Position numbers and translations under genes: made by a program. A stretch of 37,267 bases of DNA, taken from Deltaproteobacteria bacterium. GTDB lineage: Bacteria > Desulfobacterota > GWC2-55-46 > DRQE01. The DNA is taken from positions 1-37,267 of the forward strand of contig WGEY01000034.1 in NCBI GenBank assembly GCA_015492495.1, written 5' to 3'. Shown here one piece after another: positions 1-37,267 of the stretch. Every line of letters starts with the position of its first letter. Position 1 is the stretch's first letter. The notes beneath the pieces are model-generated. The model saw nothing but the letters and a program-made list of their open reading frames with translations, had not been told where the DNA came from and searched no databases.

Positions 1-27
1 ACTTCAAAAGGCGGTCGTTTTATAGTA

Positions 28-47
28 TCATGCCTGTGGCGGCATGA
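28..47. other. Inverted repeat, 7-bp stem
   Basis: TCATGCC (28-34) and GGCATGA (41-47) form a perfect 7-bp stem with a 6-nt loop. It follows a TATAGT hexamer (21-26) that could be a -10 box whose -35 lies outside the window. There is no T-run, so it is either a weak terminator of an upstream gene or a 5' structure or operator for the gene at 107. I cannot tell which. Confidence 0.3.
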
Positions 48-106
48 CAGATGGTGCATCCCTTCATCAATTAATCAGTATTACAAAAACAGCAGGAAGG
101 TGAGCC

Positions 107-535
107 ATGAAAAAAAGACTCTTTTGTTTGTTGCTCCTGTTGGCGGTCACGGGCCTCTTTGCCTGTGCCGCACCGATGCAGCTGCTTGTAGATGTCGACA
201 GAAACCGCATCGAAGAGGCATGGGAAGTGGCATACAACACGGCCGGCACACTCGGATACGTCAGGGGACAGCATGATATTGAAAAAAAGATAGTTCACTT
301 CTACCGCAGAGAGATCGATACAGTGCCGCTGCCCATGAACCTGCACATAAGGATCGAGATGGACACGAGCGTGGATCCGCCGGTGCTCAGGATGGAGGGA
401 AAGGATGAGGATATTGCCGGGGAGGACGAGCAGGTCCTCGATGACATGAACAAGATAGCCACCATGGTGCACAGGTGCTGCGGCATATACGAGAAGATCG
501 ATGTGCCGGAGAAGGTGAGCGGTCCGGAGGAGTAG
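107..535 (+). CDS. Putative lipoprotein, paralogue of the protein at 2905-3333
   Basis: A 142-residue exported protein of unknown function. The N-terminus has two basic residues after MKK, a hydrophobic stretch and LFAC at 17-20, a plausible lipobox, so Cys20 may be lipidated and the protein anchored in the envelope. The start is supported by AGGAAGG just upstream of the ATG at 107. The rest is mixed alpha/beta and acidic, with an LGY motif, an HFYR motif, an LHI strand and a closing HRCCG. The protein at 2905 has the same order of motifs (LGY, HLYR, LHI, PPLL, QV-DM, CCG), so the two are paralogues separated by three unrelated genes. I recognise no named family. The shared C-terminal Cys-Cys-Gly hints at a disulfide or metal site, which is inference. 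Confidence 0.75.
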   Translation: MKKRLFCLLLLLAVTGLFACAAPMQLLVDVDRNRIEEAWEVAYNTAGTLGYVRGQHDIEKKIVHFYRREIDTVPLPMNLHIRIEMDTSVDPPVLRMEGKDEDIAGEDEQVLDDMNKIATMVHRCCGIYEKIDVPEKVSGPEE

Positions 536-600
536 TTGCCGGTCTGTGCCGAAGGTGCGTCCCAGGCCGCGCACTCATCGGGCTGCTGTGTAGTAAACAT

Positions 601-622
601 CCCTCCGGCAGATGACGGAGGG
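601..622. other. Small GC-rich hairpin
   Basis: CCCTCCG (601-607) pairs with CGGAGGG (616-622) across an 8-nt loop, between the lipoprotein gene and the gene at 668. No T-run follows, so a terminator role is only a guess. Confidence 0.3.
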
Positions 623-667
623 TGTAAAATGCTTTATAAGTACCTGCGGTTATGGTAGATTAAGTGT

Positions 668-1393
668 ATGATCACCGAGGATGTTAACGTAGAATATCTT
701 CCGGAGCTCTGCGTCAGCCGCTGCAGGGGGATCTGCTGTGATCCCTGGTGGGGTATCATACTTTACACCTTGAAAAAGGATAAAGGGCTTTCGCGGCTGA
801 GTGACTTCAAAAAGGTGGTGGCCGACAGCATACGCGAGAGGGTTGAAAGGATCAAGGCACGGTACATAACCAAGGAGCACCCGCCGCGTCACCTGTTCGA
901 TGACCCGGAGATATACAATATCAGCGTCGAGGAGGTCAAGGCAGCTCCGGACGGCACACTGCTCATAAACCTCCGCGCCATGTTCGCGTTCAGGTGCCTT
1001 TTCTTCTCCTCCCGGGACAAAGGGTGCCTGATTCATCCCTCGGTATTGAAGACAGAGATCCGTCCGCCTCATTGCGCTGAGCTCGGCTCGCCCGATGCAC
1101 GTCCGGGGGAGAAGGGGTTCTGCAGGATCGTGTATGCTGCGGTAAGCTCTTACGCCGACGTAAGTGCCATTGACTCCGCCGTTGAGTTGGAGAGAAAGGT
1201 GAGTGAAAGGCACTACAACGAGGGTTTTTCAACCGTTGAAGAGGCAAGCGGTAGCGTTGTCCGGCAGCTTAAGGAGTTCTGCTCAAGGCACCTGCCGCAT
1301 CTTGTGCCGGTGGAAAGGGGTGAAAAGCCGGGACGCAATGAGCCGTGTCCGTGCGGAAGCGGAAGGAAGTACAAAAGATGCCACGGCAGGTAG
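668..1393 (+). CDS. Cysteine-rich metal-binding protein with C-terminal SEC-C motif
   Basis: A 241-residue cytoplasmic protein. The first part contains a cysteine cluster ([10 protein letters not shown] near residues 16-25) and later single cysteines in RCLFF, KGCLIHP and PPHCAEL. This spacing recalls the YkgJ/UPF0153 family of putative zinc- or iron-chelating proteins. The last 20 residues hold a textbook SEC-C motif, [14 protein letters not shown], a small zinc-binding module also found at the end of SecA and used for protein or ribosome contact. The protein therefore looks like two metal-binding modules joined by a helical middle. There is no Shine-Dalgarno before the ATG; a TAGATT hexamer at 656-661 would place transcription start at the ATG itself (weak -35). 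The substrate or partner is unknown. Confidence 0.75.
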
Positions 1394-1524
1394 CGTAGCA
1401 GCGTACAGTCTTGTACCATCGTATTGAACCGCAGGTATAGGTGCCGTCCCACCCTGCAGTACCTTATCAGCACGACACACGGTCAACAACGAGATCTGAC
1501 GGTCACTTGGAAGCCGGTGAAGCC

Positions 1525-1911
1525 ATGTCCTTGAAGCTCGCCACATACCGGTGCGCCTCACCGAGGCGCGAAGACGAGGGCTTGAGGATCGGTGCGGTTA
1601 GGTTCCTTCCTCGCGGGGTGAAAAAGGAGGATTACGCAAGGCTCGGTTACTTCGATGTATGGTTCCCGCTGCTGGCACCGAACAGGGCGGCCGTAAGTGA
1701 GTACAAGAAGAGCCCCGACAAGAAAGAGGCCTGGAAGAGGTTCGCAAGGCAGTACCGCAAGGAGATCGAATCCAACACTGATGCGCGTCAGGCCGTAAAA
1801 CTCCTTGCCGCAATAGCCGAAAAGACCCCGATCGCCATAGGCTGCTACTGTGAGGATGAGGAGTTTTGTCACCGTTCCATATTGAAGAAGCTCATTGAAG
1901 ATGCACGCTGA
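1525..1911 (+). CDS. DUF488 family protein
   Basis: A 128-residue protein of the DUF488 family, whose biochemical role is not established. The C-terminal third shows the family hallmark GCYCEDEEFCHRSIL, with CxC, Asp and Cys-His-Arg. The upstream part has the usual Arg/Asp/Tyr-rich segment, RLGYFDVWFPLLAP, where family members often read YDVWLP.LAPS. The frame is open upstream to a GTG at 1441, but that extension has no family resemblance and no ribosome site, so I chose the ATG at 1525, which gives the usual family length of about 120 residues. The ribosome-binding site there is poor. It stands alone between the SEC-C gene and the cupredoxin gene, and the neighbours give no clue to function. 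Confidence 0.75.
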   Translation: MSLKLATYRCASPRREDEGLRIGAVRFLPRGVKKEDYARLGYFDVWFPLLAPNRAAVSEYKKSPDKKEAWKRFARQYRKEIESNTDARQAVKLLAAIAEKTPIAIGCYCEDEEFCHRSILKKLIEDAR

Positions 1912-2054
1912 GTCGTCGGAGTCGTATCAAGGGCGCCATACGTATAGGCCGACCGCACCGCAGGGCCTGAAAGAATTTATTTAATGATTTCCTTGTTGTT
2001 TTTTGGTACGCTTTAAGGTCGAAACTTAATCTTTCAACCAACGGGAGGGTGAAG

Positions 2055-2729
2055 ATGCGTACAACAAGGCTGCTGTTTGCAATGGCGTTTGCTGGAGTCA
2101 TGTCCCTGAGCGCTCCGGCTTTCTCCCAGGAATCCGATATCATAAAGAACTTCATCGAGGCCTTTGACGCAAAAGACAAGGCGAGGATGTCTTCCATCGT
2201 GGAAGAGAACAAGGACGCGATCCCGGCTGAGATAAGATCCCTCCTCAGACAGGCCGTAGCCCCTGGAACAACGGTGGAAGACAAGGAGGGCGCCTTCTAC
2301 CTTGCCGAGGTCATGGCGAATATATACAAGGATAAGTTCGGGGATGTTGAACCCCTGAAGGAGGTCAAAAGGGCACGCTTCGAATCGTTGCTTGGACCGG
2401 CGGTACGCCTTACATCTCCAGACGGCGTTCATATAGTCGATCTGCCCGAGGCTACCGATACGGTGAAGAATATCTTCAAGCCTGACAATATAATCATAAA
2501 GAAGGGCGAGACGGTGAGATGGGTCAATTACGACAAGGTGGCGCATGTTTTCGCTTCCATGCCTTTCATAGGCAAGGGCGGATTGTTCGCACCGAGCATA
2601 GAACCCGGCGGTTCCTGGGAGTACACATTCGACAGGCCCGGCGAATATTATTACATATGCTTCATACACAAGGGTATGATCGGCAAGGTTACGGTAGAGG
2701 AGGGTGACGGGACAGCGGACGGGAAGTAA
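2055..2729 (+). CDS. Exported cupredoxin (type 1 copper) protein
   Basis: A 224-residue periplasmic protein. MRTTRLLFAMAFAGVMSLSA is a clear Sec signal peptide ending near AFSQ. Residues about 25-115 are helical and unassigned. The C-terminal 90 residues are a plastocyanin/azurin-like fold: KPDNIIIKKGETVRWVN, then the four type 1 copper ligands His164 (VAHVF), Cys202 (YYICF), His205 and Met208 (FIHKGM). A role in periplasmic electron transfer or copper binding follows from the family. GGGAGG at 2043-2048 sits six bases before the ATG at 2055, which decides the start over the in-frame GTG at 2049. An AT-rich stretch upstream (about 1976-2035) probably holds the promoter; TTGGTA at 2003 and CTTAAT at 2025 are the best boxes I find. 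Confidence 0.85.
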   Translation: MRTTRLLFAMAFAGVMSLSAPAFSQESDIIKNFIEAFDAKDKARMSSIVEENKDAIPAEIRSLLRQAVAPGTTVEDKEGAFYLAEVMANIYKDKFGDVEPLKEVKRARFESLLGPAVRLTSPDGVHIVDLPEATDTVKNIFKPDNIIIKKGETVRWVNYDKVAHVFASMPFIGKGGLFAPSIEPGGSWEYTFDRPGEYYYICFIHKGMIGKVTVEEGDGTADGK

Positions 2730-2870
2730 GTGTTTTCGATAGGGATTCGTCTGATACCGCACGGCACTCCGGCGCGTTACGCCCGAGAGGTTTTGCAACT
2801 GCACACCATGGTCCTTCCTCACATCCCGTCCGAATCTTCTGTTGCCACAGGAAGTTAGGGTTAGAAGCCA

Positions 2871-2898
2871 TTGACAGTCGCCTGCGACGGTCTATACT
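2871..2898 (+). promoter_or_regulatory. Strong sigma70-type promoter giving a predicted leaderless mRNA
   Basis: TTGACA (2871-2876), 16-bp spacer, TATACT (2893-2898). Counting six bases beyond the -10 puts +1 at position 2905, the A of the ATG of the next gene. No Shine-Dalgarno is present. This is the clearest leaderless arrangement in the window. Confidence 0.7.
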
Positions 2899-2904
2899 TT
2901 GGTT

Positions 2905-3333
2905 ATGGCGATCATCAAGCAAACCAGGCAGATCCTATTGTGCATTATAGTCCTCTTTCCCGTCCTTGTCGGTTCTTCCCAGGCACAGCCGTCTGATCCA
3001 CATGCCGGTCATGTGCAGATCAGGATAAGGGCCGGCAGTACAAAAGAGGCCCTTCGGACGGCATACATCAAGGGGATGGTTCTTGGATATATCCCCGGAC
3101 GGTACGACATGGAAGAAGGGATACTGCATCTCTACCGCGAAGAGTATTACGGCCCGTTACTTATAAGTCTGCACATAAAAGTTGAACTTACAAGGGACGA
3201 GGTCCCGCCTTTGTTGACCTTTCACGGTGAAGAGCTCACTTATACAGGGGAAGAGTTTCAGGTACGTTCGGACATGGATAGGATCGCTGCCACGGTGAGG
3301 GGATGCTGCGGCGCCGGGGACGGTAAAAGGTAG
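2905..3333 (+). CDS. Exported protein, paralogue of the lipoprotein at 107-535
   Basis: A 142-residue secreted protein of unknown function. Residues 1-30 are a Sec signal peptide with a likely cleavage site around SSQAQ; unlike its paralogue it has no lipobox cysteine, so it should be soluble in the periplasm. Motifs shared in order with the protein at 107 are A-Y, VLGY, HLYRE, LHIKVEL, PPLL, FQV..DM, IAATV and a final CCG. The ATG at 2905 is preferred over the TTG at 2899 because a near-consensus promoter places the mRNA 5' end exactly at 2905, so the TTG would not be transcribed. No known family is recognised. The pair may act in the same envelope process, one anchored and one free, which is inference. 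Confidence 0.72.
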   Translation: MAIIKQTRQILLCIIVLFPVLVGSSQAQPSDPHAGHVQIRIRAGSTKEALRTAYIKGMVLGYIPGRYDMEEGILHLYREEYYGPLLISLHIKVELTRDEVPPLLTFHGEELTYTGEEFQVRSDMDRIAATVRGCCGAGDGKR

Positions 3334-3374
3334 GAAGGCTTTTTCGATTTACATAGCGGGGAGGGGGTGGTTTC

Positions 3375-3611
3375 ATGGCTGATCCGGGGAAGTACAGATG
3401 TCCTCATTGCGGTGACGGACACGGCGAGATCTTCTGCGATATATGCAGCGGTTTCATCTTCGAGTGCGTGGAGTGTCACTGTGAGATCTTTCACAGCCTC
3501 GTGTGGAGCACCGAGGACCGTTACCACGGCTGTCCGCGTTCAGGAGGGACCATGACCATGGGCGGCGAAGCCTCGGTCGACCCGAGTGGTCCGAAGAAGA
3601 TCCTTTTGTAG
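3375..3611 (+). CDS. Small zinc-ribbon protein
   Basis: A 78-residue protein with three CxxC knuckles in the first 36 residues (CPHC, CDIC, CVEC), followed by further Cys/His (CHCEIFH) and a late single Cys (HGCP). It probably binds one or two zinc ions in a rubredoxin-like or zinc-ribbon fold. The C-terminal 25 residues are Gly/Ser/Pro-rich and probably flexible. GGGGAGGGGG lies a few bases before the ATG and gives a strong ribosome site. It closes the plus-strand group of small exported or metal-binding proteins. No function can be assigned. Confidence 0.65.
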   Translation: MADPGKYRCPHCGDGHGEIFCDICSGFIFECVECHCEIFHSLVWSTEDRYHGCPRSGGTMTMGGEASVDPSGPKKILL

Positions 3612-3696
3612 GATCAGGGTTCGGCTCCAGGTGATGTGTTTTCATTGTTACAGCATAGATCGGCTTCATGTGTCTGCCGACCACGTTTATAGATAG

Positions 3697-3736
3697 GTGA
3701 CACGGGTCGTCACAGGCAGGTGCCTCTTACCTGCCT
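3697..3736 (-). terminator. Tandem hairpins at the 3' end of the DHH-CBS-CCA gene
   Basis: AGGCAGGT (3714-3721) pairs with ACCTGCCT (3729-3736) as an 8-bp stem that contains the stop codon of the minus-strand gene. GTGAC (3697-3701) pairs with GTCAC (3709-3713) just beyond it. No U-run follows, so termination is plausible but unproven. Confidence 0.4.
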
Positions 3737-6336
3737 TCATTCGTCGCGAGCCCTCTCACAAACTCTTCTTCGTCCTCCTTCGAGAGGACCTCACCGTCGA
3801 GGCGCTTTTTCAGAAGGGTGTTGAGTACCTCTCCGATGACCGGGCCCTCTTCAAAGCCCATGGCCTTGAGGTCGGCCCCTTTGAGCGCCGTCCTTGCGGA
3901 CCTCAGTTCGGTTACATAGGTTGATACGGCCTTTTTCACCCCTTCGTCGACTGACCTCGCCATGAGATACAGAACCAGCTCAACAGGCAGCGGGTTCAGG
4001 ACCTCGTACAGTTCGCTCCCCTTTCTTACCCTGCCGGAGCCTATGAGCCCGAGGGCCTTCACTCCGTCCCTTCTTCTACGGATCACCTCTATCCGCCTCC
4101 TGCCGGTTATCATGAGCCTCCTGCTGAGCCCATCGAGCTCCTCCTGCGTCAGCTTGTCGGTGAGGGCCAGAAACAATACTATCCAGTCCTCGGCCTTTTC
4201 CTCCGTGTAGAGAAGGCGGTACCAAGCCAGCACCTCCCGTGTCCTTTCGAAGAGGGCGGCGCTTTCTTCGTTCCATTCAAGGTTCTCGTGTATGAGGGAG
4301 AGAAGTCCCAGCTCGTACAGCCTTGCTATGGCAGCCGCAGCACTCTTCTCCAGGAGGATGTTCTTAAGCTCATCACGTATCCTCGCACCGGAGGCCTGGT
4401 GCAGCATCTTGAGCTTTACCGAGTTCTTCATGAGGTTGAGCGTATGTCTGGCGATCCTGAAGCCGAACCGTTCGGAAAACCTTACGGCCCTCAAGGCCCT
4501 TACAGGGTCTTCGACGAAGCTCAGGTTGTGAAGCACCCGGATGGTCTTTTCCTCTATGTCCTTCTGCGCACCGAAGAAGTCTATGAGCTCTCCGAACCTT
4601 TCCGGGTTGAGCGCCACCGCAAGCGTGTTGATGGTGAAGTCACGCCTGTAGAGGTCGAGCTTGAGCGAAGAGAGCTCCACAGTGGGCAGCGCCCCCGGCC
4701 TCTCGTAGTACTCAAGCCTTGCCGTTGCAACGTCGAGCTTGAATCCGTCGGGGAAGACGATGACGGCTGTCTTGAACCTGTCGTGGCTCTTCACCCTGAG
4801 TCCGCGGCCCGCTGCGAATTCGTTGGCGAACCTTATGCCGTCCCCTTCCACGACTATGTCTATATCAAGGTTCTCTCGCCTCAGGATAAGATCCCTTACA
4901 AACCCGCCGACCGCGTAAGCGCTGTAGCCGAGTGATTCGGCCGTGGCGCCTATGTCACGCAGCAGCCTGTAGGCCCACTCGGGAAGCCTTTCCTTCATGA
5001 GGGAACCGACCAGCCTTTTTTTACGCATCTCCCGGGAAGGCCTTTCAGTGAGTTCTTCCTGAAGGAGCTTAAGCATGTCGGTTCTCGTTATCACCCCTAC
5101 TACACGACCTTTGTCCACAACGGGCAGAAGCCTCTGACCGTAGACGCCCACCTTCGTTCGTATCTCCTCGACCGGGGTTCTTGCCTCGACCCAGTCCACC
5201 TCGGTCGTCATGTAATCCCCGGCCTCTTCCTTCCCGAGTCTGTGGTCCAGTGCCCTGTCGACCACCTGCCTGGTTATAACCCCCGCGAGCCTTCCGTCCC
5301 TTACCACGGGCATAGCGTTTATGTTGTAGCGGCGTAGCAGCCGTGCGGCATCGGACAGGGTTGTCTCCGGGGATATGGTTATGGCCGGTGATGACATTAC
5401 CTCAGATGCGGACCTCCTGGGCGCTATCCTTTCCTTGAGGCTCTTAAGCACCTTTTCCCTTGCCTGTATAAGTGTTACACCCTTTAGTGTGGCTGATGCC
5501 GCCTGAGGATGACCGCCTCCGCCGACGCCTTCGGCCACACATCCTGCATCGACCTCAGGTACGGCGCTTCTTATGACCACGTGGACCCTGTCGGCCGTCT
5601 CAACGAGCAGGAAGAGGCAGTCCATGTGTTCCATGTCCATCAGTCTGTGTGCGAGTGTGGCTATATCGTTTTTATACTCCTCAATGGAAAGCATGGCAAC
5701 GACCACGCTGATGCCTCCGATGGTGTAGGTGACCTCGGACTCGATGAGCTTGTTCAGGGCAGCCACTTCCTGGGGGGTGAGTTCTTTTTTGAGGAGCCTC
5801 GTGACGGCCTTGAGGTCCGCACCGCACGAGAGGAGAAATGAAGCCGCCTCGTAGTCTTCCACTGAGGTGGAGGGAAAGCTCAGCGAGCCGGTGTCCTCGT
5901 AGATGCCCGCCATGAGTATAGTGGCCTCTTCCGGTGTTATCTTAAAGGACTTTTCCTTCAGTAGGAGTGTGAGTATTGTCGTCGTTGAGCCATAGGGTCT
6001 TACCACCTCGACCGAGCCCTTTATGTCATCCTCACGAGCCGGGTGGTGGTCGTATATGTGTACGTCAAGCCCCTTGCGGCCTATTATGTCGGCGAAACGC
6101 CCGATCCTTGCGGCCTGCCTTATGTCGACTAGTATGAGCCTCGTTACCCTCTCAAGGTCTATGTCTTTGGCACGCTCTATGGTGTAGGGAAGCCTGAGCG
6201 TCCTCATGGCCGACCTGAGACCCTTTTCAAGTGAGCCGGGGAAGACAAGGGTCGCTTCCGGATAGAGCTTCTTTGCGGCTATCATGGACGCAAGGGTATC
6301 GAAGTCCGCATTGGTATGCGTGGTGATAACCTCCAT
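3727..6336 (-). CDS. DHH phosphoesterase-CBS-tRNA nucleotidyltransferase fusion
   Basis: A 869-residue three-part enzyme. Residues 1-300 are a DHH/DHHA1 phosphoesterase, with NADFD at 9-13, DHH at 96-98 and GGGGHPQAA from 272. Residues about 310-426 are two CBS domains that usually bind adenine nucleotides. The C-terminal half is a class II nucleotidyltransferase of the CCA-adding/poly(A) polymerase family, with GGFVRD at 477-482, metal Asp pair DID at 491-493, RRDFTINTLA near 564 and a helical RNA-binding tail. The likely job is adding or repairing tRNA 3' CCA or A-tailing, coupled to degradation of small RNA or nucleotides. The architecture is known in Geobacter-like bacteria and Aquifex relatives. 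The start at 6336 matches the conserved MEVITTH beginning; a TTG at 6369 is possible but lies upstream of the predicted mRNA start. Confidence 0.88.
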   Translation of the reverse strand: MEVITTHTNADFDTLASMIAAKKLYPEATLVFPGSLEKGLRSAMRTLRLPYTIERAKDIDLERVTRLILVDIRQAARIGRFADIIGRKGLDVHIYDHHPAREDDIKGSVEVVRPYGSTTTILTLLLKEKSFKITPEEATILMAGIYEDTGSLSFPSTSVEDYEAASFLLSCGADLKAVTRLLKKELTPQEVAALNKLIESEVTYTIGGISVVVAMLSIEEYKNDIATLAHRLMDMEHMDCLFLLVETADRVHVVIRSAVPEVDAGCVAEGVGGGGHPQAASATLKGVTLIQAREKVLKSLKERIAPRRSASEVMSSPAITISPETTLSDAARLLRRYNINAMPVVRDGRLAGVITRQVVDRALDHRLGKEEAGDYMTTEVDWVEARTPVEEIRTKVGVYGQRLLPVVDKGRVVGVITRTDMLKLLQEELTERPSREMRKKRLVGSLMKERLPEWAYRLLRDIGATAESLGYSAYAVGGFVRDLILRRENLDIDIVVEGDGIRFANEFAAGRGLRVKSHDRFKTAVIVFPDGFKLDVATARLEYYERPGALPTVELSSLKLDLYRRDFTINTLAVALNPERFGELIDFFGAQKDIEEKTIRVLHNLSFVEDPVRALRAVRFSERFGFRIARHTLNLMKNSVKLKMLHQASGARIRDELKNILLEKSAAAAIARLYELGLLSLIHENLEWNEESAALFERTREVLAWYRLLYTEEKAEDWIVLFLALTDKLTQEELDGLSRRLMITGRRRIEVIRRRRDGVKALGLIGSGRVRKGSELYEVLNPLPVELVLYLMARSVDEGVKKAVSTYVTELRSARTALKGADLKAMGFEEGPVIGEVLNTLLKKRLDGEVLSKEDEEEFVRGLATNEGR

Positions 6337-6344
6337 ACATACGG

Positions 6345-6374
6345 ATATTAGCACAGTTTGCCGTATCAAATCAA
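6345..6374 (-). promoter_or_regulatory. Candidate promoter of the DHH-CBS-CCA gene
   Basis: On the minus strand TTGATT (6374-6369), 18-bp spacer, TAATAT (6350-6345). +1 would fall near 6338, two bases before the ATG at 6336, so the mRNA would be almost leaderless. No Shine-Dalgarno precedes that ATG. Confidence 0.45.
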
Positions 6375-6385
6375 AGTTTACCCCT

Positions 6386-6456
6386 CCGGGGCCAAGGCGG
6401 TCGTGGATCTTTAGTAGGCCGCAAGGCGCATACGGATAGCGGCCCCGGTTTTTTTT
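6386..6456 (+). terminator. Terminator-like hairpin with T8 run
   Basis: CCGGGGCC (6386-6393) is perfectly complementary to GGCCCCGG (6441-6448), which runs directly into eight T residues (6449-6456). An alternative inner stem, GGCCGC (6417-6422) with GCGGCC (6439-6444), shares the same right arm. On the plus strand this is an intrinsic terminator with two competing stems. No plus-strand gene lies immediately upstream, so it may end a small RNA or act as an attenuator for the gene at 6599. Confidence 0.45.
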
Positions 6457-6598
6457 CGCCTTTTACGGATTTTTCTACACGCTTGATTTATCCGGACGAT
6501 TGATATACCCTTTGAAAAGGTACGGATAGAAGACATGTTTTTTCATTTAAGCTTACCGCAGCCCGCTTTAAGGGGCCTCGATACCGTTATCATTGACA

Positions 6599-9334
6599 AT
6601 GACGGCTTACCACAAAGAGAGGCTTGCCCTCTTCGACCTGCTCGCGAGGGACTGGAAAGGGGTTGTAAACGGCAGGTTCTGGACGCTCGATCCCAGGTCC
6701 TTGAGGTTCAAACACGGAGAGACCCTTACCGAGTTGAGGGTACCCTATCATCTCGGTGCCGAGGATGAGGCGGTGATAGAGAAGGCCGTGGCGGCCCTCG
6801 CCCTCCTCGTCAAGAGGCGCTTTGAAAGGACGGGCGAGGATGAAGCGGTGGAGGTCCCGTCCCGTCTCGATGTCGCCATATCCCAGCCGTTAAGGGAAAA
6901 GACATGTAGAACCGACCTTCTGCTCCATGGCTCCGTCGAGAAGAGGACCGCGACCGACACCCTTCTCACAACACCTTTCATGGACGGCGCCATCCTTACA
7001 AACTGGCTCGGCCCTGATGGGCACGGAAGAGGATTCGTACGCTGGATCTCTGGGCTCATGGAGAAGGCCATGAAGGACGAAGCCGGCAATCCCAAGGGGG
7101 AGAGGACCTCCTACCTGGCCCTGCTATCTGTAATCAACGCCGTAAAGAAGAAAAAGGAGATGCTGAAGGAGTTGAGGATATCCGGCCTCTCGTATGACAA
7201 GCTGGACGCAGCGGTGGGCTTCACCCTCTACGATGCATGCAGGGCGGCGCTCTGGGGGCTCTTCGACAGGTTGAAGACGGAGGCGGTGCCGTACTACAGC
7301 AGGACCTCCGAGGCGGTCGTCAAGACGGCTCTCGGACCGGTGATGTTCCTCGCAATCCCTTCAAACATCATATCAACCTCCCTGAATCCGTACGGTATCA
7401 ACAGGGAGCTCTTCGATTCCATAGAGCCGCTTTTGCCGTCGATGGACGAAGCGTCCTGGGATTCAAGGACAATCATCTCGGAGATGGTGGATAATGTAAA
7501 GAAGGATGCGGGGCTGGCCGAAGAGATCAGGCTGCAAATCAATATCTTGCGTTTCAGGCGACTCGTCCTGGCCTACCTCATGGACTTCGACTCCAAGGGG
7601 ATCGAGGTACACGGCACGTTGCGCGAGATCTACCCCGATGACCGTCGGATCAGGGGTCTTCTTACGGACCACAGGGCTGCAGAGAGGCTCAGGGACCGGC
7701 TGGATGAGATCAGGCAGAGGTTTCCACGGGATACGAAGAGGCTCGGGGCGATAGGGCCTCTGGAGGACTTTCTTGCGGGGCTGCACAGGTCAAGGGGCGG
7801 ATGGTTCAGGAGGCAGTCAAGGGAGGACTCTACTGAGGCCGTCACCGAGTGTATGGAGAGGGCTCTCTCCTTCTGGTTCGATGGATTCGTGGAGAGGTTC
7901 GTAGAGCCGATGAGGCTTGTTTTAGTGGACAGGGGGCTGGAGTATGACGACGCTGTGCTTGCAGAGGAGTACAACAAGGGACGGTTGTATCGTTTTTCCG
8001 CGGACAGCAGGCCGGTCCTGACTGTGCTGGCGGTGGAACACGAGGCCCAGCTCTTCATAGATATGAAGGATTTTACCAGGAGGACCCTCAAGGTCAAGGA
8101 GATAGCCATGGCCGAGTTCATGAAGGAAAACTTCTACAGGCCGATACTGGATGCAGCGGCCCGCCATGGCATGGGGGAGGGGCTCGTGGAGACGGAAGGA
8201 GGGATAAGGCTCAACAGCCTTCCCGGCGATGCCGCCATATTCTCCGGCAGTGTATCAAGGCTTATCTCGCTCGCCCGTGACATACGGTGCATAATACGGC
8301 TTTACCGGCAGAAGCTCGAAAAGAGGCTGCCGCCGGTAGAGGACGAGCTGCTGCTCGGAGACGTACACGACAGGTTCATGGGTCAGAAACAGAGGATCAG
8401 GGAGAAGAGGACCGAGCTTGAAAGGGCCCTTCACAGGGGCGACGAGTCGGCCGGCGCCAGACTTTCTGCGCTGACAAGGGAAGAGCGCCGGCTTGAAAAC
8501 ATTTACCATTACGAGGTGGAAGCGGCCGTCTCCAGGGAGATGGAGGCAGGCCTCTTCATCTCCTACGGTATGAAGGCCGAGACCATGGTGCTCAGGGGAG
8601 GAAAAGGAGGCGGCTGGCCGATCATGGTGGCCATAGGCGAGAAGATAAACGAGGCCGCAAGGGGCACGGACAGGGACCGCAGGGTCAGGGCCAGGCTCGA
8701 GGTGATGCTCGAAAAAGAGCGGCTCGGAACCGGCAGGGCGGATCTTGGCTATCCCTTCGACGTGTATATCGACAGCACCTACAGCATACGTATACCGCCG
8801 GAACTCGAAGAGACCATAGAGGGGCTTATGGAGCGCAGAAGGGACGTGGATATCAGGGCTGCGGCAACAAGGCTCGCCAGGGAGTACTACAACGACCTTG
8901 TGCGTCTTTCAAGGGGCAAGGCCGTGGAGGATCTGGCCCTGCTCGAGTCGACCACGGCCATATACAACAGGGGACAGGCCCTGAGCAGGGAGGCGTTACG
9001 CGCCTACATGGAGGAGACCAGAGGGACGAAGTTCTTCTTCTCGAAGACCGTCTCGGCGGATGAGCTCGACGAACGCATCCTGGAGCAGTTCTACTTCCCC
9101 TCTGAGGTCATGGAGCTTTGGTTCAGCTACGAGCTGCGGGGCAGGACAGAGGTGGTCGAAGCGTTCCGCAGGTGCGGAGAGGTGGTCTTCAAGGGATTCG
9201 AGTCCAGCGGTCCCACGGTCGTGTACGAGATACTGGATACAGAGGGTGACTTCTTCAAGGCGCTCGAGGCGCATCACCTGAAAAGGTGGATCGAGGAGGC
9301 AAAGGAGGAGAAGGCGGATGAGTTCGTGCCATGA
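6599..9334 (+). CDS. Large protein with a divergent class III nucleotide-cyclase-like domain
   Basis: A 911-residue cytoplasmic protein with no signal peptide or membrane segment. Residues 1-480 are helical and unassigned. Residues about 475-710 resemble a class III adenylyl/guanylyl cyclase domain. FIDMKDFT (486-493) matches the first metal-Asp motif, LPGDAAIF the second (Asp544), and IGEKINEAAR carries Asn684 and Arg688 with the four-residue spacing of the catalytic Asn-Arg pair. The usual purine-specifying Lys and Asp positions read Ser and Val, and about 130 residues, partly coiled coil, separate the second and third motifs. It may therefore be a non-canonical cyclase or a nucleotide sensor. 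The last 200 residues are unassigned. The start could be the TTG at 6593 or the ATG at 6599; neither has a Shine-Dalgarno. A TATCAT hexamer (6588-6593) would place +1 at the ATG. Confidence 0.6.
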   Translation: MTAYHKERLALFDLLARDWKGVVNGRFWTLDPRSLRFKHGETLTELRVPYHLGAEDEAVIEKAVAALALLVKRRFERTGEDEAVEVPSRLDVAISQPLREKTCRTDLLLHGSVEKRTATDTLLTTPFMDGAILTNWLGPDGHGRGFVRWISGLMEKAMKDEAGNPKGERTSYLALLSVINAVKKKKEMLKELRISGLSYDKLDAAVGFTLYDACRAALWGLFDRLKTEAVPYYSRTSEAVVKTALGPVMFLAIPSNIISTSLNPYGINRELFDSIEPLLPSMDEASWDSRTIISEMVDNVKKDAGLAEEIRLQINILRFRRLVLAYLMDFDSKGIEVHGTLREIYPDDRRIRGLLTDHRAAERLRDRLDEIRQRFPRDTKRLGAIGPLEDFLAGLHRSRGGWFRRQSREDSTEAVTECMERALSFWFDGFVERFVEPMRLVLVDRGLEYDDAVLAEEYNKGRLYRFSADSRPVLTVLAVEHEAQLFIDMKDFTRRTLKVKEIAMAEFMKENFYRPILDAAARHGMGEGLVETEGGIRLNSLPGDAAIFSGSVSRLISLARDIRCIIRLYRQKLEKRLPPVEDELLLGDVHDRFMGQKQRIREKRTELERALHRGDESAGARLSALTREERRLENIYHYEVEAAVSREMEAGLFISYGMKAETMVLRGGKGGGWPIMVAIGEKINEAARGTDRDRRVRARLEVMLEKERLGTGRADLGYPFDVYIDSTYSIRIPPELEETIEGLMERRRDVDIRAAATRLAREYYNDLVRLSRGKAVEDLALLESTTAIYNRGQALSREALRAYMEETRGTKFFFSKTVSADELDERILEQFYFPSEVMELWFSYELRGRTEVVEAFRRCGEVVFKGFESSGPTVVYEILDTEGDFFKALEAHHLKRWIEEAKEEKADEFVP

Positions 9335-9370
9335 GTCGGTTGGAACCGCCGAGCCCCTCGGTACAGGCAG

Positions 9371-9400
9371 GCATTTCCAGAAGCCCGCTTCTGGGAATGC
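9371..9400. terminator. 13-bp hairpin between convergent genes
   Basis: GCATTTCCAGAAG (9371-9383) pairs with CTTCTGGGAATGC (9388-9400) with one G-T wobble and a 4-nt loop. It lies between the end of the cyclase-like gene (+) and the end of larE (-), the place for a bidirectional terminator, although neither side has a long T-run. Confidence 0.5.
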
Positions 9401-9442
9401 GCTCGAAATATAGTCGGACAACCAACCCCTTCTTACACCTCC

Positions 9443-10345
9443 TCAGGCGTGCCCTTTTCGTCCTTTTGCCGCCTGCGCCCCGCCTCCCCGCAGCACCTCG
9501 TTCATGGATCCGGTTCTATAGCCCTCGAGGTCCAGAGTGACATAGGGAAAGCCTATCTTCTTGAACTCCTCCACGATCGAGCCCCTGAGCCCGGCATCCA
9601 GAAGACGCCCTATGGACGACTGCTCCACCTCGATCCTGGCCACCTCGCCGTGGTACCGCACCCTTACCTGCTCAAGGCCGAGTCCTTTCAGGTATTCCTC
9701 GCACCTCTTCACCTTTTCTAGCCTCTCCTCGGTTATGCGGGTGCCGTACGGAAAGCGGGACGAGAGGCATGCGAGGTTTGGTTTCTTCCACGTGGAGAGC
9801 GCCATCTCCCTGCTCAGAAGCCTTATCTCCTTCTTGGTGAGGCCCGCCTCCACGAGAGGGCTCCTTACGCCGAGCTCCTCCGCAGCCGCCTTGCCCGGCC
9901 GGTGGTCTGCCAGATCATCGGCGTTGGTGCCGTCCACTACGTATTCAAGCCCCAACTCATCGGCCTTCCTGCGGCATATCTCGAATAGCTCGCTCTTGCA
10001 GTAGTAGCACCTGTTTTCCGGGTTATCGGCGAAGTTGGGGATCAGAAGCTCGTTTGAATCCACTATGATGTGTTCTGCGCCGAACTCCTTGGCCAGCCTT
10101 TTCGCCTCCTCGAGTTCGCTCTCGAGGTAGGTGGGTGAGGTGGCGGTGAGCGCTACGGCGCGGTCTTTGAGGGTCTGGTTTGCCACCTTGAGCAGGAAGG
10201 TCGAGTCCACCCCTCCTGAGAATGCAACAAGTACAGAGCCCATATTCCTAAGGATCTCCCTGAGAAGGTCGAGCTTCTCGGCTACACTCTTTGCCTCGTC
10301 TCTCGCCGGTGCATCGGCCGTGTTACGGCCTTTTTCGCTCAGCAT
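9443..10345 (-). CDS. larE: LarE, ATP-dependent sulfur transferase for the nickel-pincer cofactor
   Basis: A 300-residue PP-loop ATPase. In the Lar pathway LarE adenylates the dicarboxylated pyridinium mononucleotide made by LarB and transfers sulfur to it. SGGVDS at 43-48 is the PP-loop; DGTNADDL, RPGKAAAEELGVRSPL and KPNLACLSSRFPYG are typical of LarE. Cysteines at 113 and 116 (RCYYC) and 193 (LACLSS) form a triad, suggesting the iron-sulfur type of LarE that can recycle sulfur rather than sacrifice a single Cys; that subtype call is inference. AGGAG precedes the ATG at 10345, and the start overlaps the end of the upstream PP-loop gene by seven bases. LarA, LarB and LarC are not in the window. 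Confidence 0.85.
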   Translation of the reverse strand: MLSEKGRNTADAPARDEAKSVAEKLDLLREILRNMGSVLVAFSGGVDSTFLLKVANQTLKDRAVALTATSPTYLESELEEAKRLAKEFGAEHIIVDSNELLIPNFADNPENRCYYCKSELFEICRRKADELGLEYVVDGTNADDLADHRPGKAAAEELGVRSPLVEAGLTKKEIRLLSREMALSTWKKPNLACLSSRFPYGTRITEERLEKVKRCEEYLKGLGLEQVRVRYHGEVARIEVEQSSIGRLLDAGLRGSIVEEFKKIGFPYVTLDLEGYRTGSMNEVLRGGGAQAAKGRKGHA

Positions 10346-11364
10346 ACCCTTATCTCCTCTATGGTTCCGTCATCAGGAGGGTTTGCAACCTCCAGCGAGG
10401 TCGTTTTTCCCCCACGGGTGACGAGGACCATTCCCCTTTTCTCCGTGTTCCTGGAAGAGTACCTCAGTATGAGCCTTGCGGCCATCTCGACTGTGCCGTT
10501 TGTCGCTCCTCCACAGACAAGCGCCACCGGGCCGGGGAAGCCTTCGGGCTCGAGGACGGTATCGCCCTCCTGGATCAGGTTCCTGAGCCTTACATTCTCG
10601 GATTCGTTCCTGCTCACGATGAGCTTCGTTCCGTGGTATCGGAAGTGTCTTCCGAGCTTGAGGGCCTGAAGATCCTTCATGGTGACGCTCTCCTTGTGGT
10701 CGAGTAGATCCCTTACCTTCTTGGAAAAGATCTTGTCCGTGAGTAGGCATCCCCCGGATGGGCACGGATAGTCCCCTATGTTGAGATCCTCTGCAAGCTC
10801 CATCTGCGGCCTTCTCGTCCTGCCGAGCATAGAAAGGAGCCTTTCCCTGTCCACCATACCGGTCCTCTCTGGTATGGTCGGTTCAAGGTGCTTTGCGCAG
10901 AGCGGCCTCAGTATGCGTCCCTCGAGGCCGCTCTCCCTCTCTATTATGCGGAAGGTGTCCCTTCTCTGGCTCATCGGTCTCTGGCCCAGGACCTCGCCGG
11001 TTATTGCGAATTCGGCCCCTATCTCTTCCATGTACTCCTTTGCCCTCTTGAACATGTAGATGCGGCAGTCCACGCAGGGGTTTATACCCTTTCCATAGCC
11101 GTGTCGGGGGTTTCTTACGATATCGATGTAATCGAGCCCCTTAAGCAGGACCTTTATGGGTATGCCGAACGCCTCGGCGACCCTCCTTGCCTCGCTCCTG
11201 CACCCGCCTTGCTCTCCCTTCTTGTGCTTTCCCCCGGAATCACACGTGCAGAAGGCAGAGGTGAAGTTCAGCGCATGGACCTCGATGCCCTGATCGAGTA
11301 TGAGCTTCACCGCAAGCGTTGAATCCAGCCCGCCCGAAAGAAGTGCTACAGCCCTCCTTGCCAT
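10339..11364 (-). CDS. MnmA/ThiI-like PP-loop ATPase, probable RNA thiolation enzyme
   Basis: A 341-residue cytoplasmic enzyme. SGGLDS at 10-15 is the PP-loop that adenylates a substrate. A cysteine pair NPCVDC (97-100), the GEVLGQRPMSQ segment and PCPSGGC (201-206) are features of a family annotated as tRNA 2-thiouridylate (MnmA-like) or ThiI-like proteins, often linked to DUF814/NFACT-R. FCTC at 38-41 and Cys55 add further thiols, so an iron-sulfur cluster or persulfide relay is possible. Residues 210-341 form a separate C-terminal domain of strands and turns. The exact substrate is not determined by the sequence. GGAGG lies ten bases before the ATG, and a promoter with a perfect TATAAT drives this gene and larE as an operon. 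Confidence 0.75.
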   Translation of the reverse strand: MARRAVALLSGGLDSTLAVKLILDQGIEVHALNFTSAFCTCDSGGKHKKGEQGGCRSEARRVAEAFGIPIKVLLKGLDYIDIVRNPRHGYGKGINPCVDCRIYMFKRAKEYMEEIGAEFAITGEVLGQRPMSQRRDTFRIIERESGLEGRILRPLCAKHLEPTIPERTGMVDRERLLSMLGRTRRPQMELAEDLNIGDYPCPSGGCLLTDKIFSKKVRDLLDHKESVTMKDLQALKLGRHFRYHGTKLIVSRNESENVRLRNLIQEGDTVLEPEGFPGPVALVCGGATNGTVEMAARLILRYSSRNTEKRGMVLVTRGGKTTSLEVANPPDDGTIEEIRVC

Positions 11365-11669
11365 AAGAACGAAACCTCCACATAATCCTTGTAATTTGCT
11401 GAAATAATATTATACTTGGAAGGGTCCGCAAATGCAAAACCGAATTTCCACAGGCCTCGCAGAGGATGTACACCTGATGGTGTGCTTGCCGCATGAAGGT
11501 TTAATCTTCAAAGGTAAGGTACCTTAAGGCCGGCGGCGCGGTTGGTGCCAGCTGCATATTTTCATAGTATTTGAGGATTCTTTCCGTAGCAGGGCGGCTT
11601 CGGTAACGGGGTTAGTAAGGATGGTTTCGGGGCCTTTCATGGGAGGTTGCTTTACCCTGTATCTTTGTT
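11365..11669. other. Divergent intergenic region with palindromes
   Basis: This 305-base stretch separates the minus-strand PP-loop operon from the plus-strand protease. Besides the minus promoter it holds TAAGGTACCTTA (11515-11526), a perfect 12-bp palindrome suited to a dimeric regulator, TGAAG/CTTCA arms (11494-11510) immediately before it, and a small ACACC/GGTGT hairpin (11470-11483). I see no gene, tRNA or riboswitch in it. Confidence 0.45.
11409..11437 (-). promoter_or_regulatory. Promoter of the PP-loop ATPase-larE operon
   Basis: On the minus strand TTGCAT (11437-11432), 17-bp spacer, perfect TATAAT (11414-11409). Transcription would begin near 11402 and give a leader of about 38 bases containing the GGAGG at 11379-11375. 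Confidence 0.6.
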
Positions 11670-12548
11670 ATGAGGGAGTATTACGCGTTCAGAGAAGGGA
11701 CCCGTCGAGTTCGGCCCAGGCTGTTTCTGCCGGTCCTGCTCTTTATCGTGACGGTCTTCACCACCATGACCGCCGGGGCCTTTTATGAAGGTGTAAATCC
11801 CCTGCACGATCCGGCGGGGCTCATAAAGGGCATACCGTTTTCGGCCTCACTGCTCTTCATTCTCGGCACCCACGAGCTCGGCCATTTTTTTGCATCCAAG
11901 AAACACAGGATTCACGCAACACTCCCATACTTCATACCCGGTCCGCCTATACCTCCTATGATAGGCACCTTCGGGGCGATCATAAAGATGAAGGCCCCGA
12001 TTACCACAAAGGGCGCACTCGTAGACATTGGGGCTGCCGGCCCGCTTACCGGTTTCGTCGCGGCCGTGCTGATAACCTCATGGGGGCTGAGCATCTCTAC
12101 GCTTATACCCACTCCTCCGCCGGGGTCGGTCGAGCTGGGCTCTCCGCTCGTCTTCAAGGCCCTGTCTGCTCTCATGGTGGGGCCCATGCCGGAGGGTAAA
12201 GAGCTCATGCTCCATCCGGTGGCATTCGCAGGCTGGATAGGCATGTTCGTCACCTCGTTGAACCTGCTTCCCATAGGACAGCTCGACGGCGGACACATAG
12301 TTTACGCGCTCCTGGGCCCGTACCACAGGACCGTATCGATACTCATGGTCTTCGGGCTCCTGAGCATGGGTATCCTTACCTGGCTGGGCTGGTTCGTGTG
12401 GGCGGTCTTGGTGTCCATCATAGGAATATGGCATCCACCGGTCGCCGACCAGCACATAGGACTCGATGTAAAGAGGAAGATAATAGGTATCTCAACCATA
12501 ATCGTATTTATATTGACATTCACCCCCACACCGTTTTATATTTCCTAG
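11670..12548 (+). CDS. Site-2 protease family (M50) membrane metalloprotease
   Basis: A 292-residue polytopic membrane protein. Hydrophobic segments lie near residues 18-38, 57-72, 122-145, 183-205 and in the C-terminal third. HELGH at 68-72 is the zinc motif with catalytic Glu, and LDGGH at 205-209 supplies the third ligand, both within membrane segments. The loop LPYFIPGPPIPPMIGTFGA is typical of the plant EGY/bacterial S2P subgroup. Such enzymes cut membrane-embedded substrates. There is no PDZ domain. No Shine-Dalgarno is near the ATG; GGGAGG at 11641 is too far, while a TATCTT hexamer (11660-11665) ends four bases before it. The substrate is unknown. Confidence 0.85.
   Translation: MREYYAFREGTRRVRPRLFLPVLLFIVTVFTTMTAGAFYEGVNPLHDPAGLIKGIPFSASLLFILGTHELGHFFASKKHRIHATLPYFIPGPPIPPMIGTFGAIIKMKAPITTKGALVDIGAAGPLTGFVAAVLITSWGLSISTLIPTPPPGSVELGSPLVFKALSALMVGPMPEGKELMLHPVAFAGWIGMFVTSLNLLPIGQLDGGHIVYALLGPYHRTVSILMVFGLLSMGILTWLGWFVWAVLVSIIGIWHPPVADQHIGLDVKRKIIGISTIIVFILTFTPTPFYIS
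12513..12542 (+). promoter_or_regulatory. Promoter inside the 3' end of the protease gene
   Basis: TTGACA (12513-12518), 18-bp spacer, TATATT (12537-12542). +1 is expected at 12549-12551; the next ATG is at 12551. The following gene could thus be transcribed on its own as a leaderless message. Confidence 0.6.
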
Positions 12549-12550
12549 CT

Positions 12551-12784
12551 ATGAAGAAGTTTACGGAAGAAGAACTCAGGGCCTTCGACGGGAGCGATCC
12601 GAACAAACCGGTGTACTTTGCGTACAAAGGCAAGGTCTACGACGCCACGGACAATCCGCTCTTTACGGACGGGATGCACTTCGAGCATCCCACAGGATGC
12701 GACCTCACCGACTATATAGAAGAGGCCCCACACGGAGACGAGGTCCTTGAGGAACTGCCCGTTGTGGGTGAATACATAGGGTAA
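12551..12784 (+). CDS. Cytochrome b5-like heme/steroid-binding domain protein
   Basis: A 77-residue single-domain protein of the prokaryotic cytochrome b5-like group. FTEEELRAFDGSDPNKPVYF and YKGKVYDATDNPLF match the opening strands. FEHPTGCDLTDYI and EAPHGDEVLEELPVVGEYIG match the closing half, with the histidines of EHPTG and APHG as candidate heme ligands. There is no signal peptide, so it should be cytoplasmic; similar proteins bind heme or another hydrophobic ligand. It begins two bases after the stop of the M50 protease gene but has its own promoter and no Shine-Dalgarno. Confidence 0.8.
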   Translation: MKKFTEEELRAFDGSDPNKPVYFAYKGKVYDATDNPLFTDGMHFEHPTGCDLTDYIEEAPHGDEVLEELPVVGEYIG

Positions 12785-12855
12785 AGGGTGAGGCACCTCC
12801 TGCCGTACTTGGCACAGTTTCCACACCTGCGAGACCCTGACACGGCCCGTCTGCC

Positions 12856-13614
12856 ATGAAGATTCTGATCCTCGGATGCGGCACATCCACCGGTGTGCCG
12901 GTGATAGGATGCCGGTGCGGCGTGTGTACATCCGGTGAGCCGGCGAACAAGCGCACGAGGTCTTCGGCGCTCATCCAGGCCGGGGAGAGGAACATCCTCA
13001 TAGACACGTCGACCGATCTGCGCATCCAGGCGCTCCGAAACAACGTAGAGAGGGTCGACGCCGTACTCTTTACCCATCCCCACGCAGACCACATCCACGG
13101 CATAGACGACCTCCGGATATTCAACCTCAGGCAGAGGGGCCCGATACCGTGCTACGGGAACGAATACACGGTAAAGAGGATAAAGGGGTTCTTCGAGTAT
13201 ATATTCGTCGATGACGAAGGTAACGGCTGGAAGCCCAGGCTCGATGTCACGGTGGTGGACTCTCCCTTCACCCTCTTCGGTTGCGATATAAAACCCGTCG
13301 AGATATGCCACGGAAAGGCCAGGATCCTGGGCTACCGCATAGACGACGTGGCCTACCTTACGGACTGTAGCGGCGTCCCGCCCGAGTCCATGGAGCTTTT
13401 GAGGGGAGTTAAGCTCCTCATCATCGACGCGCTCCGCAAGAGGCCGCATCCGAGCCACTTCAGCATAGACCAGGCCATAGAGGTCTCACGTAAGGTCTCG
13501 GCGGAAAGGACCGTCCTCACGCACCTGAGCCACAACGTAGACTACGTGGCCGACGGTAAGGGGCTTCCGGCCGGCGTTGAGCTTGCCTATGACGGCATGG
13601 AGATAGAGGTCTGA
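12856..13614 (+). CDS. Metallo-beta-lactamase-fold phosphodiesterase-like hydrolase
   Basis: A 252-residue cytoplasmic hydrolase. GCGTSTGVPVIGCRCGVC at the N-terminus with three cysteines and the metal motif HPHADH at 74-79, followed by HGIDDLR, place it in the MBL-fold group that includes PhnP and related cyclic-phosphate phosphodiesterases. ILIDTSTDLRIQAL, PIPCYGNEYT, YLTDCSG and VLTHLSHNVDY are the other family blocks. It should bind two metal ions and cleave a phosphodiester, but the substrate is not shown by sequence. No phn genes are nearby, so a phosphonate role is unlikely. The start at 12856 begins the conserved MKILILG; no good Shine-Dalgarno is visible. Confidence 0.85.
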   Translation: MKILILGCGTSTGVPVIGCRCGVCTSGEPANKRTRSSALIQAGERNILIDTSTDLRIQALRNNVERVDAVLFTHPHADHIHGIDDLRIFNLRQRGPIPCYGNEYTVKRIKGFFEYIFVDDEGNGWKPRLDVTVVDSPFTLFGCDIKPVEICHGKARILGYRIDDVAYLTDCSGVPPESMELLRGVKLLIIDALRKRPHPSHFSIDQAIEVSRKVSAERTVLTHLSHNVDYVADGKGLPAGVELAYDGMEIEV

Positions 13615-13658
13615 GGGGGGGCGGCTGCTCATACTGTCGCTTAGGAAAGGATCGTAGC

Positions 13659-14063
13659 ATGGAAGGTGCTGGCAGGTTGTTCTTCATGGCGAGTGTCTTC
13701 TACCTTGCGGTCGGAACCTTCATGGGGCTTGCGATGGCATTTTTGAGGGGCAAGTGGACCCTGAGGCTCATGCCGGCCCATGTGCACATAAACCTTCTGG
13801 GCTGGGTATCGATGCTCATCTTCGGCTTCGCCTACACATTCCTTCCTGCGCTCGCCGGCAGGGAACTCTACAGTACACGGCTGCCTTACGTGCACTTTGT
13901 TGTCGCCAATATAGGTCTTCCGGGGATGGCGGCGGTCTGGGTGGGCAGCCGGTTTCCTGGCTCGCGCATCCCGCCGCGGCTTGTCTGGCCCTTCGGCGGG
14001 CTTGTGGCGGCCTCGGTGTGGATCTTCATATTCAACATGGCGATGACGATGTTCAGGGGATAG
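13659..14063 (+). CDS. Small heme-copper-oxidase subunit I-like membrane protein
   Basis: A 134-residue protein with four predicted membrane segments (about 5-28, 44-66, 77-98 and 107-131). MPAHVHINLLGWVSMLIFGF resembles the HxHxNLLGW segment of cbb3-type oxidase and NorB subunit I, and YVHFVVANIGLPG the next one. Only a fraction of subunit I is present, so it cannot be a full oxidase; short proteins of this kind are often annotated as cbb3 subunit I-like. The histidines could bind heme. GGAAAGGA lies eight bases before the ATG. It ends 29 bases before the convergent carbamate kinase gene, and no other oxidase genes are close. Confidence 0.65.
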   Translation: MEGAGRLFFMASVFYLAVGTFMGLAMAFLRGKWTLRLMPAHVHINLLGWVSMLIFGFAYTFLPALAGRELYSTRLPYVHFVVANIGLPGMAAVWVGSRFPGSRIPPRLVWPFGGLVAASVWIFIFNMAMTMFRG

Positions 14064-14082
14064 GATGGGGATGGTGTTTGTG

Positions 14083-14097
14083 CGTAGCTTGCCTACG
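14083..14097. other. Small hairpin at convergent gene ends
   Basis: CGTAG (14083-14087) and CTACG (14093-14097) pair around a 5-nt loop, overlapping the stop codon of the carbamate kinase gene. It could aid termination between the two convergent genes; the stem is short. Confidence 0.3.
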
Positions 14098-15046
14098 GGT
14101 ATATCCTCGTGCCGGCCCTCCCGGATGCGGCCTCTTCGACGAGTTCGGGTGTCGTTATGACGACCTCGCTGCCGCCTCCTTGCAGGAACTCTATGGCGGC
14201 CTCTATCTTGGGTGCCATGCTTCCTGTAAGAAAGTGTCCTTCGTCGAGGTATCTTTTCGCCTCGGCTACGGTCATCCGTTCGATGGGTCGCTGCGAGGGT
14301 TTGCCGAAGTCGAGGTAGACACATTCTATCTGTGTCAGGTTTATGAACCGTTCGGCCCCTATCTCGAGGGCGAGTGTGGATGTGGCGAGGTCCTTGTCTA
14401 TGACTGCGTCCACGCCGCTCAGGGTTCCGTCGCAGCCTTCAATTACCGGTATGCCGCCCCCTCCGGCGGCTATGACCATGACACCCATATCCGAGTTCAT
14501 CCTTATCACCCCGGCCTCCACAACACGAACGGGCCGCGGCGACGGAACAAGCCTCCTCCAGCCCCTGCCGCTGTCCTCGGCCATCTCCCAGCCCTTTTCG
14601 GCGGAGAGTGCCGCGGCCTGCTCCCTTGTATAGTACGGGCCAACGGGTTTTGTGGGATTCGTGAAAGCAGGATCATTTCTTTCCACCACGACCTGGGTCA
14701 CGACCGTAACCACGTCCTTCACCTTGCCGGTCTTTACGAGCTCGTTGTAAAGGGTCTGCTGGATCATGAACCCGATGCCGCCTTCGCTGTCGGCATCGCA
14801 TATGTAGAGCGGCATCGGAGGGACCTCGTCACTCGCCGCCTCGTTCCTTATAAGTATGTTGCCGACGACCGGGCCGTTGCCGTGGGTTATGACTATCCTC
14901 TCACCGCCTTCGGCGAGGCGGGCCATGTACCTGCAGGCGGTTTGTGTGTTTCTGAACTGCTCCTCTATGGTCCCGGCATCGTTCCGCCTTATTATCACGT
15001 TTCCGCCGAGCGAGACGATGGTCCTTTTTCTGTCATCTCGGTCCAT
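14093..15046 (-). CDS. arcC: Carbamate kinase
   Basis: A protein of 317 residues from the ATG at 15046. Carbamate kinase interconverts carbamoyl phosphate plus ADP with ATP, carbamate and ammonia, normally as the last ATP-yielding step of arginine or purine-ring breakdown. Family motifs are SLGGNVI near the N-terminus, THGNGPVVGN, NPTKPVGPYY, VIAAGGGGIPVI, GVDAVIDKDLAT and LTGSMAPKIEAA. Length is normal. In the second motif Val stands where Gln is usual (HGNGPQVG). In-frame ATGs at 15052 and 15061 are alternative starts, none with a clear Shine-Dalgarno. No arginine deiminase or ornithine carbamoyltransferase lies in the window, so its supply of carbamoyl phosphate is unknown. A hairpin separates it from trxB. 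Confidence 0.88.
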   Translation of the reverse strand: MDRDDRKRTIVSLGGNVIIRRNDAGTIEEQFRNTQTACRYMARLAEGGERIVITHGNGPVVGNILIRNEAASDEVPPMPLYICDADSEGGIGFMIQQTLYNELVKTGKVKDVVTVVTQVVVERNDPAFTNPTKPVGPYYTREQAAALSAEKGWEMAEDSGRGWRRLVPSPRPVRVVEAGVIRMNSDMGVMVIAAGGGGIPVIEGCDGTLSGVDAVIDKDLATSTLALEIGAERFINLTQIECVYLDFGKPSQRPIERMTVAEAKRYLDEGHFLTGSMAPKIEAAIEFLQGGGSEVVITTPELVEEAASGRAGTRIYP

Positions 15047-15085
15047 GGTCATGGAATGCATGGCGAGCGCCTGTGCGCCGCAACA

Positions 15086-15108
15086 CCGGGACCGGCAGGC
15101 GGTCCCGG
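15086..15108 (-). terminator. 9-bp GC-rich hairpin after trxB
   Basis: CCGGGACCG (15086-15094) and CGGTCCCGG (15100-15108) form a perfect 9-bp stem with a 5-nt loop, 21 bases beyond the trxB stop. Only a short U-poor tail follows on the minus strand, so it may be a weak or factor-assisted terminator, or protect the 3' end. Confidence 0.5.
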
Positions 15109-15128
15109 CAGTTTACCGAAGTGGCTGA

Positions 15129-16037
15129 TCACCCGTCGAATCCTTCCACGTAGCCCTCGGCCACGAACGCCGCGATCGCGCCGTCGCCCACGGCGGTGGA
15201 CACCTGCCTAAGCGGGGTCGTGCGGCAGTCGCCGGCCGCGAAGATCCCCTCTACCGAGGTCTCCATCCTCTGGTTCGTCTTTATGAACCCCCCGTCGTCC
15301 TTTTCGACATCCACGAAGTCCGTCGTGGGGTTTATGCCGACGAAGATGAAGGCCCCTTCCACCTCGACGGTCTTCTGCGAGCCCGTCTTGAGGTCCTCGA
15401 GCACCACGGCCTCGACACCGTTCTCCCCCTTTATCTCCTTGAGGATGTGGCTCCACAGTATCTCAATGTTTTCGGTCTTCATGACCTTCTCCTGCAGTAT
15501 CTTTTCGGCGCGCAGCTTGTCCCTTCTGTGCACGAGGTATACCTTCGAGGCCAGCTTCGCGAGGTAGGCGGCCTCCTTTACGGCTGTGTCCCCGCCGCCG
15601 ACAACGCATACCCGCTGACCCCTGAAGAAGGGGCCGTCGCATGTGGCGCAGTAGGAGACACCCTTGCCGAGGAGCTCCCTTTCCCCCTTCACGCCGAGCT
15701 TGCGCGGCTTTGCGCCGGTGGCCACTATCACGGCCTTTGCCCTGAGCTCTCCCTCCGAGGTCCTGACCACCTTGATGTTGCCTTCAACGCCGATACCTTC
15801 CACTTCGGCGGCCTTTATCTCGAGGCCGAATCCCTTTGCGTGCTCCTCGAACCTCTGGACGAGCTCTGCGCCGCTGATGGATGAGAACCCCGGGTAGTTC
15901 TCTATGACATCGCTTACGGCTATCTGCCCCCCCACCATCTCCCTTTCGATAAGGACGGTTCTGAGCCTGGCCCTCTGCGCATAGATTCCGGCTGTGAGGC
16001 CGGCAGGGCCTCCGCCGATGATGATCAGATCGTACAT
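15129..16037 (-). CDS. trxB: Thioredoxin reductase
   Basis: A 302-residue NADPH-dependent flavoenzyme that reduces thioredoxin in the cytoplasm. IIGGGPAGLTAGIYA binds FAD, CATC at 130-133 is the redox disulfide, VVGGGDTAVKEA and HRRDKLRA form the NADPH domain, and FAAGDCRTTPLRQ is the second FAD motif. Length is typical. AAAGGAGGT stands four bases before the ATG, the best ribosome site in the window. It lies downstream of trkH with a 147-base gap containing an inverted repeat, so it may be transcribed separately from the Trk genes. Confidence 0.93.
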   Translation of the reverse strand: MYDLIIIGGGPAGLTAGIYAQRARLRTVLIEREMVGGQIAVSDVIENYPGFSSISGAELVQRFEEHAKGFGLEIKAAEVEGIGVEGNIKVVRTSEGELRAKAVIVATGAKPRKLGVKGERELLGKGVSYCATCDGPFFRGQRVCVVGGGDTAVKEAAYLAKLASKVYLVHRRDKLRAEKILQEKVMKTENIEILWSHILKEIKGENGVEAVVLEDLKTGSQKTVEVEGAFIFVGINPTTDFVDVEKDDGGFIKTNQRMETSVEGIFAAGDCRTTPLRQVSTAVGDGAIAAFVAEGYVEGFDG

Positions 16038-16060
16038 AAGACCTCCTTTAGAATTTATTC

Positions 16061-16086
16061 GAACCCTCCAAGCGGTCTGAGGGTTC
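16061..16086 (-). other. 8-bp inverted repeat between trkH and trxB
   Basis: GAACCCTC (16061-16068) and GAGGGTTC (16079-16086) are perfect complements around a 10-nt loop, just upstream of the trxB ribosome site. It may end the trkA-trkH transcript or act as an operator for trxB; there is no U-run. Confidence 0.4.
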
Positions 16087-16184
16087 CATCCTGTACCGGG
16101 ACGGCGGACAGGTGTTCAGATGGATTTTGAAGTCCTGCGGCTTTCGGGGCCTGCCTGCATCCGCTACGATGCATGTTCAGGCGG

Positions 16185-17630
16185 TCAGCCCTTCCAAAAT
16201 GCCGGGACAAAAAGTATAAGTAGCGTGTATATCTCGAGCCTGCCCAGTATCATGTCCAGTATGAGCACCCACTTTGCGAATGATGGTATGGCTGCAAAGT
16301 TGGACATGGGACCGGTGGTTCCAAGTGCAGGACCGATGTTTCCCAGGCTTGCGGCCGTAGACGATATCGACGTTACAGGATCGAGGCCGGTCGCTGCCAG
16401 CAGGAACGAAGATATGACGAATACGAACAAAAAAAGCAGGGTGAACCCCACCACACCCTTCAGGACCTCGGGAGAGAGGACCTTTCCGTTGAGCTTTACA
16501 GGGGTCACTGCATGTGGATGTATGAGCCTGTACATCTCCTTGTATATGAACTTAAGGAGCACCAGCACCCGCACACACTTTATTGCACCGGTCGTCGAAC
16601 CGGCCGAGCCACCCACGAACATCAACGTCATCAGTACGAGCTGAGAGAATGCCGGCCACTTGGCGAAGTCCGCCGACGAGTACCCTGTGGTGGTTGTTAT
16701 AGATACGACCTGGAACGCCGAGTGTCGGAGCGACTCGCCGATCCCGCTGTAGTGGAATATCCTCAGGTTTATCGCTACAAGCAGTGTCGCTGCAACAAGC
16801 ACCAGTATGTAGAACCTGAACTCCTCGTTTTCCCTGTATGCCCTGAACCCCTTGCGGTAGAAGTCGTAGTGAAGGGCGAAGCTCGTCGCCCCTACCGTCA
16901 TGAATATTATTATGAGCCATTCGATGAGCACGCTGTTGTAGCCCGCTATGCTTAGGTTACGGTTCGAGAAGCCACCGGTGGAGATGCTTCCCACCGCGTG
17001 TATAAAGGCCTCGAATATGCCCATGCCGGAGATGATCAGGAGCACCATCATGACGAAGGACAGAAAGAGGTAAACCTTTACGAGTATCTTGGCCATGTCT
17101 TTTATCCTGGGTACGAACTTGTCTCCCGCGATACCCGATGCCTCGGCCTTGTACAGCTGCATCCCGCCTATACCGAGAAGCGGTAGTATGGCGACACCGA
17201 ATAGCACTATGCCTATACCGCCAAGCCAGTGTGTCATCGATCTCCAGAAGAGTATACCGTGAGGCAGCTCCTCTATTTCTGTAAGCACAGATGCCCCTGT
17301 GGTTGTGATACCAGAGGTCGCCTCGAATATGGCATCCACGAAAGTGGGGAATGTGCCGGAGAAGATGTATGGCAGCGAGCTGAAGAACGATGTGCTGAGC
17401 CATGCTGCCGCAACGATTACGAAACCCTCCCGGTGCCCGACCTCGAGACCGCTCGTCCTGAAGACGAGATAGAGTATTACTCCCGTTACCGCCGTTATGA
17501 TAAAGGACAGCAGGAAGGCCTTCGTGTCACCCTCGCTGTACAAGAGCGAGACGAGCAGCGGGGCGATCATCGCCATGGCCAGTATCATGTTTATTGCGCC
17601 GATCACCTGAAGAACCACGCGCAGCCTCAT
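16185..17630 (-). CDS. trkH: Trk potassium uptake protein, membrane subunit TrkH
   Basis: A 481-residue inner-membrane protein that forms the potassium pathway of the Trk/Ktr system. Many hydrophobic segments and the four pore-loop filter regions are seen: EATSGITTTGASVL, AVGSISTGGFSNRN, SITTTTGYSSADF and STAASLGNIGPALG. Other TrkH blocks are MTHWLGGIGIVLFGVAILPL and GGSAGSTTGAIKCVRVL. GGAGGAT lies before the ATG at 17630. trkA ends 54 bases upstream on the same strand, so the regulatory and channel subunits are co-transcribed. TrkA should bind its cytoplasmic face and gate it with NAD(H) or ATP/ADP. Confidence 0.93.
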   Translation of the reverse strand: MRLRVVLQVIGAINMILAMAMIAPLLVSLLYSEGDTKAFLLSFIITAVTGVILYLVFRTSGLEVGHREGFVIVAAAWLSTSFFSSLPYIFSGTFPTFVDAIFEATSGITTTGASVLTEIEELPHGILFWRSMTHWLGGIGIVLFGVAILPLLGIGGMQLYKAEASGIAGDKFVPRIKDMAKILVKVYLFLSFVMMVLLIISGMGIFEAFIHAVGSISTGGFSNRNLSIAGYNSVLIEWLIIIFMTVGATSFALHYDFYRKGFRAYRENEEFRFYILVLVAATLLVAINLRIFHYSGIGESLRHSAFQVVSITTTTGYSSADFAKWPAFSQLVLMTLMFVGGSAGSTTGAIKCVRVLVLLKFIYKEMYRLIHPHAVTPVKLNGKVLSPEVLKGVVGFTLLFLFVFVISSFLLAATGLDPVTSISSTAASLGNIGPALGTTGPMSNFAAIPSFAKWVLILDMILGRLEIYTLLILFVPAFWKG

Positions 17631-17684
17631 GGGGATCCTCCGTGTACCATGGTCACGTTCTCTTTTTGCATGGAACCTTCGGGC

Positions 17685-19055
17685 TCAGAAGAACTCCGGC
17701 TTCACCATCAGGACCTTTTCCACCTGCGGAATGGTCTTCCTCAGGGCGAATATCACGACCTTGTCGCCAGGCTTTATCACGGTGTGTCCGTTGGGCAGCA
17801 TCACCTGGTCGTCCTTCACGACCGCTCCCACTATGGCCCCTTGCGGAAACTTTATATCCTTGAGCGGGGTGTCCACTATGTCGGAGGTCTCCATGGCGAC
17901 CGTCTCTATGGCCTCCACGCGTTCCTCCATGAGGGTCTTCACAGACAGTATCTTGCCCTTGCGTATGAACTGCAGTATGTCTCCCACAGACGCGAGCCTC
18001 GGTGAGACGGCCACGTCTATCCCTATGGTGGAGACCATGGAGAGGTACTCCGGCTTGTCTATGAGCGCGATGCAGCGTCTTGCGCCGAGCCTTTTTGCAA
18101 GAAGGGCCGTGAGTATGTTCGCCTCCTCGTCGTTCGTGACGGCGATGAAGGTGTCCACATCCTTCACGTTCTCCTCCTTCAGGAGCTCGCGGTCCGTACC
18201 GTCTCCGGCTATGACGATTGTCTTGTCGAGCTTTTCCACGAGCTTGGCGCACCTTGCCTCGTTTTTCTCTATGAGCTTGACCTGGTGGCCGGCCTTTTCC
18301 AGGTGTTCGGCCACGAAGAAGCCGACCTCTCCGCCGCCGATTATCATGGGCCTGGAGACGGCCTTTTCGTTGCCGCCGTTCCCAAAGAGCTTAAGGAGCT
18401 TCATGGCCTCCTCGGGGTGCGTGAGCGAAAATACGAGATCCCCTTCCTCCAGCACGGTGGAGCCCTGCGGTATTATCGTCTGGTTGCCCCTGTAGACCGC
18501 AACGATTATGATGTTCTCGGAGGGAAAGAACCTGCCCAGCTCCCTGGCCTTCTTCCCGACTATGGCCGACTGGGCCGTGAGCTTGCCGCCCACGAGCTTG
18601 AGCCTTCCGTCCATGAAGTCCATGACGTCAACGGCCCCGGGTATCTCTATGATCTTGACTATCCTCTCCGCAGCCACCTTCTCCGGGTTTATTATGAAGT
18701 CGAGGTCGAGGTAGTCCCTCTCGAATATGCGCGTATAATTAAGGTAGTCCGGATTCCTTATCCTCGCTATCTTCTTCGGAACCCTGGACTGGGTCTCTGC
18801 TATCAGCGACGCTATCATGTTGACCTCGTCGCTGTTGGTCACTGCTATGACCATCTCGGCCTGTTCTATGCCGGCCTCTATGAGGATCTGCGGGCTGGAG
18901 CCGCTGCCCTCGACTATCCTTACATCGAGGCTCTCCTTGAGCTCCTTTATCCTTTTTTCGTCCTTCTCGATGACCACGACATCCTGGCCCTCGGAGGAGA
19001 ACTTCTTGGCGATGGTATATCCTACAACCCCGGCCCCGATAATTATGACCCTCAT
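17685..19055 (-). CDS. trkA: Trk system potassium regulatory subunit TrkA
   Basis: A 456-residue cytoplasmic protein with two RCK units. The first starts at residue 1 with IIGAGVVGYTIAKKFSSEG (GxGxxG at 7-12), binding NAD(H) or ATP; the second begins near residue 235 with IIGGGEVGFFVAEHLEKAG. Each is followed by a TrkA-C domain, for example GDLVFSLTHPEEAMKLL and GDKVVIFALRKTIPQVE. This duplicated layout is that of TrkA, as opposed to the single-unit KtrA. Its start overlaps the end of nfo by four bases (ATGA), and trkH follows 54 bases downstream. Confidence 0.93.
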   Translation of the reverse strand: MRVIIIGAGVVGYTIAKKFSSEGQDVVVIEKDEKRIKELKESLDVRIVEGSGSSPQILIEAGIEQAEMVIAVTNSDEVNMIASLIAETQSRVPKKIARIRNPDYLNYTRIFERDYLDLDFIINPEKVAAERIVKIIEIPGAVDVMDFMDGRLKLVGGKLTAQSAIVGKKARELGRFFPSENIIIVAVYRGNQTIIPQGSTVLEEGDLVFSLTHPEEAMKLLKLFGNGGNEKAVSRPMIIGGGEVGFFVAEHLEKAGHQVKLIEKNEARCAKLVEKLDKTIVIAGDGTDRELLKEENVKDVDTFIAVTNDEEANILTALLAKRLGARRCIALIDKPEYLSMVSTIGIDVAVSPRLASVGDILQFIRKGKILSVKTLMEERVEAIETVAMETSDIVDTPLKDIKFPQGAIVGAVVKDDQVMLPNGHTVIKPGDKVVIFALRKTIPQVEKVLMVKPEFF

Positions 19056-19912
19056 CCGTTCCTCCTCATCTCTCTTACTCTCTCAAGGTTTTCCGGATCG
19101 TCCCTTTCAGATTTCTTGGGTGTCTCCAGTATCAAGGGTATATCCTTTATCTTCGGATGATTTATGAAGGCCCTTAGCCCTTCTGTGCCTATCCTGCCCA
19201 TGCCTATGTGTGCGTGGCGGTCGAGCCTGGAGCCGAGAGTGCCCTTTGAGTCGTTGAGGTGGATGAGCCTGAGCCTTTCGAGCCCGATTTCCTTGTCCAT
19301 ACGGCGTACCAGAAGATCGGCCTCGCAGGTGTTGTCCATGGAGTAGCCGCTTGCAAAGCCGTGGCATGTGTCAAAGCAAAGACCGACCTTCAGACCAGCG
19401 GCCCCTTTTATGATCCTGCCGATATCCTCAAGGCTCCCTCCGGTCTGCGAGCCGCCGCCGGCCGTGTTCTCTATGAGTATCTCCACCGCAGCGGACCTCC
19501 CTCGGCGCCCTCCTTGTCTCCTCCTTGCAGCCTTTATGGCATCTACGACCCTTTCGATGCCGGAGTCGATCGTGCCGTGCAGGAAACTGCCGGGGTGCAC
19601 AACGAGATAGTCTGCGCCGAGCACCCCGGCTGTTTCGAGCTCCATAGAGAAGAGTTCGACCGACCTCCTGTAGAGGTCGTTGTCCGGGGAAGAGAGGTTT
19701 ATGAGATAAGAGGTGTGGACCACTACAGGCCAGAGCCCTGCGTTCTTTCTCTCGGCCCTGAAAACCTCGACCTCCCTCTCTTCCACCGGTCCGACATCCC
19801 ATGTCCTGGGGCTGTGACAGAACAGTTGTACGCAGTTACAGCCGAGCCGAACGGCCCTTGAAACGGCCCTGCTTACCCCTCCGGCTATCGAAGCATGAAC
19901 ACCAAGCCTCAT
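19052..19912 (-). CDS. nfo: Endonuclease IV (AP endonuclease)
   Basis: A 286-residue DNA-repair enzyme that cleaves 5' of abasic sites and removes 3' blocking groups. The TIM-barrel metal ligands of the Nfo family are visible: His66 (VVVHTSYLINL), His106 (YLVVHPGS), Glu148 (IENTAG), Asp181 and His184 (CFDTCHGFASGY), His218 (HLNDSKG), Asp231 and His233 (DRHAHIG) and Glu263 (LILETP). An Arg/Gly-rich insertion (about 130-139) precedes VEILIENTAG. Length is normal. It lies 103 bases downstream of the HEAT-like gene and is coupled to trkA by an ATGA overlap, an unusual pairing with a transporter that probably reflects shared transcription only. Confidence 0.93.
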   Translation of the reverse strand: MRLGVHASIAGGVSRAVSRAVRLGCNCVQLFCHSPRTWDVGPVEEREVEVFRAERKNAGLWPVVVHTSYLINLSSPDNDLYRRSVELFSMELETAGVLGADYLVVHPGSFLHGTIDSGIERVVDAIKAARRRQGGRRGRSAAVEILIENTAGGGSQTGGSLEDIGRIIKGAAGLKVGLCFDTCHGFASGYSMDNTCEADLLVRRMDKEIGLERLRLIHLNDSKGTLGSRLDRHAHIGMGRIGTEGLRAFINHPKIKDIPLILETPKKSERDDPENLERVREMRRNG

Positions 19913-20015
19913 GGCGGGGTGTCAGGACCTTGCCCTTCGTGTAGGGGTGTTGTCGGCTCTTCTCATTACGGGTTCCTTTCGTGGGTGTACTAAAAGCCCT
20001 GGCATCAAAGTGTAG

Positions 20016-20972
20016 TCAACCGTATTTTTTCCTTGCCTCCAGCGTCTTTCTCGCCGCCGTCGCAAGGACCGTAGGAATGTTCTTGCTCTTTGCCAGCGCC
20101 TCGAGATCCTTTTTGTACAGGTAGCCGATGAGCCTCATGGATATGGTCAGCGGTGTTTTTGGATTGAGAACCAGGTTGTGCTTGACCTGGTAGTTCTTGA
20201 GCCACTCCCTGTTCCTGGCCACCAGCCTGAGGAGCTCATCGGCCGTGCTCTTCGATGCCGTAAGCCTCACTATCTCGTCCTCAGTGATCCTCGGATTCTT
20301 CAGTACGCTTGCGGATATTATCTTGTTGGAGTCTCTCAGAAGGATGGTCCTAGCCTCCTTGTTGCCCGTAAGGGCGAGCTTTATCTTTTCCGCGACGGTC
20401 ATCCGCGAGATGATGTTGGACAGACTTTCGTGCTCTTCGTCACCGATATCCGCTATGTCTTCGCCGGTGAGCCTCTCGTGGATCTCGTCCGGATTCAAGA
20501 TCCTCTCCAGCAATTCACGTACTGGCCCTGGCGTGTTGGGATTGCCTGCAAGCGCCCTTGCTATCTCCGGGCTCCTTGCAAGCCTTTCTGCGTCTTCAGC
20601 TATGATGCCTATGACCGCCTCGCTTTCTGCCCTCCTCGCGATCTTCTCAATGGTCTCGTCGTCCGTCTTCGGGTTGCGCGCGATACGGGCGAGTACCGCC
20701 TGGTCCTGGGGATACATCGAGGCCACCTTCTTCAAGACCTTCGGATCGAGCCTCCCCTCCAGCGCCTCGAGGAGCTCAAGCGGCGCGAAGTTCTCAAGGC
20801 TCCTCTTTGCCGCCGTCTGCACCTCGATGTCCGCATCCTGCGAAAGCACCAGCAGTACCGTGAGCTTGTCCGCAGGTGCGAGATCAGCCCGTGCCTCGGC
20901 GGCCTTCAGACGCAGAGGCTTCGGGGTGCCCGGTGACACGTAGTCATAGACGGCTCTGTTCACCTTTATCAT
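20016..20972 (-). CDS. Alpha-helical repeat protein (HEAT/LRV-like, DUF2336-like)
   Basis: A 318-residue cytoplasmic protein without membrane segments. It consists of helical repeats built around an asparagine-proline turn: IARNPKTDDETIEKIA, LAGNPNTPGPVRELL, VLKNPRITEDEIVRLTA and LVLNPKTPLTISMRL. This pattern is like leucine-rich-repeat-variant or DUF2336 solenoids. The conserved C-terminus is basic, with YLYKKDLEALAKSKNIP and an AARKTLEARKK helix, suggesting a protein or nucleic-acid partner. Similar hypothetical proteins occur in Geobacter-like genomes. The start overlaps the EF-G2 stop by four bases (ATGA), so translation is coupled; a link to ribosome function is a guess from context. Confidence 0.7.
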   Translation of the reverse strand: MIKVNRAVYDYVSPGTPKPLRLKAAEARADLAPADKLTVLLVLSQDADIEVQTAAKRSLENFAPLELLEALEGRLDPKVLKKVASMYPQDQAVLARIARNPKTDDETIEKIARRAESEAVIGIIAEDAERLARSPEIARALAGNPNTPGPVRELLERILNPDEIHERLTGEDIADIGDEEHESLSNIISRMTVAEKIKLALTGNKEARTILLRDSNKIISASVLKNPRITEDEIVRLTASKSTADELLRLVARNREWLKNYQVKHNLVLNPKTPLTISMRLIGYLYKKDLEALAKSKNIPTVLATAARKTLEARKKYG

Positions 20973-23068
20973 CTGCTCTTTTCCTTTTCGCCCCTTGCGG
21001 CCTCTATGATCTTGCGGCTCAGGTGCGGTGGAACCTCCTCGTAGTGTGAGAACTCCATGGTGAATACACCTCTGTCCCCGGTCATTCCCTTGAGGTCTGT
21101 GGAGTAGTTTATGACCTCGGACATGGGTGCGAGGGCCTTTATGTTGTGTGCGCCTCTCTTGGGCTCAACACCCAGGACCTTGCCCCTTCTGGCGTTGATG
21201 TCGCCGATGACGTCGCCCATCTTCTCTTCGGGCACGATGATCTCCAGCTTCATGATGGGTTCGAGCAACACCGGATCCGCCTGCTCCATTCCCTTCTTGA
21301 AGCCCATGGAAGCGGCTATCTTGAAGGCCATCTCGGATGAGTCGACCGAGTGGTGACTTCCGTCGTAAAGCCTCACCTTCACGTCCACGACCGGATAGCC
21401 GGCGAGCACACCGCTCTGCATGGCCTCCTTTATGCCTTTTTCGACCGCAGGTATGTACTGGCGCGGCACAACGCCTCCCACTATGTCGTCCACGAACTCG
21501 AACCCCTTGCCCCGCTCAAGCGGAGAGATCTCGATCCATGTGTCCCCGTACTGCCCCCTGCCGCCGGACTGTTTCTTGTACTTGCCCTGCACCTTTACCG
21601 TGGATCGGATCGTCTCCTTGTAGGGTATCCTGGGTCTCTTGAGTTCGACCTCGCAACCGTATTTGCGCTTGAGCCTTTCAACCGCCACCTCGAGGTGTAC
21701 CTGTCCGACACCGGAAAGGACGAACTCCTTTGTCTCGTCGTCCCTCCTGAACTCCAGACAAGGGTCCTCTTCCATGAGCTTCGCCACGGCGGACGGCATC
21801 TTCTCCTCGTCGGCCTTTGTCGCCGGCGCGACGGCATAGGACAGGGCCGCGTTGGCCCTCGGCAGGGGAGGGAAGACCACGGGCTCCTTCTCATCCGCGA
21901 GGGTATCGCCCGTGTGCGTATCCTTAAGCTTCGATACGGCGGCTATGTCGCCCGCACAGGCCAGGTCGACCTCGACCGTCTTGTCCCCTGCTATGCGGAA
22001 GATGTGGCCTATCTTTTCCGTGGCGTTGCGGGATGTGTTGAGGACCGTGGTGTTCGGAACAAGCGTGCCCGAGTAGACCCTGAATACGCTGAGCTTGCCG
22101 GTGAACGGGTCTAAGGCCGTCTTGAATACAAGGGCGGAGAAGGGGCCATCCGGGGACGGTTCCCTCTTTGCCTCTTTACCAGTGGCTGGGTCCTTCCCCT
22201 TTACTACACCCTTGAGCCGCCCCTTGTCCAGCGGGGACGGCAGGCAGAGGTTTACGAAGTCCATGAGAAAGTTGACCCCGATGTTCCTGTAGGCCGAGCC
22301 GCACAGAACCGGGACGAACCTTCTTGTAAGGACACCTTCCCTGAGTGCCTTCATGAGTTCTTCTGCCCGGATATCCTCTCCGTCGAGGTATCTCTCGGTA
22401 AGGTCGTCGTCCGCCTCTACCACGGCCTCCAAGAGGTGTTCCCTGAGCGGTTCTGCTTCCCTGAGGAGGTCGTCCGCGGGCCCTCTCTCTTCGTATCCGC
22501 CGGAGGCGTCTTTACCGTATGTGTATGCCTTCATGGTCAAGAGGTCCAGCACCCCGGTGAAGTCCTCGCCTTCTCCAACAGGCAGTTGCACCGGGACCCC
22601 CTTTACGCCGAGGACCTTCTCCATGTCGTCGACGGCCCTCAGGAACCTTGCCCTTTCGCTGTCCATCTTGTTTACGAAGGCGATCCGCGGAAGCTCGTTC
22701 TCATCGGCGTATCCCCAGACCATCTCGGTCTGCACCTTGACCCCGGAGATTGCGCTAAGTAGTACAACGGCCCCACCGGCCACCCTGAGCGAGCTTCTTG
22801 TGTGGGGCAGGAAGTTGGTATACCCCGGTGTGTCTATTAGGTTTACGGTGTGGCCTTTCCAGCTGTACTGGTGCAGGGAGACCTGAAGGGTCATCTTCCT
22901 TTGCCGTTCCTCTGGGGTGCTGTCAAGGACCGAGGTCCCCTCATCGACCCTTCCTAGCTTCGGCGTTACCCTTGCATTGAAGAGCATGGACTCGGCAAGG
23001 GTCGTCTTGCCCGCTCCGCCGTGTGCGATAATAGCGATGTTTCTCTTCTTATCGATAGGGCTTTCCAT
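20969..23068 (-). CDS. Elongation factor G paralogue (EF-G2 type)
   Basis: A 699-residue translational GTPase. GTP motifs: AHGGAGKTT at 15-23, DTPGY at 79-83 and NKMD at 133-136; domains II-V follow, including the domain IV segment SGGRGQYGDTWIEI and the domain V motif KRGAHNIKALAPM. The first motif has GG where housekeeping EF-G has IDA, and the third has Tyr83 where EF-G has the catalytic His (DTPGH), both features of the EF-G2 subgroup. It may serve a specialised elongation, recycling or stress role. GGGAGGT sits five bases before the ATG at 23068; the frame is open to 23233, but that extension is Cys/Gly-rich with no homology. It is coupled to the HEAT-like gene. Confidence 0.88.
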   Translation of the reverse strand: MESPIDKKRNIAIIAHGGAGKTTLAESMLFNARVTPKLGRVDEGTSVLDSTPEERQRKMTLQVSLHQYSWKGHTVNLIDTPGYTNFLPHTRSSLRVAGGAVVLLSAISGVKVQTEMVWGYADENELPRIAFVNKMDSERARFLRAVDDMEKVLGVKGVPVQLPVGEGEDFTGVLDLLTMKAYTYGKDASGGYEERGPADDLLREAEPLREHLLEAVVEADDDLTERYLDGEDIRAEELMKALREGVLTRRFVPVLCGSAYRNIGVNFLMDFVNLCLPSPLDKGRLKGVVKGKDPATGKEAKREPSPDGPFSALVFKTALDPFTGKLSVFRVYSGTLVPNTTVLNTSRNATEKIGHIFRIAGDKTVEVDLACAGDIAAVSKLKDTHTGDTLADEKEPVVFPPLPRANAALSYAVAPATKADEEKMPSAVAKLMEEDPCLEFRRDDETKEFVLSGVGQVHLEVAVERLKRKYGCEVELKRPRIPYKETIRSTVKVQGKYKKQSGGRGQYGDTWIEISPLERGKGFEFVDDIVGGVVPRQYIPAVEKGIKEAMQSGVLAGYPVVDVKVRLYDGSHHSVDSSEMAFKIAASMGFKKGMEQADPVLLEPIMKLEIIVPEEKMGDVIGDINARRGKVLGVEPKRGAHNIKALAPMSEVINYSTDLKGMTGDRGVFTMEFSHYEEVPPHLSRKIIEAARGEKEKSR

Positions 23069-23166
23069 GGCACACCTCCCGGTTAAGATGGCTGCATACC
23101 GCCCGTTACGAAGACAGCGGCCGCCTCTACAGAGGGGCCCCTTGTTCGCTTGCCGCCGGTTAGGGC

Positions 23167-23667
23167 TCAGGCCTTCACATTCGTCTCCTTTTTCCTGGGG
23201 CCCTTGCTCTTGAAAAGGGCAGGCAGGGTGCATCTTAAGAATATGCCCAGGTGTTTGTTCAGCGGGTTGGACCTTTTCAGGAAAGGAATTATGGCCCTCT
23301 TCCTCGCCCCGAGCCCTACGAGCATCTCGTTGAGTTCGTCGTGTTCCGGGTCTATACTGAGCCCCTTCTTGAATACCGTTATCGCGCCCTTCTTGTTGCC
23401 GGCTTCGAGATAGACCTTGCCCAAGTTGAGGTAGTATTCCGCCCTTTTGTATTCTCTCTTTATGGCCCTGGTACAGAGCTCAAGCCCCATGCCTATCTTT
23501 CCCCACTTCAAAGCCGCGCACATGCCGTAGTAGGACATGTAAAGGGGTTTTTCCCTGTCAGCCATGTACGCCTTCTCAAAGGCCCTCGCGGCTTCATCCA
23601 GCCTGCCTTCCTTGAGGTGCCTAGTCCCCAGACGGAAGCTCTCTGTGTGGTCTTCCCTTGCCGTCAT
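23167..23667 (-). CDS. TPR-repeat protein
   Basis: A 166-residue protein with about three tetratricopeptide repeats: LGTRHLKEGRLDEAARAFEK, the partly degenerate PLYMSYYGMCAALKWGKIG, and AEYYLNLGKVYLEAGNKKG, with GAITVFKKGLSIDPEHDEL completing the last. The C-terminal 50 residues are basic and end in a lysine-rich tail (KGPRKKETNVKA). TPR proteins act as scaffolds; no partner can be named. The ATG at 23667 shares a base with the stop of coaX (TAATG), so it is translationally coupled, and a 98-base gap precedes EF-G2. Confidence 0.75.
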   Translation of the reverse strand: MTAREDHTESFRLGTRHLKEGRLDEAARAFEKAYMADREKPLYMSYYGMCAALKWGKIGMGLELCTRAIKREYKRAEYYLNLGKVYLEAGNKKGAITVFKKGLSIDPEHDELNEMLVGLGARKRAIIPFLKRSNPLNKHLGIFLRCTLPALFKSKGPRKKETNVKA

Positions 23668-24434
23668 TACGTGTTCACCTCGTATATTCTCTGGAGTCCC
23701 TTAAGGACCAGGAACTCATCGAGTTCGTCTATGGTCTTTGTCTCATCGATGATACGGCTTGCATAACCGCCTGTTGCTATGACCAGGGGCCTACAGGCCC
23801 TTTCCTTCTTTATCCTCTCGACAATGCCGTCCACAAGCCCTACAAAGCCGTAGAACAATCCGGACCTTATGCTTTCGATCGTGTTTTTCCCCACCACTGT
23901 CGCGGGCCTTGAGAACTCGACCCGTGGAAGGCTCGCCGTCCTTTCAAAGAGCGCGTCAGAGGATATGGAGACCCCGGGCGCTATGACCCCGCCTGCATAC
24001 TCGCCTTTTGCCGTTACGTAGTCGAAGGTTATCGCCGTGCCGAAGTCCACCACTATGAGCTCGCGCCTGTGCTTGCTGTACGCCCCCACGGCATTTACTA
24101 TCCTGTCAGCTCCTACCTCCCTCGGGTTGTCCGTAAGGATCGGCATGCCGGTCTTTATACCCGGGCCGACAACTATGACCGGATCTATCCCCGCGTATTC
24201 CGAGATCGCCCTTGCCATCGTATCCTTGAGTGAAGGAACCACGCAGGCGACCACGGCGCCGGTGAATTCATCCCCGGAGATGGCGGCGTTCGAGAAGAGG
24301 TTCAAAAGTATCATGCCGTACTCGTCATGGGTGCGCTCCTTTACGGTCATTACCCGCCAGTGTGTGATAAGCTCCCTGCCGCGGAATATACCGATAACGA
24401 TATTCGTGTTTCCAATGTCTACCGTAAGAAGCAC
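23667..24434 (-). CDS. coaX: Type III pantothenate kinase
   Basis: A 255-residue enzyme phosphorylating pantothenate with ATP, the first step of coenzyme A synthesis. Family motifs are DIGNTN at 6-11, the Asp-containing GADRIVNAVGA, VVDFGTAITFDYV, the PGV segment and TGGYASRI near the C-terminus. Type III kinases resist feedback by CoA and need a monovalent cation, as known for the family. I chose the GTG at 24434 (MLLTVDIGNTN, the usual beginning); the GTG at 24443 adds three residues and lacks a ribosome site. birA stops ten bases upstream, and the TPR gene overlaps its own stop. Confidence 0.9.
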   Translation of the reverse strand: MLLTVDIGNTNIVIGIFRGRELITHWRVMTVKERTHDEYGMILLNLFSNAAISGDEFTGAVVACVVPSLKDTMARAISEYAGIDPVIVVGPGIKTGMPILTDNPREVGADRIVNAVGAYSKHRRELIVVDFGTAITFDYVTAKGEYAGGVIAPGVSISSDALFERTASLPRVEFSRPATVVGKNTIESIRSGLFYGFVGLVDGIVERIKKERACRPLVIATGGYASRIIDETKTIDELDEFLVLKGLQRIYEVNT

Positions 24435-24443
24435 CGTGCACAC

Positions 24444-25433
24444 CTATAGAGTGCTGAAGGAAACATCGCCGGAGATGATCCTTTCGATATCGCCGGAAGG
24501 CCTCCTTACAAGGAGCGCCCCTTCCCCGTCTATACCGAGACAGATACCTTCCGTGTTTGTAAATCCCTTTATGCGAACCTCCCGCCCCACACCGTCGAAG
24601 TATCCCTTCCATGCCTCGTAGACCGGCTTGAACCCTTCTTTCAAGGAGGTCTTATACCACCTTTCAAAGACCGAATAAAGCGTGCAGGCGAAGTTCGTCC
24701 TCTCCACATCCCTCCCATTTTCCTTGCCGATGGATGCGGCGACCCTTCTTGTCTCATCCGAAGACTCGGGGTCCATGTTAAGGTTCACCCCTATGCCTAC
24801 CACCATGAAGTTCACCCTGTCGGTCTCTGAGCTCATCTCCGTAAGTATGCCCGCCACCTTGCGCGATGCTATAAGGACGTCGTTGGGCCATTTGACGTGC
24901 GGCCTTACGGGGCTGAACCTGCCGACCGTTTCAGCCACGGCCACCGCCGAAAGGAGTGTCATGGCCTGCGCCCTTTCGGGCGGTATCGCCGGCCTGAGTA
25001 TTATGGATGTATATAGGTTGACCCCAGGTGGGGAGTACCAGCCCCTTCCGAGGCGTCCCCTTCCTTTGCACTGGCCGTCTGCGACCACGACGGTCCCGTC
25101 GGCCGCCCCACTTCTTGCGAGCTCCATGGCCTTTGTGTTGGTTGAATCAATGGACTCGTAGAAGAAGATCTCCCTTCCGATGAGGTCCGTATCCAGGGCC
25201 GAGGTGATTTCAACGGAGTTGAAAGGTACGGGGTGTCGGTCTGCGAGTACGTAGCCCTTCCTTGGACTGCCTTCTATCAAGTAGCCGGCGTTCCTCAGCG
25301 ACACGATGTGTTTCCATACGGCTGTTCTTGATATGCCGAGCGTGCGGCTGATCGTCTGCCCGGAGACATGGCCTTCTCCGTTTGCCCTCAGTAATCTTAT
25401 GATCTCGGCTTCCTGAGAGGTTCGATCCATCAT
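24444..25433 (-). CDS. birA: Bifunctional biotin-protein ligase / biotin repressor BirA
   Basis: A 329-residue protein. Residues 1-65 form a winged helix-turn-helix (SGQTISRTLGISRTAVWKHI) able to bind a biotin operator. Residues 85-265 are the ligase: ESIDSTNTKAMELA, the biotinyl-AMP loop GRGRLGRGW at 124-132, KWPNDVL from 181 with the catalytic Lys, and GIGVNLN. The C-terminal 60 residues are the SH3-like domain. It makes biotinyl-AMP, attaches biotin to acceptor carboxylases and, in the BirA family, represses biotin genes. No bio genes are in the window. Its ATG overlaps the nadC stop (ATGA); an adjacent second ATG at 25430 is possible. Confidence 0.93.
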   Translation of the reverse strand: MMDRTSQEAEIIRLLRANGEGHVSGQTISRTLGISRTAVWKHIVSLRNAGYLIEGSPRKGYVLADRHPVPFNSVEITSALDTDLIGREIFFYESIDSTNTKAMELARSGAADGTVVVADGQCKGRGRLGRGWYSPPGVNLYTSIILRPAIPPERAQAMTLLSAVAVAETVGRFSPVRPHVKWPNDVLIASRKVAGILTEMSSETDRVNFMVVGIGVNLNMDPESSDETRRVAASIGKENGRDVERTNFACTLYSVFERWYKTSLKEGFKPVYEAWKGYFDGVGREVRIKGFTNTEGICLGIDGEGALLVRRPSGDIERIISGDVSFSTL

Positions 25434-26305
25434 TCGACTTCCAAGCTCATGTCGACCGCACGCACGGAGTGCGTAAGCGCCCCGACGGAAATGTAGTCGA
25501 CCCCTGTCCTGGCGATCCTGGCCACGTTGTCGAGCGTGACCCCGCCGGAGACCTCTACGAAGGCCCTGCCGTCGATGAGCTTGAGGGCCTTCTTGATCCT
25601 GTCGATACCCATGTTGTCGAGCATTATGATATCGGCATCTGCCTTCAGGGCCTCACGGACCTCTTTGAGGGTCCTGACCTCCACTTCTATGGAAGTGCCC
25701 TTCGGATACCTGGCCCGCACCCTTCCTATGGCCTCTTCCACCCCGCCCGCGACCTTTATGTGGTTGTCCTTTATCAGTATCGCATCGAACAACCCGAAGC
25801 GGTGGTTGAATCCTCCGCCGATCTGTACGGCGTAGCGTTCCATTATCCTCATGCACGGTGTAGTCTTTCTCGTGTCCAGTATCTTTACCGGCAGCCCCTT
25901 AGTCTTCTTTATGTACTCCCGCGTTGTGGTGGCGACACCGCTCAGCCGCTGCAGGAAGTTCAATGCCACGCGTTCCGCTGTGAGGATGTTCTTGAGCCTG
26001 CCCGATACGGTGGCTATTACATCGCCCTTTTTAACGACATCCCCGTCGTTTAAGTGCCTTTTGAACCTGATGGTGTCATCGAGTGTCTTGAATATCTTTT
26101 CCGCCACGAGGAGGCCGGCCACAACCGCCCTCTGCTTTGCAACGATCCTTGCCCGGCCCTTTTTGTTTTCGGGCACGATGGCCTCTGTTGTTATATCCCC
26201 CGAGCCGATGTCTTCAACGAGCGAGGCGTTTATGATCCTTTCGGTATACTCGTTGAGCGGGATACGGCCCCTCGTCTTTGCGGCCCCTTTCTTTTTACGC
26301 TTCAT
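25430..26305 (-). CDS. nadC: Nicotinate-nucleotide pyrophosphorylase (carboxylating)
   Basis: A 291-residue enzyme that converts quinolinate and PRPP to nicotinate mononucleotide, CO2 and pyrophosphate in NAD synthesis. Conserved blocks are EDIGSGDITTEAI, ERVALNFLQRLSGVAT, DTRKTTPCMRIMERYAV, GGGFNHRFGLFDAILIKDNH, EVEVRTL, DIIMLDNM and EVSGGV. The N-terminus has an additional basic stretch (KRKKKGAAKTRGR) before the usual start. It lies between valS and birA with four-base ATGA overlaps on both sides, so all three genes are translated from one message. nadA and nadB are not present here. Confidence 0.94.
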   Translation of the reverse strand: MKRKKKGAAKTRGRIPLNEYTERIINASLVEDIGSGDITTEAIVPENKKGRARIVAKQRAVVAGLLVAEKIFKTLDDTIRFKRHLNDGDVVKKGDVIATVSGRLKNILTAERVALNFLQRLSGVATTTREYIKKTKGLPVKILDTRKTTPCMRIMERYAVQIGGGFNHRFGLFDAILIKDNHIKVAGGVEEAIGRVRARYPKGTSIEVEVRTLKEVREALKADADIIMLDNMGIDRIKKALKLIDGRAFVEVSGGVTLDNVARIARTGVDYISVGALTHSVRAVDMSLEVE

Positions 26306-28968
26306 TCGCCTATACCCCTTATCCTTTTGATACTGGCCTCTATCTTGGCCTTCTTATCGAGGATGGCGTTGAGTTTCTGCCTCTCCTTTTCCACCACATC
26401 TCTGGGTGCCCTTTCGAGAAACCTGTCGTTCGAGAGTTTCTTTTCTACGGATGAAAGGTCCCGGCCTGTCTTTTCAAGCTCCTTCGTAAGCCTTTTGATC
26501 TCCGAGTCTATGTCCACGTGCCCTTTCAATGGTACGAAGACCTCTATCGCCGGTCCGCCGTCTTTTCCCCTGGCAACGGCGAAGGCGGCCTGGGCGGGCC
26601 TTTCGCCGCCCTCTGTTACGGTGAGTGCGCCTATACGTGCAAGGTTCTTGAGGTGGTCTCTACCCTCTTTGAGCGCCTCCGCCGCCGAAGCATCCCTGGT
26701 AAAGCAGACACAATCAAGTTCTGTGCCGGGCGGGATGTTCATCTCCGTTTTTATGTTCCTTACCGCCCTTATTACGTCCATGACGCTTTCGGTCTTCTGC
26801 GCCTCGGCCGGATACTCCCCCCTCGGCTCCGGGAATGACGAGCGCATTATGTACGTATCCGTGGACGGCAGGTAGGAGTATATCTCCTCGGTTATGAAGG
26901 GCATGAACGGATGGAGGAGCTTGAGCGTGTCCTTGAGAACGGTTACAAGGACACCCGATGCCGCCCTTTTCCTATCTTCCCCCTTTTCCCCCCTGAGGTC
27001 GGGTTTTATGAGCTCCACATACCAGTCGCAGAGCTCGTGCCAGAGAAATGTGTACACCGCCTTGGCGGCCACATCGAACTGGTAGTTTTCTATGGCACCG
27101 CTGACCTCCTTGGTACACCTCGAAAGCCTGGTGATGATCCACTTGTCAACGGTTGTGTAGTCCCGGGGACCGACGTCTCCGGTCCGAGCCCCCTCGGTGT
27201 TCATCAGCGTGAACCTCGCGAGGTTCCAGAGCTTGTTGGCGAAGTTCCTGTAGCCCTCGATCCTCTCTTCGGCAAGCTTTATGTCGCGGCCTTGTGCGGC
27301 AAGGGCCGTCAAGGTGAACCTCAGGGCGTCTGTTCCGTATTTTTCGATCATCACGAGCGGATCGATCACATTGCCCCTGGATTTGCTCATCTTCTGTCCC
27401 TCGGCGTCCCTGATGAGCGCGTGTATGTACACGTCCGCAAAGGGTACATCCCCTTTGAACTTGAGGCCCATCATTATCATCCTGGCGACCCAGAAAAATA
27501 TTATGTCGAAGCTCGTAAAGAGTGCGGAGGTAGGGTAGAAGAGCTCCTGCTCTACGGTCCGGTCCGGCCATCCAAGGGTCGAAAACGGCCACAGCGCCGA
27601 GGAGAACCACGTATCAAGCACATCCGGATCCTGAGAGATCCCGCTTCGGCCGCATCCTTCGCACCGTTCTGGATCCGTGGCAGAGACCGTAATGTGGCCG
27701 CAGCCTGTGCAGTGCCATGCGGGTATCCTGTGGCCCCACCATATCTGGCGCGATATGCACCAGTCGCGGATGTTCCGCATCCACTCGAAGTAAGTGCGTT
27801 CCCAGTTTTTGGGGATGAACCTGATCCTGCCGGCCTCCACCGCCTCTATGGCCGGCCCTGCAAGGGGTCCTACCTTCACGAACCACTGCTTCGAGAGCGT
27901 GGGCTCCACGACGGTCCTGCACCTGTAGCAGACGCCTATGAGCACGGAGTATCTTTCTTCCTTCTTGAGAAGCCCCTCTTTCTTGAGCTCCTCCACGACC
28001 TTCTCCCTCGCCTCGAACCTCGGCAGCCCTTCGAAGCCGCGTGCATTTTCGTTCATCCTCGCCTCTGCGTCCATGACCCTGAGCGGCTCAAGCCCGTGCC
28101 TGCGCGCCACCTCAAAGTCATTGAAGTCATGCGCCGGTGTTATCTTAACGGCCCCGGTCCCGAACTCCTTGTCGACCGAGGGATCGGCTATGACCGGAAT
28201 CTCCCTTCCGGCAAGAGGCAGCGTAAGCGTCTTTCCTACAAGGTGGCGGTATCTTTTGTCCTCCGGGTTGACCGCCACGGCCACGTCCCCGAGCATGGTC
28301 TCGGGTCTCGTGGTGGCCACCGTGACCGAGCCGGACGAGTCAGCGAGATGGTACTCCATGTACCAGAGAAACGAGTCCCTGTGCTCGTGCTCGACCTCGA
28401 GGTCAGAAAGGGCCGTACGGCATCTGGGGCACCAGTTTATTATGTAGTCGGCGCGGTATATGAGCCCTTCCTTGTAGAGCCTTACGAATACCTCTTTTAC
28501 GGCCCTTGAGAGCCCCTCGTCCATGGTGAACCTCAGTCGCGTCCAATCACAGGAGGCGCCGAGTCTTTTAAGCTGGTTTACTATGGTTCCGCCGCTTTCC
28601 TCCTTCCACCGCCAGACCCGCTCTATGAAACGTTCCCTGCCGAGCTCCTGTCTGGTCGTGCCTTCTTCCTTGAGCTGTCTTTCAACGACGTTCTGGGTGG
28701 CTATGCCTGCATGGTCCACGCCGGGGACCCACAGCACGTTGTAGCCCCGCATCCTCTTGTACCTTGCCATTATGTCCTGCAGCGTGTTGTTCAGGGCATG
28801 GCCCAGGTGGAGCGAGCCTGTTATGTTGGGCGGGGGTATTACCATTGAAAAGGCGGGTCTTTGCGAGTCCGTCTCCGCGGTGAAAAGACCGTCTCTGATC
28901 CAGCGTTCAAGCCACTCCTTCTCGACCTCAGCGGGTTCGTACACCTTGGCCAATGTCTTTTTTTTCAT
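26302..28968 (-). CDS. valS: Valyl-tRNA synthetase
   Basis: An 888-residue class I aminoacyl-tRNA synthetase. PPPNITGSLHLGHALN carries the HIGH-type motif at 54-57 and KMSKS lies at 526-530. The editing domain (TTRPETMLGD, AHDFNDFEVA), the zinc-ribbon-like CYRC and CTGCGH...CEGCG pairs, and the C-terminal coiled coil (about 810-880) are all present. Length is normal. FTSFDIIFFWVARM is the usual active-site segment. GAGGAG before the ATG gives a good ribosome site. It heads the valS-nadC-birA-coaX unit; its upstream region contains a G/C-flanked hairpin element and no T-box that I can recognise. Confidence 0.95.
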   Translation of the reverse strand: MKKKTLAKVYEPAEVEKEWLERWIRDGLFTAETDSQRPAFSMVIPPPNITGSLHLGHALNNTLQDIMARYKRMRGYNVLWVPGVDHAGIATQNVVERQLKEEGTTRQELGRERFIERVWRWKEESGGTIVNQLKRLGASCDWTRLRFTMDEGLSRAVKEVFVRLYKEGLIYRADYIINWCPRCRTALSDLEVEHEHRDSFLWYMEYHLADSSGSVTVATTRPETMLGDVAVAVNPEDKRYRHLVGKTLTLPLAGREIPVIADPSVDKEFGTGAVKITPAHDFNDFEVARRHGLEPLRVMDAEARMNENARGFEGLPRFEAREKVVEELKKEGLLKKEERYSVLIGVCYRCRTVVEPTLSKQWFVKVGPLAGPAIEAVEAGRIRFIPKNWERTYFEWMRNIRDWCISRQIWWGHRIPAWHCTGCGHITVSATDPERCEGCGRSGISQDPDVLDTWFSSALWPFSTLGWPDRTVEQELFYPTSALFTSFDIIFFWVARMIMMGLKFKGDVPFADVYIHALIRDAEGQKMSKSRGNVIDPLVMIEKYGTDALRFTLTALAAQGRDIKLAEERIEGYRNFANKLWNLARFTLMNTEGARTGDVGPRDYTTVDKWIITRLSRCTKEVSGAIENYQFDVAAKAVYTFLWHELCDWYVELIKPDLRGEKGEDRKRAASGVLVTVLKDTLKLLHPFMPFITEEIYSYLPSTDTYIMRSSFPEPRGEYPAEAQKTESVMDVIRAVRNIKTEMNIPPGTELDCVCFTRDASAAEALKEGRDHLKNLARIGALTVTEGGERPAQAAFAVARGKDGGPAIEVFVPLKGHVDIDSEIKRLTKELEKTGRDLSSVEKKLSNDRFLERAPRDVVEKERQKLNAILDKKAKIEASIKRIRGIGE

Positions 28969-29079
28969 GGATGCTTTGGCTCCTCAGTAAAGTAACGATC
29001 CGGTTCCGTGCCGGACAATCGATACTCGGCCGCCTCGGCCTCGTTCCATCATGTTTCCGAAAGAGACTTAAAAATTTAA

Positions 29080-29125
29080 GGGGGGAATCTAACGTAGTAT
29101 CACTTATCCTACGCTATACCCCCCC
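29080..29125. other. Two-tier inverted repeat with G6/C7 arms
   Basis: Outer arms are GGGGGG (29080-29085) and CCCCCCC (29119-29125). The inner arm CGTAGTAT (29093-29100) pairs with ATCCTACG (29106-29113) except for one mismatch, around a 5-nt loop. It lies 112 bases upstream of valS, in what would be its leader or promoter region. Confidence 0.45.
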
Positions 29126-29179
29126 GCAACTCTCTGGTAAGGCCATATATGAATGCATGCGCAGCGGGTGCCTGTCCCT

Positions 29180-29196
29180 GGATCGGCGGACGATCC
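29180..29196 (-). terminator. 6-bp hairpin downstream of the receiver protein gene
   Basis: GGATCG (29180-29185) and CGATCC (29191-29196) pair around a 5-nt loop about 48 bases beyond the stop on the minus strand. No U-run; weak support for termination. Confidence 0.3.
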
Positions 29197-29243
29197 CCGC
29201 TGTAAGTCGCCGGAAGTGCAAGCAGAGCATGATCGGAACCGCC

Positions 29244-30707
29244 TTACTTTGGCTTGCCCAGCACTTCCCGGATCCTGTTGATGAACTCCGTTTTAATGAT
29301 CTCTTCGGTAAGGTCAGGCACCACTTCCCATGCGATCTCTTCGATCACCTCACGTGCCACCCTCTCGACTATCTCTTCGATCCTCTCCCTCGGCAGAGAC
29401 ACCCCTTCGGTTTCCACTTCATCTGCTGCAGATGGGGCAGTAACAGCAGCCCCTCCTACCTCCCCTGCCGCAGCCTCAAACGGGGCGGGCTTCGCCGTAA
29501 CATCATGCTCAGCTGGAGAGGCCTCTTCTGCAACCCCTTCCGGGGCTTCTTCCGCGGCCTGCGGCATCCACTCTTCGGTTGCGATGGTAAGCTCCTCCCT
29601 TTCTTTTCCGGTGAGCTCCGCATCCGGTCCGTCTGTCAGGGGCGCTGGCTCCTGCTCAGATTCTTCAGTAGACGTTTCTTCGGGCTCTTCGGTGAAAGGG
29701 GCCCCGGGAGTTTCGAACGGGTCCGGTTCCACGTACTGTTCATCGGTCGGGGCTGTGGGCTCCTTTTCAGATTCTCCGGGCCCTTCTGTTACGAAAGGTG
29801 TCTCAAGCGTTTCGAACGGACCGGTCTCCTCGGCCCCTGGTCCTTCCTCCGCGGCGGCGGAAGGACCTTCAAAGGGTTCTCCCGCGGACGGTTCGGCCGG
29901 CCCTTCGGTGGAAGGGACCCCTGGAGTTTCAAACGCATCCGGTTCCACGGGCTGTTCATCAGCCGGGGCTGCGGGCTCGTCTTCAGATTCTTCTGTCACG
30001 GAAGGTTGCTCTGGTACTCCGGACAGAGTCGGTCCTTCCGTATCCGCTCCTTGCGGTCTTGGTCCGGGTGTTTCGCCGAAGGCATCCTCTCCGGGTGCTG
30101 AGGCGGGTTCTTCTCCACCGAAGCCGACTTCCTGGACGAAGTCCTCTTCGGTCAGTTCAAGCTCAAAGAACCCTTCGTCGCCGCCTTCTTCGGCCGCCGG
30201 TTCAAGGGAAAGGGACGGCTCCTCTTCTTCGAACGAAAACGGTTCCGTGTCGGGGACCTCGAGAAAATCCCCGGCCTCCCAGACCGATTCCGTGGTCTGG
30301 GGCTGTTCGGCGTCTTCTTCAGCCACTTGAGGCCCGGACGTTCGTGCAAGTAGCTCTTGCACCTTGCCGGTGAGCTCCTCAGATTCGAATGGTTTTACTA
30401 TGTGGTCGTCAGCGCCTACCCTTTGGGCCTCTTCGGCATCCAGGGTGTCGAATGTACCCGCCAGGAGCAATACCGGTATGCCCTTGAGATCCGGATCGTT
30501 TTTGACCGTCTCGCAGACCTCGTAGCCGCTTTTGCCGGGCATGGCCACATCCGCCATTATCAGGTCTGGCTTTATCTCGCGGGCCTTCTCTACGGCGCTT
30601 TCACCGTCGCTCACGGTCACAAGCTCGTAGTCCCCGTCTGCCAGCGTGAGGGAGACGACCTTCTGTATGGTTATACTGTCGTCAGCAAGCAGTATCTTTT
30701 TTGCCAT
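29244..30707 (-). CDS. Receiver-domain protein with long acidic linker and conserved C-terminal helix
   Basis: A 487-residue protein. Residues 1-120 are a CheY-like receiver: DD at 9-10, phospho-acceptor Asp53 (LIMADVAMPG) and Lys105 (IVKPFE). The position usually held by Thr/Ser reads Ala (LLLAGTF), as in some atypical receivers. Residues about 125-435 are Glu/Pro/Thr/Ala-rich, probably disordered, and contain internal repeats of the type EPDAFETPG. The last 50 residues are a conserved amphipathic helix pair (IEEIVERVAREVIEEIAWEV then VPDLTEEIIK) seen at the end of several Deltaproteobacterial signalling proteins. There is no DNA-binding domain, so output is probably by protein contact. GAGAGGAT precedes the ATG. 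No histidine kinase is adjacent. Confidence 0.8.
   Translation of the reverse strand: MAKKILLADDSITIQKVVSLTLADGDYELVTVSDGESAVEKAREIKPDLIMADVAMPGKSGYEVCETVKNDPDLKGIPVLLLAGTFDTLDAEEAQRVGADDHIVKPFESEELTGKVQELLARTSGPQVAEEDAEQPQTTESVWEAGDFLEVPDTEPFSFEEEEPSLSLEPAAEEGGDEGFFELELTEEDFVQEVGFGGEEPASAPGEDAFGETPGPRPQGADTEGPTLSGVPEQPSVTEESEDEPAAPADEQPVEPDAFETPGVPSTEGPAEPSAGEPFEGPSAAAEEGPGAEETGPFETLETPFVTEGPGESEKEPTAPTDEQYVEPDPFETPGAPFTEEPEETSTEESEQEPAPLTDGPDAELTGKEREELTIATEEWMPQAAEEAPEGVAEEASPAEHDVTAKPAPFEAAAGEVGGAAVTAPSAADEVETEGVSLPRERIEEIVERVAREVIEEIAWEVVPDLTEEIIKTEFINRIREVLGKPK
29691..29774. repeat. Linker repeat, copy B
   Basis: About 84 bases that closely match 29908-29990, with aligned positions exactly 216 bases (72 codons) apart. 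They encode EPDPFETPGAPFTEEP and the preceding EKEPTAPTDEQYV, against EPDAFETPGVPSTEGP and EDEPAAPADEQPV in the other copy. It is an in-frame duplication inside the disordered linker. Confidence 0.65.
29908..29990. repeat. Linker repeat, copy A
   Basis: Partner of 29691-29774. Third-position differences are frequent while the amino acids stay similar, so the duplication is not very recent. Confidence 0.65.
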
Positions 30708-30826
30708 CCCCGGTATCCTCTCTGGTTAGGTTTTTTCGTGGATATATTCATTTACGTTATCACTTAATTATTTAATAAGTCAAGGATTTTCTGGTGTTGC
30801 CGGCGGCCGTGTATCCAAGATTTACG

Positions 30827-30856
30827 TTGACTGCCGGAAAAGTTATCTGATACACT
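30827..30856 (+). promoter_or_regulatory. Extended -10 promoter of the protease-trpS operon
   Basis: TTGACT (30827-30832), 18-bp spacer, TACACT (30851-30856) preceded by TG and one base, an extended -10. +1 is expected near 30863, leaving about five bases before the ATG at 30868. The AT-rich stretch 30740-30785 on the other side probably holds the minus-strand promoter of the receiver gene; TTGACT at 30783-30778 is a candidate -35. Confidence 0.55.
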
Positions 30857-30867
30857 AACTGCTTGAG

Positions 30868-31509
30868 ATGATGGAAGAGTTCATAAGGATAACGCTGCTG
30901 AAGGTTCCTCCGATCCTGCTTGCCCTTACCGTGCACGAATGTGCCCATGCATGGGTTGCCACAAGGCTCGGCGACCACACCGCACGTATGCTCGGAAGGG
31001 TGACGCTCAATCCGGTAAAGCACCTCGATCCCATAGGTACCATAGTACTTTTCCTCTCGGGGATGTTCGGATGGGCCAAGCCCGTGCCCGTAAACCCCCT
31101 CAACTTCAGGGATCCATCGAGGGGGATGATGTGGGTGAGCGTGGCGGGCCCAGGGGCCAATCTGTTCTTGGCGGCCGTATTCGCCTTGATCTACAGGCTC
31201 TTGAACATCGGGGGTTATACCCTGTCTGTCATGGGGTCCCCGGTCCTCGGGCCGTTGTTCATAATGATAAAGTTCAGCATAATAATAAACGTCTCGCTTG
31301 CGATCTTCAACATGATCCCGGTGCCTCCGCTGGACGGGAGCAAGGTCCTCTCCCACTTCCTCGCCGCCGACAAGGCCCTTGGGTACGCAAGGATAGAACC
31401 GTACGGCTTCCTGATACTCATGGTGCTCATAGTCACTGGTATCGTCGGAAAGATCCTCTCGCCACTTGTCCTCTATACCGTTAATCTTCTCGTGTGGGGA
31501 GGGGTGTGA
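30868..31509 (+). CDS. Site-2 protease family (M50) membrane protein
   Basis: A 213-residue inner-membrane metalloprotease of the short S2P group without PDZ domain. HECAH near residues 24-28 is the HExxH zinc motif with catalytic Glu, and NMIPVPPLDGSKVL supplies the third ligand Asp. Four or five hydrophobic segments are visible. This gene upstream of trpS-scpA-scpB is a familiar arrangement in Geobacter-like bacteria. It has no Shine-Dalgarno, and the predicted leader is only about five bases; the ATG at 30871 is an alternative. Its TGA overlaps the trpS ATG by one base. The substrate is unknown. Confidence 0.88.
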   Translation: MMEEFIRITLLKVPPILLALTVHECAHAWVATRLGDHTARMLGRVTLNPVKHLDPIGTIVLFLSGMFGWAKPVPVNPLNFRDPSRGMMWVSVAGPGANLFLAAVFALIYRLLNIGGYTLSVMGSPVLGPLFIMIKFSIIINVSLAIFNMIPVPPLDGSKVLSHFLAADKALGYARIEPYGFLILMVLIVTGIVGKILSPLVLYTVNLLVWGGV

Positions 31510-32510
31510 TGGCTGTCGAAAAAAGGCGGGTGCGCATCCTAAGCGGCATGAGGCCCTCGGGCAAGCTCCATCTCGGTCATTACCACGGGGTTCTCGAGAA
31601 CTGGCTTGAGCTTCAGAGAGACCATGACTGCTACTTCTTCGTCGCCGACTGGCACGCACTCACCACCGAGTACTCGGACCCCAGCGGCCTCAGGGACAAT
31701 ATCATAGAGATGGTCATCGACTGGCTCAGCGTTGGAATAGACCCGGAGAGGTCGGTGATATTCCTCCAGTCAGGCGTCAAGGAACACGCCGAGCTCTTTG
31801 TGTTGCTCGCGATGATAACACCCCTCGGCTGGCTCGAGAGAAACCCGACGTACAAGGAGCAGCTCTCGGAGCTCAAGGACAAGGACCTGCACACATTCGG
31901 TTTTCTGGGTTACCCGGTCCTTCAGACCGCGGACATAATCGTGTACAGGGCAGAGAAGGTGCCTGTGGGTATAGATCAGGCACCGCACATAGAGCTTGCA
32001 AGGGAGATAACGCGGCGCTTCAACTACCTCTACGGAGACACGTTTCCAGAGCCGCAGACCCTTTTGACCGAGTCGCCCAAGGTGCTCGGCACGGACGGCA
32101 GGAAGATGAGCAAGAGCTACAACAACGCCATCTATCTCGACGACCCGCCCGAGGTGGTGGACAAAAAGATCCGCACCATGGTGACCGATACCGCAAGGAT
32201 GAAGAGGAGGGATCCAGGCAACCCGGATGTGTGCCCGGTCTACATCTCCTTCCACAGCCTCTATTCGGACGAGGAGACCAGAAGGTGGGTGAGGGAGGGT
32301 TGCACCACGGCCGGCATTGGCTGTATCGAGTGCAAGAGGTCGGTAATCCCCAACGTTATAGAAAGGCTCGCACCGATTCAGGAACGGCGCAGGGAGCTTG
32401 TAAAAGATCCGGACAGGGTCCGTGCCGTCCTCGACAGGGATACCGCAAAGGCGAGGGCCGTGGCCCAGGAGACCATGGAGATGGTGAGAAGGGCGATGGG
32501 CCTCGGCTGA
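31509..32510 (+). CDS. trpS: Tryptophanyl-tRNA synthetase
   Basis: A 333-residue class I aminoacyl-tRNA synthetase charging tRNA-Trp. GKLHLGHYHG carries the HIGH-type motif (21-24) and GRKMSKSYNN the KMSKS (199-203); PVGIDQAPHIELAREITRRF binds substrate. A VCPVYISFHSLYSD segment and the CxxC-like GIGCIECK near the C-terminus are those of the bacterial subgroup that has extra cysteines. GGGAGGGG lies just before the ATG at 31509, which shares its A with the stop of the protease gene (TGATG). A gap of 106 bases with its own promoter-like -10 follows before scpA. Confidence 0.95.
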   Translation: MAVEKRRVRILSGMRPSGKLHLGHYHGVLENWLELQRDHDCYFFVADWHALTTEYSDPSGLRDNIIEMVIDWLSVGIDPERSVIFLQSGVKEHAELFVLLAMITPLGWLERNPTYKEQLSELKDKDLHTFGFLGYPVLQTADIIVYRAEKVPVGIDQAPHIELAREITRRFNYLYGDTFPEPQTLLTESPKVLGTDGRKMSKSYNNAIYLDDPPEVVDKKIRTMVTDTARMKRRDPGNPDVCPVYISFHSLYSDEETRRWVREGCTTAGIGCIECKRSVIPNVIERLAPIQERRRELVKDPDRVRAVLDRDTAKARAVAQETMEMVRRAMGLG

Positions 32511-32599
32511 AGATGCATGCGTTGTGCTGCTCCTTTGAAGCTGCACCAAAGGGGCTTTCCCTCAGGGAACTTCGATACCCACCGGTGTCCGTTTGGATA

Positions 32600-32608
32600 T
32601 GGTATACG
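32600..32608 (+). promoter_or_regulatory. Extended -10 element before scpA
   Basis: TGGTATACG (32600-32608) matches TGnTATAAT at six positions with no recognisable -35. +1 would be about 32615, two bases before the ATG at 32617. It supports a leaderless scpA message in addition to read-through from trpS. Confidence 0.35.
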
Positions 32609-32616
32609 GTCTTGCA

Positions 32617-33375
32617 ATGGGTTACAGGGTAAAGCTCGATATATTCGAAGGGCCGCTGGATCTCCTGCTGCACCTCATAAAGAAGAACGAGGTCGACATA
32701 TACGACATCCCGGTCGCCGCGATAACAGAGCAGTACATCGAGTACCTCGATATGCTCAAGAGCATGAACCTCGATCTGGCCGGCGAGTTCATCCTCATGG
32801 CCGCAACCCTCATACACATAAAGAGCAGGATGCTTCTTCCCATCCAGGAGGAGGGAGAGGAGGAGGAAGAGGGTGAGGACCCGCGGGAAGAGCTCGTACG
32901 CAAGCTCCTCGAATACCAAAGGTACAAGGAGGCGGCAGAGGAGCTCTCGAAGAGGCTCCTCTTGGGCAGGGATGTCTTTACAAGGGGGGCGCCGTCTCCG
33001 CTCGAGGGGCTCGACGAAGAGGATGAAGATTCTGAGGGCTGGTTCTCGGATGTGTCCTTGTTCGACCTTGTCGAGGCCTTCCGCCGGATCATAAAGAAGA
33101 TGCCGAGGCCCTATGAGCTGGACATTACGGTGGACCGCTTCAAGGTCGCTGATAAGATAAACTATATAATGAATGTGCTCTCCACCTCCGGCAGCGTGCC
33201 CTTTAAAGACCTCTTCGCCAGGGACGCCTCGCGCGGAGAGATAATAGTGACCTTCCTTGCGCTCCTTGAGCTAGTGAAGCTCCTCATGGTCAAGGTGAAC
33301 CAGACGGATGACGGAACCATAAGGATCTATTCATCCGCGAACCAGCACGGGGGCGGATCCTTCGAGGTTCATTAG
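32617..33375 (+). CDS. scpA: Segregation and condensation protein A
   Basis: A 252-residue kleisin that bridges the SMC heads and, with ScpB, forms the bacterial condensin. The start MGYRVKLDIFEGPLDLLLHL matches the family N-terminus that binds the SMC neck; LAGEFILMAATLIHIKSRML follows, then an acidic linker (EEGEEEEEGEDPREEL), and a C-terminal winged helix with VPFKDLF and IIVTFLALLELVKL that contacts the other SMC head. An in-frame ATG at 32599 and TTG at 32593 are possible but would add residues not usual for ScpA. scpB starts on the base after the scpA stop. Confidence 0.92.
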   Translation: MGYRVKLDIFEGPLDLLLHLIKKNEVDIYDIPVAAITEQYIEYLDMLKSMNLDLAGEFILMAATLIHIKSRMLLPIQEEGEEEEEGEDPREELVRKLLEYQRYKEAAEELSKRLLLGRDVFTRGAPSPLEGLDEEDEDSEGWFSDVSLFDLVEAFRRIIKKMPRPYELDITVDRFKVADKINYIMNVLSTSGSVPFKDLFARDASRGEIIVTFLALLELVKLLMVKVNQTDDGTIRIYSSANQHGGGSFEVH

Positions 33376-34083
33376 ATGGATAAAGATGCGTTGAAACCGA
33401 TCGTCGAGGCGCTGATCTTCAGCTCGGACCATCCGTTGTCCTTCGAGAGGCTTGTCGGTGTATTGGAGGGCGAGTCCCGTGAGGATATAAGGGGAGCCCT
33501 CAAGGGGCTCGTGGAGGATTACGCCCGGTCGGAAAGAGGTATATATATAGAGGAAGTCGCAGGTGGATACCAGTTCAGGACCAGGCCTGACCATGCGCCG
33601 TGGATAAGGAGGCTCTTCAAGATAGGCATACAGAAGATAAGCAGGGCGGCCATCGAAACCCTCGCCATAGTTGCCTATAAGCAGCCTTTGACCCGTGCCG
33701 AGCTCGAGGAGATCCGCGGTGTTGACAGCGCTGGGGTGCTCAAAACGCTGCTCGATAAAAGGCTCGTAAAGATCGTGGGCAGAAAGGATGCCCCTGGAAG
33801 GCCGGTTGTGTACGGCACCACCAAGGAGTTTCTCGAGGCCTTTAACCTCAAGGATCTGTCTTCGCTGCCCACGCTGAGGGAGATAGAGGCGCTTGAAGAG
33901 GATATGGTAGCCGGGGAGGATATTGTCAAAGTCGAAGAAGATACAGGTGAAGACACCGCCGCAGAAGGGGACCAAGGAGAGGCTGCAGAAGATAATAGCC
34001 CGCGCGGGGATAGCCTCACGCCGCAAGGCGGAGGAGATGATCCTGGAGGGGAGGGTTCGGCTGAACCGCAGGGTGGTCGGTGA
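33376..34083 (+). CDS. scpB: Segregation and condensation protein B with overlapping C-terminal tail
   Basis: A 235-residue partner of ScpA in the SMC complex. It has two winged-helix domains: the first includes LKPIVEALIFSSDHPLSFER and YQFRTRPDHAPWI, the second ISRAAIETLAIVAYKQPLTR, IRGVDSAGVLKTLLDKRL and GRPVVYGTTKEFLEAFNLKD. The conserved body ends near residue 175 (SSLPTLREIEAL). The remaining 60 residues are acidic and Gly-rich, low complexity, and are encoded by DNA that also encodes the S4 domain of RluB in another frame. That tail is unlikely to be folded. Its ATG follows the scpA stop directly; the ribosome site is weak, which suggests coupling. Confidence 0.9.
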   Translation: MDKDALKPIVEALIFSSDHPLSFERLVGVLEGESREDIRGALKGLVEDYARSERGIYIEEVAGGYQFRTRPDHAPWIRRLFKIGIQKISRAAIETLAIVAYKQPLTRAELEEIRGVDSAGVLKTLLDKRLVKIVGRKDAPGRPVVYGTTKEFLEAFNLKDLSSLPTLREIEALEEDMVAGEDIVKVEEDTGEDTAAEGDQGEAAEDNSPRGDSLTPQGGGDDPGGEGSAEPQGGR

Positions 34084-34693
34084 GCTGGGGACAAAGGCCG
34101 ATCCGCTGACAGACAGGATAGAGGTGGATGGCAGGCTCATCTCGACCGGAGCCCCCAGGGTCTATATTCTGTTGAACAAACCCAAAGGCACCATAAGCTC
34201 TGTTACGGATCCGCGGAAGAGGCCTGTCGTGGTGGATCTCGTAAGCAGGGTCAAGCAGAAGGTCTTCCCGGTCGGAAGGCTTGACTACGATGCCGAAGGG
34301 GTGCTGCTTCTGACGAACGATGGAGAGCTCGCAAACCGCCTCACCCATCCCCGCCATTCCGTTCCGAAGAAGTACCTCGTAAAGGTGAAGGACGTGCCGG
34401 ATGAGAAGGATATGAAGAAGCTCTCAAGGGGAGTGCACCTTGAGGACGGACGTACACTTCCGGCAAAGGTGCGGTTTGTAAGAAAGACGAGGGAAAACTC
34501 CTGGATAGAGCTTACGGTTGTCGAGGGACGAAACAGGCTCGTAAAGAGGATGTGCCAGGCCGTGGGTCACCCCGTGATGAAGCTCAAGAGGGTCGAGTTC
34601 GCGGGCCTGGGGCTCGGCGGGCTCAAACCGGGACAGTGGAGATACCTCACCCATGCGGAGGTCGAAAGGCTCAGGGCCGTGGTCGGTGAGTGA
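33923..34693 (+). CDS. rluB: Pseudouridine synthase of the RsuA/RluB family
   Basis: A 256-residue enzyme that makes pseudouridine in ribosomal RNA, most likely 23S, by similarity to RluB. The N-terminal S4 RNA-binding domain is ERLQKIIARAGIASRRKAEE and RVRLNRRVVGELG. The catalytic domain has VYILLNKPKGTISSVTDP, GRLDYDAEGVLLLTNDGELA with the catalytic Asp, and GRNRLVKRMCQAVGHPVMKL. The start is the TTG at 33923 behind GGGGAGGA, or the GTG at 33947; it must lie upstream of residue 18, so the gene overlaps scpB by at least 137 bases in another frame. RsuA is the alternative identity, but linkage to scpAB favours RluB. Confidence 0.87.
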   Translation: MSKSKKIQVKTPPQKGTKERLQKIIARAGIASRRKAEEMILEGRVRLNRRVVGELGTKADPLTDRIEVDGRLISTGAPRVYILLNKPKGTISSVTDPRKRPVVVDLVSRVKQKVFPVGRLDYDAEGVLLLTNDGELANRLTHPRHSVPKKYLVKVKDVPDEKDMKKLSRGVHLEDGRTLPAKVRFVRKTRENSWIELTVVEGRNRLVKRMCQAVGHPVMKLKRVEFAGLGLGGLKPGQWRYLTHAEVERLRAVVGE

Positions 34694-34724
34694 GGGTTGA
34701 CGGTACGGGAGATGTCGTCTCGAG

Positions 34725-35390
34725 ATGGTGCAGGATGATGTGCGTGGAGTACTGAAGGACTTCTACGAAAGCCTTTATGCGTCGCTTGGCCCGCAGGGCT
34801 GGTGGCCGGGCCGGACCCGCTTCGAGGTCATAGTGGGGGCGATCCTTACGCAGAACACCAGCTGGGCCAACGTCGAGAAGGCTGTGGCCAACCTCAGAAG
34901 GGCGAGGGCCCTGTCCCCCCGCAGGATGCACGCTCTCAGTATACATGAGCTGGCGGGGCTCATAAGGCCGGCCGGCTACTTCAACATAAAGGCGAAGAGG
35001 CTGAAGGCGTTCCTGAACCACCTCTTTGACAGCTACGGTGACGGGCCGGAGAACCTCAAGAGGCTCCTCAGCAGACGTACCGACGCGCTGAGGCGTGAAC
35101 TCCTTTCCATAAACGGCATAGGACCCGAGACAGCGGACTCCATCCTGCTCTATGCCGCGGGCAGGCCCGTATTCGTAGTCGACGCCTATACAAAGAGGAT
35201 GCTTCTGAGACACGGGCTCGTGGGAGAGGGGGCCGCCTACCAAGACATACAGCGGCTCTTCATGGAGAACCTCCCGCACGATGCCGGTATGTTCAACGAA
35301 TACCATGCGCTGATCGTGAGGGTGGGAAAGGACTACTGCAGGGCAAAGAAGCCGCTCTGCGACAGGTGTCCGCTCGGCAGGTTCTTGTGA
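34725..35390 (+). CDS. Endonuclease III-family DNA glycosylase, MagIII-like
   Basis: A 221-residue HhH-GPD DNA-repair enzyme. RFEVIVGAILTQNTSWANVE is the N-terminal block, INGIGPETADSI the helix-hairpin-helix, and VDAYTKRML carries the catalytic Asp. Where Nth has the Schiff-base Lys (GRKTA), this protein has Glu (GPETA), as in the 3-methyladenine glycosylase MagIII, so it should be monofunctional. The C-terminal cluster runs C-x6-C-x2-C (YCRAKKPLCDRCPLGRFL) and stops where the fourth iron-sulfur Cys of Nth would be; the last residue is Leu. The cluster may be incomplete or use another ligand. It sits 31 bases after rluB and 45 before mutL, in a repair-linked end of the operon. Confidence 0.82.
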   Translation: MVQDDVRGVLKDFYESLYASLGPQGWWPGRTRFEVIVGAILTQNTSWANVEKAVANLRRARALSPRRMHALSIHELAGLIRPAGYFNIKAKRLKAFLNHLFDSYGDGPENLKRLLSRRTDALRRELLSINGIGPETADSILLYAAGRPVFVVDAYTKRMLLRHGLVGEGAAYQDIQRLFMENLPHDAGMFNEYHALIVRVGKDYCRAKKPLCDRCPLGRFL

Positions 35391-35435
35391 ACATGCATCG
35401 CGGGCGCATTCCTTGGCGGTGAAACGGAGATGCAT

Positions 35436-37229
35436 ATGGCGGGAAAGATAAGGCTCATGCCGGAGCTCTTAAGCTCCAAGATAGCCGCGGGCGAGGTCGT
35501 TGAAAGGCCAGCTTCCGTGGTAAAGGAGCTCGTCGAGAACTCCATCGATGCCGGCGCAACAGAGATAACCGTCGAGGTAGGCGACGGCGGAAGGCGTCTT
35601 GTAAGGGTTACGGACAACGGCGAGGGGATGTCCAGGGAGGACGCCGCATTGGCCTTCGAACGCCATGCAACGAGCAAGATCTCTACCGAAGAGGATCTTC
35701 TCAACATCAGGACCATGGGGTTCAGGGGCGAGGCGCTCTCGAGTATCGCGGCGGTGGCCAGGGTCACGCTCAAGACCAGGCCCCGGGACGAGACAACCGG
35801 TACCAGGGTCCAGGTGGACGGCGGCTCTCGGCCCATGGTGATGGACGAGGGGTGCCCGGTCGGGACGACCGTTGAGGTGAGGGATCTGTTTTACAACACG
35901 CCGGCACGGCAGAAGTTTCTGAGGAGCCCCAGGACGGAGTTCTCCAGGATACTCGACAGCGTGAAGCGTATAGCCCTGATACACCCCGGCATAAGGTTTA
36001 CGCTCCTGCACGGTCCGTCGAGGGTCATTGATGCAAAAAAGGGGCGGCTTAAAGAGAGGGTGCTCGATATATTCGGCCCGGATGTGTTGAAGGGGCTCGT
36101 CGAGATCGGCGGTCGTGTTGCGGACAAAAGCGGGATCTGCGTAAGTGGCCTTGTCGGCAGGCCTGAGCTGAGTTACACGACATCGAGACACCTCTTTACG
36201 TACGTGAACGGACGGTGGGTGCGCGACAGGTCGCTTAACCGGGCGGTCCACAACGGCTTCTCCGGCATGCTCGATCCATCGAGGTATCCCTTTTCGATCA
36301 TCGACCTCAGGCTTCCCTTCGACGAGGTGGACGTTAACGTCCATCCTGCCAAGTGCGAGGTCAGGTTCAAGAACCACTCCCTCATCTACAACATGGTCAT
36401 GTCCTCTGTAAGGGACGCACTGGCAGGGAGCGGTCAAGCACCGGCCGTCCGTTCTTCATCCGGTGTTTACGTCCCTGTGGAAGAAGCACTACCCCCTCTG
36501 GCAAAGGTCCATGCCGCGGAGGAGCCCCGGCCGGAGCCGTTATACCGTACGCGGTCCGCTCCAGCTGGTGCTACGGAACGGACGGAGAGGCTCGACTTCC
36601 AGGGAACGGAAGACAAGATCAACCCAGAATTCATGGACGCCGAGATAGTCGGGCAGTTGTGGGGTGAGTTCCTGATAGTGCAGAAGGACGAAGAGTTCTT
36701 CGTCATAGACCAGCACGGCGCGGCAGAAAGGGTGCGTTTTGAGAGGCTGAGGGAGAGGTTCTACAGGGACGGGGAGGTGGGCTCGCAGTACCTCCTGCTG
36801 CCGGAACGTTTCGAGACCACCCCGGAGGAGAGGGATGTCCTCAAAGAGGTGATGCCTTATCTCGAAAGGATGGGTTTTGACATAGAGCCATTCGGTCCAT
36901 CGCGTATACACGGCGGCGAAACGTTCATCATAAAGGCCTCCCCTGAGATCCTTTCCGGAAGAAGGAGCGCGGAGCTTGTAAAGGAGCTTGTGGAGGAGCT
37001 CGCCGAGACCGGCTCGAGGTCCAAGGTGGAGCGCGGTATAGATTCCGCGCTGATGAGGATAGCCTGCCACAGCGTGATAAGGGGGCGTAGGACCCTTTCA
37101 AAGGAAGAGGCCATGGCACTCCTGAGGGACCTTGCGGGAGTGGATTTTTCCGGACACTGTCCACATGGAAGGCCTGTGGTCAGGAGGTTTTCGAGGGCGG
37201 AAGTAGAGGCCATGTTCGAAAGGAGATAG
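35436..37229 (+). CDS. mutL: DNA mismatch repair protein MutL
   Basis: A 597-residue mismatch-repair protein. The GHKL ATPase motifs are ELVENSIDAGATEI, VTDNGEGM, RHATSKI and TMGFRGEALSSIA, followed by VDVNVHPAKCEVRF of the transducer domain. A Pro/Ala-rich linker (about 335-400) separates the C-terminal dimerisation domain. This has DQHGAAERVRFE from 425, equivalent to the DQHAxxE endonuclease motif (Gly for Ala), then ACHSVIRGRRTLSKEE and CPHGRPVVRRF, so it is probably the nicking type of MutL that works without MutH. GGAG six bases before the ATG at 35436 favours that start over the ATG at 35430. mutS is not in the window. Confidence 0.94.
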   Translation: MAGKIRLMPELLSSKIAAGEVVERPASVVKELVENSIDAGATEITVEVGDGGRRLVRVTDNGEGMSREDAALAFERHATSKISTEEDLLNIRTMGFRGEALSSIAAVARVTLKTRPRDETTGTRVQVDGGSRPMVMDEGCPVGTTVEVRDLFYNTPARQKFLRSPRTEFSRILDSVKRIALIHPGIRFTLLHGPSRVIDAKKGRLKERVLDIFGPDVLKGLVEIGGRVADKSGICVSGLVGRPELSYTTSRHLFTYVNGRWVRDRSLNRAVHNGFSGMLDPSRYPFSIIDLRLPFDEVDVNVHPAKCEVRFKNHSLIYNMVMSSVRDALAGSGQAPAVRSSSGVYVPVEEALPPLAKVHAAEEPRPEPLYRTRSAPAGATERTERLDFQGTEDKINPEFMDAEIVGQLWGEFLIVQKDEEFFVIDQHGAAERVRFERLRERFYRDGEVGSQYLLLPERFETTPEERDVLKEVMPYLERMGFDIEPFGPSRIHGGETFIIKASPEILSGRRSAELVKELVEELAETGSRSKVERGIDSALMRIACHSVIRGRRTLSKEEAMALLRDLAGVDFSGHCPHGRPVVRRFSRAEVEAMFERR

Positions 37230-37237
37230 CCTGCGCG

Positions 37238-37267
37238 ATGATATCGAGAAGGGGCTTTCTGAAGGGG
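37238..37267 (+). CDS. Start of a probable Tat-exported protein (partial)
   Basis: Ten codons before the window ends read MISRRGFLKG. SRRGFLK fits the twin-arginine consensus S/T-RR-x-FLK, so the gene probably encodes a protein exported folded by the Tat system. AAAGGAG (37219-37225), inside the end of mutL, is twelve bases upstream and could serve as ribosome site. Nothing more can be said without the downstream sequence. Confidence 0.45.
   Translation, partial: MISRRGFLKG

Follow-up and report, generated by a model that had tools for sequence, protein, structure and literature searches.

Does the gene at positions 6599..9334 (+ strand) of the 37,267-nucleotide stretch of DNA analysed here (the window) encode a cryptic class III nucleotide cyclase, as an earlier note on this DNA had proposed, and if so, is the product likely to be an active enzyme? 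The reading frame starts at ATG 6599 (alternative start, TTG 6593), codes to 9331 and ends with TGA at 9332–9334, giving a protein of 911 residues. We favour, with a probability of about 0.6, a soluble, vertically inherited enzyme of the class III nucleotidyl cyclase fold, with altered base selection and a helical regulatory N-terminal half, from a family that lies outside the libraries searched. The highest hydropathy over 19 residues was 1.55, and the protein had no hydrophobic stretch of sufficient length or strength for a membrane helix; it is therefore probably cytosolic.

The three motifs on which the proposal rested are all present in the translation, in the expected order. FIDMKDFT (residues 486–493; 8054..8077, +) holds the predicted first metal-binding Asp, D488. 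LPGDAAIF, part of SLPGDAAIFS (residues 540–549; 8216..8245, +), holds the predicted second metal-binding Asp, D544, 56 residues after the first, together with the putative base-reading residue S540. INEAAR lies within residues 677–692 (VAIGEKINEAARGTDR; 8627..8674, +), which include the putative base-reading V677 and the putative transition-state residues N684 and R688. A pattern requiring the three motifs in order matched 82 family open reading frames (ORFs) and 23 canonical cyclase ORFs from the fetched loci, yet none of the ~1,150 other ORFs of the fetched DNA, which served as background, and none of 18,200 residue-shuffled family proteins.

Searches of sequence libraries did not reach the known cyclases. 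Pfam, NCBIfam and PADLOC gave no credible match for the 911-residue protein, nor did a PDB sequence search, even with a profile built from 54 members; the N-terminal half (residues 1–470) likewise matched no known family and had no credible PDB sequence match. The earlier note had suggested a profile search against the class III cyclase family, but PF00211 produced no significant match, and no PDB cyclase was reached by sequence either. DUF2652 (PF10851) was matched by one family member only, weakly and below cut-off (E = 0.013–0.022). Matches of the C-terminal part to Outer surface protein A (E = 1e-4) were set aside as reflecting repeated beta-hairpins, each match consisting of two weak stretches.

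Structure prediction was more informative. With 54 homologues, AF2 gave a confident predicted model (mean pLDDT 85.5, pTM 0.78); from the single sequence, its output was uninformative (pLDDT 36.5). The predicted N-terminal half (residues 1–470; 6599..8008, +) is all-helical, with pLDDT mostly ~90, and ends in a strongly conserved linker just ahead of the core, GRLYRFSADS (residues 461–470; 7979..8008, +), in which G461, Y464 and D469 are invariant. The first part of the core (residues 481–576; 8039..8326, +) is strand-helix-helix-strand-strand-helix by AF2 secondary structure and Foldseek (strand 481–488; helices 490–498 and 501–522; strands 537–540 and 545–550; helix 552–576). An inserted helical hairpin follows (residues 577–648; 8327..8542, +; helices 586–612 and 617–645), and then the second part of the core (residues 652–730; 8552..8788, +), which AF2 and Foldseek resolve into three strands, the putative catalytic helix and a further strand (strands 652–658, 661–665 and 675–679; helices 681–689 and 694–711; strand 722–730). 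In this model, the order of elements is that of class III cyclases with a hairpin inserted. A C-terminal alpha/beta segment (residues 782–878; 8942..9232, +) has predicted strands at 850–862 and 873–878. This segment contains an IYNxGxALS motif (within residues 782–799), invariant or nearly so, which includes N790, G792 and A799.

Compared with the PDB by Foldseek, the full-length model had best matches that were almost all class III cyclases. These filled the first 38 places, with probabilities of 0.72–1.00 (most 1.00), a best E value of 3.8e-3 (none below 0.001) and target-normalised TM-scores of up to ~0.54; they included Rv1900c (0.54), Cya2 and the uridylate cyclase 8jsz. Among viral structures, the one notable match was a Faunusvirus cyclase-domain protein (probability 1.00, E = 0.39), with no other strong match. 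In hhalign, the three motifs stood in register with those of canonical cyclases of the same clade (P = 0.007–0.009), a score that is weak alone, since it was exceeded by 1 of 40 column permutations. In a further match, hhalign paired residues 856–878 (FRRCGEVVFKGFESSGPTVVYEIL) with the canonical cyclase end hairpin (P = 0.0094), and the C-terminal stretch GEVxFKGFExxxPTxVYEI resembles that hairpin, so that the cyclase-like domain probably reaches ~880. The fold expected by the earlier note for residues 460–720 thus stood, but its boundaries did not: from the AF2 model and hhalign, we infer a domain from ~481 to ~880 that carries two insertions.

The long, partly coiled insertion described between the second and third motifs is present, and proved to be a predicted helical hairpin of variable length, spanning 12–173 residues across the family. 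Families f23 and f26 reached ~172 residues, whereas f34, f47 and one member of f8 had 12–21. The member whose insertion is smallest has a distance of 78 from the second Asp to the Asn, compared with 74–78 in canonical cyclases. The distance between the two Asp residues was 49–57 (median 56) compared with 44 in canonical enzymes. Together with the helical N-terminal half, the hairpin is probably a regulatory, dimer-shaping part of the protein, and the all-helical half itself is probably its regulatory or sensing part.

Homologues (829–1078 residues long) were found in 61 genomes among the 147 relatives searched, normally as one copy per genome, and a profile run against 395 genomes of the phylum yielded 29; the family search covered this phylum plus one pattern-based scan of genome contigs. 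The ~60 single-copy homologues came from relatives filed as Deltaproteobacteria; the two that bear names, likewise so classified, are genomes from groundwater. We examined conservation in an alignment of 54 full-length members and in an extended set, with counts taken over the members covering the sites. D488, D544, N684 and V677 were invariant in the extended alignment, and R688 was Arg in 62 of 63 members and Lys in the other. E685, G689 and R692 were likewise invariant in both alignments, as were N790 and W897 among the 54 full-length members. Conservation of the catalytic residues held while identity to the window protein dropped to ~26%. Neither of the outcomes that the earlier note had named as refuting was obtained: the confident model did not lack the cyclase fold, and the homologues kept the two Asp residues and the Asn/Arg pair. 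The changes reported at the two base-reading positions, S540 (four residues before D544, −4) and V677 (seven before N684, −7), were confirmed, with one refinement: across the family, −4 is mostly Asn (56 members, with Ser in 7), and Ser occurs mainly in the window's own lineage. With Asn or Ser at −4 and always Val at −7, the base-reading positions have changed uniformly rather than drifted. Canonical class III cyclases of the same clade had Lys at −4 in 30 of 30 cases and Thr or Ala at −7.

The family resembles class III cyclases (PF00211; Rv1900c, Cya2 and the bacterial light-regulated adenylyl cyclases) in its predicted order of strands and helices, its two metal-binding Asp residues and Asn-x3-Arg, its near-canonical Asp–Asn spacing once the insertion is removed and its KG-type end hairpin. 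It differs from them in the lack of a profile match, the 12–173-residue helical insertion, the ~470-residue helical N-terminal half and the extra C-terminal segment. By analogy with class III enzymes, the protein would cyclise a nucleoside triphosphate (NTP) as a head-to-tail homodimer. D488 and D544 would bind two metal ions and the NTP phosphates, and the other subunit would contribute N684 and R688 to steady the transition state, with residues 540 and 677 turned towards the base. Which base is read would depend on the last pair. Adenine and guanine are read by enzymes with Lys/Asp or Glu/Cys, respectively (PMC4215837, PMC4886424). Adenylyl cyclases have Lys at −4 and Asp or Thr at −7, and guanylyl cyclases Glu at −4 and Cys, Ser or Gly at the second position; the window family, with Asn or Ser and Val, has neither set. 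With these substitutions at the adenine-reading positions (Asn/Ser for Lys, Val for Asp/Thr), base selection probably differs from that of the known adenylyl and guanylyl cyclases, and, with the purine-reading residues absent, no substrate can be assigned. Pyrimidine cyclases are known to differ at the Lys position, their pocket using other combinations (PMC11224242), and by this analogy selection may possibly be relaxed or directed to pyrimidines.

The genes around the family gave hints of a metabolic setting. In the window, the gene faces LarE, an ATP-dependent sacrificial sulfur transferase (9443..10345, −; TIGR00268, E = 3.5e-100), as its convergent neighbour, and LarE adjoins a ThiI-like PP-loop protein with an NFACT-R RNA-binding domain (10339..11364, −; below the ThiI equivalog cut-off). 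The divergent neighbour (3727..6369, −) encodes an 880-residue fusion of DHH/DHHA1, two CBS and polyA/CCA polymerase parts with an RNA-binding domain, and this fusion is kept as a neighbour within the window's taxonomic family. LarE often adjoins the cyclase-like gene across several families. However, LarE-type matches occurred in 146 of the 147 genomes (128 above cut-off), with or without the cyclase-like gene; because LarE is nearly universal, adjacency alone says little about the functional link that we considered. Elsewhere, in f11 (L037–L042), the gene lies downstream of PyrR, PyrB, PyrC and PurQ in the same orientation, separated from PurQ by short gaps; it follows PurC and PurQ in f9 and MTA phosphorylase in f34, and is divergent from LarB in f23. 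These neighbours hint at nucleotide metabolism.

Such arrangements would also suit a pseudo-enzyme, in which the cyclase-fold domain binds a metal–NTP complex without cyclising it and informs the helical N-terminal half of the state of the nucleotide. A sensor of this kind would fit the position of the gene after nucleotide-synthesis genes in two families (f11, f9), and a loss of catalysis would fit the loss of the purine-reading residues and the longer first core loop (median Asp–Asp distance 56 compared with 44 in canonical enzymes). We consider it a serious but clearly less probable reading, since pseudo-enzymes typically lose some of their catalytic residues, whereas here all four are retained across deep divergence; an inactive protein would be a rare case of a pseudo-cyclase with its catalytic set complete. 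The intact catalytic residues favour an enzyme over a pseudo-enzyme, and the missing adenine and guanine contacts, set beside the Lys-position changes of pyrimidine cyclases, would favour an active enzyme with altered selection.

An enzyme of another kind is improbable, though some features would accommodate it. The cyclase fold is common to other palm-type nucleotide enzymes, and the invariant E685, G689, R692, N790 and W897 lie outside the canonical cyclase signature, so that the domain might instead synthesise oligonucleotides or cyclic dinucleotides, or transfer a nucleoside monophosphate to another acceptor. However, Asn-x3-Arg, the transition-state signature of cyclases, is retained, no GGDEF or Cas10 structure was among the 50 Foldseek matches listed, and the GGDEF motif is absent from the translation. 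Chance resemblance in a protein of some other fold is very improbable: the failure to match Pfam, NCBIfam or PDB profiles and the weak hhalign score would suit it, but the predicted fold and Foldseek ranking largely refute it, and the invariance within the family and the absence of the ordered motifs from the other ORFs and shuffled proteins also speak against it.

Returning to the altered-selection cyclase, the closest known parallels, besides the class III adenylyl and guanylyl cyclases, are the Pycsar PycC cyclases and the DUF2652 proteins. PycC enzymes share the class III fold with altered base-reading residues (PMC11224242), and Foldseek listed both 8jsz and 6yii, the latter cited in the same paper. 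At −4, however, EaPycC has Arg and AnPycC probably Lys (counted from residue numbers, PMC11224242), whereas the window family has Asn or Ser. The family also differs in its setting: it is a conserved chromosomal gene rather than part of a defence island, PADLOC found no Pycsar match for the 911-residue protein and three neighbours, and no effector (PycTM or PycTIR) was recognised in the surveyed neighbourhoods. The DUF2652 family (PF10851) is likewise cryptic and class III-like, and its base-reading pairs too are atypical (PMC4886424). Its members average ~250 residues, have Lys–Glu or Glu–Lys/Arg pairs and often lack the Asn (PMC4886424), unlike the window family. More tentatively, and with the odds against it, the family may be a new class III cyclase type with an Asn/Ser–Val base-reading pair that makes a cyclic nucleotide instead of, or as well as, cAMP and cGMP, as a housekeeping, chromosomally inherited second messenger outside phage defence. 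The class III fold would in any case extend to a family undetected by the libraries searched, with a consistent but different base-reading pair, and an active member would provide a direct test of a role for cyclic pyrimidine or other nucleotides beyond phage defence.

Other cyclases and possible receptors in the same genomes bear on this activity. The window genome has a canonical class III cyclase as well, encoded separately (G000:C36). Genomes G002, G007, G009, G013, G015, G050 and G053 have the cyclase-like gene and proteins that bind cyclic nucleoside monophosphates (cNMPs), and searches of them detected none of the PF00211, class I and CYTH cyclases, several of the genomes being incomplete. 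The presence of cNMP-binding proteins without another detected cyclase fits real cyclase activity, but the argument is weak because some genomes are incomplete and many of these proteins, found in 59 of 59 genomes searched, may be FNR-like.

Inheritance appears to be vertical, since the gene tree tracks taxonomic families closely and no plasmid, phage or viral contig yielded a relative; an origin from mobile elements or phages was for the same reason unsupported. In two genomes (G019 and G313), the homologue is broken up over separate open frames (L048, 6980–9699; L116 and L117), reflecting either a frameshift or an assembly error.
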